A stretch of 64,000 nt of DNA. Origin: Pseudomonadota bacterium. GTDB taxonomy: Bacteria; Desulfobacterota; Binatia; Binatales; Binataceae. The DNA lies in contig JAJPIF010000019.1 of NCBI GenBank assembly GCA_021324885.1, positions 85,630 through 149,629 on the forward strand, given 5' to 3'. The notes beneath the pieces were generated by a model. It was not told the origin of the DNA and ran no database searches. It was given only the letters and a program-made list of their open reading frames with translations. The number at the start of each line of letters is the position of its first letter. The first letter of the stretch is position 1. Shown here piece after piece: positions 1 through 64,000 of the stretch. The position numbers were made by a program, and so were the translations under genes.

Positions 1-80
1 GCTTTCAGCCCTCGCAAGCCACCGGCCAACTCAACGCGCACTGAGCTGAGAGCATCAGCCTGTGCAGTCAGAATTCTGAT

Positions 81-118
81 CTGGCTGCGGGGGACAGGAG
101 CCTGTCCTACGCAGCCAG
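81..118. terminator. Long hairpin downstream of gyrA
   Basis: The arms CTGGCTGCG (81-89) and CGCAGCCAG (110-118) pair over 9 bp. After a 2x2 internal loop, GGACAGG (92-98) pairs with CCTGTCC (101-107). It lies just past the gyrA stop on the side where gyrA transcription runs out, so it may be a terminator or a 3' stabiliser. No T-run follows the stem in the gyrA direction, so a classical intrinsic terminator is not demonstrated; it could equally be one copy of a palindromic repeat. Confidence 0.4.
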
Positions 119-155
119 AAAAGCAGCTACCGATCCCGACAGCCGCCAACCCTTA

Positions 156-2651
156 TTATTCCTCGCCGGCGCCGTTGCTGGCGTTGTCTGAACCCTCATC
201 TTCCTTTTCGGCCAGGCCGGCGACGGCGCGGACGCGTTCACCCGGGTCGAGTTTAACCAGCCGCACGCCCTGGGTGTTGCGGCCGATGATGCGGACGTCC
301 TTGACGCGCAACCTGATTACCTTGCCGCCGTCGGTGATCAGCATTACCTGATCGTCGATTCCGACCTGGCGCACGCTGACCACGTAACCGGTCTTCTCCG
401 TTACCTGCATCGTAATCACGCCCTTGCCGCCGCGATGGGTCAGGCGGTATTCAGAGGCCGGCGTGCGTTTGCCAAAGCCCAGCTCCGACACCGTGAGCAG
501 GGTTTCGTTTTCCCGCACGATCGCCATCGAGACGACCTCATCACCGCTTTTTTTGTCAAGGTCCATCCCATTGACGCCGTAGGCGGAGCGGCCCATCGCG
601 CGCACTTCATCCTCCTTGAAGCGAATCGCCTGGCCCTGCCTGGTGGAAAGCACCACTTCCTGATTGCCGTCGGTGATGCGCACTCCGATCAGCGCGTCGT
701 TGTCCTCGAGCAGGATCGCGATGATCCCGTTGGAGCGCACGTTTTCGTACTGGCTCAGTTCGGTCTTCTTGACCACGCCGCGGCGGGTGGCGAAGAGCAG
801 GTACTTGTGGTCCAAATCCTTGGGCAGTGGCAGGAACGCCGACAGCGTCTCGCCAGGATCGAGGCTTAGCAGGTTGGCGATCGAACGGCCCTTGGCCGCG
901 CGCCCGCCTTCGGGCAGCTCGTAGGCTTTGAGCGCGTACACCTTGCCGCTGGAGGTGAAAAAGAACAGCCGGTCGTGGGTCGAGACCGGCACCAGATGCT
1001 CGACGAAATCCTCCTCGATCGTGGTCGCGCCAATCTTGCCGCGTCCGCCCCGGCGCTGGGTGCGATAAAGCGACAGCGGCGTGCGCTTGATGTATCCGCC
1101 GTGGGTGACCGTGACCAGCACGTCCTCTTCGACGATCAGGTCTTCGATCGAGAACTCGCCTTCGCCCTCGATAATCTGGGTGCGGCGCGGATCGGCGAAT
1201 TCCTTTTTGATCTCTTTGAGCTCATCGGCGATGAGCTTGAGCAGCTCGCGCTCGTCCGACAGGATCTGGCGAAAGCGCGCGATGTTGGCGACTACTTCCT
1301 TATGCTCGTCCTCGATCTTCGTGCGTTCCAGGCCGGTCAGGCGGCGCAGGGTCATGTCGAGGATCGCCTGGGCCTGGAGCTGGCTCAGCTTGAAGCGATC
1401 CATCAACTCGCTGCGCGCCGTCTCGGCGTCCTTGGCGGCGCGAATCAGCCTGATCACCGCGTCGAGGTTTTGCAGCGCGACCAGCAATCCTTCCAGGATA
1501 TGCAGGCGCGCCTCGGCCTGGCGCAACTCGAACTGCGTGCGGCGGGTCATCACGCGCCGGCGATGGTCCAGAAACGCGACCAGCATCTCGCGCAGGTCCA
1601 TCTCGCGCGGCCGCCCCTCGTGGATACCGAGCATGATCAGGCCGTATCCCTGCTGCATCTGGGTCAGTTTGAACAACTGGTTGAGCACGACTTTGGGCTC
1701 GGTGTCGCGCTTGAGCTCGATCACCATCCGCATCCCGTCGCGATCGGATTCGTCGCGCAGGTCGCTGATACCCTCGATGCGCCGCTCGTTGACCAGCTCC
1801 GCGATCCGTTCCATCAGGCGCGTCTTGTTCACCTGGTAGGGAATCTCGCGCACGATGATCGAGGCCTTGCCGCTGCGCTTGTCGGTTTCGACCGCGGCCA
1901 GCGCGCGCATCGTCAGCGTGCCGCGCTTGTCCAGGTAGGCCTGGCGCACCGCTTTGCGGCCGAGCAGTTGACCGCCGGTGGGAAAATCAGGGCCGGGAAT
2001 GATGTCGAGAATCTGCTCCAGCGTCAGGTCCGGATTGTCGATCAGCGCCAGCAGTGCATCGCAGACCTCGCCCAGATTGTGCGGCGGGATATTGGTCGCC
2101 ATCCCCACCGCGATCCCGTCCGAGCCGTTGATCAGCAGGTTGGGGATTTGCGAGGGCAGCACTTCGGGCTCGTCCTGCGAGCCGTCGAAGTTGGGAATGA
2201 AATCGACCGTGTCCTTGTCGATATCGGCCAACAGCCGCTCCGCCAGCCGCGTCAGGCGGCATTCGGTGTAGCGGTAGGCCGCGGGCGGATCGCCGTCGAT
2301 CGAACCGAAGTTGCCCTGTCCGTCGATCAGCGGGTAGCGCATGCTCCATGGCTGCGCCATCCGGACCAGCGCGTCGTAAACGGCGCTGTCGCCGTGCGGA
2401 TGGTAGCGTTTGAGCACCTCGCCGACCACGCCGGCGCACTTGGAGTAGCGGCGGGTGGAAAGCAGGCCCTCACGGAACATCGCAATCAGGATGCGCCGGT
2501 GGACCGGCTTGAGCCCGTCGCGCATGTCCGGCAGGGCGCGCCCGATATTCACCGACATCGCGTAGTCCAGGTAGGACTGGCGCATGTCGTCTTCGATATT
2601 CAGCAGCGCGGGTTCGTTGGGAGTCGGTTCGTTACCGTTGGTCTGTGGCAT
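156..2651 (-). CDS. gyrA: DNA gyrase subunit A
   Basis: Breakage-reunion subunit of DNA gyrase; with GyrB it introduces negative supercoils using ATP. At 831 aa it is within the normal range. The catalytic tyrosine is in the [10 protein letters not shown] segment (about residue 128). The quinolone-region motif [10 protein letters not shown] has Ser and Asp (about residues 89 and 93) at the positions that are wild type in E. coli, so no resistance change is visible. The C-terminal beta-pinwheel domain starts after about residue 500 and carries the GyrA-box QRRGGRG (about residue 531), the hallmark of gyrase rather than topoisomerase IV. The tail is acidic and low complexity. The gene follows gyrB on the same strand, 178 nt downstream, so it is probably co-transcribed or at least co-regulated. 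The start ATG precedes a short variable leader before the conserved [17 protein letters not shown] block. Confidence 0.98.
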
Positions 2652-2718
2652 AAAGCTTCTGTCTTGCCGTGAAAAAGCGTCGATGTATCAATCGCGAATC
2701 AGTTCCGTTCCTTCTTGC

Positions 2719-2817
2719 TTCAGGGTGAGGGCGAGGTCCGAACGCAACGCAGGTCAGCCGATGCTGACTTCGAGTACGGATCCCTCCCCGACCCTCCCCC
2801 CGAAGGGGAAGGGGCAG
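2719..2817. repeat. GC-rich REP-like repeat between gyrB and gyrA
   Basis: The gap holds C-rich and G-rich tracts, including CCCTCCCC (2792-2799) facing GGGGAAGGG (2807-2815), which can fold back with a bulge. A G-rich stretch near 2724-2740 resembles another part of the same kind of element. Blocks of this CCCTCCCC...GGGGAAGGGG type are common dispersed intergenic repeats in GC-rich proteobacterial genomes. No second copy was found in this window, so membership in a repeat family is inference. Confidence 0.4.
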
Positions 2818-2829
2818 AGTTGAGCCGAA

Positions 2830-5558
<2,729 letters not shown>

Positions 5559-7211
5559 TCAGAGCTTCGGATGCACAATTTGGTTGGCGAATTCGGCGGC
5601 CACGCCTTCGATCGTGTCGGCGTCTTGCGGCTCTTTGTCCGTGCGGATTCGAACGATGCGCGCGAACCGCAACGCCATCCCGCATTCGTATTGTGCGCTG
5701 CGCTGGATATCGCTGTAGGCGACCTCCACCACGACTTCGGGACGGACGTACACCGTAGCGCCGTCCGCGCCCGTTTTGAGCGCCAGCAGCCGTTGGGTCA
5801 TTTCGCGGAACTGTTCGTCGGTCAGCCCCTTGAAAGTCTTGCCAACCTCGGCGAACTTGCCTTCGGTCCGCGTGCGGGCCGCCAGATGGTAATTGGAAAG
5901 CCATCCATGGCGCCGGCCATAGCCCCAATCCGCAGCCACGATCACCAGGTCCAGCGTGTGCGCGCCCCTGATTTTGAGCCATCCGCGGCCGCGAATCCCG
6001 GGGCTGTAGCGGCTGTCCAGCCGCTTGGCCATCACGCCTTCGTAACCTGCCGCCCGCGCCTGATCGTAAAAGCGCTCCGCCTCCCCGAGATTGGCGGGAA
6101 GACATCGGCCGGCCAGCTCCACTTGGGCGGAGCGGGCGATATCTTCGAGGATCGCGAAACGCTCCTGGTAGGAACGATCGATGAGGAGTTCGCCGTCCAC
6201 GCTGAGGATATCGAAGAGGAACAGCCGCACGGGCGACTGCTCGCGCAGGCGCTCGACCTCACGGATGCGCCGGAAGCGGCGCATCAGCTCCTGGAAGGCG
6301 ATCGGATTGCCTTGCCGATCGACCGCGATAACCTCGCCGTCCAGGATGAAGCGACGACCCGGCAACTCGGCTGACAGATGTTCGACAATCTCGGGGAGAC
6401 TGGGGGTGATTTCGTTGAGCCGCCGCGAAAAGATCCTGACCCCGTCGCCGGTGCCATGAATCTGCACGCGGGCACCGTCAAGCTTGTGCTCCAGTGCGAT
6501 ATTGGGACCGAGCATCGCCAGGGCGTCGGCAACGGTGGCGGCCGCCTGTGCCAGCATCGGTTTCAGCGGCCGCACGGTCGGGGTCGCACGCTCCACCGAG
6601 CCGCCCCGCAGGACGCGCAGCACGCGCCCCGGGTCGCCCTGCATCATGCTGATGCGACGGACTTCGGCAATTGGCGCACCGGTGGCGTGCGCGATCGCTT
6701 CGAGCATCACGCCTTCGCTCATCCCATGGCGCATCTCGCGAATCAGAATTTTCGCCAGATATTTGGCCTCCAGCGAAGTGGCGCGCAGGAGCAGATCGCG
6801 CAACATATCGAGCTTGCGCTTGCGTGCCTGCCGGCCTTCGACGGCGGCGATCTCGCGCAACTGCCGCTCGACTTCGGCGATGGTCAGGGTGGGCTCAGGT
6901 TCCTCCGAGCGCAGGCGCATCACGATTTCGACCGCGTCGCCGAAATCGACCGCTTCGGCAAAGATGTCCTCACCCCGATCCATGGAGCCGGCAATTTCGG
7001 CGGCGACCCGCCATACGGCACGTCCGCTGATGTTGAGCCTGGCTTCCTCACCGACCGGCAGGGCCCGCCCGATCATGAAGCGGGCGGCGGCTTCGGCTTC
7101 GTCGATACTCAGCGCAGCCAGGAAGTCTCCCGCCAGCTCCGCCATCTGGAGCCGGCTTTGGGTCTGGCTCAGCGCCTGACAGGTCTCGGCGAACTGCTGG
7201 AAGCTTGCCAC
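5559..7211 (-). CDS. ATP-dependent DNA ligase (LigB/archaeal-type)
   Basis: Seals DNA nicks through an enzyme-AMP intermediate. The adenylation motif EHKLDGARVQIH (catalytic Lys about residue 243) is followed by the nucleotidyltransferase motifs FILDGEVIAVD, LFLFDILSVDG, EGVMAKRLDS and WLKIRG. The OB-fold follows to the C-terminus. The N-terminal 200 residues (SFQQFAETCQALSQTQSRLQ onward) match the DNA-binding domain of archaeal/actinobacterial LigB-type ligases. The open frame extends to 7604, but the extra N-terminus is a reverse reading of the neighbour's repeat stalk. A GTG at 7211 places the start at the conserved domain edge (550 aa); ATG at 7268 is the alternative. No Ku, LigD polymerase or nuclease gene is adjacent. 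A role in repair, additional to an NAD-dependent LigA elsewhere, is inferred. Confidence 0.93.
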   Translation of the reverse strand: MASFQQFAETCQALSQTQSRLQMAELAGDFLAALSIDEAEAAARFMIGRALPVGEEARLNISGRAVWRVAAEIAGSMDRGEDIFAEAVDFGDAVEIVMRLRSEEPEPTLTIAEVERQLREIAAVEGRQARKRKLDMLRDLLLRATSLEAKYLAKILIREMRHGMSEGVMLEAIAHATGAPIAEVRRISMMQGDPGRVLRVLRGGSVERATPTVRPLKPMLAQAAATVADALAMLGPNIALEHKLDGARVQIHGTGDGVRIFSRRLNEITPSLPEIVEHLSAELPGRRFILDGEVIAVDRQGNPIAFQELMRRFRRIREVERLREQSPVRLFLFDILSVDGELLIDRSYQERFAILEDIARSAQVELAGRCLPANLGEAERFYDQARAAGYEGVMAKRLDSRYSPGIRGRGWLKIRGAHTLDLVIVAADWGYGRRHGWLSNYHLAARTRTEGKFAEVGKTFKGLTDEQFREMTQRLLALKTGADGATVYVRPEVVVEVAYSDIQRSAQYECGMALRFARIVRIRTDKEPQDADTIEGVAAEFANQIVHPKL

Positions 7212-7339
7212 GCGATGATTCTGACACAGATACGCGCGCGGCACAGGCACGCAGCCGGCGATTTCCATCGCTGGTTCGAAATTGGAACGATTCAACAGCC
7301 CAACAGGATTAGCCGCGTGTTTGGGAGGCGGAGTTGGAG

Positions 7340-8836
7340 TTATGATCGCAGCGCAGTGGCAGACTGCGTCGGGGCCGGAGCCGGTGAGGGAATTCTCGTC
7401 GGCGTGAATGTCGGCAGCGGCGTTTCGGCAGGAGCGGGTGAGGGTTTCTCCGACGATGTCGGTGTCGCAGTCCGCGTGGGCGAGGGCGTCGACGTCGGCG
7501 TCGGTATGGGTGAGGGCGTCGACGTCGGCGTCGGTATGGGTGAGGGCGTCGACGTCGGCGAGGCAGTGGCAGAGGGTGTCGGTGAAGGCGTGGGTAAAGT
7601 CCATTTGACCGGCGTTCGGACCCAGATCAGAGCGGCACTATGTCCGGCGCGCCTTTGCGTCATATCGCCCGCGGAAACGAAGCGTCCTCCCGCCGGGTCG
7701 TAAAGTTCCGCGCTGGCTATCGGACGGTACTTCTGGTCCCAGCCGCCGGCGATCAGCACCTTGCCGTTGGGCACTAAAATTGCGCAATGACCGTAGCGGC
7801 CGATCCTCATCGGCGGGCCCTCAATGAATGTGTTGGCCTCGGGGACGAAAATCTCCGAAGAATTATCTTCGCGTCCACCCGCTATCAGAACGCGTCCATC
7901 GAGCAGACGCGTGGCGCTGTGACCGGCGCGGCTGTGGATCATATCCGGGCCGGGGACGAATTTTCCGGTCTTCGGAATATAAAATTCGGTGCTGCGAATG
8001 GCCTCGCTGCGCGCCGACGGACTGCCACCCGCAATCAGCACGCGCCCGTCGTCAAGCAACGTTGCGCTGTCCAGCACGCGGTTGGTCTTCATCGATCCAG
8101 TGGTGATGAACCTGCCGGTGGCGGGGTCGTAAAGCTCGGCCTGATTGTCGCCGCCTCCAGCCACCAGCACGCGCCCGTCGGGCAGTATCGTGGCAGTTTG
8201 GCCATAGCGGCTTGATTGCATGTCGGGGCCTGGTAAGAACTTGTTTTGCTTTGGATCGTAGATTTCAGTCGACGCGCTGCCTCCGCCGATCACCAGCACT
8301 CTGCCGTCGCGCAACACGGTCGCGGTGGGATCGTCTCGCGCCGTTGCCATGTCCATGGTGGCGGTAAACCGGCCTGTGATCGGATTGAATAGCTCAGCCG
8401 ATTTCAGAATCCAGGTCATTGCAGGCCCCGGGAAGACCGTCAATGGCACCATCACCGTGTTTACGCCCCCGACGATCAGAACGCGGCCATCCTTCAGCGC
8501 TACCGCTGCCTGCCGGTCGCGATGCGCCGTCATCGGGGCAATCGGCAGAAAATGGCCGGAGGCCACGTCGTAAACTTCCGCGCTGTCCAACACCGCCGGA
8601 ATGCTTCCTGACGGCATGGCGGTCTCGCCGGTACCGCCTGCAATCAGAACCATCGCGGTTAGGGACGCGGTCGGCGTTGCACTGGGAGCTGGTGAACGGG
8701 TGACAGCCGGAGCCGGTCGATGGTGGCGGCGGCGATGCGCGGCTTGTGCGGTGATAGCGGTCGCGCAAATTGCCAGGATGGCCAGCGCCGCCGCCAGCCG
8801 CCGCGTCAGGTCAGGAAACATTGGCCGGTCAGGCAT
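7340..8836 (-). CDS. Secreted Kelch-repeat beta-propeller protein with Pro/Thr/Ser stalk
   Basis: About 498 aa. The N-terminus has a signal peptide ([21 protein letters not shown]). Roughly seven Kelch-type blades follow, each containing a VLIAGG-like strand and a later AELYDP/AEVYD motif; this predicts a six- or seven-bladed propeller. The last 100 residues are a Pro/Thr/Ser-rich stalk with repeated [10 protein letters not shown] units. It is probably exported to the periplasm or cell surface as a binding module; no catalytic signature is seen. ATG at 8836 is chosen because GGAG lies six to nine bases upstream and because it overlaps the MFS stop by 8 nt, suggesting translational coupling. 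The ORF could begin at 8965 or at ATG 8821. The substrate is unknown. Confidence 0.8.
7481..7560. repeat. 30-bp in-frame tandem repeat in the Kelch protein stalk
   Basis: Two perfect 30-bp copies (7501-7530 and 7531-7560) are preceded by a further 20-bp partial copy with one mismatch or less. Each unit encodes ten residues of the Thr/Pro/Ser stalk, so unit gain or loss keeps the frame and changes only stalk length. Confidence 0.9.
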
Positions 8837-10211
8837 TCCTGCTCCGATTGGAAGTCGTCGATCTGTGCAGCTTTTCCCATTCCTCCTCCCGCGCGGCCAC
8901 TGCCAGCGGCAATCCGCGGGTCTCGTCAATGAACAGGCCGAAAAACAAGGCGCTGGGGAATCCAAGCAGCGCGAAGTTCTTGATCACGTTGCTCAGCCCG
9001 CCCATCGGCCCGATCAATGCCGCAATCAGAACCTGGGCGAGGACCGAAAAGGCCGCGCCGGTAATCATTTGCCATCCCACCATCGTGGTCCGCAACGCGG
9101 CGGGCAGCAGCTCGGTGGCGGCGGAATTGGCTCCTACCGTCATGATGGAAGACGCTATTTTGAACCAACAATAACTAATCAAAAGCCACAAGAATGGGTG
9201 ACTGAACAGTCGCGGCGCGCCATGGTAAAAGGCCAGCGCCCCGAGCCATCCAATGCCTCCGAAATAGGCAACGGTCGGTACGCGGCCAAAGCGCTCCGAG
9301 GTCCATGCTCCGGCGGGAAACCCGAGCATCCCCACCGCCATCCCGATTACTACCAGCATGCTGGCGCGGGCCGGAAACAGGCCAATCACCGAGACGGCCT
9401 CGAAGTAGAGCCATCCGTTAACCGCAGTGCCAGCCATCGTGTCCAACGCCGCGCAGACCAGAAGCGTCAGCGAGCGGCGCCGGTATAGCGGATGGAAAAT
9501 GTCATAAAACGAGGTTTGTGTATTGTCATCGGTCGAGGTGCGGGTCCATGCCGCCGGCTCGGGCAGCATGCGCGAAATCGGCGCGATGAGGCTGATTCCC
9601 GCTACCGAAGGCAGCAGCATCCATCGCCAGGAAACATTGAGATGGATCAGAACCGGGATAAGGGGATAGGGAAGAATTCCGCCCGCTGCACTGGCAAAAG
9701 CGGCAACTGCCTGCCCCCGTGAACGCCACGTGACCGGCAATTCTTCTGCGAGCAGCACGATGGCAGACGATACCGAGCCACCCAACAAAGCCGAAATCAG
9801 GATTTCGAAGGCTGCGAATAGCGCTGGACGCGTCGAGAGCGCCGCGCCGGCGCTGAAGATCGGGACCAGGCTCAGGCTGGCCAGAATGATTTTGCGCCGC
9901 CCAACCCGGTCGGCCATCCTGGCCAGCAGCAGTGATCCGATGGCTGAGGTAGACATCCAGGCAAACAGGCGTGCCAGGCTGGCCTGATCCAGGTGAAAGC
10001 TCGCGGCTATCCAAGGTGAGGCCACCCCTGCAATCGACAGGGCGTAACCCTGGTACGTCTGCAGCAGCGCGATAGCGATAAGGATGCCTTTGGCCTGGGC
10101 AAAGCCCGCGGCGGGTTCGACGTGGTCCGCATCTGGCGACGCAGCGGTCGGACGGGGTGAGCCATGGTCCTGGGCTGAGTTTCTGGGATTTGTCTCGGCC
10201 CCGTCAATCAT
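8829..10211 (-). CDS. MFS transporter (sugar-porter/metabolite:H+ symporter type)
   Basis: About 460 aa with twelve predicted hydrophobic segments. The loop between helices 2 and 3 reads [13 protein letters not shown], the MFS G-x-x-x-D-R-x-G-R-R signature, and a weaker equivalent ([10 protein letters not shown]) occurs in the second half, as in the MHS/SP families. The ORF runs to 10367, but the first 50 or so residues are low complexity; ATG at 10211 starts a short hydrophilic leader before the first helix and is the preferred though not decisive start. It is divergent from the ABC exporter at 10382 and overlaps the Kelch gene by 8 nt, so the two are probably co-transcribed. The substrate cannot be deduced. 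Confidence 0.85.
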
Positions 10212-10381
10212 TGTTGACCGATTTGGAATTGCGCCTGACCGATATGAGGCATCGAAACGACGGCCCAAAGCAGGCAGATGCAGCATTGGCGAGGCATTTG
10301 CGGCGGCATAGCGCTTGCGACTTGCCGTGCAAACGGGTTGGAACCCCGCCTTTTTCCAGCGGCCCAAGGGACCGCCCCACT

Positions 10382-12259
10382 ATGAAAGAGAAAGAGTTAG
10401 CCAAGCGACCGCTCTTGAGGTTTGCTTCTTACCTTAAACCGAATATCGGATACGTAATTGCGGCGGCGGTTATGGGGGTCGGGAAATTCACGCTTCCGCT
10501 GATGTTTCCGCTGGCCTTCAGGTATATCGTCGACGTTCTTTTAAGCTCCCATCCGCACTTGGACGGTGTCAATTCCGTAATCGACCGCTGGAGTGCGGCG
10601 GCGTCCTCGATGCTGGGGATGGGTATTTCGCCGCACGACAAGCTCGCCGCTCTCAGTATCGCGCTACTGGCTGTTTATCTACTCCAGGCGGTGGCCAGCT
10701 ATTACCGGAATTACTGGGCCGGTATAGCCGGCAATCGTCTGATTGTTGGGCTTCAGTGCCGTCTTTTTTCACATCTCCAGCGGCTTCCCCATTCATTTTT
10801 TGACCGCAATCCGGCGGGCGCAATCGTCTCGCGCGTGCTGAACGACGTTACCCAGGCCAACGAACTGGTCAATTCCGCCCTGATCGACGTCTGGATGGAC
10901 GTCATCTCGCTGGGCCTGGTGGTCCTGGCACTGTTCGCGATGGACTGGCGTCTGGCGCTGGTGGCCCTTGCGATCGCGCCCTTGTGGGTCACTTTCATGC
11001 GATTTTTCTCGCCGCGAATCAAGGCCGTCAGCCATCGGATGCAGGAGACGGTGGAGGAGATTAACGCCGAGGTCCACGAGCGCGTGGTGGGCGCAGCCAC
11101 AATCAAGTCTTTTGGACGCGAGGAAGACGAGATTCGCAATTTCAACGCGCGCGCCGATCAATGGTACGCCCGTTCGATCCAGAAGGTTCGCCTGGCCGCC
11201 GCGCAGGAGATGCTCATTCAGATTTTGACGCGCAGCGCCCCGATGGTCGTGGTTTGGGTGGGCGCCTCGATGATCATGCGCGGCACCCTGACGCTGGGTA
11301 CTCTGCTTGCCTTCTTCACCTACCTGGGATTTCTCTATCTTCCGCTTGAACGGCTTGCCCAACTCTCCGTGGTCCTGTCCGCTTCGCTGGCCGCGATCGA
11401 GCGTATCTTCAATTTCCTCGACCTCAAGCCGGAAATCGCCGATCATCCGCTGGCCCGACCCTTTGCGGTGCGTCGTCCGACGATCGAGTTCGAGCAGGTC
11501 AAGTTTGCCTATCAGCCGCGCGCCGGTGCCGCGCCGCGTGAGGTATTGCGCGGAATCAACCTGCACATCCCGGCGGGAATGCGCGTGGCTCTGGTTGGCA
11601 AATCGGGAGCGGGCAAAACCACTCTGGCCAATCTGATCCCGCGTTTTTACGACGCCACCGCCGGACGCGTCCTGATCGACGGAAAAGACGTCAAACACAT
11701 GACGCTGAAGTCGCTGCGCTCCAACATCAGCATCGTGACCCAGGAACCGCTGCTCTTCAGTTCCAGCATCGCCCACAATCTGCTCTATGCGCGCTCCGAC
11801 GCGTGCGAGGAGATGCTCTGGCAATCGCTGGAGTTCGCCAATCTGGAACAATTCGTCCGTCAACTGCCCAACGGCCTGCAGACTGTGATCGGCGAGCGGG
11901 GCGTCAAGCTCTCCGCGGGACAGCGGCAGCGGCTGGCGCTGGCGCGGGCTTTTCTAAAGGATTCGAAAATCGTGATCCTCGACGAGTCCACCTCGTCGGT
12001 GGATTCCGAGGCGGAGAACCTGATCCAGGAAGCGATCGAACGGCTGATGGAGGGGCGTACGGTGTTGACCATCGCCCATCGGCTGCGCAGCGCCACCACT
12101 GCAGATCTGGTGGTGGTGCTGGACCAGGGAGTCATCGCCGAAGTCGGCCCGCACTCCGAGTTGCTGCGCCGCGGCGGCCTTTACGCGCGCCTGCTCAACG
12201 AACAGACGCGGGGACTGATGGCCGGGAGGACCGCCGGGGGCCTGCGCCGGGAAGCCTGA
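10382..12259 (+). CDS. ABC exporter, MsbA/multidrug type (fused TMD-NBD)
   Basis: A half-transporter of 625 aa that should act as a homodimer to export lipids or drugs across the inner membrane. Residues 1-320 form the six-helix type-I exporter domain, including the coupling-helix segment (ERVVGAATIKSFGREEDEI). The nucleotide-binding domain has Walker A GKSGAGKTT (about 409), the Q-loop TQEPLLFSSSI, the signature LSAGQRQRLALARA (about 511), Walker B IVILDEST and the H-loop TIAHRL. The open frame starts earlier at 10157, but MKEKELAKRPLLRF at 10382 sits at the domain edge, with AAGGGA some 10-15 nt upstream. It is monocistronic by position and divergent from the MFS gene. It may be an MsbA orthologue for lipid A, but no LPS genes are adjacent to confirm this. 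Confidence 0.92.
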   Translation: MKEKELAKRPLLRFASYLKPNIGYVIAAAVMGVGKFTLPLMFPLAFRYIVDVLLSSHPHLDGVNSVIDRWSAAASSMLGMGISPHDKLAALSIALLAVYLLQAVASYYRNYWAGIAGNRLIVGLQCRLFSHLQRLPHSFFDRNPAGAIVSRVLNDVTQANELVNSALIDVWMDVISLGLVVLALFAMDWRLALVALAIAPLWVTFMRFFSPRIKAVSHRMQETVEEINAEVHERVVGAATIKSFGREEDEIRNFNARADQWYARSIQKVRLAAAQEMLIQILTRSAPMVVVWVGASMIMRGTLTLGTLLAFFTYLGFLYLPLERLAQLSVVLSASLAAIERIFNFLDLKPEIADHPLARPFAVRRPTIEFEQVKFAYQPRAGAAPREVLRGINLHIPAGMRVALVGKSGAGKTTLANLIPRFYDATAGRVLIDGKDVKHMTLKSLRSNISIVTQEPLLFSSSIAHNLLYARSDACEEMLWQSLEFANLEQFVRQLPNGLQTVIGERGVKLSAGQRQRLALARAFLKDSKIVILDESTSSVDSEAENLIQEAIERLMEGRTVLTIAHRLRSATTADLVVVLDQGVIAEVGPHSELLRRGGLYARLLNEQTRGLMAGRTAGGLRREA

Positions 12260-12453
12260 TTCCTCGAACCATCTGATCGCACCGCACCGGCTGCCGATCG
12301 GATGGCCTCACCTCTGTGTCCGATCGCACCCGGCTTACGCCGCGGCGCCAATCCGCGACGCCGGGATGCCAGCCGTCGACCGCGGGTCCTGGCCGCGTCC
12401 CGGCGCGCCTGTCATCGCCGCGAAATTTTCTCTGACGGCCCCCGCAGGAGCCC

Positions 12454-12482
12454 TTGACAGACGGGCTGCAGGCAACTATACA
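12454..12482 (+). promoter_or_regulatory. Strong sigma70-type promoter
   Basis: TTGACA (12454-12459) and TATACA (12477-12482) are separated by exactly 17 bp, the best -35/-10 match seen in the window. Transcription would start near 12489 and run toward the small ORF at 12556 and the response regulator at 12986. Confidence 0.75.
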
Positions 12483-12555
12483 AAAGGTAAATAAACTTGC
12501 GCGCTTGTTGATTTGGTTTTGGACAAGCGACACTGGCCATCCGGATGATGCGATA

Positions 12556-12831
12556 ATGCTCCAAATCAAGCAACACGAAACTGGCCGGGGACCGAATGCT
12601 TGTCCGCTTTGTGCTTTCACGCAGTGGACCTCCAGGGACTGGCTTTGGGAGTTCGTGATTGTCGTCATCTTCGCATTTGCCCTGCTGGCCGCCCTGAGTG
12701 TGGCACTTCCTTACTACGCGACCTCATCCACGGCCCCGCGCTGGAATCGGACGGCGGTTCTGACCGATTCGGGCTTATTCGGGAGTGCGCGGGCAAACAG
12801 GTTTAATGGAGAACCGCGAATTGACGTTTGA
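12556..12831 (+). CDS. Small putative membrane protein with CPLC motif
   Basis: A 91-aa ORF that I do not recognise. It has a hydrophilic N-terminus with a Cys-Pro-Leu-Cys pair (a possible metal or redox motif), then a single hydrophobic segment of about 22 residues (FVIVVIFAFALLAALSVALP), then a polar tail. This predicts a single-pass inner-membrane protein. Support for it being real is the consensus promoter 74 nt upstream and the coherent membrane segment. No good Shine-Dalgarno precedes ATG 12556. A 9-bp inverted repeat (TTGATTTGG at 12508-12516, CCAAATCAA at 12561-12569) brackets the start codon and could hide it in a hairpin. The longer ORF reading starts inside the promoter and is unlikely. 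The transcript could instead be a leader or ncRNA. Confidence 0.38.
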   Translation: MLQIKQHETGRGPNACPLCAFTQWTSRDWLWEFVIVVIFAFALLAALSVALPYYATSSTAPRWNRTAVLTDSGLFGSARANRFNGEPRIDV

Positions 12832-12985
12832 GGATACCGCTGCGGCTGCAGGTTTTCGGCGGCAGCGGCGCGGCCTGTGAACGATGGGCCGCCTGACAAA
12901 TCTACAGGCTGCAGCCAAACGGTTCGCCTCCCGGTTCGAACTTTTTGCGACCCGGTCTGGTTTGGACCTGGCGGTTTATCCGGCT

Positions 12986-13381
12986 ATGGAAGAGCATGGT
13001 GAACCATCGTGCGTCCTGCTGGTCGAAGACGACCAGCCCAGCCGCGAAGCTTTGGCCCGTATTTTGGCGGTTGAGGGCTACTGCGTGGACACGGCGGAGA
13101 ATGGAGCGCAAGCGTTTGAACGTCTTCATCACCCCCCACGTCCATTCGTGGTTCTTCTCGATTTGGGTCTGCCGGTGGTTAGCGGGCAGGACTTCATAAG
13201 CAGGCAGAAGCAGGAGCCGGAGATCGCTGATATACCGGTGGTGGTGATCACCGCGGCATTCGAACCGTGGGTGCCGGACGCGGTGGCGGTTCTGCCCAAG
13301 CCGCTCGATTTACCTGCCCTCAAGCATCTATTGTCCGTACTCCGCGCCCGCCAGAGCTCCCGCTGTATTCCGGCGGCCTAG
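12986..13381 (+). CDS. Single-domain response regulator (CheY-like receiver)
   Basis: A receiver-only protein of about 131 aa with no output domain. It shows the acidic pair in LLVEDDQPSRE, the phospho-acceptor Asp in VVLLDLGLPVVSG (about residue 59), the conserved Thr in VVVITAA and the Lys in LPKPLD (about 105). Such proteins act as phosphate shuttles or protein-binding switches. The frame is open from 12884; ATG 12986 starts just before the beta-1 strand and is preferred, but the earlier ATG 12884 adds 34 non-conserved residues and cannot be excluded. It lies downstream of the small membrane ORF and may share its promoter. No partner kinase is adjacent; the hybrid kinase at 27.5 kb is one possible but unproven partner. 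Confidence 0.88.
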   Translation: MEEHGEPSCVLLVEDDQPSREALARILAVEGYCVDTAENGAQAFERLHHPPRPFVVLLDLGLPVVSGQDFISRQKQEPEIADIPVVVITAAFEPWVPDAVAVLPKPLDLPALKHLLSVLRARQSSRCIPAA

Positions 13382-13593
13382 GACCAGGGTGCGCAAACGA
13401 TGGACCTGCAAGCCATCGTGTGAAGCTCAATACCCTGGTGTCCGGGCCCCAAGGCCATAAGCTGTCCGCGGACTCGACTACCGCCTTCCAGCGAGCTTGA
13501 ATCGATAGTCTCACTTGGCGGGCGCGCCGCTTTTCAGTGGATCGACCGCCGTCTCTTTCAACAATGGCCTGCCTTCTTATATTTTTCCATCAT

Positions 13594-13674
13594 GCGAGAG
13601 TGGCGGAACGGCAGACGCGCCGGACTTAGGATCCGGTGCCGCAAGGCGTGGGGGTTCAAGTCCCCCCTCTCGCA
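13594..13674 (+). tRNA. tRNA-Leu (anticodon UAG)
   Basis: The acceptor arms GCGAGAG (13594-13600) and CTCTCGC (13667-13673) pair perfectly, with discriminator A. The anticodon loop CTTAGGA is flanked by CCGGA/TCCGG and reads TAG. A long variable arm (TGCC-GCAA-GGCG) marks a class II tRNA, and the T arm is GGGGG-TTCAAGT-CCCCC. The 3' CCA is not encoded. Confidence 0.96.
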
Positions 13675-13745
13675 TTCCTGAAAGCTCGCCAAACGGTTCC
13701 AGGCGTCGCGCGCTCCGATCCATAAAAGATCCCCTGTCGAAACCC

Positions 13746-13774
13746 TTGACAAGGCTGTCCGATGCATATATCTA
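13746..13774 (+). promoter_or_regulatory. Promoter of the Rrf2 regulator gene
   Basis: A perfect TTGACA (13746-13751) is followed after 17 bp by TATCTA (13769-13774). The start codon at 13791 is only 10-15 nt beyond the expected transcription start, so the leader is very short. The shared motif TGGCCAATAG (13778-13787) covers the initiation region, a position suited to autorepression. Confidence 0.6.
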
Positions 13775-13777
13775 AGC

Positions 13778-13787
13778 TGGCCAATAG
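13778..13787 (+). promoter_or_regulatory. Candidate Rrf2 operator, copy 1
   Basis: TGGCCAATAG lies between the -10 box and the start codon of the Rrf2 gene. The same ten bases recur at 14257-14266, ahead of the YezD-like gene. Function as an operator is inferred from position and recurrence. Confidence 0.4.
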
Positions 13788-13790
13788 AGT

Positions 13791-14249
13791 ATGTTGAGAA
13801 ACAAGACGAAATATGCTCTTAAAGCGCTCCAGGTGTTGGCCAAGGAGTATGGGCAGGGACCGGTCCTCATCTCTGAAATCGCGCGACGGGAGCGAATCTC
13901 GCCCAAATTTCTCGAATTGATCCTGCTCGAACTCAAAAACCAGGGCGTGGTGCAAAGCAAGAAGGGCAAAGGTGGCGGATACTTCCTGGCCCGAGCGCCG
14001 CAGACGGTAAGCGTCGGCCAGATTGTCCGTATGATGGAAGGTCCTTTGGCTCCGCTGCCCTGCGTCAGCAAGACCTCCTACATGCGCTGCGCGGAATGCC
14101 GCGATGAGCGGACCTGCGGCATCCGGATTGTCATGAAGGACGTGCGCGACGCGACCGCGCGCATCCTCGATTCAACCACCCTGGCCGACGTGCTCCAGCG
14201 GGTTGCGTCGGTGGTCCAGGGTAAGGAAGGCCTGAGCTACGCGATCTGA
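13791..14249 (+). CDS. Rrf2-family transcriptional regulator with cysteine cluster
   Basis: A 152-aa winged-helix regulator. The N-terminal helix-turn-helix (KYALKALQVLAKEYG, ISEIARRERISPKFLELIL) and the wing KGKGGGYFLAR are typical of Rrf2 proteins. Four cysteines follow in the pattern C-x8-C-x2-C-x5-C (PCVSKTSYMRCAECRDERTC), close to the region where IscR, NsrR and RirA bind an Fe-S cluster, so redox, iron or sulfur sensing is plausible; family members such as CymR sense cysteine status through a partner enzyme instead. It has its own promoter just downstream of tRNA-Leu and precedes a YezD-like gene and a porin. Probably it represses itself and the downstream genes through the shared motif; this is inference. 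Confidence 0.92.
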   Translation: MLRNKTKYALKALQVLAKEYGQGPVLISEIARRERISPKFLELILLELKNQGVVQSKKGKGGGYFLARAPQTVSVGQIVRMMEGPLAPLPCVSKTSYMRCAECRDERTCGIRIVMKDVRDATARILDSTTLADVLQRVASVVQGKEGLSYAI

Positions 14250-14256
14250 TTTTTTT

Positions 14257-14266
14257 TGGCCAATAG
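14257..14266 (+). promoter_or_regulatory. Candidate Rrf2 operator, copy 2
   Basis: TGGCCAATAG is repeated here, within the palindrome TTGGCCAA (14256-14263), 42 nt upstream of the YezD-like start codon. It follows a T-run just after the Rrf2 stop codon. Regulation by the adjacent Rrf2 protein is inferred. Confidence 0.4.
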
Positions 14267-14307
14267 TCTAGTAAACGAATAGGGTAAAAGATATAGACAG
14301 GAGGACC

Positions 14308-14511
14308 ATGACCCTGGCCAACTTCAGGAATGGGGAAAAGCCGATGCCTGACCAATGCGGGCTGGATCAGGTGATTGCCGAAATCGTGCGTTCCCTCCGC
14401 AACCTGCGTTTCGGTTCGATTGAGATCACGGTCCACGATTCGCGCGTGGTGCAAATCGAGCGCAAGGAGAAGGTGCGCTTCGCGCCCGTCGCACCGCCCA
14501 GACGCGACTGA
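14308..14511 (+). CDS. YezD-like (DUF2292) small protein
   Basis: A 67-aa protein. The core I-x-x-SLRNLRFGSIEITVHD followed by RVVQIERKEKVRF matches the YezD/DUF2292 family, whose members are usually 50-70 aa and are often found beside sulfur-assimilation genes; their biochemical role is unknown. An excellent Shine-Dalgarno AGGAGG lies just before ATG 14308, which decides the start over the internal ATG. It lies between the Rrf2 gene and the porin on the same strand, 58 nt after the former. Context suggests a sulfur- or anion-uptake regulon, but this is inference. Confidence 0.8.
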   Translation: MTLANFRNGEKPMPDQCGLDQVIAEIVRSLRNLRFGSIEITVHDSRVVQIERKEKVRFAPVAPPRRD

Positions 14512-14616
14512 GCGGGGCGTCCACCGTTCACACACGGAGACCAGAGCAAAACGTGATGAGGGATCTGACCGGATCACCGGAAGCATTCCCGTTCGCCAGC
14601 GATCGGAGAGGAACGG

Positions 14617-16068
14617 ATGCAACACCGGTGGTTACGGATTTACCTGGCGCTGAGCGGGGCGCTTCTGCTATGGACGGCCCCGGCGCCGGCGCAGTCGCGC
14701 GACGAACAGTTGCAGCGGCTGCAACAGCAGGTCAACGAACTGGAGCGCCAGATCAAGGCGCTCCGGCAGGCCGAACAGCGCAAGGAACGCAATTTCGAAG
14801 CGGTGGATCGGCGCGTCAAGGCGATCGGCCGCCAGGTCGAAGGCCAGCAAAGCCGCCAGCGGCAAATGTCCGGCAAATTGCCGAAGGTGAGCTACAACTA
14901 CAAGGATAAGGGCGGTCTCACGGTCGAGTCGGCGGACGGCGCCAACCGCTTTACGGTGGGGGGCTGGATACAGGAGGAGGGGCGTTACTACACCACTCAG
15001 TCACCGGGTGCCCCGAGCACGTTTCTGATCCGGCGCGCCCGTCCCTATTTGGAAGGCACGGTCGCCAACTATTACGATTTCCGTCTGATGACCGATTTCG
15101 GGCAAGGCAATGCCGTTTTGGAAGATGCCTTTGCCGATATTCATTACTTTGCATCGGCGCGTGTGCGGGTGGGCCAGTTCAAGGAGCCGGTAGGCTTGGA
15201 GCGTCTTCAGGACGACCGCTGGAATGAATTCCCTGAACGCGGTCTGGCCAGCCAACTGGTGCCCGACCGCGACATCGGCTTTGATCTGCACGGCAAGCTG
15301 TGGCATGAGGTGGTCGAGTACAGTTTGGGGATATTCAACGGCGCGACCGACAATGTGGCGATGACAAATATCGATGGCAACAATGCCAAGGACTTCGCCG
15401 GCCGCATTTTTCTCCGTCCATTCGCTGGTTATTCAAACGAGGCGCTGCAGGGACTTGGTGTTGGCTTCGCAGGCACTTACGGTAGCTCGGAGAAGGGTAT
15501 CGCGCTGGATACTTTCAAGACGGCGGCGCAGAACACATTCTTCAAGTACAACTCGAATGCGTTTGCGGCGGGAGGGCGCTTGCGTTATTCGCCGCAATTT
15601 TACTACTACGGCGGACCCTTCGGAGTGCTGGGAGAGTTTGTTTACAACTCCCAAAAGGTCGGTGCCAGCAGCACGATCAACGGGGTGACAAAATATAATA
15701 CCAGGGAGATCACCAGCTATGCCTGGAACCTCACTGTCGATTATGTCCTGACCGGAGAGAACGCTTCTTATGACGGAATCGTTCCGCGGCACAATTTCGA
15801 TCCGCGTTTTGACTCCTGGGGTGCATTCGATGTGGCGGCGCGCGTGAATCAACTGGTGGTGGATCGCGATGTTTTCAGCGGCGGCTTCGCCAACCCGCAA
15901 ACCTCGGCGGACTGGGCGCTGGAATGGGGAATCGGCATCAACTGGTGGCTTGCGCGCCAGTTCAGGCTACAGACCGCGTACGTGAGGACCACCTTCCATG
16001 AAGGCGCGCGCCATGGCAATCGCAAACCGGAAAGCGCTATCCTGCAGCAGCTGCAAATCCTCTTCTGA
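14617..16068 (+). CDS. OprO/OprP-type outer-membrane porin
   Basis: A 483-aa precursor. Residues 1-25 form a signal peptide ending in APAQS. A coiled coil of about 60 residues follows (LQRLQQQVNELERQIKALR), typical of the trimer-forming N-terminus of OprO/P-family channels. The rest is a beta-barrel with alternating aromatic strands, including FLIRRARPYLEGTV, VRVGQFKEPVGLERL and a terminal Phe (ILQQLQILF), the outer-membrane assembly signal. Family members pass phosphate, polyphosphate or other anions. A GGAGAGG ribosome site precedes ATG 14617. The gene is 105 nt after the YezD-like gene and in the same direction, so an Rrf2-controlled anion (perhaps sulfate or sulfonate) porin is plausible. 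Confidence 0.9.
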   Translation: MQHRWLRIYLALSGALLLWTAPAPAQSRDEQLQRLQQQVNELERQIKALRQAEQRKERNFEAVDRRVKAIGRQVEGQQSRQRQMSGKLPKVSYNYKDKGGLTVESADGANRFTVGGWIQEEGRYYTTQSPGAPSTFLIRRARPYLEGTVANYYDFRLMTDFGQGNAVLEDAFADIHYFASARVRVGQFKEPVGLERLQDDRWNEFPERGLASQLVPDRDIGFDLHGKLWHEVVEYSLGIFNGATDNVAMTNIDGNNAKDFAGRIFLRPFAGYSNEALQGLGVGFAGTYGSSEKGIALDTFKTAAQNTFFKYNSNAFAAGGRLRYSPQFYYYGGPFGVLGEFVYNSQKVGASSTINGVTKYNTREITSYAWNLTVDYVLTGENASYDGIVPRHNFDPRFDSWGAFDVAARVNQLVVDRDVFSGGFANPQTSADWALEWGIGINWWLARQFRLQTAYVRTTFHEGARHGNRKPESAILQQLQILF

Positions 16069-16189
16069 GCCTGCTGGCGCCGTTGATGTTTACTGCAACC
16101 ATGCCGACTCTGGGGACGTTGCTGCGCCAGCCGGGCAGGCATTTTAACAAGGGGCACCACGCGCTTTCCTGACCGGCAGCAGCGCCTTC

Positions 16190-17788
16190 CTACTCTTCCG
16201 CGATTTCCTGGACTTTTGGAATGCCTTTTTTGGGCAGCAGAACGATCAGCGGCATCGCGATCACGAACAGGAAGCACATTATGAGATAGACGTCGTTGTA
16301 GGCCATCATCGTGGCTTGCGAGTTGATCATGTTGTTGACCATCGAGAGCGCGCCCGTCCGCGGAGCGAGACTTGCGCCATGTCTGGCAAGCTCGGTGCGG
16401 AAACCGGCCGCAGCCTGGACGAAGCTGGTATTCAAGCTGTCGATATTCGCAATCAGCGCCGCGCGATGGGATTGGATGCGCCGCGCCACCACGGTCGCCA
16501 GCATCGCGTAGGCGATATTGCCCGACACCCGCCGGCTGAGCGCGTACAGGCTGGAAGCCTGGGTCATGTAGCGCGGCGGCATCGTGCTGAGCGAGATGGT
16601 GCTCATCACTACCATCGAGCACGACATGCCCACCCCGGCCAGCATCAGCCATGGCACGAAATTCCAGAAGCCCGCGTTGAGCGAAAGATGGCCCAAATGC
16701 CAGTACGCGATCGTGAACAACACCAGCGAGGTGAAAACTATCAGCCGCGGACTGACGTAGTTATATATGCGGCCGACGATCGGCATCATCGCCATCATGG
16801 CGAGGGAGCGCGGGATCATGACCAGACCGGCCTGGAAGGCAGGATATCCGAACAGCCCTTCGACCAGATTGGGCAAAATGAAGCTCGAACCGAACACCGC
16901 GAAGCTGACCATCGAGCCGTACGTCGATCCCACGGCCAGACCCTTGTTCCTGAGCAGCCTGAAATTGATTACCGGTTCGGGGGAGAGGATCTCCCAGACG
17001 ATCAGGGTGACCAGCGCGGCGGCCGCCACGATGCTGCCGGTGACGATCAGATGCGAGGCAAACCAGTCCACCTCCTGTCCGCGCTCAAGCACGACCTGCA
17101 GTACGGCCAGGCCGACCGTGAGCAGTCCGATTCCCGCCCAGTCGATACGCTCCAGGCCCCGCGGCAGATAAGGCGGGTCCTGGACGAAGGTGCTGACCAT
17201 GAGAAAGCCGGCGATGCAAAAGGGGACGTTGATGTAGAAAATCCATGGCCAGCCGAAGTCGTCGATGATCAAGCCGCCCACCGCCGGGCCCACCGCAGGC
17301 GCCAGAATAACGCCCATCGTGTACAGGGCCATCGACATTGCCTGCTCTTCGGGCGGGAACTTCTCGCGCACGATCGCCTGCGACATCGGCATCAGGCTGC
17401 CGCCCCCGATCCCTTGCATGACCCGAAAGCAGATCATCTGTGTGAGGGTGCGTGAAGCTCCCGCCAGCACCGACCCGGTGATGAAGATCAGCATCGAGGC
17501 GAGGTACAGACGTTTGCGGCCGAACAGTTTGGCCCACCAGGCGGACATCGTGATTTGGATGATCTCGGCGATGCTGTAGGCGGTAGAGACCCAGGTGATG
17601 GTCAGCAGGTCGGTGCCAAAAGTGCCCATCATGTGCGGCATCGCGACGTTGACCACGGTCGCGTCCATCACGGAAAGAAAGGAGCCCAACAGCACCGAGG
17701 CCGCGACGATCCATTTGCCCGCTTCCACCCCCTGCACCAGGGTGTCGAGCTTTTTGTCCGTGACCGCGGCGCTCGTAGCCATCGCCAT
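16190..17788 (-). CDS. MFS drug efflux transporter, EmrB/QacA (DHA2) type
   Basis: About 532 aa with fourteen predicted membrane helices. Helix 1 contains SVMDATVVNVAMPHM, the DHA2 motif with its conserved Asp; the helix 2-3 loop is AKLFGRKRLYL; helix 5 carries the antiporter motif GVILAPAVGPAVGGLI. It should exchange protons for hydrophobic drugs at the inner membrane. The frame is open from 17890, but MAMATSAAVTDKK (17788 or 17782) gives the normal cytoplasmic leader. EmrB proteins usually work with an EmrA adaptor and a TolC-like channel; no emrA is adjacent, so partners would have to be elsewhere. It is convergent with the porin. Confidence 0.92.
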   Translation of the reverse strand: MAMATSAAVTDKKLDTLVQGVEAGKWIVAASVLLGSFLSVMDATVVNVAMPHMMGTFGTDLLTITWVSTAYSIAEIIQITMSAWWAKLFGRKRLYLASMLIFITGSVLAGASRTLTQMICFRVMQGIGGGSLMPMSQAIVREKFPPEEQAMSMALYTMGVILAPAVGPAVGGLIIDDFGWPWIFYINVPFCIAGFLMVSTFVQDPPYLPRGLERIDWAGIGLLTVGLAVLQVVLERGQEVDWFASHLIVTGSIVAAAALVTLIVWEILSPEPVINFRLLRNKGLAVGSTYGSMVSFAVFGSSFILPNLVEGLFGYPAFQAGLVMIPRSLAMMAMMPIVGRIYNYVSPRLIVFTSLVLFTIAYWHLGHLSLNAGFWNFVPWLMLAGVGMSCSMVVMSTISLSTMPPRYMTQASSLYALSRRVSGNIAYAMLATVVARRIQSHRAALIANIDSLNTSFVQAAAGFRTELARHGASLAPRTGALSMVNNMINSQATMMAYNDVYLIMCFLFVIAMPLIVLLPKKGIPKVQEIAEE

Positions 17789-17998
17789 GATTTGTGACAG
17801 CCTGTGGGCGATCTGGCAATCGGCGAGTCCCGCCTGGTGATGAGCGCCAACTTGACCTTCCCACTGCTTTGAGTATAGAAATCCCCACAATTGGATAATC
17901 GTGAATCAAAACGCGGGCTTAAAATCGGGGCGTTGGTGGCTCCGGTGGCCCAGGTAAGGCGCAAGAGGATTCGCCGTAATTCTTCGGGGAGGTCGATG

Positions 17999-18976
17999 AT
18001 GAGGCCGAGATCATACATCCTTGTTTTGCTTGCTCTGGCGTTAGGATTGGGGGGATGCGGCAGCAGCGGCGGCGGTGGTCCAATCACTCCGCCAGCTCCG
18101 ACGCTCGCCTACGTTGCCAACCGCGACGCCGGCAGTATTGTGGGTTTTATGCTCACGGCGAACGGCAACGTCGCGCCGGCGGTGAATATCAGCGGCGGCA
18201 ACACGCAGCTTAGCACTCCCGTTGCTGTGGCAGTTGATTCCTCGGGACGTATTTATGCCGCCAATGACGCCGCCACGTCGGTTTTGATTTTTGCTTCCGG
18301 CGCCAACGGCAACGTCGCGCCCATCGGGGTTCTGGGCGGCTCCAACACCCAGCTTACGGGAGTTGAAGGTATCGCAATCGATCACGACGGCTTCATCTAT
18401 GTTTCCAACTTCAACAGCAACTCGATCGTGGTTTTCAATCCCGGAGCTGCCGGCAATCCCAGTCCGACAAGGTTGATTGCCGGTCTGCTGACGACTTTGA
18501 ATGAACCCGTGGCGATGGCGTTTGATTCGAACAACAACCTTTATGTCGGCCAGCATGCGACCAACTCGCCGTTGCTCGAATTTGCGGCGGGTTCCAGCGG
18601 CAATGTTCCACCAATTGCCGCGCTTAATGGGCAGAGCTTTTTTCAATCGGTGGCCGATGGCCTCGCGCTTGACTCGGCCAATCGTATCATCGTTGGGAAT
18701 TATTGTTCGCCGGGCGGGGTCGCGATCTACGCTGCCGGCGCGAGCGGCAACGCTTCACCGGTGCAGGTGATCAAAGGACCGAATACGGCGACCGGATGCG
18801 TGGGCGGTCTGGCCGTCGATTCCTCCAACAACATCTACGTCGCGAACATTACCGGCACGGGATCCGATTCGCTCTCGATGTTTCCCTCCAGCGCCACCGG
18901 CAACGTGGCACCGTCGCGCGAGATCACCGGGTCGAACACGACGCTGAACACGCCCTTCAGCGTTGCGATTCACTGA
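17999..18976 (+). CDS. NHL-like beta-propeller lipoprotein
   Basis: About 325 aa. A lipoprotein signal peptide ends in LALGLGGC, followed by a Gly/Ser linker, so the protein should be membrane-anchored and face the periplasm or outside. The remainder is six or so repeats of about 45-50 residues, each with PVAVAVDSSGRIYAAN-like and ANGNVAPxxxIxGxNT-like strands, predicting a beta-propeller of NHL/SMP-30 type. GGGGAGG (17986-17992) is six bases from the second of two adjacent ATGs, favouring 17999. No catalytic residues were recognised. It is divergent from the EmrB-type gene. It resembles in design, but not in detail, the stalked propellers at 7.3 kb and 40.8 kb. Confidence 0.82.
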   Translation: MRPRSYILVLLALALGLGGCGSSGGGGPITPPAPTLAYVANRDAGSIVGFMLTANGNVAPAVNISGGNTQLSTPVAVAVDSSGRIYAANDAATSVLIFASGANGNVAPIGVLGGSNTQLTGVEGIAIDHDGFIYVSNFNSNSIVVFNPGAAGNPSPTRLIAGLLTTLNEPVAMAFDSNNNLYVGQHATNSPLLEFAAGSSGNVPPIAALNGQSFFQSVADGLALDSANRIIVGNYCSPGGVAIYAAGASGNASPVQVIKGPNTATGCVGGLAVDSSNNIYVANITGTGSDSLSMFPSSATGNVAPSREITGSNTTLNTPFSVAIH

Positions 18977-19048
18977 GCGGCCGGCGAAGACCGCCAACAA
19001 CCTGCCATCCGCTGGCCGATATGCGGGGTTCGTGTTAGTCGTCTTGGC

Positions 19049-19888
19049 ATGAAATTCGGACTTTTCGGAATCAATCATGGTCCCTGCGCCGCGCCTGCGA
19101 CGGCCCGCGTGGTGGCCCAGGCGGCTGAGAAAGCGGGATTCGACAGCGTCTGGACCGGCGAGCATATCGTGCTGCCCGACCCGCAGGTGCCGCCTTCTCC
19201 GGTGCCGCCGCAATCACCGTTTATCGATTCCGCCGTAGCTTTGGCGTATGTCGCGGCGCACACATCCAAGCTCAAGCTCGCGACCGGGATTATCATTTTG
19301 CCGCAGCGCAATCCGCTGGTGTTGGCCAAGGAGCTCGCGTCGGTGGACGTGGTGTCCGGCGGGCGGCTGATCTTCGGTATCGGTATCGGCTATCTCAAGC
19401 CCGAGTTCGAGGCGATCGGTGCGCCATTCGATTTCAAGGGACCGCGCACCGAGGAGTATCTCGCCGCGATGATCGCGTTGTGGACGATGGAAAAACCGGA
19501 GTATCGCGGACGATTCGTGTCCTTCGGCGGAATCAATGCGATGCCGCGTCCGGTGCAGAAGCCCCATCCCGAAATCGTCTTCGGCGGTCATACCAAAAGT
19601 GCGTTCAGCCGCGCCGCGCGGCTGGGCCAGGGATGGTTTGGGTTCGCCCTCGATTATGATGCCACTGCCAGATGCGTCAGCGGTTTGCGCAGCGCCTGTG
19701 AGCAGGTGGGGCGGCCTTTCGATGAGCTGGAGCTGAGCGTGACGCCGCGCGGACGCGTTGATCGCGACCTGGTCAAGCGTTTTGCCGATCTGGGCGTGCA
19801 TCGCCTGGTCCTTGCCAATCGGGCGCGCAGCGAGCCGGAGCTGCTGCAATTCGTCGCGAAAATCGGTGATCTGATCCCCACTGTCTGA
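19049..19888 (+). CDS. LLM-class F420-dependent oxidoreductase
   Basis: A 279-aa luciferase-like TIM barrel. MKFGLFGINHGPC starts strand 1; the block AAEKAGFDSVWTGEHIVLP, the LKLATGIIILPQRNPLVLAKELASVD-type strand region and the RLIFGIGIGY signature fit the F420-dependent LLM group (the TIGR03619/Rv2161c type). Such enzymes transfer hydride to or from ketones, alcohols or unsaturated substrates using coenzyme F420; FMN use cannot be excluded. It is followed by an acyl-CoA dehydrogenase, DUF35 protein and thiolase on the same strand, so a role in degrading a lipid or terpenoid substrate is likely. No F420 biosynthesis gene is present in the window. Confidence 0.88.
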   Translation: MKFGLFGINHGPCAAPATARVVAQAAEKAGFDSVWTGEHIVLPDPQVPPSPVPPQSPFIDSAVALAYVAAHTSKLKLATGIIILPQRNPLVLAKELASVDVVSGGRLIFGIGIGYLKPEFEAIGAPFDFKGPRTEEYLAAMIALWTMEKPEYRGRFVSFGGINAMPRPVQKPHPEIVFGGHTKSAFSRAARLGQGWFGFALDYDATARCVSGLRSACEQVGRPFDELELSVTPRGRVDRDLVKRFADLGVHRLVLANRARSEPELLQFVAKIGDLIPTV

Positions 19889-20056
19889 AAATCGTTATTG
19901 ACAAATTACGCGCCGGTAAGGCCTGGAGGAACGCGCCGGCAATCGCGACGGTTTGGCCGGCCCAGGGAATCTGCAAAAGCCGGCGCGGTTTTGGCTTTCC
20001 GTCCGCTTTTGGCTAGTTTGTTGGCAGCGGCGCGAATCAGGGAGGCATTAATTTCG

Positions 20057-21235
20057 GTGGACCTGAGCTATACGCCAGAAGAAGAACGCTTCAGAGAACG
20101 GGTTAGAAAATTTCTCAGGGAAAATCTGCCGGCTGGTTGGGGCACCACCAACTACAGCTTGAACAACCGGACCAACCTTGAGTTTCTGCGCGAGTGGACC
20201 AGGAAGCTCTACGAAAACGGCTTTTTGGGAATGTCATGGCCCAAAGAGTACGGCGGTCAGGGCGCGACCCAGATTGAAGTGGCGATCCTGAACGAAGAGA
20301 TGGCCCGCTGGCGCGCGCCCGCGCCGCTCAATTACATGGGCCTGACCATGACCGGCCCGACCCTGATCGCGCACGGGACCGAAGAGCAAAAGCGGCGCTT
20401 TATCGGCAAGATTCTTTCGGGCGAGGAACTGTGGTGCCAGGGTTTTTCCGAGCCCGGCGCCGGATCGGATCTGGCCGCCTTGCGCACCCGCGCCGAACTG
20501 CGGGGCGATGAATTCGTGGTCAACGGCCAGAAGGTCTGGACCTCGGGAGCGCATTACGCGGACTGGTGTTTCCTGCTGGTGCGGACCGATCCAACCGCGC
20601 CCAAACATCGCGGCATCAGCTACCTGCTGGTGGACATGAAAAGTCCCGGCATCACGGTCAAGCCGCTGCGGCAGATGACCGGCGAGGCCGATTTCAACGA
20701 AGTGTTTTTCGAAGACGTGCGGGTGCCGCGCGAAAATCTGGTCGGGCGGCTCAACGACGGATGGCGCGTCGCGATGACCACGCTCTCCAACGAACGCGGC
20801 ACGATGGCATTTGCGCTGGCGGCGCGCTACGAGATCATCTTCCACGAAGTCGCGCAACTGTGCCGCGACATCGGCGCGGCCCGCTCGCTCACCGCGCGCC
20901 AGCAGGTTGCGCAATTTTATATCGATCTGCAATGCCTGAAGTACGGCTTATATCGCACCTTTTCCAAGGTCCTTCACGGCGAGACCCCCGGACCGGAGGG
21001 ATCGATCGCCAAACTGTGGTGGTCGGAACTCGACCAGCGCATGGAGGAATTCGCCGTGCATCTGTTGGGACCCGGCGGACAATTGCTGGAAGGTTCTGTG
21101 CGGGACAACGTCGACGTGGGTCGCTGGGCGATGGGGCTGTTGCGCGCGCGATGCCTGACGATTGCCGCGGGAACCTCGGAGATCCATCGCAATACAGTTG
21201 CCGAGAGAATCCTCAAGATGCCCAGGGGACGCTGA
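20057..21235 (+). CDS. Acyl-CoA dehydrogenase (FAD-dependent)
   Basis: About 392 aa, the usual length. The N-terminal helical domain (DLSYTPEEERFRERVRKFL), the FAD/substrate segment WCQGFSEPGAGSDLAALRT, GQKVWTSGAHYADW and the C-terminal ARCLTIAAGTSEIHRNTVAERIL are the standard ACAD signatures. The C-terminal TSEI motif shifts the class toward FadE17/long-chain or sterol-side-chain-type enzymes, but the substrate is not determinable. The frame opens at 19898, where the leader is low complexity; GTG 20057 coincides with the domain start and has GGGAGG about 11 bases upstream. It heads a tight cluster with the DUF35 and thiolase genes. Confidence 0.93.
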   Translation: MDLSYTPEEERFRERVRKFLRENLPAGWGTTNYSLNNRTNLEFLREWTRKLYENGFLGMSWPKEYGGQGATQIEVAILNEEMARWRAPAPLNYMGLTMTGPTLIAHGTEEQKRRFIGKILSGEELWCQGFSEPGAGSDLAALRTRAELRGDEFVVNGQKVWTSGAHYADWCFLLVRTDPTAPKHRGISYLLVDMKSPGITVKPLRQMTGEADFNEVFFEDVRVPRENLVGRLNDGWRVAMTTLSNERGTMAFALAARYEIIFHEVAQLCRDIGAARSLTARQQVAQFYIDLQCLKYGLYRTFSKVLHGETPGPEGSIAKLWWSELDQRMEEFAVHLLGPGGQLLEGSVRDNVDVGRWAMGLLRARCLTIAAGTSEIHRNTVAERILKMPRGR

Positions 21236-21267
21236 CTTTGTTCGACAACCATATCGGAGAGTAAACC

Positions 21268-21684
21268 TTGCCCGAAGCCAAGCGACCGTTGCCCAAACCA
21301 ACGCCGGAGACCCGCCATTTCTGGGAAGGGACCGCCGCCGGCGAGCTGCGTCTTCAGCGCTGCGATCAGTGCAGTCACGTGTATTTTCCGCCGCGCCCGT
21401 TCTGCCCGAAATGCGCCTCGCGCCAGGTCTCCGTTTTCAGGGCCAGCGGCCGCGCCCGTCTTTACAGCTACGTGATCAACCATCGCCCGGCACCGCCGTT
21501 CACCGCACCCTATTCGATCGCGGTCGTGGAGCTGGAAGAGGGGCCGCGGATGATGACCAACATCGTCGGCTGTCCGCAAACGCCCGAGGCCCTGCAGCTC
21601 GACATGGCTTTGGAAGTGACCTTCGAAAAACAGACCGACGAGATCACGCTTCCCTTTTTTAAGCCTGCAGGTGACTCACGATGA
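21268..21684 (+). CDS. DUF35 OB-fold/zinc-ribbon acyl-CoA-associated protein
   Basis: A 138-aa protein. A rubredoxin-like zinc ribbon has the pairs CDQC and CPKC (about residues 32-51), and an OB fold follows (RARLYSYVINHRPAPPF, APYSIAVVELEEG). DUF35 proteins form complexes with thiolase-like enzymes; in steroid and ketone metabolism they are needed for the activity of partner thiolases or aldolases. The start is TTG 21268 with GGAGAG a few bases upstream. Its stop overlaps the thiolase ATG by four bases, strongly suggesting co-translation and a stoichiometric complex. Confidence 0.92.
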   Translation: MPEAKRPLPKPTPETRHFWEGTAAGELRLQRCDQCSHVYFPPRPFCPKCASRQVSVFRASGRARLYSYVINHRPAPPFTAPYSIAVVELEEGPRMMTNIVGCPQTPEALQLDMALEVTFEKQTDEITLPFFKPAGDSR

Positions 21685-22823
21685 AACGCAAATCGATCGC
21701 GGTGGTCGGCGCGGCTGAAACTACCGAACTTGGCCTGATTCCAAACCTCTCCCAAATCCAACTTCACGCCGACGCCGCCCTCAATGCGATGGCGGATGCG
21801 GGGCTCGGGCCGGGCGATATCGACGGGCTGGCCACGACTCCGGAATGGACGCCGCTGCTCGCCAATTACCTGGGTATTACGCCGTCGTGGGTGGACGGCA
21901 CGATGGTCGGCGGATGCTCGTTCATGCTGCACGTCCGCCATGCCGCGGCAGCGATCAACGAAGGCCTGTGCAGGACGGTGCTGATTACGCATGGCGAAAG
22001 CGGCCGCTCGCGCGTCGGCGTCGGCCCGTTCATGGGCAATCGCGCAAGCCTGGAGGGGCAGTTCGAGGCGCCCTACGGAATCATGGGGCCGACGACGGTG
22101 TTCACGATTCCGGTGCTGCGCTACATGAAGACGTATGGCGTCACCGAGGAGCAGCTTGCGATGGTCGCCGTCGTGCAGCGTGAATGGGCGGCGAAGAATC
22201 CGCGCGCATCGATGAAGGATCCGATCACGGTGCAGGACGTGCTCGGCTCGCGCATGATCGCCTATCCATTCCGGCTTCTGATGTGCTGCCTTGTCACCGA
22301 CGGCGGCGGCGCTTTGATCCTGACTTCGGCGGAGCGCGCCAGGGACTTTCCGCGCCCGCCCGTGTATATCCTGGGGACGGGTGAGGCGGCGGAGTCATGG
22401 ATGATCAGCCAGATGGAGGACTTCACCACGTCCAAAGCGTTTCGCGTCTCGGGGAAGAAAGCATTCGAAGAAGCCGGCATCAGCCACAAAGACGTCGATC
22501 ACCTGATGATCTACGACGCGTTTGCCCATCTGCCGCTCTATGGTTTGGAGGACCTGGGGTTTTGCAAACCCGGCGAGGCGGCGGCATTCATCTGGGAGCG
22601 CAACACCGCGCCGGGCGGCAAGCTGCCGGTCAACACCAACGGCGGCGGGCTCAGTTATATGCACTCCGGGATGTACGGGATGTATGCGCTGCAGGAAAGC
22701 GTGCGCCAGATGCGCGGCATCGCGGCGGCGCAGGTCCCCGGCGCGAAAATCTCGATCGCCCATGGCGTAGGCGGAATGTTCGCCGCCAGCGGCACGATCG
22801 TGTTCAGCAACCAGGCCCCGTAA
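21681..22823 (+). CDS. Thiolase-like protein (SCP2/acetyl-CoA acetyltransferase type)
   Basis: A 380-aa thiolase-fold protein. Its N-terminus IAVVGAAETTELG and the block TMVGGCSFMLHVRHAAAAI (candidate nucleophilic Cys about residue 79) fit the SCP2-like thiolases. The C-terminal half has NTNGGGLSYMHSGMYGMYAL and AHGVGGMFAASGTIVF, where the His-Gly and glycine-rich elements form the oxyanion site. It probably cleaves a 3-ketoacyl-CoA, or a retro-aldol substrate, with the DUF35 partner translated just upstream. It closes the ACAD-DUF35-thiolase set. Whether the Cys is catalytic or the protein is an Ltp2-like aldolase is not resolvable by eye. Confidence 0.9.
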   Translation: MKRKSIAVVGAAETTELGLIPNLSQIQLHADAALNAMADAGLGPGDIDGLATTPEWTPLLANYLGITPSWVDGTMVGGCSFMLHVRHAAAAINEGLCRTVLITHGESGRSRVGVGPFMGNRASLEGQFEAPYGIMGPTTVFTIPVLRYMKTYGVTEEQLAMVAVVQREWAAKNPRASMKDPITVQDVLGSRMIAYPFRLLMCCLVTDGGGALILTSAERARDFPRPPVYILGTGEAAESWMISQMEDFTTSKAFRVSGKKAFEEAGISHKDVDHLMIYDAFAHLPLYGLEDLGFCKPGEAAAFIWERNTAPGGKLPVNTNGGGLSYMHSGMYGMYALQESVRQMRGIAAAQVPGAKISIAHGVGGMFAASGTIVFSNQAP

Positions 22824-22873
22824 GGGTAGAGGCGCGGTCAAAAACCGCCGCTCATTGTTCCATCGGACCCGCC

Positions 22874-23635
22874 CTATTGAGCCGTACAGCCGCCGTCCAC
22901 CGGCATCGTGATTCCCGTCACCAGCGAGGCCGCCGGGGAGCACAACCAGACCACCGCCTCCGCGATTTCCTCGGGCTTGCCCAGCCGGCCGATCGGCTGG
23001 AGATGTTTGGTGATGTGCTGCGCCATCTCGCTGCCCAGCCCGACGCTGCGCTCGACCATCGGCGTGTGGATATAACCCGGACACACCGCGTTCACCCTTA
23101 TCCCCTTCTGCGCGTACTGCAGGGCTGCCGCCTTGGTCAGTCCGGCAACGCCGTGCTTGGCGGCGGTGTAGGCGAATGCTCCGGGCATGGCAACCAGGCC
23201 CAGGATCGATGACGTATTGACGATCGCGCCGCCGCCGCGCTTGAGCATCTGCTCGACTTCGTACTGCATGCTGAGGAAGACGCCGGTCAGGTTGATCGCG
23301 ATAACGCGATGCCAATTTTCCTGATCCCAGGGGTCGTTTCTGACGCCCGCCCCCTCGATACCGGCGTTGTTGAAGGCGCAATCCAGCGCTCCGTAAATGT
23401 CGACAGTCTGCTCGACGGCGCGGCGGATTTCCTCGGGTTTGGAAACATCGGCCTTGAAGAAGCGGCCATCGCCGATCTCTTTGATCATGTTGAGGGTCTG
23501 ATTTCCGCCTTCGGGCACATAATCGACGATGGCGACGCGCGCGCCTTCTCTGGCAAAAGCCAGCGCGGTGGCGCGGCCGATTCCCGAGCCGCCGCCGGTC
23601 ACCAGTGCGGTTTTTCCTTCAAGGCTGCCTGACAT
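22874..23635 (-). CDS. SDR-family oxidoreductase
   Basis: A classical short-chain dehydrogenase of 253 aa. It shows [10 protein letters not shown] (nucleotide-binding glycine motif), Asp in VAIVDY (favouring NAD), NNAGIEG, the catalytic Ser in NTSSILG, YTAAKHG (Tyr and Lys of the triad) and the [10 protein letters not shown] segment. The frame is open to 24016, but ATG 23635 with a GGAG site starts [16 protein letters not shown], the normal N-terminus. It is convergent with the thiolase and closely resembles the SDRs at 32.1 and 34.9 kb, suggesting duplication. The substrate is probably a hydroxyacyl or cyclic alcohol in the neighbouring catabolic pathway (inference). Confidence 0.93.
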
Positions 23636-24016
23636 GATTGGTAACTCCGTTATTGATCTTGCGCCTATGTAAAACAATTCGCGTCCGCTGTGCAAACCAG
23701 CCGAAGCCATCGCACGCGCGTGGCCCGCGGCAAAAAACGGCGGATGAATATGCGCGTTTAGTCTTGCAATAATGGCTGAAACGTCACACGATTGAGCCCG
23801 GCATTGGGCATCGGTTTCGGGGACAAGCTTCGACCAAGGCGAAAGCGCCAGGAGTGGAAATTCCGATGGACCTATGCGGAGCAATGAGGGCGCGCTGCGC
23901 CCAGACACTGCGGCGCCCGCCGCCGGAAAACATCCGCCTGGTCGTGTCGCGCGAAGATCGCAACAATTAACCGGCCCGCGCGCGAGCGCCGTGGTCGAAC
24001 GCTGGGGGAGTTGCAA
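23636..24016. other. Divergent intergenic region, SDR / DUF1329
   Basis: No convincing ORF occupies this 381-nt gap. It should carry promoters for both flanking genes; I could not assign a clean -35/-10 pair. GGGGGAG directly before 24011 is the ribosome site of the DUF1329 gene and decides its ATG at 24017. Confidence 0.4.
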
Positions 24017-25363
24017 ATGTCTAGTTGTCGATCAACCTGGATTACGGCAGCGATACTGGGGTTGCTGCCGAGCCTCGTTCACGCTCAGTTGGTGCTCAAA
24101 CAGAATCTGGGCGCGGGCGAATTCAAGTCCGCTGGCGTCATTCACAGCGACGCGCAGGTGCCGGTCGGCACCGTAATCACGCTGCAGAACTGGCAGAAAT
24201 ACAAGGACTTCATGTCCTACGGCACGCAGACCATGTTCATGCGCACCACCCACTGGGCCATGCCTGAAAACGTCGAAATGGACGTGGGACCGACCACCAG
24301 TATGCCGCTGCCCAAAACTTTTCTTGCCGACACGGAAAAATATGGCAAGCAGACTCGCCTGGTGCCCAACGCCGATGGCAGTTTCGATGTAGCGGGCTAT
24401 GTTGCTGGAATGCCGTTTCCGGATCCCAGCGGGCCTGACGCCGGGATGGAAGTTCTGTACGATCAGTACTATTCATATGTCCCCTATCTTGGCTTCACCC
24501 GCAGTTACGACGATCCGATTCGCGGCGGATGGAATATCGATCAGTTTGGAAACAAGACCCAGAACGCCGACCTCGAAATCTGGTTCAAGGTCAACCATCT
24601 CTCCGAGCCTGACAAGCCCAAAACGATTCCCGGACGAGAACGTCTGTTCATGACTCAGAACGTAATCATAATGGAACCCGAGGAATCGAAGTATACTAAT
24701 TTACTGCAGGTGTTCGACAATAATCCGGCCGATATTCCGGAGTCCTACGTATTCGTGCCCGCGCTGCGCCGGTCGCTGCGGCTATCCTCGGCGGCGCGCT
24801 GCGCTCCCGCGGTCGGTACGGATTTCACCTCGGATGACTTCCGCGGGATGAATATCCAGCCGCCGATTTTCACCGCCAAACTGCTGGCCGAGGAATATAT
24901 ACTCGCGATGACCAACCAGACTCCGGCCTACAAGGATACGCGCAACTATTATCAGCCGCTTTTCTGGCCCAAGCCGATCGTGGGCAAATGGGAAAACCGC
25001 CCCGTATGGGTAATCGACGTCGAACGAGTTCCAAGGTTGCGCGCCGGCTACTGTTATGCGCATCGAATTGCATACATCGATCGCCAGACCCTGCAGGTGC
25101 TCGACGCGGACCTGTGGGACGCCAACGGCAAGTTCTACAAGTCCAACGAGGCTGAATTTGTTCCGATGAAGCATCCCGAAGGCGGCGTTGTGCTGGGAAT
25201 CGGTGGTCCTGGAAACGGTAAATTCAGCATGTACGACTTCCAAAACGGGCACGCTACGGACGCGCTGCAATTCGAGGCGGTAATGGACAACCAGGTCGAT
25301 AAGCAGTACGACGATTTCAACCGCTACGGAACGCCGGGCGGGATGCTGCTGATAATGCAATAA
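24017..25363 (+). CDS. DUF1329-family periplasmic/outer-membrane protein
   Basis: A 448-aa precursor with a signal peptide ([17 protein letters not shown]). The body fits DUF1329: a Tyr- and Trp-rich N-terminal half ([19 protein letters not shown]), the segment [18 protein letters not shown], a middle section with DFRGMNIQP, and the late block [22 protein letters not shown]1329 proteins resemble lipid-binding LolA/LolB folds and are commonly encoded with DUF1302 porins and RND permeases in aromatic, sterol and terpenoid degraders, where a role in moving hydrophobic compounds through the envelope is suspected. Here neither DUF1302 nor an MmpL-type permease is adjacent, which is unusual. GGGGGAG precedes the start. 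Confidence 0.72.
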
Positions 25364-25562
25364 TCGGTCGATAATCGCGAAAAGCGTGGGCTGCCGCTCC
25401 GCACCCTGGATTATAGGATGGCTGCTTTCCTTCTCTTCCTCCGGGAGAGATTAGAGCGATGGGAGCAGGTTGCGGAAAAATGTTTTTTCCGCAACCTGCT
25501 GAGAAACGGACTGGTGCGCCGGCCCCCGGCCAGAGTTGGCGATGCGCGGTGCGGGTGCGTCC
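25364..25562. repeat. Dispersed hairpin element, copy 1 (core 25391-25500)
   Basis: No gene is present. From about 25391 to 25500 the sequence aligns with 51493-51593: both contain a CCCTGGAT block, GATGGCTGCTTTCC, GGGAGAGA, GAGCGA and then a hairpin. In this copy AGCAGGTTGCGGAAAAA (25464-25480) pairs perfectly over 17 bp with 25484-25500 around a 3-nt loop. A T-run lies in the 3' arm, so it may also end transcription of the DUF1329 gene. It is best read as a REP/MITE-like dispersed repeat. Confidence 0.8.
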
Positions 25563-26165
25563 TCAGCGCGACAGTTCGAACTCGACCAGCGGCAGGCGGT
25601 CGTTGCCGAAAAACAGGTTCCCGTCCACGAAGAAGGTTGGCGAGCCGAAGCCGCCGCGATCGATCAATTCCTGGGTCGCGGCGCGCAGCTTCTCCTTGTA
25701 TTCGGGCCGTTTAATCTTTTCCAGCATCTCCGCCGGATCCAATCCCACCTCTCGCGCAATATCAGCGATCACGCTCTCCGAGCCGATATCGCGGTCTTCG
25801 ACCCAGAAGCTTTCAAACGCCCGGCGCGTGTATTGCGCGATCTTGCCGTGCTCCTGCGCCACGTACGCCCCGCGCATCGTGTTGACCACCTTTACCGTTG
25901 CCACTCCGACCGTCGGCATCTTGAGCGTAATTCCGTAATAGCGCGCCCAATCCTGCATGTCCTTGGCGTAATAGCGCTGTTTGGGGATCACCGGATGCTC
26001 GCGGGACTGGTAGACCGAGGGGTTGACCGAATTGAAGACGCCGCCGACCAAAAATGGCCGCCACACCAGGTCGGCATTATGGCGCCGGGCGATATCTTCG
26101 ATGCGGGTAAAAGCCAGGTACGTCCAGGGACTGGAGCAGTCGTAGAAAAATTCCAGTTTTTTCAT
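25563..26165 (-). CDS. DsbA-fold oxidoreductase / HCCA-isomerase-like protein
   Basis: A 200-aa thioredoxin-fold protein of the DsbA/2-hydroxychromene-2-carboxylate isomerase superfamily. The active-site loop FFYDCSSPWTYLAF has C-S-S-P rather than C-x-x-C, matching the isomerase/GST-kappa type in which Ser activates glutathione. The helical insert and the cis-Pro segment GGFGSPTFFVDGNLFFGNDR are typical, as is the final E-x-x-L region. It probably isomerises an aromatic ring-degradation intermediate with glutathione; direct substrate evidence is absent. The ORF starts at 26228, but ATG 26165 with a GAGG site begins at the fold boundary. It is divergent from the alpha/beta hydrolase, a common catabolic partner. 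Confidence 0.88.
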   Translation of the reverse strand: MKKLEFFYDCSSPWTYLAFTRIEDIARRHNADLVWRPFLVGGVFNSVNPSVYQSREHPVIPKQRYYAKDMQDWARYYGITLKMPTVGVATVKVVNTMRGAYVAQEHGKIAQYTRRAFESFWVEDRDIGSESVIADIAREVGLDPAEMLEKIKRPEYKEKLRAATQELIDRGGFGSPTFFVDGNLFFGNDRLPLVEFELSR

Positions 26166-26287
26166 AATCGCAACCTCGTGGGGCGCCTCGCCATCGATCA
26201 GATAATCCGCGGCAGCGGCCAAGGTCAACTTACGGGTTGCGCTTTGCTGAAAACCGGCGCATCAAGATAGGTCTGGAGGCATGGTCG

Positions 26288-27151
26288 ATGGCTGAATTGA
26301 AGAGCGGCAACGTCAGCGCGAACGGAATTGATTTTCACTATATCGAGGCGGGCAGCGGACCGCTGGTGCTGTGCCTGCACGGATTTCCTGACAACGCTTA
26401 CACCTATCGCTATCTGCTCCCGGCTCTGGCCGAAGCGGGTTTTCACGGAGTTGCTCCCTTCATGCGCGGCTATTATCCGAGCGGGCGCCCCGCTGACGAG
26501 CGCTACGAATCGGTGCTGCTGGCTCAGGACGCAGCTGCGCTGATTCATGCGCTGGGCGCCGATCAGGCCGCGGTGATCGGGCATGATTGGGGTGGCGCGG
26601 CAGCCGCGGGATGTGCGGTGCTGGCGCCTGAGCGTGTGAGCAGGATCGTTACGATTGCAATTCCGCATGGGCCGTTCGCCACCGATTACGACTCACTTAA
26701 GGGTGGATGGCACGGATACTTTTTCCAGATGCCGTTTGCGGATTCGCTGGTTGCGCTCAACGATTACGACTTCATCTATAAATGGTGGCGCGACGCCTCA
26801 CCTGAATACGAACCACCGGCCGAGATCATGGAGAGCGTCAAGGCGACGTTCCGCGCTCCCGGCACGCTTACCGCCGCGCTCAACTATTATCGTCACACGA
26901 TCAACCCAGCCAATCGCGACCCCGCTCTGGCTGACGCGCGGGAGAAAATCGCCACCACGCCGATTCCCGTCCCTGCGCTGGCTTTTCACGGCACCCGCGA
27001 TCGACCAGGGCGCCTCGCGATGTTCGAGAAGATGGGCGCGCTGTTTGGTGCCGGCGTCGAAAAGGTGGTGCTGCCAGGAACCGGCCACTTCCTGCATCTG
27101 GAGCGTCCGCGGAGGGTGAACGCCAAAATCGTGCAGTTTCTGAAATCCTAG
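26288..27151 (+). CDS. Alpha/beta hydrolase (epoxide hydrolase / haloalkane dehalogenase-like)
   Basis: A 287-aa hydrolase. The oxyanion HGFPDN, the nucleophile elbow GHDWGGAAAAG with Asp as nucleophile, a cap domain containing YKWWRDASPEYE, and the late His in GTGHFLHLERP fit the epoxide hydrolase/haloalkane dehalogenase branch rather than serine esterases. GGAGG upstream supports ATG 26288; the ORF itself opens at 26237. The substrate is unknown. The adjacent divergent isomerase and the DUF1329 gene suggest a role in breakdown of a hydrophobic or aromatic compound. Confidence 0.9.
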   Translation: MAELKSGNVSANGIDFHYIEAGSGPLVLCLHGFPDNAYTYRYLLPALAEAGFHGVAPFMRGYYPSGRPADERYESVLLAQDAAALIHALGADQAAVIGHDWGGAAAAGCAVLAPERVSRIVTIAIPHGPFATDYDSLKGGWHGYFFQMPFADSLVALNDYDFIYKWWRDASPEYEPPAEIMESVKATFRAPGTLTAALNYYRHTINPANRDPALADAREKIATTPIPVPALAFHGTRDRPGRLAMFEKMGALFGAGVEKVVLPGTGHFLHLERPRRVNAKIVQFLKS

Positions 27152-27532
27152 CTGTCGGGCCTCTTATGCTGAGGAACCATGACCATTGCCGAGCACGGTC
27201 ATAGATCCTCGTCAACGTTTGCTGGTCAATAGCTTTGAAACTTATGCTAATCGACGCAGTTTCAACGAATCCCCTGAAGACCGCAAATTGACGGAGCAAT
27301 TGGCTAGGGAACGTAATCTAGGGCACTGGTAGGCAAGATAAGCCATCAATTCCGAAACATTATCTTCTCTGATCTGTTTTTTTAGATAACTAATTGCTTG
27401 CCAATCGCGCATTTACGCGGAAGAATTTTGCTGACCAATTTGCTGGACATCACATAAAGCGCTGAATTTTGCTTATACTATGCAAATCTTGTTTCTGAAA
27501 CGCAAACTCAATTTCGGCAGCGGTCCCAAACC
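27152..27532. other. AT-rich regulatory gap before the hybrid kinase
   Basis: This 381-nt region has no supported gene and is clearly more AT-rich than its surroundings. It holds a perfect inverted repeat ATGACC (27179-27184) / GGTCAT (27197-27202) just past the hydrolase stop. A TATACT hexamer (27474-27479) fits a -10 box for the kinase gene, but no good -35 is found 16-18 bp upstream, so an activator or alternative sigma factor may be needed. Confidence 0.4.
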
Positions 27533-29524
27533 GTGAGCAACGTCGAACCCACCGTCGCAGGCGCAAAGATCAAGCGCATTCGCCCGGCCAAGAGCAATGG
27601 CGTTGTGCGCAAATCCGGCTCCAACGGCAACGGCAAAACAGCGGCGCATACCGGAAGCTCTTCTCATACCGGAAGCTCTTCTAATGAAACCGCGGCTAAC
27701 GGCGTGGTCGATCAGCGGCTTGAGGAAATGCTCAGGGCGATGACAGCGGCGACGACGGGCGATTTCAGCATCCGGCTGAAAGTGCCGGCCAGCGACCGCA
27801 GTTTGCTCGCCCGGATTGCCGCCAGAATCAACCGGGTGATGGCTCAGAACGAAGCTATGGCGCGGGAAATAATGCGGGTGGAGCAGGCGGTCCGGCGCGA
27901 GGGGTGGATTAACGAACGCGTCTCCCTGGGCAACCTGCGGGGCGGATGGCAACAAATCACCGCCGCGATCAACGACCTGATTGCCGGCTTCGTGCAGCGG
28001 CGCGAAGAAGCACGATTTCACGGCCTGCTGGATTCAATGCCGCTTTGCGTACTGGGGATTCGGCCCAATGGAATGGTCTATTACTGGAATCGCGCCGTCG
28101 CCGATTACCTGGGCAAAAAGCAGGGTGAGGCGCCGGAGTCCTCGCCCCTGGAAATTGTGGCGCCGGGAGACCGCGACAGCGTCGCCAAGCTATGGCTGGA
28201 TGCTCTGCGCGATCCGCGGCCGGTGGCGATGCAGTTTAGGATGCGGCGCGCCAGCGACGGAGTTGACCGTTGGCACAGTTGCCGAGCCGTGCCCGAGCGC
28301 GACGAAGACGGCGCAGTCACGGCATGGATCTGGGCGGCCACCGATATCAACGACTATTACGAAGCGCGAAAGGAAGCCGAAATTGCCAACCGCGCCAAGG
28401 ACGAGTTTCTCGCCACCGTTTCCCATGAGTTGCGCAACCCCCTGACCGCGATTTTAGGTTGGGCGCGCTTGCTGCAAGCGGGAGCGCTGGACGAAGTCAA
28501 GGCCGCCAGAGCTTTGGACGTCATCGTGAACAATGCGCAGAGCCAGGCGGCCCTGATCGAGGACATTCTCGACCTTTCGCGTGCCGCCCAGGGCAAGTTG
28601 CGGGTGGATTTGGAGAGCGTCGATTTCAGCAACATCGTCAGGGCCGCGGTCGCCGCGGCGCGCCCCGCCGCCCAGGAAAAAGACCTCGTGCTGCACGAGC
28701 GGATAGATACCGGTCAGAGCTGTCTGATAATGGGCGATGAGAAGCGGCTCCAGCAGGTGCTCGGCAATCTGTTATCCAATGCGATCAAGTTCACTCCCTC
28801 GGGCGGAAGCATCACCGTCGCATTGACCGAAGCCGGCGGGCACGCCGAACTGACCGTCGCCGACACCGGCCGCGGGATCGAGCCGGAGTTTCTTCCCTAC
28901 ATCTTCGAGCGGTTCCATCAGGCGGACTCGGGCGCGGCGCGGACCAGTTCCGGATTGGGGCTGGGACTTTCCATCTCGCGTCAGTTGATCGCGCTGCATC
29001 ATGGCGCGATTGTCGCCAACAGCGAGGGGCCGGGAAAGGGCGCGGTTTTCACCGTCAGAATCCCCTTGCAATCGTGTTTGGAGCCGGGCCGCGAGGCGGC
29101 AGCCAAACCGGGACAACACGGACGTTCGCTGGCAGGAATTCGTGTCCTGCTGGTGGATGACGACACCGATACGCGCGATATGATGCTCGAGTTCCTGACC
29201 AATACCGGCGCAATCACGATTGCGGCAGCGTCCGCCAAAGCCGCGCTTGAGGTTCTCGCCGAGTCGAAACCCGACGTGATCGTCAGCGATATCGGGATGC
29301 CGGTCGAGGATGGCTACAGCCTGATCCGCAAGATCAGAGCGCTAAGCCCTGAGCAGGGCGGACGAATTCCCGCGTGCGCCCTAACCGGATGGAACTCGGG
29401 GTCGGAGCGCCACCGCGCCATCTCCGCCGGTTACCAGATGCACGTAACCAAGCCCGCCGATCCCGAGCGTCTGATCGCCGCGATCTACAGCCTCGCCAGA
29501 GGCATCCGCCCACCCCGCACATGA
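27533..29524 (+). CDS. Soluble hybrid histidine kinase (HAMP-like-PAS-HisKA-HATPase-REC)
   Basis: 663 aa with no membrane helix, so a cytoplasmic sensor. Residues 1-60 are Ser/Gly/Lys-rich and carry a duplicated HTGSSS unit. Residues 60-150 resemble HAMP/linker repeats (MLRAMTAATTGDFSIRL, GGWQQITAAINDLI). A PAS domain (about 160-285) is followed by HisKA with the phospho-acceptor His in ATVSHELRNPLTAIL (about 299), then the ATPase N box LLSNAIKFTP, DTGRGIEPEF and GLGLGLSIS boxes. The C-terminal receiver has VDDDTDTRD, the acceptor Asp in VSDIGMPVEDG (about 586), a Thr and VTKP Lys. The HAMP-like repeats without membrane helices recall group III fungal-type osmosensing kinases. The start codon is GTG. 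No cognate output regulator is adjacent. Confidence 0.93.
   Translation: MSNVEPTVAGAKIKRIRPAKSNGVVRKSGSNGNGKTAAHTGSSSHTGSSSNETAANGVVDQRLEEMLRAMTAATTGDFSIRLKVPASDRSLLARIAARINRVMAQNEAMAREIMRVEQAVRREGWINERVSLGNLRGGWQQITAAINDLIAGFVQRREEARFHGLLDSMPLCVLGIRPNGMVYYWNRAVADYLGKKQGEAPESSPLEIVAPGDRDSVAKLWLDALRDPRPVAMQFRMRRASDGVDRWHSCRAVPERDEDGAVTAWIWAATDINDYYEARKEAEIANRAKDEFLATVSHELRNPLTAILGWARLLQAGALDEVKAARALDVIVNNAQSQAALIEDILDLSRAAQGKLRVDLESVDFSNIVRAAVAAARPAAQEKDLVLHERIDTGQSCLIMGDEKRLQQVLGNLLSNAIKFTPSGGSITVALTEAGGHAELTVADTGRGIEPEFLPYIFERFHQADSGAARTSSGLGLGLSISRQLIALHHGAIVANSEGPGKGAVFTVRIPLQSCLEPGREAAAKPGQHGRSLAGIRVLLVDDDTDTRDMMLEFLTNTGAITIAAASAKAALEVLAESKPDVIVSDIGMPVEDGYSLIRKIRALSPEQGGRIPACALTGWNSGSERHRAISAGYQMHVTKPADPERLIAAIYSLARGIRPPRT
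27647..27682. repeat. 18-bp perfect tandem duplication in the kinase N-terminus
   Basis: CATACCGGAAGCTCTTCT occurs twice in direct succession (27647-27664, 27665-27682). It encodes HTGSSS twice and preserves the frame, so it is likely a recent slippage event in a flexible linker. Confidence 0.95.
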
Positions 29525-29594
29525 TCCTTCGCCGCTGATGCGAGGCGGGGGTCTGCTGTCGAGCCTCCGGGCGGATGAAAGTGGGCGCGGGCGC

Positions 29595-31199
29595 TCACTC
29601 AGCAATAATCGTATCGTGCAGCCAGTGTTGGTCGTCCGTCTGCGGATGGTCGGTGTTGTAATGCAGGCCGCGCGACTCCTTACGGCAGATCGCGGAGCGG
29701 ACGATTAGCTCGGCCACTACCACCAGGTTGCGCAACTCGATCAGGTCGGAATCGATGAGGTAATCCCAGTAATACGAATGGATCTCCTCGCGCAGCAGGG
29801 CCAAACGCCGGCGCGCCCGTTCCAGACGCCGGTCGCTGCGCACGATCCCGACATAGTTCCACATCAGCCGGCGGATTTCGTCCCAGCTTTGCGTGACCAT
29901 CACATGCTCGTCGCTGCGGATTGCGCGGCCGGGATTCCATGCCGGAAAATCAGGCGGAGAGCCAGGCGCACGGACCGCGAGCTGTTCACTCACATCGAGA
30001 AAAGCCCGCCGCGCCATCACCGCCGCTTCCAACAATGAATTGGAGGCCAGCCGATTGGCGCCGTGCAGACCAGTCATCGCGACCTCGCCCGCGGCATACA
30101 ACCCGGTCAAAACGGTTCTGGCGTGGAGGTCAGTAACCACGCCGCCACACATATAATGCGCCGCCGGCACCACCGGAATGGGCTCGCGGGTGATGTCGAT
30201 GCCCAAGGCGGCGCACCGCGCGGCGATATTGGGGAAGCGGCGACGGATGAATTGGGCTCCGCGATGGCTCAGGTCGAGGTAGACGCAATCCAGTCCCTGG
30301 CGCTTCATCTCGGCGTCGATTGCGCGCGCCACGATGTCGCGCGGTGCCAGCTCGGCGTCGGGACTGTAACGCTTCATGAACGGTTCGCCGTCGGGCAGCT
30401 TCAGAATCGCGCCCTCGCCGCGCAATGCTTCGGAAATCAGGAACGATTTGGCCTCGGGATGATACAGGCAGGTCGGATGGAACTGGTAGAATTCCATGTT
30501 GCCGATCGGCACGCCCGCCCGATAAGCCATCGCCACCCCATCGCCCGAGGCCACATCGGGATTGGTCGTGTACAGATAGACTTTGCCCGCGCCGCCGCTG
30601 GCCAGCAGCGTAAAGGGTGCGACAAAGGTTCGAATCACTCCGCAGCGACGATCCAGCGCGTAACAACCCCAGCATCGCGCATTGGCCCGCCCGCGGTTTG
30701 CTATCAGCAGGTCGATCGCGAGGTGATCTTCGTAAAAGCTGATGTTGGAATTAGCCCTGATCGCCTCCCACAGCGCGCGCATGATTTCCTGCCCGGTCAA
30801 ATCCTGGGCATGGAGCACCCGCCGATGGCTATGGCCGCCCTCGCGTCCGAGATCATACTCGTCCTCGTTGCCCTCGGGCACGCGCGTAAAGCGCGTACCT
30901 AGGCGGATGAGTTCGCGTACTACTTGCGGGCCGTCGCGCACGATCGCTTCGACCGCAGTCCGATTGCACAGCCCGGCGCCAGCCTTAAGCGTATCTTCGA
31001 CGTGCGACTCGAAAGTGTCGTCCACGCTCCAGACACTGGCGATTCCACCTTGTGCGTAGGAAGTATTGGCGTCGGCGCTTCCAGCCTTGACGAGCACCGC
31101 AACGCGTCCCAAGGTAGCGGCTTTCAGGGCAAAGCTGAGTCCGGCAATTCCGCCCCCGATCACCAGAAAATCGGTCGTGACATTCAGCGAATTAGGCAT
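29595..31199 (-). CDS. nadB: L-aspartate oxidase
   Basis: First enzyme of de novo NAD synthesis: oxidises L-aspartate to iminoaspartate with FAD, re-oxidised by oxygen or fumarate. 534 aa, the normal length. It has the dinucleotide motif VIGGGIAGLSFA, the NTSYAQGGIA loop, HSHRRVLHAQDLTG, EFYQFHPT, SEALRGEGAIL, RDIVARAI, HYMCGGV and GLHGANRLASNSLLEA, the standard L-aspartate oxidase/fumarate reductase-type series; the C-terminal helical domain follows. No nadA or nadC lies nearby, so the pathway is split. A perfect ACAATC/GATTGT inverted repeat sits 31 nt upstream of the start codon and is a candidate operator. Confidence 0.96.
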   Translation of the reverse strand: MPNSLNVTTDFLVIGGGIAGLSFALKAATLGRVAVLVKAGSADANTSYAQGGIASVWSVDDTFESHVEDTLKAGAGLCNRTAVEAIVRDGPQVVRELIRLGTRFTRVPEGNEDEYDLGREGGHSHRRVLHAQDLTGQEIMRALWEAIRANSNISFYEDHLAIDLLIANRGRANARCWGCYALDRRCGVIRTFVAPFTLLASGGAGKVYLYTTNPDVASGDGVAMAYRAGVPIGNMEFYQFHPTCLYHPEAKSFLISEALRGEGAILKLPDGEPFMKRYSPDAELAPRDIVARAIDAEMKRQGLDCVYLDLSHRGAQFIRRRFPNIAARCAALGIDITREPIPVVPAAHYMCGGVVTDLHARTVLTGLYAAGEVAMTGLHGANRLASNSLLEAAVMARRAFLDVSEQLAVRAPGSPPDFPAWNPGRAIRSDEHVMVTQSWDEIRRLMWNYVGIVRSDRRLERARRRLALLREEIHSYYWDYLIDSDLIELRNLVVVAELIVRSAICRKESRGLHYNTDHPQTDDQHWLHDTIIAE

Positions 31200-31229
31200 C
31201 GTTAAGTGCCGGCTTCACACCTGCCTTTC

Positions 31230-31248
31230 ACAATCTTAATACGATTGT
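31230..31248. promoter_or_regulatory. Candidate operator upstream of nadB
   Basis: ACAATC (31230-31235) and GATTGT (31243-31248) form a perfect inverted repeat with a 7-nt AT-rich spacer, 31-49 nt upstream of the nadB start. The position fits repressor binding. No known NAD regulator site was matched with certainty. Confidence 0.4.
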
Positions 31249-31444
31249 AACAGATAGCCGCCAGCGAGCCTTCTCACGGATGGCTATGGCCGGTCAAGTC
31301 CGAATCCGTCAATCAGGCGCACCTTACCGCGTTCTGATCAAACCGGACGCGTCGTTGCTCGATTTACGCGATTGCCATATGGTCAGGTAAAAGCGGTGTT
31401 ATTGCGGTCCAGTCCCGCCGTGCCGCGCAACGGGTGACCCAGCC

Positions 31445-32059
31445 GTGAGCCTGACCGTCCCAAATATCGTGACGTTGTTCCGAATCGGTTTGGTGCCGGT
31501 TTTGGTTATACTGTTGCTCTTCAACGGTCCGCTGGCGGGGTGGCTGGCGGCCGGCGCATTTCTAATTGCGACCATCAGCGATTATCTCGACGGCTATATC
31601 GCGCGCAATTACGGCTCTGGCAGCGTTCTGGGAACCTTTCTGGACCCGCTGGCCGACAAGCTGCTGATAAGCGCGGCCTTGATCATGCTGGCGGGGATGC
31701 CACGGACGCCGCGGGTGCCGGCCTGGATGGTGGTGGTCATCGTCGGGCGCGAAATCATGGTCACGGCGCTGCGGGCGGTTGCGGCCACGCAAGGCGTGGT
31801 TCTCGGCGCCGAGGAACTGGGCAAGTACAAGCTGACGCTGCAGGCGATGGCGCTGGTGCCCCTGCTGATCCATTATACGCACTGGCACATCGACTTTTTC
31901 GCTGCCGGGATGTTCCTGTTGTGGATCTCGATGGCGGTCAGCATCTGGTCGGGCGCCGAGTACTATGTGAAGCTGATGTGGATCCTGCGCGGCGATGTTC
32001 GCAGGCAGTCCCGCGACCAGGACTCCCACGCCTGCACCCGGGCTGCTCAGAGCCGGTAA
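31445..32059 (+). CDS. pgsA: CDP-diacylglycerol-glycerol-3-phosphate 3-phosphatidyltransferase
   Basis: Makes phosphatidylglycerol phosphate from CDP-diacylglycerol, the committed step to phosphatidylglycerol and cardiolipin, in the inner membrane. 204 aa with several hydrophobic helices. The CDP-alcohol phosphatidyltransferase signature D-G-x2-A-R-x8-G-x3-D-x3-D is visible in DYLDGYIAR followed by GTFLDPLADK. The N-terminus SLTVPNIVTLFRIGLVPVLV and the GREIMVTALR segment are typical of PgsA. The start is GTG 31445. It is divergent from nadB. The C-terminal 20 residues are polar and unconserved. It is separated by 9 nt from the convergent SDR stop. Confidence 0.93.
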   Translation: MSLTVPNIVTLFRIGLVPVLVILLLFNGPLAGWLAAGAFLIATISDYLDGYIARNYGSGSVLGTFLDPLADKLLISAALIMLAGMPRTPRVPAWMVVVIVGREIMVTALRAVAATQGVVLGAEELGKYKLTLQAMALVPLLIHYTHWHIDFFAAGMFLLWISMAVSIWSGAEYYVKLMWILRGDVRRQSRDQDSHACTRAAQSR

Positions 32060-32068
32060 CTTTCTCCA

Positions 32069-32833
32069 TTAGCGCGCCGTCAGACCGCCGTCGGCGACCA
32101 GCGAATGGCCGGTCACAAATGAGGCGCGGTCCGAACATAGCCAGGCTGCTGCCTCCCCCATCTCCTCGGGCCTCGCCGTGCGCGCCAGCGGCGTCATCGC
32201 GCCCATGATGCGCCCGCGCTGCTTGAGTTCGGGAATCAGCCGCTGAAGCATCGGAGTTTCCGTGCCGCCGGGACAGACCGCGTTGATGCGGATGCCGTTT
32301 TTCGCATATTCGATCGCGCCGGTTTTCGTCAGCCCGATCACGCCGTGTTTGGTCGCCGTATAGATGGCGTGAAGTTCGGTTCCGACCAGACCCGCCGTCG
32401 ATGCGGTGTTGACGATCGCGCCGCCGCCGCCCTGCCTGAGCATCTGATTGATTTCATCCTTCATGCACAGCCAGACGCCTTTCAAATTGATTGCGACCAG
32501 GCGGTCGAAATTCTCTTCGGTGTCCTCGGCGAGCTTGAGCAGGGATGTCTCGACGCCCGCGTTGTTGAAGGCGCAATCCAGCCGCCCGAAGGTCGAGACC
32601 ACCCGGTCAACCATGAGCTTTACGTCAGCCGCCAGAGCGACGTTGCACTTGATAAACAACGCTTCGCCACCCTCTGCCCTGATCAGCCGGGCGGTTTCCT
32701 CGCCCGTCTCCGGCGCGACATCCACCACCGCCACCTTCGCGCCGTGACGCGCAAAGGTCAGCGCGGCACCGCGTCCGATCCCCGCTCCCGCACCCGTGAT
32801 CAGCGCGCATTTGCCTTCCAGCAATCCAGCCAT
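32069..32833 (-). CDS. SDR-family oxidoreductase
   Basis: A 254-aa classical short-chain dehydrogenase: TGAGAGIGRGAAL, Asp in VAVVDV, NNAGVET, catalytic Ser in NTASTAGLVG, YTATKHG with Tyr and Lys, and VCPGGTETPM. The late block FVTGHSLVADGGLTA is normal. A GGAG site precedes ATG 32833. It is divergent from the D-aminoacylase-type gene, 134 nt away, and shares most motif wording with the SDRs at 22.9 and 34.9 kb (YEI/DEINQMLRQGGGAIVN). Probably an alcohol dehydrogenase of the surrounding catabolic region. Confidence 0.93.
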   Translation of the reverse strand: MAGLLEGKCALITGAGAGIGRGAALTFARHGAKVAVVDVAPETGEETARLIRAEGGEALFIKCNVALAADVKLMVDRVVSTFGRLDCAFNNAGVETSLLKLAEDTEENFDRLVAINLKGVWLCMKDEINQMLRQGGGGAIVNTASTAGLVGTELHAIYTATKHGVIGLTKTGAIEYAKNGIRINAVCPGGTETPMLQRLIPELKQRGRIMGAMTPLARTARPEEMGEAAAWLCSDRASFVTGHSLVADGGLTAR

Positions 32834-32967
32834 GATTCAATTCTCCGCCGCAGACTCAGCGTATCTGGCGTATGATGGCGGCAGGCGCAGCGTTTTGCCA
32901 GAGGGTCACGCTTGACTTGACGCTTATCGCGCGCGCAAGCTCCAGCCTGAAAGAGGAGGGCTCCGCG

Positions 32968-34650
32968 ATGGCTTACGATTTGCTGGTCAAAAACGGAACT
33001 ATCGTGGACGGCACCGGCGCCGCGCCGTTTAGGGGAAATGTCGCGGTTGCCGACGGTCGAATCGTGGGAGTCGGTGATATTGACGGTGCGGCGGCGCGCA
33101 TAATCGACGCCTCAGACCTGGTGGTCAGCCCCGGCTTTATCGACCCCCACACGCATTACGATGCGCAAATCTGCTGGGACCCGCTGGTGACCTGCTCCTC
33201 ATGGCATGGCGTAACCACGGTGATCATGGGCAACTGCGGTGTCGGACTCGCGCCGTGCCGTGCGCTCGCGAAAGAGCATGAAATAGCTGCGCGCAACCTC
33301 GAGCACGTCGAGGCTATTCCGTACGAGGTGCTCGACGGCGGATTGACCTGGGACTGGCAGACTTTTCCCGATTATGTCAGGGCGGCCTCGCGACGCGGAT
33401 GCGGCATCAATCTCGGCTTTTTCGCCGCGCTCTCGCCGTTTCGCCACTGGGTGATGGGCGAGGACGCGATGAGTCGCGCCGCCACCGAGCAGGAAACCGC
33501 GGAAATCAGGCATCTGCTCGCCGGCGCGATGGAGGCGGGCGCGGTCGGCTTTTCGCTCACCGTGATGCCGCAGCATCTGGGCTATCAGGGACAACCGTTG
33601 GCTTGCCGGCTGGCCAGCGACGATGAATTGCGCGCCTACTGCGGGCTGCTGCGCGAGCAGGGCCGAGGCGTGATTGAAATCGCGCTCACGCGCCGTCCCA
33701 GCACCCTGTCCGAACGCGAATACCAGTTGCTGGAATTGCTGATGGACGCCAGCGAGCGGCCGGTCACCTGGCTTAATTTGCGCGACTCCGATGACCATCC
33801 GCAGGCGTGCATGAAAACGCTGGAAATGGCGGCGCCGCTGATTGCCCGCGGCGCACGCCCGCAGGTCGCGGTCCGGCCGCTCATTATCGAATTCCATCTG
33901 CGCAACCCCTTCATCTTCGGGATGCTGGAATGCTGCAAGCCGTTGTTCGCCGCGCCCACCGTCGAGGACAAGAAAAAAATATACTCAAGCCCCGATTTTC
34001 GCGCCGCGTTTCGCGCCCAGTTCAGGCGCGCCGATCAGCACAAATGGTGGGAAAACCTGCAAATCAAGGAAGTTGGCGATCCGCGGTTCGAATCGATGTT
34101 GTGGAGCAGCGTCGCGCAAGTGGCGCAGCACCGAGACGCGGACCCGCTCGACACATTTTTTGATTTGGCGCTCCAGGACGATCTCAGGACCGTGTACATG
34201 ACCCCCCTCCTCGACATCAATCCGGAGCGCGTCGCGCGCAAGCTTTCCGATCCTCGCACGATGATCGGAATCTCCGATGGCGGCGCGCACGTCGATATGC
34301 TGTGCAACGCCGGGTATCCGACCTATCTGCTCGGCACCTTCGTGCGCCAACGCCAGGCGGTAACGCTTGAGCACGCGATTAAACGCATCACGTCGGAGCC
34401 GGCGGCATTTTTCGGCTTGCGCGATCGCGGACGCCTGGCGGCTGGTATGGCCGCCGATATTACGATTTTCGATGCGGAAACGGTCGGATGCAAAGAGCGT
34501 CCGGAGATTCGCCACGACCTGCCGCGCGGCGGCCGCAGGCTGGTCTCCGAAGCTGAAGGTATCCGGCACGTCATCGTCAACGGCAAAGTGCTGCTCAACG
34601 ATGGCCGGCACACGGGGGACTTGCCCGGGCAGGTCCTGCGCCCAAACTGA
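32968..34650 (+). CDS. N-acyl-D-amino-acid deacylase-type amidohydrolase, paralogue 1
   Basis: A 560-aa metal-dependent amidohydrolase (D-aminoacylase/dihydroorotase-like fold). Motifs: YDLLVKNGTIVDGTG (beta-sandwich start), GFIDPHTHYDAQICWDP (metal His-x-His), GNCGVGLAPC (Cys matching the metal-bridging Cys of D-aminoacylase), the long central insert, and SDGGAHVDML with the catalytic Asp, then ITSEPAAFFGLRDRG. GAGGAGGG upstream supports ATG 32968; the ORF opens at 32872. Annotated relatives are N-acyl-D-amino-acid deacylases, but most large members have unproven substrates, so the reaction is best stated as hydrolysis of an amide or cyclic amide. A close paralogue lies at 44.0 kb. Confidence 0.9.
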   Translation: MAYDLLVKNGTIVDGTGAAPFRGNVAVADGRIVGVGDIDGAAARIIDASDLVVSPGFIDPHTHYDAQICWDPLVTCSSWHGVTTVIMGNCGVGLAPCRALAKEHEIAARNLEHVEAIPYEVLDGGLTWDWQTFPDYVRAASRRGCGINLGFFAALSPFRHWVMGEDAMSRAATEQETAEIRHLLAGAMEAGAVGFSLTVMPQHLGYQGQPLACRLASDDELRAYCGLLREQGRGVIEIALTRRPSTLSEREYQLLELLMDASERPVTWLNLRDSDDHPQACMKTLEMAAPLIARGARPQVAVRPLIIEFHLRNPFIFGMLECCKPLFAAPTVEDKKKIYSSPDFRAAFRAQFRRADQHKWWENLQIKEVGDPRFESMLWSSVAQVAQHRDADPLDTFFDLALQDDLRTVYMTPLLDINPERVARKLSDPRTMIGISDGGAHVDMLCNAGYPTYLLGTFVRQRQAVTLEHAIKRITSEPAAFFGLRDRGRLAAGMAADITIFDAETVGCKERPEIRHDLPRGGRRLVSEAEGIRHVIVNGKVLLNDGRHTGDLPGQVLRPN

Positions 34651-34884
34651 AGATGGCAAGTTCAATGACGGCGTGGGACGGGCTTCCCCAGCCTGTCATT
34701 TCGGCGCCCGCATACCGGTCATCGGCATAGCGTCGCATTTTGAAATTGCCGCGGCTGAAAACGGCGTCCCACGATGCTTCAACTTGGACCGCCAGGGTTG
34801 GACACCAGCAACCCCAATCCATCAGTGCGCGAGCCAGCGTTCTCGCCTGATTACGCGCGGCGATGCAATTCGGAGGAGATGAAA

Positions 34885-35643
34885 ATGAATCGTGGCTATG
34901 CGGGCAAAGTGGCCCTGGTGACCGGCGCCGGCCAGAACATCGGGCGTGCGGCGGCGCTGCGTTTCGCCGCCGAAGGGGCCAAAGTCGCGGTCGTGGATAT
35001 CGTACCCGAGACCGGGAACGAGACCGTGGCAAAAATAAAGGATCAAGGCGGAGAGGCGATCTTCATCCACACCGACGTAACCAAAGCCAAAGAGGTCGAG
35101 GCGATGGTCGCGGCGACAGTCGACGCCTTCGGGCGCCTGGATTGCGCCTTCAACAACGCCGGCGGCGCGGGTCAGTATTATGTCCCGCTAACCGAATGCA
35201 CGCAGGAGAAATGGGACTGGACCATTGCATTCAATCTCACCAGCGTCTGGTTGTGCATGAAATACGAGATCCCGCAGATGGTCAGACAGGGCGGCGGCGC
35301 GATCGTCAACGCCGGATCGCTGGTGGCGCTGGCCGCGACTCCGTTGCTGGCGGCCTACACAGCTTCCAAGGGCGGTGTGCTGGCGCTGTCGCGCGCGGCC
35401 GCGATCGAGTATGCGAAATCGAATGTGCGCGTGAACGTTACCTGTCCTGGCGCAATCCGCACGCACAAGCATGAGGAATCGATGCGCATTCTCGGCGCCA
35501 CCGCCGCGCCCCCGTCGATGCCGATGGGGCGTCCGGGCGAACCGCGCGAAGTGGCGGATACGGTGGTATGGTTGTGCTCCGACGCGGCCTCCTTCATCAC
35601 CGGGGCCGCGATTGCGGTGGACGGCGGCGCTTATGCGCAGTGA
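34885..35643 (+). CDS. SDR-family oxidoreductase
   Basis: A 252-aa classical SDR: TGAGQNIGRAAAL, Asp in VAVVDI, NNAGGAGQ, Ser in NAGSLVALAAT, YTASKGG, VTCPGAIRT and FITGAAIAVDGGAYAQ. GGAGGAG directly precedes ATG 34879, leaving the second ATG (34885) with ideal 6-base spacing; both are in frame. It follows the D-aminoacylase-type gene after 234 nt and is the second of three SDRs in this stretch. It is most similar to the SDRs at 22.9 and 32.1 kb. Confidence 0.92.
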   Translation: MNRGYAGKVALVTGAGQNIGRAAALRFAAEGAKVAVVDIVPETGNETVAKIKDQGGEAIFIHTDVTKAKEVEAMVAATVDAFGRLDCAFNNAGGAGQYYVPLTECTQEKWDWTIAFNLTSVWLCMKYEIPQMVRQGGGAIVNAGSLVALAATPLLAAYTASKGGVLALSRAAAIEYAKSNVRVNVTCPGAIRTHKHEESMRILGATAAPPSMPMGRPGEPREVADTVVWLCSDAASFITGAAIAVDGGAYAQ

Positions 35644-35826
35644 GAACGAGGCGCACTCTGCTCGAAAATGCGTCAGCATGGATGCTCTGCGCCCGCTGGC
35701 TGACTTCGGCCCGGGCTTGAGCCCATGATTTTCCCGGCTACATTTCTAAAAGCAGCGCGTTTAGGTTAAATTCCGCCGTGTGTTTTGCGGGTGGAGTTCC
35801 ACCCCACCGGCAAGGAGGAACAGCCC

Positions 35827-36588
35827 ATGTTTCATAAAGACAAAGTTGCGGTCATAACGGCAGGAGCGGGTGGTTTCGGCAGCGCCACCGCGCTGATGAT
35901 GGCGAAGGAGGGGGCGCGGGTCGTCATCGCCGACATCGACCGGGAATCTTCCGAGGCCGTGGTTAAGGAGGTGGAACGGGCGGGCTCGCAGGCGATTTTT
36001 GTCCATACCGACGTGAGCAAAAAGGCCGACGCGCAAAATCTCGCGCGGGCCGCGGTGGAAAAATTCGGCCGGCTCGACATGCTGATCAACATCGCCGGAA
36101 TCGGCGGCGGCGGGCTGCTGGAGGAGATGAGCGAGGAGGACTTCGACCGCGTCATCGCAGTGCATCTTAAGGGCACGTTTTTATGCAGCCAGGCGGCGAT
36201 TCCGCACATGAAAAAGAACCAGTACGGCCGTATCGTCAATATCATCTCGCGGGCAGCCTTCAAGCCGCGCGTGGGCGTGGGCGCCTATACCGCCGCCAAA
36301 GGTGGAATCCTGTCGATGTCGCGGGTGCTGGCAGCCGAAGTCGCGCAATACGGAATCAACGTCAATTGCGTGGCGCCTGGCACTGCCGAGACCAAGATGG
36401 TCATGACAAATTTTTCCACGCCGGAATTGCGCGCCCAGGAGGCGGCGTTCACCGGCGTTATCACGCGGCCGATCCGGCTGGCCCGGCCCGAGGAGATCGC
36501 CGCTGCAATCATGTTCCTGTGCTCTGAGGCTTCGGCGCACATCACCGGCAGCACGATTCATGTCAACGGCGGAACCTTCATGCCATGA
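35827..36588 (+). CDS. SDR-family oxidoreductase (FabG-like)
   Basis: A 253-aa SDR: ITAGAGGFGSATALMMA, Asp in VVIADI, INIAGIGGGG, Ser in NIISRAAFKP, YTAAKGG and VAPGTAETKM. It is more distant from its SDR neighbours and nearer to FabG-type 3-oxoacyl reductases (MSRVLAAEVAQYGINVN). AAGGAGG eight bases upstream supports ATG 35827. It is followed after 7 nt by the alpha/beta hydrolase, so the two are probably one operon together with tldD and tldE. Confidence 0.92.
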   Translation: MFHKDKVAVITAGAGGFGSATALMMAKEGARVVIADIDRESSEAVVKEVERAGSQAIFVHTDVSKKADAQNLARAAVEKFGRLDMLINIAGIGGGGLLEEMSEEDFDRVIAVHLKGTFLCSQAAIPHMKKNQYGRIVNIISRAAFKPRVGVGAYTAAKGGILSMSRVLAAEVAQYGINVNCVAPGTAETKMVMTNFSTPELRAQEAAFTGVITRPIRLARPEEIAAAIMFLCSEASAHITGSTIHVNGGTFMP

Positions 36589-36595
36589 TAGGAGC

Positions 36596-37522
36596 ATGAT
36601 TGCGCCCCCGGCCCCCCTCCGCACGCTCGAACTCCAGATGGCCGATGGCGCGATCGTCTATGTGCGCCAGCATGGCCGGCTTGACGGACCGCGGCTGGTG
36701 CTCAGCCATGGCAACGGTCTGGCGATCGACGGCTACCTGCCATTCTGGAAGCCGCTGTGTCAGCGCTACGAAGTGATTGTCTTCGACTTTCGCCAGCACG
36801 GCTGGAATCCGGCCAATTCGGCGTGGGCGCACGATTGGCCGGCCTTCGTCGACGACATGGAAAGGATTTGGCAGGGGATAAACAGCCATTTCGGCGCCAA
36901 GCCGGCGGCCGGCGTTTTCCACTCGATGTCCGCGATCTGCTCGATTCTGCACACGCTGGAGTATGGCAAGCGTTGGGAGCTGTTGGCGCTGTTCGATCCG
37001 CCGTTTTACGCCCGCGACGGCCATCCGCTGCGCAGCGCCAATCAGTCGGCCAAGTTTGACCTCGCCGCGCGGGCCCGCCGGCGGCGCGAGAGCTACGGCA
37101 GCCCGGAGGAGTTCGCGCGTCAACTGGCGTCGATTCCGATCTTCCGCCGATGGGTTCCCGAAGCATACGAATTGATGGCGCGCGCGACGCTGCGCCGCGA
37201 CAGCGCCAGCGGTGTCTGGGTCCTGGCTTGCCCGCGCGAGCTGGAGGCGCGGATTTTCGAAACCACCGCCGATCCCACGATCTGGCCTCGGATGGCGAAG
37301 CTGCCGATTCCCGTGGAGCTGATCGGCGCCGACCCCGACGCTGAAGACGCCGGACCGCCAGCGCTGATCGCACGCGCGATGGCGACCGAGTTGCCGATCG
37401 AATACGAGGCGGTTGCGGACACCAGCCATTTTCTCCAAATCGAGCGCCCCCAACAGTGCATCGCTGTCACCGAAGCGTTTCTCAAGCGGCATCGATTTCC
37501 ACGGGACGCAAGCCGCGCATGA
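36596..37522 (+). CDS. Alpha/beta hydrolase
   Basis: About 308 aa. It shows the oxyanion-type LVLSHGNGLAIDGYLPFW, a VIVFDFRQHGWN strand, a nucleophile elbow FHSMSAICS (Ser in place of the usual G-x-S-x-G wording), and the late His in TSHFLQIERP. The family covers esterases, lipases and C-C hydrolases; no substrate is assignable. The start is uncertain: ATG 36596 has GGAG only one base upstream, and the frame is open back to 36560 inside the SDR gene. Its TGA overlaps the ATG of tldD by 4 nt (ATGA), so it is translationally coupled to the protease pair, an unusual association. Confidence 0.82.
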   Translation: MIAPPAPLRTLELQMADGAIVYVRQHGRLDGPRLVLSHGNGLAIDGYLPFWKPLCQRYEVIVFDFRQHGWNPANSAWAHDWPAFVDDMERIWQGINSHFGAKPAAGVFHSMSAICSILHTLEYGKRWELLALFDPPFYARDGHPLRSANQSAKFDLAARARRRRESYGSPEEFARQLASIPIFRRWVPEAYELMARATLRRDSASGVWVLACPRELEARIFETTADPTIWPRMAKLPIPVELIGADPDAEDAGPPALIARAMATELPIEYEAVADTSHFLQIERPQQCIAVTEAFLKRHRFPRDASRA

Positions 37523-39081
37523 AGGACTTGTTCGAAGCGATCGAGTTTCTCAAGCGCAGCGGCCCGGGCGAGGTGGCGAAAATGGCCAGATCCGGCCGCC
37601 AGACGCTGGAGGTGGCGCTGCGGTTTGAAGTGGTATTCCGGCGCGGATCGAGCGCGGAAAACGGCTCTCCACGGCGCGCCTCGGAGCAAGAGCGAGCGGC
37701 GCTGGGGCTGAGCGTGATCGCCGGTGCGCCCAAAGCCATCGGTTATGGTTACAGCGGCATCGAGATCGGTGGCGCGGCCCTGGATCCCGACCGCCTGATG
37801 AAGGCCGTCGCCGACGCATTCAAGGCCGCGCACCAGCGGGCGCGGCTGAGTTCCCGGCGCAATGCGGCAATGGCGCGCGCGCATCCCGCGCGTCCAGGCG
37901 ACGGCGCGTGGATTCCGATGGCGCCGGCGCAGGCGGAAATTCCAGCCGTTTACGCGCGCGATCCCCGTGCGGTCACCAACGCCGAGTTAAGCAGTCTCAC
38001 CCTTGAAGCGTCGCGGGCGGTCGCGCAACTGGGTCCTGAGATCGCATTCAACTCCGTCAGCGCATTTACCGAATTGCGCCACGAACTCTTCATCGACGGC
38101 GCCGGCGCGCTGATCTTCCAGGGCTTCGCCTTCAGCCAGGCTGACTGTTACGTGGTCGCGCAAAGCGGCGAGGGTTTTCACGAAATCCACGACACCATCG
38201 GCCAGCAGCGCGGGTTGGAGTGCCTGCTCGAGGGATGGCCCGAGCTGCCGATGGCCAATCCTGACCTGATGACCTTTGCGCTTGAAATGGGCCGCGAAGC
38301 GCAGATGGTCGCCGCGGCGCCTCCGCTGAAAGCGCCCGAGCGCGAAGTCGTGGTGGTGACGGATCCGCATTTCAACGCGCTGCTGGCGCATGAAATCGTC
38401 GGCCATCCGTGCGAGGCAGACCGCGCGCTGAAGATGGAAGCCGGCTACGCCGGACGCAGTTGGCTGGTGCGCTCGCTGGCCGATACCGAAATCGGCCGGC
38501 GCATCGGCTCACCCCTGATCTCGGCGTGCTCCGACCCCGGTCTGCGCGCCTATGGCCATTACGATTACGATCACGAGGGGACTTTGGGGCAGCACGTCGT
38601 GCATATCGATCGCGGAATCTTCAACGCCTTGCTCAACTCGCGTGCGACCGCCGCGATCATGGGCGTGGAGCCCAACGGGGCGGCGCGCGCCAGCGAAGTC
38701 CGGTATGCGCCGCTGATTCGGATGTCGAATACCTACTTCATGCCCGGGGATTCGCCGCCGGAACAGATAATCGGTGAAGTCGAACACGGATACTACGTTT
38801 GCGGCAACCGCATCCCGTCGATTGCTGAATCGCGAGAGAGCTTCCGTATCTCGGCGCGTCGCGTCTATGAAATCGATCATGGCCGCCTGGGCAGGCTGTT
38901 TCGATCTGGCAGCGTGATGGGCGGTTCGAAGGATTTCTTCATGCACGTCGACGCGGTGGGCAACGACCTGCGCCTGATCGCGATTCCCAATTGCGGCAAG
39001 GGTCAGCCGATGCAGGTGAAGCGGATGGCCAATGGCGGACCGACCCTGCGCTCGCGCGCCCGGCTGGCCGGAGATTATTGA
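37519..39081 (+). CDS. tldD: TldD-family metalloprotease (zinc subunit)
   Basis: A 520-aa TldD-like protein. TldD and TldE form a heterodimeric peptidase; TldD carries the active zinc. The motif HEIVGHPCEADRAL gives the metal His pair and catalytic Glu of H-E-x3-H type, and the C-terminal block with CGKGQPMQVKRMANGG and IGEVEHGYYVCG is typical. The N-terminus is about 40 residues longer than many TldD proteins. In enterobacteria TldD/E degrades the CcdA antitoxin and processes microcin B17; no RiPP precursor or toxin-antitoxin genes are visible here. Start ATG 37519 overlaps the hydrolase stop. tldE follows 8 nt downstream. Confidence 0.9.
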   Translation: MKDLFEAIEFLKRSGPGEVAKMARSGRQTLEVALRFEVVFRRGSSAENGSPRRASEQERAALGLSVIAGAPKAIGYGYSGIEIGGAALDPDRLMKAVADAFKAAHQRARLSSRRNAAMARAHPARPGDGAWIPMAPAQAEIPAVYARDPRAVTNAELSSLTLEASRAVAQLGPEIAFNSVSAFTELRHELFIDGAGALIFQGFAFSQADCYVVAQSGEGFHEIHDTIGQQRGLECLLEGWPELPMANPDLMTFALEMGREAQMVAAAPPLKAPEREVVVVTDPHFNALLAHEIVGHPCEADRALKMEAGYAGRSWLVRSLADTEIGRRIGSPLISACSDPGLRAYGHYDYDHEGTLGQHVVHIDRGIFNALLNSRATAAIMGVEPNGAARASEVRYAPLIRMSNTYFMPGDSPPEQIIGEVEHGYYVCGNRIPSIAESRESFRISARRVYEIDHGRLGRLFRSGSVMGGSKDFFMHVDAVGNDLRLIAIPNCGKGQPMQVKRMANGGPTLRSRARLAGDY

Positions 39082-39089
39082 CCGCAAAC

Positions 39090-40640
39090 ATGTTGAGCTC
39101 AACGCAAATGGAGCGTTTTGTCGCCGGCGCAACGTCGCTGCTGGGCCGTGAACCCGACCTGGCAGCATTCGAAATTTACTGCTCCAGCGGCGAACAGATC
39201 GTGGCTCGACTTAACTACACTGGTGAGATTGCGTCGCGCGGAGTTGAGGAAGTCAAATCCATAGCCGCCGACGGGTTTGCCCTGCGTATTGTAACCCGGC
39301 GCGATCCGCATGAGATCGGGTCGGCCGCGATAGCCGGTGATCTGAGCATGGACGCGGTCGCACGCGCGTTGCATCAGGCTTTGAGCGCGACCGTCGTCGA
39401 TCCGTATTTCCCGGGTCTGCCGGGCGATTGCGGGGTGGTGAAAGCCCGTGCCAGAGGTGGCTTGATCGGCGCGTCGCATCTGGCGATGGTCCGCGCCGGA
39501 TGGGATACGCTGGAGGGGGCGCTGCATGAGTTTAACCGCCGAATCCCGCCCGATTTGAGCCATCCCGGGTTGATTATCGGCGGCGATTTCACCCTGACCC
39601 GCGAACGAATCGCGGTCGGCAGTTCCGCGGCGCACGGCGTCAAATCGGATCAGGACGCGTACTTCACCGCCTCGATCACTGCGATCGTCGAGGCGATTTC
39701 GGCCAAGGCGACCGCCACCGCGGTTGGGCGAACCAGCGAGGACTTACAGCGGGCGCAGGCCATGCTCGGAAAAGACGCTGTCGGCCGGGCGCTGGATTCA
39801 AGGCCGCCGGTATACCCGCCGTCGGGAAAGTACACGGTTATTCTGGGACCACAGCCGCTAGCCGAAATCCTCAGCTACATGGTGATTCCGTCCCTCACCA
39901 CGGGCGCCTTTTACCGCGCCGACTCCGCTTATCAGGCCCGGTTCGGGAGCCGGGTGATGGACCAGCGCATAACACTGATTGACGAACCGTCGGGGAAAGG
40001 CGGCGCGCTGCGACGGTCGATGACCTGCGAAGGAATCCCCGCGTCGCCCACGGTGCTAATCCGCGACGGCCGGCTGGAAGGGCTGTTGTCCAACTTTTAT
40101 GACAGCCATCGTCTGATGGCTGATGAAGACCGCTGGCGGAAACTGGGGAAATCCGCTCCGCGGGAGTTGAATTTTGCCGCCGCCAATGGTTATCGGCTGG
40201 GCGATGAGGGTTATCGGCGTTTTGATTTGGCACCACATTCAGTGGCGAGCAATGTATTCATGAAAGTGAAGGAGGGGATCGGACAGCCCGAGCTGATCGA
40301 AAAGGTGCGCAACGGAATTCTGATCGGCCGGGTCTGGTATACCTATCCGATAAACGGGCAGCGCGCGGGCGACTTCACTTGCACCGTCAGCGGCGATTCC
40401 TATCTGATCGAAGATGGTCGTATCACCGCGCCTGTCGCACCCAACTGCCTGCGAATCAACGCGCATATAGATAGCGTGTTCGGGGCCATCATCGCCGCAG
40501 GCAACCGTATCCTGCCCGCATTCGTCTGGGGCCAGCCGGAAATCTTCTATCTCCCGGCATTGGCTGTAGATCAACTGAACCTGGTCAGTTTGTCGATCAG
40601 GCCGGACGAACCGACCTCGACATCCAAAACTTTTGGATAG
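39090..40640 (+). CDS. tldE: TldE/PmbA-family metalloprotease partner
   Basis: A 516-aa partner of TldD. It has the modulator-of-gyrase fold: LNYTGEIASRGVEEVKSIAADG near the N-terminus, the central strand region GSSAAHGVKSDQDAYFTA, and TYPINGQRAGDFTCTVSGDSYLIEDG near the C-terminus, where TldE-type subunits lack the HExxxH motif; no such motif is present here. It is needed for the activity of the heterodimer. ATG 39090 is selected 8 nt after tldD; TTG 39078 overlapping the tldD stop is the alternative. It ends the operon; a strong hairpin lies about 95 nt beyond the stop. Confidence 0.9.
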   Translation: MLSSTQMERFVAGATSLLGREPDLAAFEIYCSSGEQIVARLNYTGEIASRGVEEVKSIAADGFALRIVTRRDPHEIGSAAIAGDLSMDAVARALHQALSATVVDPYFPGLPGDCGVVKARARGGLIGASHLAMVRAGWDTLEGALHEFNRRIPPDLSHPGLIIGGDFTLTRERIAVGSSAAHGVKSDQDAYFTASITAIVEAISAKATATAVGRTSEDLQRAQAMLGKDAVGRALDSRPPVYPPSGKYTVILGPQPLAEILSYMVIPSLTTGAFYRADSAYQARFGSRVMDQRITLIDEPSGKGGALRRSMTCEGIPASPTVLIRDGRLEGLLSNFYDSHRLMADEDRWRKLGKSAPRELNFAAANGYRLGDEGYRRFDLAPHSVASNVFMKVKEGIGQPELIEKVRNGILIGRVWYTYPINGQRAGDFTCTVSGDSYLIEDGRITAPVAPNCLRINAHIDSVFGAIIAAGNRILPAFVWGQPEIFYLPALAVDQLNLVSLSIRPDEPTSTSKTFG

Positions 40641-40735
40641 CCGGCGCCTGCCCAAGCGTTGGCGCCTGGTTGCGACGCAATAACGGCGGGTTCCATCGGT
40701 GCCGCGCCGCAACTGTCAAGGTGTCGGAACCAAAA

Positions 40736-40765
40736 AAGCGGCGCGGGCCGTGGCCCGCGCCGCTT
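40736..40765 (-). terminator. Strong intrinsic terminator, mainly for the minus-strand lipoprotein gene
   Basis: AAGCGGCGCGGGCC (40736-40749) pairs with GGCCCGCGCCGCTT (40752-40765) over up to 14 bp with a tight loop. Read on the minus strand the stem is followed by T6 (complement of 40732-40737), a classic terminator 32 nt past the beta-propeller gene. On the plus strand TTT also follows, so it may end tldE transcription too. Confidence 0.85.
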
Positions 40766-40796
40766 TGGCATTGATCGCCCGCTGGCTGAGGACAGC

Positions 40797-42212
40797 CTAG
40801 AACTGAGGACCGAAAATCAGACCAAGCGGAAAGCTCAGACCGTTTCCGGCTGTATCCGCCACGAGGAAGATGTGCGGCTGTGGCGTGCTGCTGGCCGGAG
40901 CCGAAGCAAGCTGCGCCGCCGTGAACTCGCCCACATCGCCATTGACCCCGGTGCCCGTGCCGAAAAAGTTCGTGTACCAGAGATTTCCGCTGGTGTCGAA
41001 AGTGACCCCGCCTGGGCAGTTCAGGGATTTCTCGGATGTGCCCGTGACGATAGTGGACTTGAAAATCGCCGATGCTGATTTTGCGCCGGTACTCAGTGCC
41101 GCCTTCGGGAACATGTAGATCTCGCTTGCTCCGCAGTCCGCGACCCACAGATTGCCCGCGTTGTCAAAGGCGCCGTTGACCGGTGACCCGATGCTGGGGT
41201 CGGTCAGCGTAGCGTGGGCCGCCACATCATTGGTGCCGCTGGTGAGTTTGGCCAGCGTCGCCGCGTCGAAGACCAGGATTTTGGCGCTTCCCGCCGGCGC
41301 CGGACTGAACTGGTCCGGTCCGAAATCCGATACGATGAGGTCGCCGGCGGAGTCGAAAACGACACCGGTGGGCGAAACGAATTTATCAGTCGTGTCGGTG
41401 AGCGTCACAAACGGCACCGGATTCCCGGTCTTGGTCAGCTGACCCGGCTGATATTCGGTCACGAATCCGGGGGGTGCCGTAAATTCGTTGGAATTGGCCA
41501 CCCAGAGATTGCCGTTACTGTCGAAAGTCGCGTTCCACGGACAGTTCACGGATTTTCCGGAGCCGCTATCCGAGATGATCACGTCAGGCGTCGGCGCCGC
41601 AGATGGTTTACCTGTAAGCGTTGCCAGGGTAGTCGTGGTGAATTCCGCGAGCCTGCCGAAGTCGCTCTCACTGCCGCAAACCGATACCCACTGGTTATCG
41701 GAGCTGTCGAAAGTGACGCCTGATGTATCCGGCGCAATCTGTGCGCTGAGGTTCTTGGCGGTCGGAGTTGGAACGACGGTGGCGCCCGGCGAGGTCAGAG
41801 TTGCCCCGGTAAACTCATCGACATAGGGATTGGGTGCGCTGTTGGTCGTGTTATCCACCCACAAAGCCACCTTGGCCGGCGTTGGCGTTGGTGTTGGCGT
41901 GCTGGTCGATGTCGGCGTCGGCGTGCTGGTCGATGTCGGCGTCGGTGTGCTGCTCGAAGTCGGTGTCGCGCTCGCAGCGGCGGTCGGCGTCGTTGTGACT
42001 GCAATCGTCGGGGTGGCGCTTGCGCGTGTCGTCGGCGTAGGTGTCGCCGTCATCGCCGTCGCAGTGGCGGTGGGAACGACAACGATATGATTATTACTGC
42101 TAGAGCCGCATCCCGCAGCTATGATGACCACACTGAGCATTAATGTTGCCAGACCGAGGCAACCGGGGTTCAAGATTCCATCTTCCACTAAGACCCGCCG
42201 TTTACCTGCCAT
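40797..42212 (-). CDS. Beta-propeller lipoprotein with Thr/Pro stalk
   Basis: A 471-aa lipoprotein. The signal peptide ends in LSVVIIAAGC; a stalk of about 90 residues rich in Thr, Pro, Ala and Ser (repeated STPTPTST units) follows; then an NHL/SMP-30-like propeller with blades containing GVTFDSSDNQWVS, NATFDSNGNLWVAN, GVVFDSAGDLIVSD, GAFDNAGNLWVAD and GVTFDTSGNLWYTN. This design (lipid anchor, extended stalk, propeller head) suggests a surface-exposed binding protein. GGGAGG six bases upstream supports ATG 42212 over the ORF start at 42227. No enzyme signature was seen. A strong terminator lies just past the stop codon. It resembles the Kelch protein at 7.3 kb in plan but not in blade type. 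Confidence 0.85.
   Translation of the reverse strand: MAGKRRVLVEDGILNPGCLGLATLMLSVVIIAAGCGSSSNNHIVVVPTATATAMTATPTPTTRASATPTIAVTTTPTAAASATPTSSSTPTPTSTSTPTPTSTSTPTPTPTPAKVALWVDNTTNSAPNPYVDEFTGATLTSPGATVVPTPTAKNLSAQIAPDTSGVTFDSSDNQWVSVCGSESDFGRLAEFTTTTLATLTGKPSAAPTPDVIISDSGSGKSVNCPWNATFDSNGNLWVANSNEFTAPPGFVTEYQPGQLTKTGNPVPFVTLTDTTDKFVSPTGVVFDSAGDLIVSDFGPDQFSPAPAGSAKILVFDAATLAKLTSGTNDVAAHATLTDPSIGSPVNGAFDNAGNLWVADCGASEIYMFPKAALSTGAKSASAIFKSTIVTGTSEKSLNCPGGVTFDTSGNLWYTNFFGTGTGVNGDVGEFTAAQLASAPASSTPQPHIFLVADTAGNGLSFPLGLIFGPQF
41899..41970. repeat. 24-bp tandem repeats in the lipoprotein stalk
   Basis: Three 24-bp units start at 41899, 41923 and 41947; the first two are almost identical and the third has diverged. 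They encode eight-residue Thr/Pro/Ser units of the stalk and preserve frame. Confidence 0.85.
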
Positions 42213-42830
42213 TTCTTCCTCCCGCAATTTTTGTAAGCGTGATTTCCGCGCAGAAACCTGGCCTAAATGGTGCTATGCGCAGTTATCAGCTCGTACCTTC
42301 GATCAATGTTTAACCATGCGCGGCGAGATGTCCATTAATTAGTTGCGGTCAGCAGATGCTCCGTGAGTATTACTATTCTCAACTTTTAGCTTTTCGGGAC
42401 TATTTATATTCAATCTAGAATCAAAATAATATTTTCTTGTTCATTCTTTCGTGGATTTTTTCTCGATTGGCTCAAAACAGCGCACGAATAAAAATTCACG
42501 CTTTGACTTCCTGCTCATCCTGCATGCGCGGCTGAGGTAGTCAGGATGCGGCATGTGTGTGTTCGGGCCTATTGCACTCATCAGACACATCTTTGAGGGC
42601 TTGCATTGACGATGTTTGTTGCCCCCGCGATCTGGAAGGGGGTTCAACAGCGTTGCGCAAACCCTGTACAGGACCGGATTTAAGTGACAGGATTGCGAAC
42701 AGAACAGGCCGGGATGGCTGTCAAGGAAGGGGTCGCAACGGGCTTGTGTATAGGTTGCGGATACCGGTGAACGCTGGGCAGGAGAGGAAGCCGCACCCGC
42801 GTGCGACAAACAATACAAGGAGGACTGGCA
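42213..42830. other. Long divergent intergenic region with AT-rich core
   Basis: 618 nt with no supported gene. Positions about 42340-42480 are strikingly AT-rich relative to the rest of the window and probably contain the promoter of the minus-strand lipoprotein. The right part (42560-42830) is GC-rich leader DNA for the PF04909 gene. No tRNA or clear palindrome was recognised. Confidence 0.35.
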
Positions 42831-43940
42831 ATGGCTGCTTTGGTTGTCTCTGCTGATTCGCACGTAATGGAACCACCAACCTTGTGGACCGAGCGTCTGG
42901 ATCGAAAATTCCAGGACAAGGCGCCCCGCGTGGTCCAGAACGAAAAGGGCACCTATCAGTTCGTCGCTCCGGGAATCAATCCCTTTCCAGTCGCCGCCGG
43001 TTTCGGCATCGGGAAGAGCGGAGCGGAGCTAAAGGAGCATCTGACCAAGGGTTACGAGGCCGCGCGGCCCAGCGGCTGGGACCCGTCGGAACGCTTAAAG
43101 GATCAGGACGTCGATGGCGTCGCGGCCGAAGTCCTTTACACCACGCTGGGTATGCCGCTTTTCGCGCTGGACGATGTTGAACTGCAGCAGGTGTGTTTTT
43201 CCGTGTTCAACAACTGGCTGGCCGAGTACGCGTCGTATGCGCCCAATCGGCTTTACCCGATTGCCTTGATTTCGCTGGAAGACGTGGCGGCCGGGGTGCG
43301 CGAACTGCAGCGATGCGCGAAAATGGGATGCCGGGGGGCGATGATCTGGGGCGCGCCGCCCGAGGATCGGCCCTACTCCAAGCCGCTTTACGACCCGTTT
43401 TGGGCGGCAGCTCAGGACCTGGACATGCCGATTTCGCTGCACGTCATCACGCAAAAGAAACAGAACGAGATCAGGTTTGACGGACCTCGCGGCGCGCGGC
43501 CGGCGGTCGATCCGATTTTCGAAATCCAGCAATCTTTGCGCAGCCTGGTTTACGGCGGGGCGCTGGAGCGTTTTCCAAAACTCAAGATTGTCTCCGCCGA
43601 GAACGACGCCGGGTGGATCGCCCATTACCTGCATCGGCTCGACCATATCCACGAGAAATTCGTCAGCATGACCCAGCCGGGGCGGCTCAAGGAGATGCCC
43701 AGCGCCTATCTGAGGCGCCATCTTTGGGCGACTTTCCAGGATGATCCCGTGGCCCCTCTGACGACCAGTTTCTTTGGCGAGGATCAGTTCATGTGGGCCT
43801 CCGACTTCCCGCATACGGATTCAACCTGGCCGCATTCGCAGGAAGTAATCGCCAGAGATTTCGCCAATGTCAGCGAGACCGTTAAACGCAAGATCATCTG
43901 CGACAACGCGGTCAAACTTTACCGCATGAACCTGAATTAG
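42831..43940 (+). CDS. PF04909-type amidohydrolase, paralogue 1
   Basis: A 369-aa metal-dependent hydrolase or decarboxylase of the amidohydrolase-2/ACMSD superfamily. SADSHVMEPPTLW supplies the Asp/His metal motif; ISLHVITQKK holds the barrel His; ASDFPHTDSTWP carries the late catalytic Asp. AAGGAGG eight bases upstream supports ATG 42831. Members hydrolyse or decarboxylate ring-derived acids; the precise reaction here is unknown. It is followed after 71 nt by a D-aminoacylase-type gene, and a near copy (same D-Q-D-V-D and A-E-V-L-Y-T-T-L-G blocks) lies at 45.8 kb on the other strand. The two probably arose by local duplication. Confidence 0.9.
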   Translation: MAALVVSADSHVMEPPTLWTERLDRKFQDKAPRVVQNEKGTYQFVAPGINPFPVAAGFGIGKSGAELKEHLTKGYEAARPSGWDPSERLKDQDVDGVAAEVLYTTLGMPLFALDDVELQQVCFSVFNNWLAEYASYAPNRLYPIALISLEDVAAGVRELQRCAKMGCRGAMIWGAPPEDRPYSKPLYDPFWAAAQDLDMPISLHVITQKKQNEIRFDGPRGARPAVDPIFEIQQSLRSLVYGGALERFPKLKIVSAENDAGWIAHYLHRLDHIHEKFVSMTQPGRLKEMPSAYLRRHLWATFQDDPVAPLTTSFFGEDQFMWASDFPHTDSTWPHSQEVIARDFANVSETVKRKIICDNAVKLYRMNLN

Positions 43941-44011
43941 GCGGCAATTTTCGTCGCAAGGCCTGCGGTCGGTGAAAAGGTGCCTGGCCGCTGCAGACGG
44001 GGGTCAATCTC

Positions 44012-45688
44012 ATGTCGTACGACTTGCTAATCAAGAACGGAACGGTTGTGGACGGCACCGGGTCGCCGCGCCGGATGGCTGACGTCGCCGTGAAGAACGG
44101 CAGGATCGCTGAAATTGGCAAGCTCAGCGGCGGCGCTGATCGGGTGATCGATGCGAGCGGACTGATCGTGGCACCGGGTTTTGTCGATCCCCACACCCAT
44201 TACGACGCTCAAATCTGCTGGGATCCGCAGATCACCAGCTCGTCCTGGCACGGCGTGACCAGCGTGGTGATGGGCAATTGTGGCGTAGGGCTGGCGCCCT
44301 GCCGGCCGCAGGTCCATGACATCGCGGCGCAGGACCTGGTCAATGTCGAGGGGATTCCGTTCGAGGTGCTCCAGCGCGGCATCACCTGGGATTGGGAAAG
44401 TTTCCCAAGCTATATGGAGGCTGCAAAACGGCGCGGCAGCGCGATTAATTTGAGCTTTTTGGCGCCGCTCACTCCGTTTCGCCATTATGTGATGGGCGAG
44501 GAGTCGATGGACCGCGCGGCCACCGCGCAAGAGACGCAGCAGATTGCCTCGCTGCTGCGCGAAGCGGTCGTGGCCGGAGCGCTGGGCTTTTCCCATACCA
44601 CCGGTGTTCAGCACGTCGGCTACAAGGGGCGCCCGCTGGCCTGCCGTTTGGCGGATCGTAACGAGCTGGGTGCTTATGCCCGCATTCTGCGCGAACTGGG
44701 CAAGGGCGTCATCGAGATCACCCTGACGCAGAATTTCGGCCATATCCAGGACCACGAAATCGATCTGCTGAAATTTCTGCTCGATCAGAGCGGACGCCCC
44801 GTTACCTGGCTGGCGATTTTCGATCGCGAGGACCAGCCGCAGGCCAGTGCAGAGACGCTGCAGCGGGCACAGCCGTTGATCGAACGGGGCGGTATTCCGC
44901 AAATGACCTGCCGTCCGCTGATCGCCGAATACGAGCTCAAATCGGGGCTGGGATTTTCGATGATGAAGGCGTGGCAGCCGGCCTGCGGCCAGCCGCCGGA
45001 GAAACTCAAACAGATTTACGCCGACCCCGATTTTCGCCGCGCGGTGGTTGAGGAAATGAAACGCGGCGTTTTTCGCCGCAATTGGGACCGGGTCGAGATC
45101 TGCGACGCGGGAAAGCCGGAGTTCAAGAGCCTGATCGGCAAAACGGTGGGCGAGGTGGCGCGCGAACGGGGCCGTAGCGGCGAAGAATTTGAAATGGTCC
45201 TGGACCTCGCCATCCAGGACGATTTGAACATTTCGCTGAGCCAGGCGATCTTTAACACCAACGAGCAGCGACTGTCGAAGCTCATCAACGATCCGCGGCC
45301 GATGATTGGGCTGTCTGACGCGGGAGCGCACGTCAACCTGCTGTGCGATGCCGGTTACTGCACCTATCTGCTCGGCCACTTCGTCCGCGAATTGGAGGCG
45401 ATCACGCTCGAATATGCGGTGAAACGGATCACCTCCGAACCGGCTGACTTCTTCGGACTTCGAGGACGCGGCCGGCTGGTCGAAGGCTACGCCGCAGATA
45501 TCGCGATTTTCGATCCCAATACGGTCGGCTCGCCGCGCCGCGGCACCATGACCAACGACCTGCCCGGCGGCGGCAAACGTCTGATCATGCCTGCGTCTGG
45601 AGTGATCCACACCATAGTCAACGGCGTGATGGTTTATGAGGACGGCCGCTACACCGGCGCCACGCCGGGTGAGGTGCTGCGCTCGTAA
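44012..45688 (+). CDS. N-acyl-D-amino-acid deacylase-type amidohydrolase, paralogue 2
   Basis: A 558-aa paralogue of the protein at 32.97 kb. The same markers appear in the same order: YDLLIKNGTVVDGTG, GFVDPHTHYDAQICWDP, GNCGVGLAPC, SDAGAHVNLL and RITSEPADFFGLRGRG. All the putative metal-binding residues are retained. It lies between two PF04909-type genes and probably acts in the same pathway; as above, the exact substrate is unproven and the D-aminoacylase name comes only from family likeness. ATG 44012 is preceded by a weak ribosome site. Confidence 0.9.
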   Translation: MSYDLLIKNGTVVDGTGSPRRMADVAVKNGRIAEIGKLSGGADRVIDASGLIVAPGFVDPHTHYDAQICWDPQITSSSWHGVTSVVMGNCGVGLAPCRPQVHDIAAQDLVNVEGIPFEVLQRGITWDWESFPSYMEAAKRRGSAINLSFLAPLTPFRHYVMGEESMDRAATAQETQQIASLLREAVVAGALGFSHTTGVQHVGYKGRPLACRLADRNELGAYARILRELGKGVIEITLTQNFGHIQDHEIDLLKFLLDQSGRPVTWLAIFDREDQPQASAETLQRAQPLIERGGIPQMTCRPLIAEYELKSGLGFSMMKAWQPACGQPPEKLKQIYADPDFRRAVVEEMKRGVFRRNWDRVEICDAGKPEFKSLIGKTVGEVARERGRSGEEFEMVLDLAIQDDLNISLSQAIFNTNEQRLSKLINDPRPMIGLSDAGAHVNLLCDAGYCTYLLGHFVRELEAITLEYAVKRITSEPADFFGLRGRGRLVEGYAADIAIFDPNTVGSPRRGTMTNDLPGGGKRLIMPASGVIHTIVNGVMVYEDGRYTGATPGEVLRS

Positions 45689-45792
45689 AGGCGCGCGCGC
45701 CATCCGCTCATCATTCGGAGGCCCGGGGAAAAGAACAGCTCTAGCCGTGCGCGGGCGTCCGTCAGGGAAGGGGAGCCCTCAAACTCCCCGCC

Positions 45793-46908
45793 TCAGGGTG
45801 TCATCGCGTACAGCTTGACCGCGTTGTCGAAAACCACCTTGCGCTTGATCTCTTCGGGCACGCCGGCGAAGTTGTTTTCGACCACTTTCAGCGAGTTGGG
45901 CCACGTAGTGTCGGTGTGGGGGAAATCGGACGCCCACATGAAGTTGTCGGCGCCGAAATAGCTGGTGGTCAGCACGCCGGTCAGATCATCCTGGAAGGTT
46001 ACCCATACGTTGCGCCTGATATAGTCGCTCGGCGCCATCGCGATGAGTCGCTCCTTAGTCATGGCGCCGAATTTCTCATAGAAGTGGTCGATGCGATACA
46101 TGAAGTGCGCCATCCATCCGCTGTCATTTTCGGCGACCACGAACTTAAGCCGCGGATGGCGCTCAAGGACGCCGTAAAAGATCAGGTTCAGCAGCGTATT
46201 TTGAATTTCATGCACCGGGCGCATCAGGTTCATGAACATCGCCGCGGCGCCGGTCAACTTGAGTCCCTCGCCCTGTTTGCGATCGGTGATCACGTGCAGC
46301 GTGAGCGGCAGGCCGTGTTCTTCGGCGCAGCGCCAGAACGGCTCGTACACCGGGCTGGAGTAGGGCTGGTCAGCCGGCGGTGATGACCAGATCATCGCGC
46401 CCTTGAGCCCGCGGCGGGCGGCGCGCTCCAGCTCCCGCACGGCCTCGCCCACGTCTTCCAGCGAGATCAGCGCAACGGGATAAAGGCGGCGGGGATTGTA
46501 GGAAGCGAACTCGGCGATCCAGTCGTTGTACACCGAGAAGCAGGCCCGTTGCAGGTCGGCATCGTCAAGCGCGAACAGCGACAAGCCCAGGGTCGTGTAC
46601 AGGACTTCTGCCACAACATGATCCACGTCCTGGTCGGCGACTCGCGCCGCCGGGTCCCATCCGCTGGAACGCGCGGCCTCATAACCCTTTTCCAGATGTT
46701 CTTTCAGTTCCTTGCCGCCTTTGCCCAGTCCGAAGCCGTGAGCTACCTGGTATGGCGCCACTCCGGGCGAAACAAAGTAAAAGCCTGGGCGGCCGGGCAA
46801 TTGGCGCACCTGCGGAGTCCGCTCGCCGAACCTGTGTCCGATAGCCTTGAGCCACAGGTCGGGCGGTTCCATCACGTGAGAATCAGCGGATACCAGCCAT
46901 GGTTCCAT
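45793..46908 (-). CDS. PF04909-type amidohydrolase, paralogue 2
   Basis: A 371-aa amidohydrolase-2 family protein closely related to the one at 42.8 kb. Shared markers: LVSADSHVMEPPDLW, KELKEHLEKGYEAAR, DQDVDHVVAEVLYTTLG, LYPVALISLEDVGEAV and WASDFPHTDTTWP. Metal-site Asp/His residues are present. GGAGG five bases before ATG 46908 fixes the start; the ORF opens at 47046, inside the promoter region of the divergent RND adaptor. It is convergent with the D-aminoacylase-type gene. Function is likely redundant with, or a specialised version of, paralogue 1. Confidence 0.9.
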   Translation of the reverse strand: MEPWLVSADSHVMEPPDLWLKAIGHRFGERTPQVRQLPGRPGFYFVSPGVAPYQVAHGFGLGKGGKELKEHLEKGYEAARSSGWDPAARVADQDVDHVVAEVLYTTLGLSLFALDDADLQRACFSVYNDWIAEFASYNPRRLYPVALISLEDVGEAVRELERAARRGLKGAMIWSSPPADQPYSSPVYEPFWRCAEEHGLPLTLHVITDRKQGEGLKLTGAAAMFMNLMRPVHEIQNTLLNLIFYGVLERHPRLKFVVAENDSGWMAHFMYRIDHFYEKFGAMTKERLIAMAPSDYIRRNVWVTFQDDLTGVLTTSYFGADNFMWASDFPHTDTTWPNSLKVVENNFAGVPEEIKRKVVFDNAVKLYAMTP

Positions 46909-47082
46909 CGAGGCCTCCGTTTCGCGCACTTGATGTACGACTATAGGCATGCCGTCGCCGATATTAACACAGCCGGACAGTTTGCTGTGGCTCGTTGCGG
47001 CTTGATGGAGGGCGCCGACGGCGTCCCCTGAGCCCGCTGATTGCAATTTCCTCGTCTGACGGCCGCTGTTAGGATCTTAGCT

Positions 47083-48249
47083 ATGCGTACACGCCTGAGC
47101 ACGATCGCATCGGGTCGGCTGTGCGGACTTGCAATGGCGGCGGCGCTCGTGCTGGTTGTCGCCCTCACGGCCTGCTCGGGCGGTCCGCCGGTGCCGGCGG
47201 CGCCGGTGCCGCCGGGCGTTCCGGTGCTGGTCGCCAGGGCGGTACGCACGACGGTACCGCAGCAGTTACACGCCATCGGTACGGTGGAGGCCTACTCAAC
47301 GGTCGGCGTGAAGTCGCAGGTCGGCGGGGAGCTGATCGGCGTCCATTTCCATGAGGGCCAGGAGGTGACCAAAGGCCAACTGCTGTTCACGATCGATCCA
47401 CGACCGTTCGAGGCGGCTTTGGCCCAGGCGCGCGCCAACCTGGCCAAGACCCAGGCCCAGGCGGAATTGGCGGAAGCCGACGCCAGGCGTTGGGAAATGA
47501 TGTACAAGGTGCATGCGGCGTCAGCTCAGCAGTACGATCAGGCTAATTCGACCGCGGCCGCATTGCGCGCCAATATCGCCGCCGATCAGGCCGCCGTACA
47601 AAGTGCCGAACTCAACCTCCAATATACCAGGATATACTCGCCGCTTGACGGACGCGCAGGCAACCTGAACCTGAATGCCGGTAATATCGTCAAGGCGAAC
47701 GCCGACAGCCCCATGGTCGTGATCAACCAGATCAAACCCATCTATGTCCAATTCGCCCTTCCGGAGCGGGATTTGCCCGAAATCCGCCGCCGTCTGGAGA
47801 TCGACCGCACGCTGACCGTAATCGCCAACCCGCCCAACCAGCCTGAAGAATCCTCGACCGGGGTCCTGACCTTTATCGACAATACCGTCGATCCGACCAC
47901 CGGCACCATCAATTTCAAGGGCACCTTCCCGAATCAAGACGAGCGGCTGTGGCCTGGCGAGTTTGTCGATGTAACGGTGACCCTGGCGCAGCGGCCTGAC
48001 ACGGTTGTCGTTCCGGCTCAGGCGGTGCAATCAGGGCAGCAGGGAAGCTACGTTTTTATCGTCGAGCCGAACATGACCGTGAAGACGCGGGCGGTCAAAG
48101 CGGGCGCGACCCTGGACGGCAGGACCATTATCGAAAGCGGGCTTGACGGAGATGAAACGGTGGTGACCGACGGGCAGATGATGCTGGTGCCGGGCGCCAA
48201 AGTGCGGATCAAGCAGGGACTGGCCGGAGGGCAGGGCGCAGTCTCATGA
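47083..48249 (+). CDS. RND efflux periplasmic adaptor lipoprotein (MdtA/AcrA type)
   Basis: A 388-aa membrane-fusion protein linking an RND pump to an outer-membrane channel. The lipoprotein signal peptide ends in VVALTAC, so it should be anchored to the inner membrane. The lipoyl halves (STVGVKSQVGGELIGVHFHEG and YTRIYSPLDGRAGNLNLNAG), an alpha-hairpin between them (about 110-185) and the beta-barrel and membrane-proximal domains follow. Its TGA overlaps the pump's ATG by four bases, indicating a coupled operon. No outer-membrane channel gene follows, so a TolC-type channel elsewhere must complete the pump. Confidence 0.94.
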   Translation: MRTRLSTIASGRLCGLAMAAALVLVVALTACSGGPPVPAAPVPPGVPVLVARAVRTTVPQQLHAIGTVEAYSTVGVKSQVGGELIGVHFHEGQEVTKGQLLFTIDPRPFEAALAQARANLAKTQAQAELAEADARRWEMMYKVHAASAQQYDQANSTAAALRANIAADQAAVQSAELNLQYTRIYSPLDGRAGNLNLNAGNIVKANADSPMVVINQIKPIYVQFALPERDLPEIRRRLEIDRTLTVIANPPNQPEESSTGVLTFIDNTVDPTTGTINFKGTFPNQDERLWPGEFVDVTVTLAQRPDTVVVPAQAVQSGQQGSYVFIVEPNMTVKTRAVKAGATLDGRTIIESGLDGDETVVTDGQMMLVPGAKVRIKQGLAGGQGAVS

Positions 48250-51200
48250 GCTTCAGCGAATTATTCATTCGCCGGCCCGTGATGACCACGCTGGTCTCGC
48301 TGGCAATCGTGATCTTTGGCGCGATCGCTTACCGCAACCTGGCGGTCAGCGCGCTGCCTAATGTCGATTTCCCGGTCATTTCGGTTTACGCCAGCCTGCC
48401 CGGCGCCAGCCCCGACACCATGGCGTCCTCGGTGGCGACCCCTCTGGAAAAGCAGTTCTCGACCATTTCGGGCCTGGAAGCGATGACCTCGAGCAGCTAC
48501 CAGGGCACGACCACGATCACGCTGGAATTCAATCTGGCCAAGAATATCGATGCGGCGGCACAGGACGTGCAGGCGGCGATTGCGGCCGCCCAACCGTATC
48601 TGCCTCACGACATGCCGACGCCGCCAACCTTCCGCAAGGTTAATCCCGCCGAGCAGGCAATCATGTACCTGGGTTTCAGTTCGCAGACCCTGCCGCTGTC
48701 CGAAGTGGACCATTTCGCCGAGACCGAACTGGCGCAGCGCATCTCGATGGTCAGCGGCGTGGCGCAGGTGCAGGTCTACGGCTCGAAGAAATATGCGGTG
48801 CGGATCCAGCTCGATCCCAGGCTGTTGGCTGCGCACGGGATCGGTATCGATGAGGTCTCTGACGCGGTTCAAAATGCCAACGTCGACCTCCCCACCGGCA
48901 CGCTTTACGGCAAACATCGCGCCTACACCGTCCAGGCCGCCGGTCAGCTCACCGACGCCGCCGCGTACCGGTCGCTGATTGTTGCCTATCGCAACGGCGC
49001 GCCGGTGCGATTGGGGCAGCTCGGGCAGGTGCTCGACAGCGTCCAGGACACCAAAGTCGGCGGATGGATCACCGGAGTGCCGGGCGTCGTGCTCACGATT
49101 CAGCGCCAGCCAGGCACCAACACGGTCCAGGTGGTCAACGACGTGCGCAAGGTGGTCGAAGATTTCCGCCATGAGCTGCCGGCTTCAGTCAAGCTGACGA
49201 TTCTTTACGATCGGTCGCAATCGATCCGGGCCTCGGTTGACGATGTGCAGTTCACGCTGCTGCTGACCGTCGCGCTGGTCGTGATGGTGATTTTCCTGTT
49301 CCTGCGCAACATCTCCGCCACCGCGATTCCCAGCGCCGCGTTGCCGCTTTCCATTGTCGGCACTTTCGCCGTGATGGCGGAGCTTGGTTACAGCCTCGAC
49401 AATCTGTCGCTGATGGCGATCACGCTGTCGGTCGGGTTCGTGGTGGACGACGCGATCGTGATGCTGGAAAACATTTTCCGCCACATGGAGATGGGCAAGA
49501 GCGCGCTGGTGGCGGCGCTGGACGGCTCCAGCGAAATCGGCTTCACCATCCTGTCGATGACCTTGTCGCTGGCGGCGGTCTTTATCCCGGTGCTGTTCAT
49601 GGGCGGTGTACTGGGCCGCCTGCTGCATGAGTTCGCGGTAACGATCGCCGCGGCAATCCTGGTTTCGGGTTTCGTCTCGCTGACGCTCACCCCGATGCTT
49701 TGCAGCCGGTTTCTGACGCCGCCCAAAAGCCAGCGTCACGGCCGGCTGTATCAGATAACCGAGCGCGGATTTGACGCGATGCTGTCCGGGTACAAGCGTT
49801 CGCTGGCCTTCGTGATGCGCCATCGGCGGGCCACGATGGTATCCCTCGTCGTTATCCTGGCCGCGACCATGTACCTTTTCAAAGTTATTCCCAAGGGCTT
49901 TCTGCCCACCGAGGATACGGGCCAGATCGTCATTTTCACCCAGGCGGCGCAAGGCATCTCCTACGACGCGATGGAGCAGCACACCAGGGCGCTGATGGAT
50001 ATCGTCAAGGCCGACCCGAACGTGGACTCGTTTTTTGCCGGGATTGGCGGCGGCGGTCCGATGGGCGGGCTGAACAGCGGCATCATGTTCGTGCGGCTGA
50101 AGGACCATCGCAAGCTCAACGCTGACCAGGTGATCGAGGAGTTGCGTCCCAAGGTGTCGCAGATTCCGGGGATGTTGGTATTCATCCAGAATCCGCCGCC
50201 GATTCAGCTTACCGCCCATTTCACCAAGGCGATCTATCAACTCACCCTGCAAAGCCCGCACCTCAAGGAGCTTTACCGTTACGCGCCGATCCTGGAGAAC
50301 CGGATGCGGGCGATGCCCGATCTGACGGATGTCAACAGCGATCTGCAAATCAAAAATCCCCAGGTCAGCATCTCGATCGATCGCGACAAGGCGCGCGCGA
50401 TGGGGATTTCGGCGCAGACCCTGGAAGATGCGTTGTATGATTCGTACGGCTCGCGCCAGATTTCCACTATCTATGCGCCCGACGAAGAATACTGGGTCGA
50501 GTTGGAGTTGGAGCCCAGGTTTCAGGCCGACCCGTCAACGCTTTCTCTGCTTTATGTCCGGTCGGCCGATGGCAAGATGGTTCCGCTCGACACCTTCGTC
50601 AAGATGACGACCGATATGGGCCCGCTTTCGGTTAACCATAGCGGGCAGGTTCCGGCCGTGACGATTTCCTTTAACGTCGCGCCGGGGGCTTCACTGGGCA
50701 AAGCGCTGGGCGAAGTGAAGGCGGCCGCGGACAACGTTCTGCCCTCCTCCATTACCACTTCTTTCGGCGGCGCAGCGGCGCAGTTCCAATCGTCACTGGG
50801 CAGCCTCGGCGTGCTGCTGATCCTGGCGATCCTGGTCATCTACCTGGTCCTGGGAATTCTGTACGAAAGCTTCATCCATCCCATCACCATCTTATCCGGA
50901 CTGCCGGCGGCGGGCTTTGGTGCGCTGCTCACGCTGATGGTCTTCGGCATGCAGCTCGACCTCTTCGCCTTTGTCGGCATCATCATGCTGGTCGGCCTGG
51001 TCAAGAAAAATGCGATCATGATGATTGACTTCGCGCTGGATGCGCAGCGCAGCGAGGGCGAGAGCGCCGCGGAGGCGATCTACGATGGCGCGATCGTGCG
51101 CTTTCGTCCGATCATGATGACTACCGCGGCGGCATTCATGGGCGTGCTGCCAATTGCGATCGGGATGGGCGCAGGTTCCGACTCGCGCCGTCCGCTGGGT

Positions 51201-51422
51201 GTGGCGGTCGTCGGCGGCCTGCTGTTCTCGCAGTTGCTCACGCTCTACATCACGCCGGTCTTCTACACCTACATGGATTCCTTCCATAACTGGGTCCTCT
51301 CCCTGTGGCCGTCGCACCTTCGCACGGCGGCAGCCGATCGCGTCCGCGAGGAGGAGCGGCTGGTGTTGGAAGAGGAATCGCCCGAGCAAGCCGAACGCCG
51401 GCGCGCGCGGGTCGCGTCGTAG
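48246..51422 (+). CDS. RND multidrug efflux pump, MdtB/C-AcrB (HAE-1) type
   Basis: A 1058-aa proton-driven exporter with twelve membrane helices and two large periplasmic loops. The N-terminus SELFIRRPVMTTLVSLAI is typical. The proton relay has adjacent Asp residues in GFVVDDAIVMLENI (about 401-402) and a Lys in LVGLVKKNAIMMID (about 919). KGFLPTEDTGQ and the second-half repeat follow the family pattern. The sequence wording (ALPNVDFPVISVYASLPGA, FIQNPPPIQL) is nearer to MdtB/C than AcrB. It is translated directly after its adaptor. It exports hydrophobic compounds, perhaps including catabolic substrates or products of the neighbouring genes (inference). Confidence 0.96.
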   Translation: MSFSELFIRRPVMTTLVSLAIVIFGAIAYRNLAVSALPNVDFPVISVYASLPGASPDTMASSVATPLEKQFSTISGLEAMTSSSYQGTTTITLEFNLAKNIDAAAQDVQAAIAAAQPYLPHDMPTPPTFRKVNPAEQAIMYLGFSSQTLPLSEVDHFAETELAQRISMVSGVAQVQVYGSKKYAVRIQLDPRLLAAHGIGIDEVSDAVQNANVDLPTGTLYGKHRAYTVQAAGQLTDAAAYRSLIVAYRNGAPVRLGQLGQVLDSVQDTKVGGWITGVPGVVLTIQRQPGTNTVQVVNDVRKVVEDFRHELPASVKLTILYDRSQSIRASVDDVQFTLLLTVALVVMVIFLFLRNISATAIPSAALPLSIVGTFAVMAELGYSLDNLSLMAITLSVGFVVDDAIVMLENIFRHMEMGKSALVAALDGSSEIGFTILSMTLSLAAVFIPVLFMGGVLGRLLHEFAVTIAAAILVSGFVSLTLTPMLCSRFLTPPKSQRHGRLYQITERGFDAMLSGYKRSLAFVMRHRRATMVSLVVILAATMYLFKVIPKGFLPTEDTGQIVIFTQAAQGISYDAMEQHTRALMDIVKADPNVDSFFAGIGGGGPMGGLNSGIMFVRLKDHRKLNADQVIEELRPKVSQIPGMLVFIQNPPPIQLTAHFTKAIYQLTLQSPHLKELYRYAPILENRMRAMPDLTDVNSDLQIKNPQVSISIDRDKARAMGISAQTLEDALYDSYGSRQISTIYAPDEEYWVELELEPRFQADPSTLSLLYVRSADGKMVPLDTFVKMTTDMGPLSVNHSGQVPAVTISFNVAPGASLGKALGEVKAAADNVLPSSITTSFGGAAAQFQSSLGSLGVLLILAILVIYLVLGILYESFIHPITILSGLPAAGFGALLTLMVFGMQLDLFAFVGIIMLVGLVKKNAIMMIDFALDAQRSEGESAAEAIYDGAIVRFRPIMMTTAAAFMGVLPIAIGMGAGSDSRRPLGVAVVGGLLFSQLLTLYITPVFYTYMDSFHNWVLSLWPSHLRTAAADRVREEERLVLEEESPEQAERRRARVAS

Positions 51423-51632
51423 GCGGCAGGAGCAGCCAGGGGAGAGAAGTGAGTAGTGAGACGCCGGACACAGCCGACGCCTTTATCAGGATGCTGCGTT
51501 GCGCAACCCTGGATAAAAGATGGCTGCTTTCCTTTATGGGAGAGACTGGAGCGAGGGCAGCAGGCTGCGGAAAATCCTTTTTCCGCAACCTGCCGGCTCT
51601 CCGTCCTTGCGCAAAAGGTCAGGGGTGAGGTT
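51423..51632. repeat. Dispersed hairpin element, copy 2 (core 51493-51593)
   Basis: No gene is present. The core aligns with the copy at 25.39-25.50 kb over about 100 bp. The hairpin arms are GCAGGCTGCGGAAAA (51560-51574) and TTTTCCGCAACCTGC (51579-51593), 14 of 15 positions pairing with a 4-nt loop. The flanking blocks GATGGCTGCTTTCC and GGGAGAGA are conserved too. It lies between the convergent RND and SDR genes. Confidence 0.8.
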
Positions 51633-52439
51633 TCACTTCAACAGGTTGAACTGCTTGACCAGCACGGCTGCAACCACGATCGCGCCGTTGTAGCGCATCG
51701 GATAGGGGCAGGTGCACAGGTATTCGGCCGCGGCGGCCGGAATATCCATGGGCTGGAAGATGCTCATGTCGTAGCCGAATTTGGCGGTTTGCACTTTGAT
51801 CCGTTCGGTCAGCGTGGCGCCCGGATCGAGCGCGATTACGGGGATTCCCAGTTCTTCCGTCTCCAGCGCAACCGCGGTTACGAAGCGATTGAGCGCCGCC
51901 TTGGTCAGCGGATAATGCGGTCCGGTTCCCCCGCGTCCTCCCGGCAAACCCGTGTCCATATAGGCGGCGGCAGACGTTGTATTGATAATGACGCCGCTTT
52001 TCTGTTTGGCCATCACGGGCAGGCAGATTTTGGTGGCGACAATCGGCGCCATCACGTTGGCTGCCAGGTACTTGTCCCACAACTCGAAGCTGATATCGAG
52101 GAACTTGTCGAAATGGCCTTCGCCGACGTAACGGGCGTTGTTGAGCAGAAAGTCCACGCGCCCATACTTCTCCAGCGCCGTATGGCATAGATTCTCGACG
52201 TCCTTGCGCACCGTCAGATCGCATTTGACGGGAAGGGCATCGACTCCCAGCGCGCGGATCTCACTGGCGGTTTCGGTCAACGAACCCGGCCATTCGCTTT
52301 CGTTGGCGCCGACCGTGCGCGCCGCCAGCACCACGTTGACGCCGCGTCTGGCCAGCCGCAGCGCCATCTGCTTGCCCATCCCGCGGCTGGCCCCGGTGAT
52401 GATTGCCACTTTTCCTTTTTGATCCATCGAATTCACCAT
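51633..52439 (-). CDS. SDR-family oxidoreductase
   Basis: A 268-aa SDR: TGASRGMGKQMALRLA, VVLAARTVG (Arg favouring NADP), LNNARYVGEG, catalytic Ser in NTTSAAAYMD, HYPLTKAA with Tyr and Lys, and ALDPGATLTE in place of the common PG motif. It has a longer loop before Tyr than the other SDRs and is the most divergent of the five here. The start is ATG 52439 or 52427; neither has a clear ribosome site. It is the last gene of the minus-strand run AKR-NTF2-SDR. Confidence 0.9.
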   Translation of the reverse strand: MVNSMDQKGKVAIITGASRGMGKQMALRLARRGVNVVLAARTVGANESEWPGSLTETASEIRALGVDALPVKCDLTVRKDVENLCHTALEKYGRVDFLLNNARYVGEGHFDKFLDISFELWDKYLAANVMAPIVATKICLPVMAKQKSGVIINTTSAAAYMDTGLPGGRGGTGPHYPLTKAALNRFVTAVALETEELGIPVIALDPGATLTERIKVQTAKFGYDMSIFQPMDIPAAAAEYLCTCPYPMRYNGAIVVAAVLVKQFNLLK

Positions 52440-52539
52440 AAAAGAAATGAGAAACGAGAGTTAAGGGATTTGCTGCCGCCAGCGCTGCTTTCCGACTCTC
52501 ATTTTCTTTTTTCCAATTTCTCTTTTCTCCCTCTCCCGC

Positions 52540-52965
52540 TCAGGTGCGGTCGATGCGCAGACGCGTCAGCTTCAGCGTCTTGATGCGCCATTTGCCGTCC
52601 ACTTTTTCGTAGGTCTCATGATAGTGGCCGTAGCCGTGCAAGGTGGTTTTGCCGTTGGACCAACGCAGCTTGTCCTCCATCGACCAGATGCCGCGCGCGG
52701 TGGTCGGAGACGTGACTTCGATTTCGGGCATATGGCCGTGATGCACGGTCACGACGCCTTCGAGCACCTTGCTGACGAAGGGGATGATCTTGTCGCGGCC
52801 CTTGATGATGTGCTGGTCAACCTGCTCCTCGCTGACGTCCATGACGGCATCAGCGGTGAAGACTTCCTCCCATCCCGACCACTGCTTGGTGTCCATGCAG
52901 CGGAAATAGCGCGCCTTGAGCTGTTTTATTTCTTCGGCGGCGATCAGCCGTTCTATGTCGGTCAT
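52540..52965 (-). CDS. NTF2/SnoaL-like protein
   Basis: A 141-aa protein of the nuclear-transport-factor-2 fold, SnoaL_4 type. The N-terminus IERLIAAEEIKQLKARYFRCMDTKQW and the later GIWSMEDKLRW and HGYGHYHETYEKVDGKWRI segments are typical. Members include steroid isomerase-like and polyketide cyclase-like proteins and many uncharacterised catabolic accessories. GGGAGGAG six bases upstream supports ATG 52965. It lies 30 nt beyond the aldo/keto reductase stop, in the same direction, so they are probably one operon. Without substrate clues no reaction is assigned. Confidence 0.85.
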   Translation of the reverse strand: MTDIERLIAAEEIKQLKARYFRCMDTKQWSGWEEVFTADAVMDVSEEQVDQHIIKGRDKIIPFVSKVLEGVVTVHHGHMPEIEVTSPTTARGIWSMEDKLRWSNGKTTLHGYGHYHETYEKVDGKWRIKTLKLTRLRIDRT

Positions 52966-52995
52966 GGAAACTCCTCCCAAAACTTGTCGCGTTTC

Positions 52996-53988
52996 CTATT
53001 CCAGCCACATTTTGGGCTCGGTAATGACGCCATTGCGCGCGAAGATGGCGTCGATCTCCTTCATGTCAGCCTCTGAGATTGTCCATCCCAGCGCGCCCAC
53101 GTTGTCGTTGACCTCTTTTTCGTTGCGGCAGCCGACCAGGGCCGTGCTGATTACCGGATTGCTGGTGGTCCAGCGCAGCGCGAGTTGCGGCAGGGTCTTG
53201 CCGTAACGCTTCGCCATCGCCTTGAGTTCTTCAACCGCGCGGAGATTCCTGGCAAATTGCTCGGGTCCGAACAGATGCTGGAACAGGTTGATGCCGCCCA
53301 GGTTTCCGCGCCGGGAGCGCCAGTCGTTCTCATCGAAGTTCATCTCGACACTGAAGGTGCCGCTCAGCACGCCGTAAGCCAGCGACCCATAGGCCATCAC
53401 GCCGATGCCGTTTTTCTGGCAGTAAGGGTAGATGTCGTTCTGCATGCGGCGGTCGAGCATGTTCCAGCAGTACTGCACCACGTCGACGCGGCGCGCTTTC
53501 ATGCAGCGCTCCAGTTCCTCCAGCTTGAAGTTGGATACTGCGACGGCGCGCGCCTTGCCCTGCTTGACGACGTCGTCCAGCGCCCGCATGGTCTCCTCGA
53601 AGGGCGTATTGCGATCCGGCCAATGCACCATGAAGACGTCAACGTAATCGGTGTTGAGGTTGGCCAGCGCCTTTTCGATCTGCGTCATCACCCGGTTGCG
53701 GCTGGAGTCGCGGTAATTGGGGAAACCCTTGTAGCCGATGCCGAATTTCGTGGTAATCACCGCCTCTTTGCGCCGATTGCCCAGAGCTTTGGCCAGTGAA
53801 CGCTCCGAAGCGCCCATGCCGTAGGCTTCCGCCGTGTCGAAGCTGTTGATGCCGAGGTCCAGCGCCCGGTTGACGGCTCTGATGAAATCGCTTTCCTCGA
53901 TACTGCCGTAGCCGCCGCCGATTTCCCAACAGCCGAAACCGATGGCCGAAATTTGGATGCCGGTTTGCCCGAATGGACGATATTCCAT
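52996..53988 (-). CDS. Aldo/keto reductase
   Basis: A 330-aa NADPH-dependent AKR with a TIM barrel. The catalytic tetrad is visible as Asp in NSFDTAEAYG, the Tyr four to five residues later, Lys in VITTKFGIG and His in VFMVHWPDRNTP. It should reduce an aldehyde or ketone. AAGGAGG eight bases upstream supports ATG 53988. It heads the minus-strand set with the NTF2-like and SDR genes. The substrate is not known; the group is likely part of a degradative pathway. Confidence 0.94.
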   Translation of the reverse strand: MEYRPFGQTGIQISAIGFGCWEIGGGYGSIEESDFIRAVNRALDLGINSFDTAEAYGMGASERSLAKALGNRRKEAVITTKFGIGYKGFPNYRDSSRNRVMTQIEKALANLNTDYVDVFMVHWPDRNTPFEETMRALDDVVKQGKARAVAVSNFKLEELERCMKARRVDVVQYCWNMLDRRMQNDIYPYCQKNGIGVMAYGSLAYGVLSGTFSVEMNFDENDWRSRRGNLGGINLFQHLFGPEQFARNLRAVEELKAMAKRYGKTLPQLALRWTTSNPVISTALVGCRNEKEVNDNVGALGWTISEADMKEIDAIFARNGVITEPKMWLE

Positions 53989-54237
53989 GAGTGCGTCCTC
54001 CTTAGTGCCGGATGGAGCGCAACGCTACCACATCCACGAGGCAGGCGGGTAGGAGCGCGGCCGAGAATTCAAAAGCAGGCGTCAGCGCCCGGCTCTCGTC
54101 GGCGAATGAAGGCCGGCAGCGTCGCCCAGCCACGCGCGGTCGAGGTCGGAGACCGGCGGGTGCTTTCCAAATCGATCTCCCAATGAAAAAACGCCCTCCG
54201 CCGACACCTCCACTCGATGTCGCGACCCTGGTCCGGT

Positions 54238-54693
54238 TCAGGCGCGGGTGAGGCCGAGCGAAAGATAGACGATCAGCAATACGAGCATCCCCACGCTGAG
54301 CCCGACGCGCCGATAGCGCTGCTGGAGCGCAGCGATTGCGGGACCTGGTCCGGCCGCGGAAAGGTGCCAGATGCGGATGCCCAGATTGGCATGCTGGTAC
54401 AGCGCCAGCGCGATGACGGCAACCACGACCACGAGCTTGGCCGCCAGCAGCGCAGGGAACGCGCCGATAAAAAGCACATTGAGGATTCCAGTGAACACCA
54501 AAACGCCCAGCGCCGTCAGCACAATTGCGCCAAGGCGGCGGATGACCCGGCGTCCCACCCGAAGCCGCAAGGACGGCTCCAGCTCCTCCGCCAGGATCGG
54601 CGCCAGCGCAAAAGTCGAAAACAGCGAAGCGCCCAGCGCGACAATCACCGCGCTGACATGAATGAACAGCACGACCATCCGCCAGCTAAGCAT
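54238..54693 (-). CDS. CopD-like four-helix integral membrane protein
   Basis: A 151-aa protein with four predicted membrane helices. A conserved His lies in the first (VVLFIHVSAVIVALGASLF), and a second His and Trp near HANLGIRIWHL. The pattern resembles CopD/DUF2269-like small membrane proteins, some of which bind haem or copper, but the likeness is weak. Between it and the aldo/keto reductase are 249 nt with no recognised feature. It is divergent from the acyl-CoA dehydrogenase. Confidence 0.62.
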   Translation of the reverse strand: MLSWRMVVLFIHVSAVIVALGASLFSTFALAPILAEELEPSLRLRVGRRVIRRLGAIVLTALGVLVFTGILNVLFIGAFPALLAAKLVVVVAVIALALYQHANLGIRIWHLSAAGPGPAIAALQQRYRRVGLSVGMLVLLIVYLSLGLTRA

Positions 54694-55025
54694 CGCTGGC
54701 CATCATAGGGCGCCCACCTGCTGATTACCAATGAGTGCGGCGCGTCCTTGCCGACGGAGCCTCTCCCTTTGTTGTGAGGCGAACTCTCAAGTAGGAACAC
54801 CGCGGAGCGGCACTCCGCAACCATCGGTAACCAATCCCGCGAGGCCCGGGGAAGATTGACGGAACAGCCGGTTGCCGAGCGGTAAAAATTCATGCTATCG
54901 CCACTTCATCATGATTCGCATCCGGTGAATTGACGTCCGGCCCGATGGCATCGGGCCGATTGGCCGCTGGTCGTAGCGAATCGCCCTTCCGGCGCTTCGC
55001 CCGGTCGGCTTGGTGGCGAAGCGCG
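54694..55025. other. Divergent intergenic region
   Basis: 332 nt without a supported gene. It contains a GCGGAG/CTCCGC inverted repeat (about 54803-54819) of uncertain meaning and should hold promoters for both flanking genes; no clear -35/-10 pair was recognised. Confidence 0.3.
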
Positions 55026-56156
55026 ATGAGCACTTATTCAGAGGCTTACAAAACCCTTGTGGAACAGGTGTGCAAGGAAACCGTCGGACCCGCTGCGGCC
55101 GAGGTTGATGCCCGCGCCGTCTTTCCGGCGCGCTCGATTGAGGCGCTGAGAAAAGCCGGGCTGATGGGCGCCGTCAGCGCGCCCGAAGCGGGCGGCATGG
55201 GACTGGGCTTCGCCGGCGCGGCAGACATTGTCCAGCGCGTCGCCCAGGATTGCGGGTCAACCGCGATGGTGCTGTGCATGCATTATTGCGGCGCCGCTGT
55301 GATCGAAGCATACGGCGCGATGGACGTGCGGCGCGCGGTCGCGTCGGGCACTCACCTGAGCACGCTCGCCTTCAGCGAGGAAGGCTCGCGCAGCCATTTC
55401 TGGGCGCCGGTCAGTACAGCCCGAAGCGACGGCGCCGAAGTTGTCCTTGAGGCGCACAAAAGCTGGGTTACCTCCGCCTCAGCCGCCACCGCGTATGTAT
55501 GGTCATCCAAACCGCTGCGCGCCGAGGGCCTGAGCACGCTGTGGCTGGTGCCCGCCAACACCTCCGGGTTGGAGGTAAGCGGACGCTTCGACGGACTGGG
55601 TTTGCGCGGCAACGACTCGTCGCCTGTCACGGCGCGCGGTGCGCGCATCCCGGCCGCCGCGATGCTGGGTGAGGATGGCAAGGGTTTCGACATCATGATG
55701 GCGACCGTGCTGCCAATGTTTAATGTGCTCAGTTCCGCCTGCGCCCTGGGCCTGATGGAGGCTGCGGTGCGGCGCACAGCGGAACACGCAGGCCGCGTCC
55801 GCCACGCCGATACCGGCGAGCGGCTGGCCGGCCTGGCGACCATCCGCAACTACGTCGCGCGCATGCGCATAAAGACCGACATGGTACGCGCTCTGCTCGA
55901 GGACACCGCTGCTGCGCTGAGCAAGGGGCGCGAGGATACGATGCTGCGCGTGCTGGAATGCAAGGCCGCCGCGGGCGAGGCGGCGGATGAAGTGCTCGCG
56001 ATGGCGATGCGCGTTTGCGGCGGCGCGGCCTTCCGCAAAGAAGTCGGCGTGGAGCGATACTTTCGCGACGCCCGCGCCGCCAGCGTGATGGCGCCTACCA
56101 CCGACGTTCTTTACGACTTCATTGGCAAGGCTGTCTGCGGCATGAGCCTGTTTTAG
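55026..56156 (+). CDS. Acyl-CoA dehydrogenase-fold flavoprotein
   Basis: A 376-aa ACAD-fold protein. It has LAFSEEGSRSHFWAP (FAD/substrate segment), AHKSWVTSASAATAYVW, GLRGNDSSPV, and the C-terminal VCGGAAFRKEVGVERYFRDAR and ASVMAPTTDVLYDFIG in place of the usual T-S-E-I motif. The conserved GG-x2-F/Y region is present, but the base Glu cannot be placed with certainty, so it could be a dehydrogenase or an ACAD-like monooxygenase. ATG 55026 is chosen at the fold start; the ORF opens at 54930. Only four bases separate it from the PhnD-like gene, implying a two-gene operon. Confidence 0.85.
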   Translation: MSTYSEAYKTLVEQVCKETVGPAAAEVDARAVFPARSIEALRKAGLMGAVSAPEAGGMGLGFAGAADIVQRVAQDCGSTAMVLCMHYCGAAVIEAYGAMDVRRAVASGTHLSTLAFSEEGSRSHFWAPVSTARSDGAEVVLEAHKSWVTSASAATAYVWSSKPLRAEGLSTLWLVPANTSGLEVSGRFDGLGLRGNDSSPVTARGARIPAAAMLGEDGKGFDIMMATVLPMFNVLSSACALGLMEAAVRRTAEHAGRVRHADTGERLAGLATIRNYVARMRIKTDMVRALLEDTAAALSKGREDTMLRVLECKAAAGEAADEVLAMAMRVCGGAAFRKEVGVERYFRDARAASVMAPTTDVLYDFIGKAVCGMSLF

Positions 56157-56160
56157 ATCG

Positions 56161-57030
56161 ATGGCAACAAAGCCTCAACGGACTTTGATTCTTGGCGCAG
56201 TCGCCTACGACCCCAAGGTGGTGACGATCTGGGATGGGTTCGGCGCCTATTTCGCGGACCACGGCCTGGATTTCGATTATGTGCTGTTTTCCAACTACGA
56301 GCGCCAGGTGCGCGCCCTGTTCGACGGTCTGATCACGGTGGCATGGAACTCGCCCCTGGCATGGCTGCAATGCGAAAAAATTGCCGAGGCCACCGGACGC
56401 AAGGTCCGCGCCTTGTGCATGCGCGACACGGATTGCGACCTTGCCTCCCTTATAGTGGTCCGCGCGGACAGCGATTTGCATGCGACCGCCGATCTGAGGG
56501 GCCGGCGCGTTGCGGTTGGCGCCGGCGATTCGCCCCAGGCGACGCTGATACCGCTGAGCTTCCTGGCTGAACAGGGGCTCGAACCCGCCCGCGATTTTGA
56601 AGTTGTCAGGTTCGATCTGCTGGCCGGCAAGCATGGCGATCATGTGGGCGGCGAGCGCGACGCCGTGCGCGCGCTGCTCAAGGGTAACGCGGACGCCGCC
56701 TGCATGCTCGACGCCAACCGCGCCGTGTTCGAACACGAAGGAATAGTTGCTCCTGGCGCGCTGCGAGTGCTGGCGCGGACCCCGCTTTACGATCATTGCA
56801 ATTTCACCGTGATCGAGGATGAAGCGCAAAGCGCGCCGGTCGCGCGCTTTGCGCAATTGCTCCTCGGCATGAGCCACGCCGATAACCGGGTGCGGCCGCT
56901 GCTTGACATGGAGGGACTCAAACGATGGGTGGCGGGTCGCACCGCCGGCTACGCGGCATTGCGCGCCGCGGTGGAACGCTTCGGCACCATCGATCAATTT
57001 GTCCGGGAGTCCACGGCGCGGCGGAAGTAG
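56161..57030 (+). CDS. PhnD-like periplasmic-binding-fold protein without signal peptide
   Basis: A 289-aa protein of the phosphate/phosphonate ABC substrate-binding type (PF12974-like). Recognisable segments are VAWNSPLAWLQCEKIA near residue 60, DLRGRRVAVGAGDSPQATLI (hinge and ligand loop) and AVRALLKGNADAACMLDAN. The N-terminus MATKPQRTLILGAVAYDPKVV has no signal peptide or lipobox, so the protein should be cytosolic, unlike ordinary binding proteins. No ABC permease or ATPase is adjacent. With the acyl-CoA dehydrogenase it may form a metabolic pair; some binding-protein folds are enzymes (for example the 4,5-dihydroxyphthalate decarboxylase type), which is a possible alternative. Confidence 0.78.
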   Translation: MATKPQRTLILGAVAYDPKVVTIWDGFGAYFADHGLDFDYVLFSNYERQVRALFDGLITVAWNSPLAWLQCEKIAEATGRKVRALCMRDTDCDLASLIVVRADSDLHATADLRGRRVAVGAGDSPQATLIPLSFLAEQGLEPARDFEVVRFDLLAGKHGDHVGGERDAVRALLKGNADAACMLDANRAVFEHEGIVAPGALRVLARTPLYDHCNFTVIEDEAQSAPVARFAQLLLGMSHADNRVRPLLDMEGLKRWVAGRTAGYAALRAAVERFGTIDQFVRESTARRK

Positions 57031-57051
57031 TCGCCGGGGCGGCGCGCGAGC

Positions 57052-57085
57052 GGATCAGGCGGGCGGATCAGGCGGGCGGATCAGG
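57052..57085. repeat. Short 13-bp tandem repeat
   Basis: GGATCAGGCGGGC occurs twice in full (57052-57064, 57065-57077) followed by GGATCAGG (57078-57085), about 2.6 copies. It lies between the PhnD-like gene and tRNA-Ser and is probably slippage-generated. Confidence 0.9.
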
Positions 57086-57254
57086 ATCGATGGCCGGCTA
57101 CCGCCACGAGCATCTGCCCGCGCTCGCCCAGCGCGTCGAGGCGGCAAACCGCGAAGCGCGCATCATCGGCTGGAAAAGCAACCCGCATCAGCCGCTCACC
57201 GCTGCTGCCGGCGTAAAGCTGGCTGCGCCCGGCCTTCGCAGTTCTGTATTCAAA

Positions 57255-57344
57255 TGGCGGAGGGGGTGGGATTCGAACCCACGAGCGACGTTAGCCGCTG
57301 CCGGTTTTCAAGACCGGTGCCTTCAACCGCTCGGCCACCCCTCC
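57255..57344 (-). tRNA. tRNA-Ser (anticodon UGA)
   Basis: On the minus strand the gene begins GGAGGGG (complement of 57338-57344) and the acceptor closes with CCCCTCC (57259-57265), followed by discriminator G and an encoded CCA (57255-57257). The anticodon stem CCGGT/ACCGG encloses CTTGAAA, reading TGA. A long variable arm and GGGTTCGAATCCC T loop mark a class II serine tRNA. Confidence 0.96.
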
Positions 57345-57969
57345 GATCAGAAAAAGCCTTGATACTGTGAGCTTTTTTTCGCCGCTTGCTCACACCGACT
57401 TTCCGGTTGGCACAATTGTGGCACACTGACATTCTGGAACAAGCCAACTTCAGTCGGCGCGATCGACTGAGCCGGCGCTCTCGCGCAGCGCCTCTGGCCA
57501 TCTCGATTTGCGCTGCGCTCATCACGCTCCTTGCGCCGGCTGCAAGCGCGGCTGCGCAGATGGCTCCTCCGGCCCGTTCGACCGCCAAAATGTTACGGAA
57601 CCCGACAAGCGCGCCGACCTCGGCGAGCCGGGAGGCCGGCGAAGGGTAACTCTTTGAAAGCTGGTTGAGAGCCAGCAGGAGGGGACAACGGCGGGTGCCC
57701 GAAGATCATCCGCATCCGGATGGTGCGGACGATGCAAAGGTGGGACGCTTTCGTCAACTACCGCGGATCAGGAAGGACGGCCGCGCTCCCGTGGGAAAGG
57801 GATGGTGCGCGTTCAGCGTCGGCAGGCGGGGTCGCTCAGCAAGCGGCTTCGCGCTTCAAAGGAGTCTGAGCGCGTCATTTCGCCCAGGCGCTTTCGTTGG
57901 AATCGGTAATGGTCCTGGTATCGCCGTTTAACGCGCCAGCAGCGTGTTCATGAGCTGGGCGGTCTGCTC
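57345..57969. other. Non-coding or decayed region between tRNA-Ser and the glycan cluster
   Basis: About 625 nt with no supported gene; several ORFs exist but show compositional shadows only. It separates the tRNA from a functionally different glycan cluster, as would a decayed island junction. No repeat of the tRNA 3' end was recognised within the window, so attachment-site evidence is lacking. Confidence 0.4.
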
Positions 57970-59730
57970 TCAGGGGTGCGGCGCGTCAGCGCGCTCGACG
58001 AGCCAGTTCCCCAGCACCAGCACGTCCATGCCCGTCCGGGTAAAGCAGTCCAGCGCTTCGCCAGGTGTGCAGACAATTGGCTCGTTCTCGTTGAACGATG
58101 TATTGAGCAGGATTGGTATGCCGGTAAGCTTCGCGAACTCCCCAATCAGACGGCAGTAGCGCGGGTTGCTGGCCGGTTCCACGGTCTGCAGGCGGCCCGA
58201 TCCGTCAACGTGCGTGACCGCGGGAATCGCGCCTCTCTTGTCCGCTCGCACCTGGAAAACCTGCGTCATGAACGGGACGTCGTCGTCGGTCTCGAACCAC
58301 TCCCTGACCGCGGATCGCAGAACCGATGGCGCGAACGGACGGAACGACTCTCGGCGCTTTATCTTGGCGTTCAGGATCTGCTTCATATCGGCGCGGCGCG
58401 GGTCGCAAACGATCGACCGGTTTCCGAGCGCGCGCGGCCCCCATTCCATGCGACCCTGAAACCAACCCACAACCGCTCCCTCGGCGATACGGCGCGCGGT
58501 TCGGGCGCACAGCGAATCCTCGTCGAGCAGCTCCCTGGTGCAGCGCAGCGCCTCCAGCGCGGCGCCTCTGTCCCGAATCTCTTGTCCGATCTCCTCATCG
58601 CTGAACTGCGATCCCCAGTATGCGTGGTTCATCGTGAAGCGGGGCGCGTCGGTCCTGAGCCGATGCCAGGTGAGATAGGCCGCTCCGATCGCGCCGCCGG
58701 CATCCCCGGCGGCCGCCTGGACGTAGACGCGACGGACCGGCGTGTTGCGGTACAAACGTCCGTTCGCCACCGAGTTCATCGCGCAACCGCCGGCGAGCGC
58801 GATGCGGTCGATCGGATGACGCGCGTACATCGAGTTGACCAGGGAGAAAAAGGCTCTTTCGTAGGTTGCCTGCGCGCTGCGCGCCACGTTGCGGTGGTGA
58901 GCCGTGATTTCCTGTTCCGGTAAGCGCGCCGGTCCGAGAAGCTCTTCGAGGGCGGGGGTAAAGAGCCGGCCGGACTGCGGCGCTCCGTCCGACCAGGAGA
59001 AATCGCGCATGCTGCGGCCGTGAGTGAAAAACTCCATGTTGAGGCGAAAGGTGCCGTCGGGCTGCTGACGGACTATCTGATCCATCTCGCGCGCCAGACT
59101 CGGTTCGCCGTAGGGAGCGAGACCCATCACCTTGTATTCATCCCCGTAATGCGGGAAGCCCAGATACTGAGTAATCGCCTCGTAAAAGATGCCAAGCGAA
59201 TGGGGTGAGAAGACACGCCCCTCGATAGCGATCGATGTTCCCCGCCCCACGCCCCAGCAAGCGCTGGAGAAGTCGCCGAGGCCGTCGACCGACAGAACCA
59301 GCGCCTCGTCGAAGGGAGAGACCAGGAAAGCCGAAGCCAGGTGCGCCGAGTGATGTTCCACGTTGTGCACAGGACAGCGAAGTCGCTGTCCCGCAAACGC
59401 GTCTGTCAGGCTCTGTTCGATCGAAGACCAGGCTTTGGCATTCCGGATGCGATCGGCGAGCAATGCCGCGCTCGGCAGATGCGCCACGGCGTAGCCTATC
59501 TTTCGCAGCAGATTGGCGCGTGGGTTGCGATTCACGGCAACGGCGTCGATGTCGCTCAGCTCGGCGCCGGCCTCGTTGAGGCAATAGGCAATCGCGCGCG
59601 TCGGAAAGCCGGCCCAATGCTTGATGCGACGGAAGCGCTCTTCTTCGGCCGCGGCGATCAGCTTGCCCGCTTTCAGGATGCAGGCCGCGGAATCGGCGTG
59701 GTATGCGTTAATTCCTAGAATCAGTGACAT
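57970..59730 (-). CDS. Carbamoyltransferase, NodU/CmcH family
   Basis: A 586-aa enzyme that transfers a carbamoyl group from carbamoyl phosphate, with ATP, to a hydroxyl of a sugar or small molecule. The N-terminal Kae1-like domain has ILGINAYHADSAACIL (metal/ATP His-Asp) and HHSAHLASAF, LVLSVDGLGDF and GDEYKVMGLAPYGEP. The C-terminal YrdC-like domain has RMEWGPRALGNRSIVCDPR, FRPFAPSVL and ILLNTSFNENEPIV. AAGG upstream supports ATG 59730. Beside glycosyltransferases it likely decorates a surface glycan or a glycosylated metabolite, as in Nod factor or tobramycin-type carbamoylation. Confidence 0.95.
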   Translation of the reverse strand: MSLILGINAYHADSAACILKAGKLIAAAEEERFRRIKHWAGFPTRAIAYCLNEAGAELSDIDAVAVNRNPRANLLRKIGYAVAHLPSAALLADRIRNAKAWSSIEQSLTDAFAGQRLRCPVHNVEHHSAHLASAFLVSPFDEALVLSVDGLGDFSSACWGVGRGTSIAIEGRVFSPHSLGIFYEAITQYLGFPHYGDEYKVMGLAPYGEPSLAREMDQIVRQQPDGTFRLNMEFFTHGRSMRDFSWSDGAPQSGRLFTPALEELLGPARLPEQEITAHHRNVARSAQATYERAFFSLVNSMYARHPIDRIALAGGCAMNSVANGRLYRNTPVRRVYVQAAAGDAGGAIGAAYLTWHRLRTDAPRFTMNHAYWGSQFSDEEIGQEIRDRGAALEALRCTRELLDEDSLCARTARRIAEGAVVGWFQGRMEWGPRALGNRSIVCDPRRADMKQILNAKIKRRESFRPFAPSVLRSAVREWFETDDDVPFMTQVFQVRADKRGAIPAVTHVDGSGRLQTVEPASNPRYCRLIGEFAKLTGIPILLNTSFNENEPIVCTPGEALDCFTRTGMDVLVLGNWLVERADAPHP

Positions 59731-59880
59731 TGTGAACCTTGCGTTGACACCTGAATGGATCGAGCGCTTCTTTTACTCGGTTCCCTGGCGGCGCAAACGT
59801 CGAGCAAGCGCAACGAGATGAGGGATAACTTGGGCCAGGTGCAGAACGCCCAGGCGAGCCGAAGTACGTCACTCACTTCT

Positions 59881-61002
59881 TTATTTGCTGGCTGCCGTGT
59901 GGCGAGCGACGATCGGATCCAGGATCTCCACCGCTGCGTTGACGACCTCGTCGGGCGAGATCGAGGTGATGCACTTTTTGGCGTGAACCGGACAGACTTC
60001 CAGCAGGCAGTTCGCGCAAGGGACGCAGTGATAGATTATCCTGTGCTGGGTTCCCCAAGGGAACCAGACTCCCGGCAGATCGCGCGCGCTGAATACTGCC
60101 ACGCACGGTATACCGGCCGCGGCTGCCAGATGCATCGGTCCCGTGTCGTGTCCCACATAGGCGATTGCCTCGGCGATCAGCGCGGCGCTTTGGCGCGGTG
60201 ACGTCAAGCCGCACAAGTTAAGACGCGGCCCGCGCCACGTTGCCGATGCGACGTCTGCGGCGTCGCGTTCGTCGCCTGAGCCGACCAGCACCAGCCCCAA
60301 ACCTGGATATCGGAGTGAAATTCGACCTAACGCCTCCCTCCAATTGTTGCAGCCCCAATCTTTGACCGACATCTTGGTCCCTACGGCTGCCGCGACGTAC
60401 TCGCGAACGCCACCCGGGAGGTTAGCCATGCCGCGAGCGGCCGCCGCCTCCGCATTGGATATACGCAGGTCCCAACTGGACGGGTCGTCGAGCCGAGCAT
60501 CTCCAAGGCCCCCCAGGCAGCGGGCCAGGCGATGCGCTTCACTCTCGAAAAGGCCATTGCCGAGCGGAAGGCTGCGTTGCATTCGTTGCGTCAAAGGCAG
60601 TCCGACCATACGTCGAATGCCACAAGCCGCAAAAAAGATGGCGTCCCGGTACACGGCTTTCGCACTGCGCACCGCCGCCAGGTAGACGAGCACCTCCGGG
60701 CGCCATGCCCGGATCCGGTTCCTCAGGGAGAGCAGGCGCCACGGATCCCGCGTACCCAAGGGATAGGTCAGGGAGCCCTGGACGAGCCCCGTTCCCTCTA
60801 GCAGCGATTGCGCTGGCACGGCCTTTTCAACTGCTGGTTGATTCGTCAACAGCAAGCGCGTAGCGCTTGGAAACGCGCGGGCGACAAGATAAAGCGAAGG
60901 AAGGGCCACAACCGTATCGCCGAGGCTGCCAAGGCGATATACGAGCACCCGCGAAACCGCCGTCTCGGCCTTCGCCAAAGCGGACCGCTCGGGGGTCACC
61001 AT
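59881..61002 (-). CDS. Glycosyltransferase family 9 (heptosyltransferase-like)
   Basis: A 373-aa GT9 protein; members transfer heptose or another ADP-sugar to LPS core or glycans. The N-terminus VLVYRLGSLGDTVVALPSL carries the conserved Asp motif; the nucleotide-sugar region YVGHDTGPMHLAAAAGIPCVAVFSARD is typical. The C-terminus has four cysteines, C-x2-C-x2-C with a later Cys (CVPCANCLLEVCPVHAKKC), common in GT9 variants of glycan clusters. It is separated from the carbamoyltransferase by 150 nt with no recognised feature and lies 60 nt from the next GT. The glycan product is not known. Confidence 0.93.
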   Translation of the reverse strand: MVTPERSALAKAETAVSRVLVYRLGSLGDTVVALPSLYLVARAFPSATRLLLTNQPAVEKAVPAQSLLEGTGLVQGSLTYPLGTRDPWRLLSLRNRIRAWRPEVLVYLAAVRSAKAVYRDAIFFAACGIRRMVGLPLTQRMQRSLPLGNGLFESEAHRLARCLGGLGDARLDDPSSWDLRISNAEAAAARGMANLPGGVREYVAAAVGTKMSVKDWGCNNWREALGRISLRYPGLGLVLVGSGDERDAADVASATWRGPRLNLCGLTSPRQSAALIAEAIAYVGHDTGPMHLAAAAGIPCVAVFSARDLPGVWFPWGTQHRIIYHCVPCANCLLEVCPVHAKKCITSISPDEVVNAAVEILDPIVARHTAASK

Positions 61003-61062
61003 AGATGCCTGGCCGTGATTGACGGCGCGCGCGTAACCAATCGGATCGCTGGCGGCATGACC

Positions 61063-62289
61063 TTAACGCGCGCTGGCGCTTTCCCGCTGGGCGGCCAGGG
61101 TCTGTGCCCCAAGTACCCGCAGATAGGCTTCTTCCATCTGCGCGCCGACTGCCTTCCAGGTAAACTTCGCTTCGACCAGCGAGCGGCCCTTTTCCCCCAT
61201 GCGTTGCGCGCACGCCGGGTCCGCTAGCAGCCTCGCAATCGCCTGGGCCAGTTCGCGTTCGTCCAGGCCTACAACGAGGCCCGCGCCGGCCGCCGCCACC
61301 TCTGGGTACAGTGCGACTCGATCCGTGATCACTACCGGAACGCGCAGGGCCAGCGCTTCGATTACCACGTTGCAGAAGTTCTCGCCGTAGGACGGCACGG
61401 CAATGGCTCGCGCACTCGCCATCAGCGCCGTCTTCGCCTGTCCCGTCAGCATTCCCGTGAAGACTGCTCTGTCGTGAACCCTCGCGGATCTGAGTATCGT
61501 CTCAACCTCGGAGCGCATGCCCTCGTCGGGGCCGACAACCATCAAAAAGGCGAGCGGATTACGCGCCGCAACTTCGGCGAATGCTCTGGCCAGGAGGTCG
61601 ATTCCCTTTTTTCTATGGAGCCTTCCGACGAACACGATAAGTTGCTTCCTGTACCGTTCCTCTACGCCGTAGGCGCGGAGGTCGCAGGAAATCGCCTCCC
61701 GTGTCATTTCCTCGACGTCAATCCCCGTCGGAACTACGATTCCGCGCAACCCTCCGCCGCAGTTCCTGGCGGCCGTCTGGGCCTCCATCTCGGTGAGAAA
61801 CCGCACGGCTGATGCTTTCCGTAAGTTGTTGCGTACAAAGGCGATCTCGTACAGGCGCTTGCGCGCCGCGTGATGCCGATATACGAAGTCGTCGAAACAG
61901 CCATGCGGCTCCAGAACGTATGGCACCGAAGCCTGTCGGGCGCTGGTTGCGGCTAGCCAGCTGCTGAAGTTATACACGGAGTAGACGTGTATGATGTCCG
62001 CGTTGGGCACGGCACTGCGCATCCCTGCGATATAGCCCGGCGATGCTCCCCAGCGGCGGAAAGCGCGCCATCCTCCAAGAGGGCGGAAGTGACGCATCGC
62101 GTAGCCATCTCGGGACGCCGCCAGTTCCCGACCGTTCCGTTCCTCGGCCGACCCGCAGTCGTCGAGGGCAAATAAGGTCACCTGATGGCCACGGCGAGCC
62201 ATCTCTGCGCAGAGGCCGGGCACGTCCTTAGCCAAGCCGCCGGTGCTTGCGCCTATATATGGTGCTGCGTAGAGCAGCTGCATTTGCAT
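61063..62289 (-). CDS. Glycosyltransferase family 4
   Basis: A 408-aa GT-B enzyme. The acceptor domain starts LLYAAPYIGASTGGLAKD; the linker IVFVGRLHRKKGIDLLARAF and the donor-site segment AIAVPSYGENFCNVVIEAL (E-x7-E) with PVVITDRVALYPEV are standard GT4 features. It probably adds a hexose or similar sugar to a surface glycan. Several starts are possible: GTG 62298, ATG 62289 or ATG 62283; none has a clear ribosome site. The gene overlaps a remnant of a family 2 transferase upstream, which may supply its promoter or reflect deletion. Confidence 0.93.
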   Translation of the reverse strand: MQMQLLYAAPYIGASTGGLAKDVPGLCAEMARRGHQVTLFALDDCGSAEERNGRELAASRDGYAMRHFRPLGGWRAFRRWGASPGYIAGMRSAVPNADIIHVYSVYNFSSWLAATSARQASVPYVLEPHGCFDDFVYRHHAARKRLYEIAFVRNNLRKASAVRFLTEMEAQTAARNCGGGLRGIVVPTGIDVEEMTREAISCDLRAYGVEERYRKQLIVFVGRLHRKKGIDLLARAFAEVAARNPLAFLMVVGPDEGMRSEVETILRSARVHDRAVFTGMLTGQAKTALMASARAIAVPSYGENFCNVVIEALALRVPVVITDRVALYPEVAAAGAGLVVGLDERELAQAIARLLADPACAQRMGEKGRSLVEAKFTWKAVGAQMEEAYLRVLGAQTLAAQRESASAR

Positions 62290-62419
62290 CTGAGTCACAC
62301 GTGGAGCGGTTGCGTAAAAACAAGATCCAGACGGTGCCTGCGATCCAGGCCACGGTGCGCAGGCACTTTGCGAGGTTCTTTTCCTCGTTGCGCGCGGGTA
62401 TCAGTACGGATACGCCCAT
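62228..62419 (-). pseudogene. Truncated glycosyltransferase family 2 remnant
   Basis: The first 25 codons from ATG 62419 read MGVSVLIPARNEEKNLAKCL..., the unmistakable start of a GT2 (GT-A) domain. After VAW the sequence drifts (VWILFLRNRSTCDSD), and the D-x-D strand expected near D-S-x-S-T-D is altered; the frame ends 63 codons in, inside the GT4 gene. A functional GT2 needs about 250 residues, so this is a broken gene or deletion scar left upstream of the GT4 start. Confidence 0.65.
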
Positions 62420-62497
62420 CTGGCTGATTCACATCCCAAGTGGCTTAGCCGAGCAGGCCCGGTTCGCGAGCGAAGTGGGACTTGATTGCGTAGTCGC

Positions 62498-63238
62498 TCA
62501 TTTGCGCGCGACACAGAAAAGGTTTTGCGTGAAGATAGGCGTATCGATCTGGCCCGTTTCCACGATTAACCAGGCGCGCAGGATAGCGTGGACCGTGCGC
62601 CAGAGCGCCAGGCGAGCGACACTCCTGGCGCCGTGCGGGACCGGCCCGTCTTCGCAGCAGTCCACCGCGCGAAATCCAAAAGCCGACAGCAACTGGCGCA
62701 GGGAATGGCGCGTGAACGATAGTTCGTGCGTGAAGTCCCAATGGCGCATCCGGCTGCCAAAGGGCGACTCGCCGTTGGGGCAATGGATAATCCAGCGGCC
62801 GCCGGGCTTGAGGACGCGGGCGACTTCGGCGGTCAGGCGGCACAGCTCCGGCTTGGTAAAGTGTTCGATCACGTCCAGCGCCACGACCGCGTCGACGCTG
62901 GCGTCGGCGCATTGGGCGAGAGTCTCGAAGCAATCGCCCTGGGCCAGGTTGCCGACGCCGAAACGGCGGCCCGCCGCGATCTGCTCGGGCGAGGTGTCGA
63001 CGCCGCGGATATTGTGGTAGCCGGCGGCCTGCGCATGGTAGAGCAGCGCGCCGTGACCGCAACCCAGCTCCAGGATCGAGGCGTTGCGGTCGGCGGGAAA
63101 GAAATCCCTGATGATGCGGGCGCAATGGTTCGCCCGCACCCGGATGTGCGCCGCGATCGTCTCGGGCGATTCCTCCCCTTGCCCGGTCAGGTAAGAGGCG
63201 TAGATCGCCTGCCGGTAGTCGCCCGTAGCTGGCTTCAT
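62498..63238 (-). CDS. Class I SAM-dependent methyltransferase
   Basis: A 246-aa Rossmann methyltransferase. Motif I is ILELGCGHGALLYHAQAAGY; the post-I acidic residue is in GVDTSPEQIAAG; motif IV is VDAVVALDVIEHF; a GGRWIIHCPNG strand follows. It is of the UbiE/COQ5-like methyltransferase_11/12 group common in O-antigen and glycan clusters, where it methylates sugars or lipids. Its ATG overlaps the upstream glycosyltransferase stop by four bases, so the two are translationally coupled. The exact target is unknown. Confidence 0.93.
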   Translation of the reverse strand: MKPATGDYRQAIYASYLTGQGEESPETIAAHIRVRANHCARIIRDFFPADRNASILELGCGHGALLYHAQAAGYHNIRGVDTSPEQIAAGRRFGVGNLAQGDCFETLAQCADASVDAVVALDVIEHFTKPELCRLTAEVARVLKPGGRWIIHCPNGESPFGSRMRHWDFTHELSFTRHSLRQLLSAFGFRAVDCCEDGPVPHGARSVARLALWRTVHAILRAWLIVETGQIDTPIFTQNLFCVARK

Positions 63239-64000
63239 GACGCACTGCTCGCGAGATAAGCGAGGGCTGCGCGAATACCCATCAGGTCTTCGTTAAAAGA
63301 CCAGTGTCCTATGATCTCAAGGCTGCGCTTACCCATGCAGAAAAGGGTGTTGCGGTCGCGAAGAAGAGCTGCCATCGCTGCGGCGAGGGCTTGCGCGTCG
63401 CCGGCGGGAAATATAGCGCCGTTGATCCCGGGCTTGACCAGATCCGGCCCGCAGCCCACCCGATCGCTGACGATCACCGCTTTGCCGGCGTTCATGACCT
63501 CGTTCACGACCAGGCCCCAGGGCTCGTAGAGCGAGGGCAGGACAAACAGGTCGCATAGATCGTAGAGCGCGGGCAACTCCGTCTGATTCCTGAAGCCCAG
63601 CACACGGATGGACTTCCAGCCCGAGGCGGCCGCGAATTCCTCGATCGCGCTGCGCTGTTGACCATCGCCCGCGAACAGAAGGCATGGTTCCGGCTCGGAG
63701 CGGCGGTCGGAAGAAAGCCGGCTGTATGCGTGGAGCAGGGTCATAACTCCCTTGCGCTGGATCAGCTTTCCCGCGAAGAGGACGATAGGGCGTTCGGGCG
63801 CAAGACAAAGCTCACGGCGGAGCTCCTCGCGCCGGTGAGCGGCTGCCGTCGCGCGTTCACGGAAGAAGGAGTTATCCACCGCGTAGGGGACGGAAAAAAT
63901 CCTCGTCTCCGGCACGCCGATGCGGCGGTAGTAATCGTGATTGAGCGTGCCGATCGCCAGGAAGGCGTCAGCCATCCGGGTAAGAAAGGCATAGAAGGCA
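63235..64000 (-). CDS. Glycosyltransferase family 4, 5'-truncated by window edge
   Basis: The visible 255 or so residues are the C-terminal donor domain of a GT4 enzyme: ADAFLAIGTLNHDYYRRIG, IVLFAGKLIQRKGVMTLLHAY, LFVLPSLYEPWGLVVNEVMN (E-x7-E) and AVIVSDRVGCGPDLV. An ATG lies at 63973-63975, but the frame stays open to the window end with GT4-like codons, so the N-terminal acceptor domain must lie outside. It is translationally coupled to the methyltransferase and is probably the proximal gene of this visible stretch. Confidence 0.92.
   Translation of the reverse strand, partial: AFYAFLTRMADAFLAIGTLNHDYYRRIGVPETRIFSVPYAVDNSFFRERATAAAHRREELRRELCLAPERPIVLFAGKLIQRKGVMTLLHAYSRLSSDRRSEPEPCLLFAGDGQQRSAIEEFAAASGWKSIRVLGFRNQTELPALYDLCDLFVLPSLYEPWGLVVNEVMNAGKAVIVSDRVGCGPDLVKPGINGAIFPAGDAQALAAAMAALLRDRNTLFCMGKRSLEIIGHWSFNEDLMGIRAALAYLASSAS

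Follow-up and report, generated by a model that had tools for sequence, protein, structure and literature searches.

Among described regulators of the Rrf2 family, the best structural match to the protein studied here is CymR, the cysteine regulator of Bacillus and Staphylococcus, with which it shares the fold, the HTH, the sulfur theme and a predicted repressor role. However, CymR is without the four-cysteine connector of our protein, which scores below the CymR equivalog cut-off, and the genes concerned here encode an outer-membrane porin and a DUF2292 protein. IscR with its type 1 operator offers a second comparison: a 25-bp palindrome over the core promoter, probable autoregulation and cysteines in the same connector are common to both, yet the cysteine spacing, two positions per arm of the operator core and the neighbouring genes differ, and the protein falls below the IscR cut-off as well.

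Comparable small proteins and porins have also been described. The oscA-sbp unit of Pseudomonas corrugata is under CysB control. In the part of the P. corrugata paper drawn on here, the small OscA protein is clustered with a sulfate ABC transporter and connected with sulfur starvation and chromate resistance (PMC2996968). The OscA model NF033785 matches our small protein, which nevertheless stays under the OscA cut-off, and that part of the paper names no Rrf2 regulator for the unit. The porin shares the Porin_O_P family with OprP and OprO but is distant from them, and in relatives it stands in a sulfate-importer context. An existing annotation, in the portion of the source consulted, links an Rrf2 protein to sulfate assimilation (PMC8557817); the likeness lies in that tie and is one of annotation only. 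Within the part of the open-access literature covered, we found no study of a four-cysteine Rrf2 at a sulfur locus, which is weak evidence. To our knowledge, sulfate-uptake switching has been little studied outside model Proteobacteria and Firmicutes.

The locus lies in a window of 64 kb, by which we mean the whole stretch of DNA analysed, from a soil-type bacterium. Its features are collected in Table 1. The earlier note had described three codirectional genes, and Pfam confirms their identity, coordinates and direction (PF02082, E 7.6e-37; PF10055, E 1.9e-17; PF07396, E 4.6e-19). The regulator belongs to the Rrf2 superfamily by PF02082 (126.8 bits, cut-off 30) and TIGR00738 (117.4, cut-off 73.3). 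The small protein, at 63 bits for PF10055 (cut-off 22), has NF033785 sulfur_OscA as its only NCBIfam match (E 1.8e-16, yet 59.9 bits against a cut-off of 85, which leaves it outside OscA proper). No solved relative of it was convincing (best E 0.34), and its structure model is poor overall (pLDDT 76.2, pTM 0.52). The porin reaches 69.3 bits for PF07396 (cut-off 20.9) and matches PDB Porin O at E 1.2e-6. Both are the only members of their families matched in their own genome. The three genes probably form a sulfur-limitation operon, controlled by an Rrf2 repressor of the CymR/IscR kind that also acts on its own gene.

Table 1. Features of the rrf2-DUF2292-porin locus (window positions).
Feature	Position	Strand	Remarks
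TTGACA, -35 element of rrf2 promoter	13746-13751	+	read from sequence; position relative to operator as in relatives
Operator 1 (ATATCTAAGCTGGCCAATAGAGTAT), weak 25-bp palindrome	13768-13792	.	over -10 region and rrf2 start codon; 7.7 bits
Decamer copy 1	13778-13787	+	covers operator positions 11-20 of the rrf2 site; not conserved
rrf2	13791-14249	+	152-aa Rrf2-family regulator, CymR/IscR kind; PF02082 and TIGR00738 over cut-off
Codons Cys91, Cys100, Cys103, Cys109 (C-x8-C-x2-C-x5-C)	14061-14117	+	four Cys columns in 81/81 sequences
T8 tract, 5' of operator 2	14250-14257	+	T6 or longer common at that place in relatives
TTGGCC, putative weak -35-like hexamer	14256-14261	+	17 bp before ATAGGG (14279-14284); read by eye
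Decamer copy 2	14257-14266	+	covers operator positions 1-4 of the DUF2292 site and 6 bases outside; not conserved
Operator 2 (ATAGTCTAGTAAACGAATAGGGTAA), strong 25-bp palindrome	14263-14287	.	DUF2292 leader; 21.3 bits
DUF2292/YezD, OscA-like	14308-14511	+	67 aa; PF10055
Porin_O_P outer-membrane porin	14617-16068	+	483 aa; PF07396

The two leaders have an element in common, although it is not the one first proposed. The decamer TGGCCAATAG, which the earlier note took for a shared motif, does occur exactly twice in 64 kb and at the positions given in that note. At least two matches arose in 1 of 100 shuffles, a post hoc figure because the decamer was picked after being seen twice; a repeat finder returned it as one of ten two-copy families for the same stretch. 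It is absent from each of 12 related loci, and a single copy turned up in the 80 fetched Rrf2 loci (822,363 bases). What is conserved is a 25-bp palindrome with the consensus TTAGTCTATTAAATTAATAGACTAA, derived without window data, and the decamer copies are 16 bp out of register with it. Despite the exact copies in both leaders, it is scarcely credible that TGGCCAATAG is itself the operator, and we rejected it, as it is not conserved in the relatives checked and its register differs from that of the palindrome. The proposed control of the module by Rrf2 keeps its footing through conserved sites at the promoter of rrf2 itself and in the leader of DUF2292, with the palindrome rather than the decamer as the candidate motif.

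Scored with a matrix from whose fitting the window was excluded at every step, operators 2 and 1 rank first and second in 64 kb, ahead of a third-best site at 6.6 bits; an earlier fit, started from a matrix that included the window, gave the same two top positions. Operator 2 exceeds the maximum of 60 simulated 64-kb windows (13.9 bits). The score of operator 1, whose left arm is one base off, was reached somewhere in 12 of the 60 simulations and has a P of 0.010 inside its own leader. Judged from sequence, operator 2 is secure beyond chance and operator 1 alone is insecure; operator 1 sits in the one leader where relatives carry the palindrome.

Related Rrf2 genes adjoin the palindrome in several phyla, distantly related bacteria included. 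When each locus was scored with a matrix refitted without that locus and without relatives more than 80% identical, 51 of 81 loci had an operator match (P up to 0.0067) in one leader or both (34/80 upstream and 31/81 downstream leaders, with about 0.5 expected for each), and 30 of the 81 had none in either leader at that threshold. Rrf2 genes without the four cysteines had the operator in 5 of 44 leaders against 0.3 expected (22 control loci, one of which, L119, was read on the wrong strand). Together with the operator-less loci, this indicates that operators of this type are not confined to the four-cysteine group. In 25 of the 40 upstream leaders that carry an operator, a TTGACA-like box (up to 1 mismatch) begins 17-33 bp ahead of it, where 3.1 would be expected, so that the operators overlap the core promoter. 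At 17 of 31 loci (1.15 expected) the 22 bp on the 5' side of the second operator include a tract of T6 or longer. A sigma-70 promoter scan of 13380-16300 gave nothing over threshold, and our promoter calls thus rest on inspection by eye and comparison with relatives. As for RNA elements in the leaders, an Rfam search (E up to 1, 10000-18000) returned tRNA only.

We also searched whole genomes with a model, R1, built from the 38 stronger of the 65 matrix sites, none contributed by the window. In the window's own genome, where 150 of 223 first-look candidates were scored, R1 matched operator 2 and nothing else up to E 10. Of ten related genomes, four gave matches and six gave none. In G121 and G063 the match fell at the rrf2 locus; in G025 it lay some 2.4 kb downstream of Rrf2, within the sulfur cluster; and the match in G149 (C6) stood in a context that looks unrelated. 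R1 is insensitive, having missed both matrix-positive sites at the G149 rrf2 locus and the one in G098. Its blanks are thus not evidence of absence, and the single match in the own genome speaks neither for a wider regulon nor against one.

The Rrf2 monomer model (pLDDT 89.8) has the winged-helix fold of the family and matches CymR, IscR, NsrR and RsrR, with CymR 2y75 as the top solved match (TM 0.89 by target). The profile search against solved structures placed T. potens IscR (4cic) first and CymR second; alignment A2, used for it, for the structure model and for the Rrf2 search of the phylum's genomes, comprises 35 of the 81 Rrf2 sequences, L053 having been left out because of a stop-codon error. 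All 81 sequences of the close set carry the pattern C-x8-C-x2-C-x4/5-C. Among the eight genomes of the phylum with a close Rrf2, six have it strictly, G098 has C-x7 and G081 is without one cysteine. The window protein shows both traits of the four-cysteine sulfur-locus group, the cysteine pattern and the 25-bp operator. The place of these residues, in the connector that holds the metal ligands in IscR, suggests that they may bind an Fe-S cluster or zinc.

These similarities allow two other readings of the regulator. If it were CymR-like and cofactor-free, it would form a complex with CysK and in this way sense the supply of cysteine, its own four cysteines serving as structural or redox thiols. 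B. subtilis CymR acts with CysK, according to the part of the source available (PMC2940859), cysK follows Rrf2 in L131, L133 and L135 (TIGR01139 over cut-off), and CymR ranks high in both structural comparisons. We regard this as unlikely, given that CymR shows an alignment gap at the cysteine segment, that the protein reaches 82.5 bits for the CymR equivalog NF047409 (cut-off 195), that cysK also lies near Rrf2 genes without the four cysteines (7/22 control loci), and that invariance of the four columns argues for a direct role. The second reading, an Fe-S, iron or redox regulator of the IscR, RirA or NsrR kind with a regulon reaching beyond sulfur genes, seems to us improbable. At 25 bp the operator is as long as the IscR type 1 motif ATASYYGACTRWWWYAGTCRRSTAT, as that motif appears in the portion of the source used (PMC3899308), and its consensus fits the motif at 19 of 25 positions; in several Bacteroidota loci a 1-Cys peroxiredoxin stands behind the operator in place of sulfur genes (L034 by Pfam, others by eye). 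Yet the protein scores 71.1 bits for IscR (TIGR02010, cut-off 207.55), its cysteine spacing departs from the IscR ligand pattern C-x5-C-x5-C-x2-H found in the part of the source consulted (PMC9218516), and by eye no isc or suf genes were recognised in the listed neighbourhoods.

The preferred reading, a repressor responding to sulfur limitation, draws on the neighbouring genes. The sulfur theme of the earlier note is backed by relatives in which the three-gene order recurs and extends into Sbp-CysT-CysW-CysA. Sbp, CysT or CysW occur on the fetched stretch at 21 of 80 loci, all among the 40 loci whose record titles are not Bacteroidota; in L129 and L003, Sbp, CysT, CysW and the sulfate ATPase exceed their NCBIfam cut-offs (TIGR00971, TIGR02139, TIGR02140, TIGR00968). 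At 23/80 loci at least one of Sbp, CysT, CysW, DUF2292 and Porin_O_P is found no more than 1.5 kb away, compared to 0/22 loci of other Rrf2 genes (P 0.003), a comparison unaffected by strand. Assimilation genes within that distance are commoner at the other Rrf2 genes (10/22 vs 9/80 here), and all sulfur genes taken together show no difference (31/80 vs 10/22). Among the 40 Bacteroidota loci, just 5 contain one or more of the sulfur genes sought. In 198 genomes of the phylum, a close Rrf2 (156 bits or more; next score 115) was found in 8, DUF2292 in 13 and both in 7 (Fisher P 6e-9, kinship uncorrected). Moreover, cysK follows Rrf2 in G063, G098 and G027, and in G025 Rrf2 is followed by a sulfite-reductase-type gene, cysH, cysD and cysN. 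Going by record titles, the four-cysteine Rrf2 occurs in Binataceae, Omnitrophota, Geobacteraceae, Acidobacteria, Alphaproteobacteria, Myxococcota, Verrucomicrobia and Bacteroidota. Cultured bacteria with this kind of Rrf2 next to sulfur genes include Geomonas sp. Red32 (L016) and Novispirillum itersonii ATCC 12639 (L044); the four named loci that show the three-gene order come from metagenome assemblies.

The porin family is named Phosphate-selective porin O and P, and the locus could instead be an operon for a porin that takes phosphate or anions in general, with a sulfur link that is inherited context. DUF2292 also has Porin_O_P nearby in L138, which contains a PBP_like_2 binding protein and, as judged by eye, Pst-like ABC genes, and in L139, which contains an HTH-PBP_like regulator. 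A model search of the own genome found no Sbp, so that sulfate as the cargo is indirect here. Still, we find this very improbable, since Porin_O_P stands between Rrf2 and Sbp in L003, L007, L012, L027, L037, L042, L071 and L129. The idea that the porin is controlled via the small YezD protein is unsupported, because in 5 of 80 loci (L012, L014, L037, L042, L071) this Rrf2 has a porin behind it and no DUF2292; a 595-aa ORF after DUF2292 in L002 has no Pfam match and was not counted as a porin.

Taking the locus as a sulfur-limitation operon, we propose the following scheme. When sulfur is sufficient, an Rrf2 dimer would occupy both palindromes and exclude RNA polymerase; repression is the mode of action that the operator position points to. 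Limitation for sulfur, the signal to which the neighbouring genes point (cysteine, or Fe-S), would release Rrf2 from the DNA. The OscA-like protein and the outer-membrane anion porin, presumably encoded on one transcript, would then be produced, and the porin would let in more sulfate, its predicted cargo, or a related sulfur anion. In relatives the putative operon extends into the sulfate ABC importer; in the own genome, where that importer was not found, a SulP-type permease encoded elsewhere would be the likely inner-membrane partner.

It is tempting to speculate further, though we rate the idea somewhat below even chances, that a widespread class of Rrf2 repressors senses sulfur directly, through a metal or Fe-S centre held by the four cysteines of one subunit, and takes, in the groups named above, the part that CysB and CymR-CysK play in model bacteria, by way of the palindromic operator, with the porin and DUF2292 as a sulfate-scavenging set. 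Such a class would be a second kind of Rrf2-family sulfur regulator, beside CymR. DUF2292/YezD, a small protein without an assigned function, would gain a testable place in sulfur or oxyanion limitation. With regulator, operator and targets all readable from sequence, regulons of this kind may become predictable in uncultured groups.

From its sequence, we predict that this conserved locus controls the acquisition of sulfur and is of the CymR/IscR kind, although its cysteine pattern and its operator are its own. The three genes follow a tRNA-Leu that ends at 13675, ahead of the rrf2 promoter. The Rrf2 protein passes the cut-off of the Rrf2 superfamily model and scores far under those of the CymR and IscR equivalog models; its best two named matches are from Candidatus Binataceae bacterium (79% identity) and 'Deltaproteobacteria bacterium' (76%). 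Against the OscA model ('sulfur starvation response protein'), the DUF2292 protein has a strong E-value but a score under the cut-off. The earlier note had proposed an uptake regulon in which Rrf2 controls the porin through the DUF2292 protein, marked by a shared leader motif. Its biology was largely right in direction and its motif was wrong, and we found no support for DUF2292 as a go-between in porin control. Elsewhere in the window, a long ORF on the minus strand (7340-8965) carries DGRVLIAGG-like repeated units, Kelch-like by eye, and a tail rich in proline, threonine and serine with TPSP-type repeats.

Genes of the rrf2 locus
Gene	Position	Strand
rrf2, Rrf2 regulator, 152 aa	13791-14249	+
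DUF2292 protein, 67 aa	14308-14511	+
Porin_O_P, 483 aa	14617-16068	+

The window Rrf2 and its 80 best homologues share four cysteines, C-x8-C-x2-C-x4/5-C, in 81/81 sequences (C-x8-C-x2-C-x5-C in the window, at positions 91, 100, 103 and 109); the homologue search relied on peptide patterns that left these cysteines out. Across eight genomes of the phylum, the pattern is strict in six, has a shorter first spacing in one and lacks one cysteine in one. In a structure model the cysteines sit between a helix ending at residue 83 and a long helix from 110, where CymR, by contrast, has a gap. Passages of PMC9218516 place the IscR ligands in the same connector region and report large uncharacterised Rrf2 clusters. 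If the protein is an autoregulated repressor released under sulfur limitation, the likeliest reading, to which we give a roughly even chance, is that the four cysteines hold a cluster or zinc.

To describe the operator we used a palindromic 25-bp matrix, seeded on one relative's site and built from the leaders up- and downstream of rrf2 in the 80 best homologues; the fit excluded the window from the first step onwards and used 73 sites. The top two of the window's 64,000 matrix positions are 14263-14287 in the DUF2292 leader (site 2, 21.3 bits) and 13768-13792 in the rrf2 leader (site 1, 7.7 bits), with the third at 6.6; an earlier fit picked the same two places. Because the highest score over 60 simulated windows was 13.9, site 2 is a secure member of the pattern. 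Site 1 is weak by itself (its score was reached somewhere in 12/60 simulated windows, P 0.010 within its own leader) and convinces mainly because it is positioned where relatives carry theirs. The motif of the earlier note, TGGCCAATAG, does occur exactly at 13778-13787 and 14257-14266. Judged by relatives it is the wrong unit, the conserved element being the 25-bp palindrome. The motif overlaps operator positions 11-20 in site 1 and only 1-4 in site 2, a shift of 16 bp in register between its two copies. None of 12 related loci contains it, and the 822 kb of the 80 loci contain a single copy.

In clean hold-out scoring with a threshold of P 0.0067, the operator was matched in 51/81 loci: the window, 30/40 loci outside Bacteroidota and 20/40 Bacteroidota loci, as assigned by record title. 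This cleaner test upheld the group result, and only operator 1, already regarded as weak, became weaker. A TTGACA-like box starts 17-33 bp 5' of the operator in 25/40 upstream leaders (3.1 expected); the window's TTGACA begins 22 bp ahead of operator 1, which therefore overlies the predicted -10 region and extends to the ATG. Downstream operators are preceded within 22 bp by a run of at least six T in 17/31 loci (1.15 expected), in the window by T8 at 14250-14257, directly 3' of the rrf2 stop. We infer that the end of the T tract and the following TTGnnn may form a -35 region and the right palindrome arm part of a -10, in which case the downstream operator would overlap a promoter too. Among 22 other Rrf2 genes of the phylum, 5/44 leaders match (0.3 expected), so the operator type extends beyond the close Rrf2 group.

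The gene order recurs in relatives. In G149 (locus L129), a genome of the same family, rrf2 is followed in a single row by DUF2292, Porin_O_P, Sbp, CysT, CysW and the sulfate ATPase, and both operators are present; locus L003 shows the same arrangement. The three-gene order, which the earlier note had suggested seeking in relatives, was found in 4/80 loci (L003, L007, L010, L027), and rrf2 is followed by Porin_O_P without DUF2292 in five more. Of the 80 loci, 21 carry Sbp, CysT or CysW, and every one of these is among the 40 non-Bacteroidota loci. Uptake genes, with DUF2292 and the porin counted among them, lie at most 1.5 kb away in 23/80 close-group loci versus 0/22 for other Rrf2 genes (P 0.003), whereas assimilation genes show the reverse (9/80 versus 10/22, P 0.0009); with all sulfur genes pooled there is no difference (31/80 versus 10/22). 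Elsewhere in the phylum, cysK follows a close Rrf2 in L131, L133 and L135, and in L134 a sulfite-reductase-type gene, cysH, cysD and cysN do; operators were found at L131, L133 and L134. Over 198 genomes, a close Rrf2 occurs in 8, DUF2292 in 13 and both in 7. In Bacteroidota the operator precedes a Na_sulph_symp + TrkA_C permease (assigned by Pfam in L072 and by eye in L050 and L056) or a 1-Cys peroxiredoxin, which adjoins Rrf2 and the operator in L034 (by Pfam) and, by eye, in L039, L041, L054, L066, L078, L080 and L081; the regulon may thus have a thiol or redox component. In L132 (1229-3696, genome G081), Rrf2, DUF2292 and a Cons_hypoth698 membrane protein, presumably YeiH-like, are consecutive; this Rrf2 is without one of the four cysteines.

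The window's own genome (4.53 Mb, 30 contigs, 96% complete) encodes one DUF2292 protein, one Porin_O_P and one SulP permease. Our search of this 96% complete assembly did not find Sbp, and no CysT scored over the cut-off. The single PAPS_reduct protein found is of CysH type, so the search gave no CysD either. Its gene adjoins a NirA/Sir-like reductase, with a second, CymR/IscR-like Rrf2 (C-x8-C-x5-C) divergent, on contig C20 at about 229-232 kb (L150: 7169-10171); this second Rrf2 may control sulfate reduction here. From the Sbp and CysT searches, the sulfate ABC importer was either lost or never acquired, or it is encoded in the missing few percent of the genome. The regulator, DUF2292, porin and operators are nevertheless kept, which speaks for a function of the DUF2292/porin pair that is independent of the importer. 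DUF2292 also lies near Porin_O_P without a close Rrf2, alongside other oxyanion-type importers, in four genomes: with a PBP_like_2 binding protein in L138 (G197), an HTH-PBP_like regulator and ABC ATPase in L139 (G061) and, by eye, a CysW-like gene in L137 (G092) and CysT- and Sbp-like genes in L140 (G174). DUF2292 may be linked to oxyanion limitation generally.
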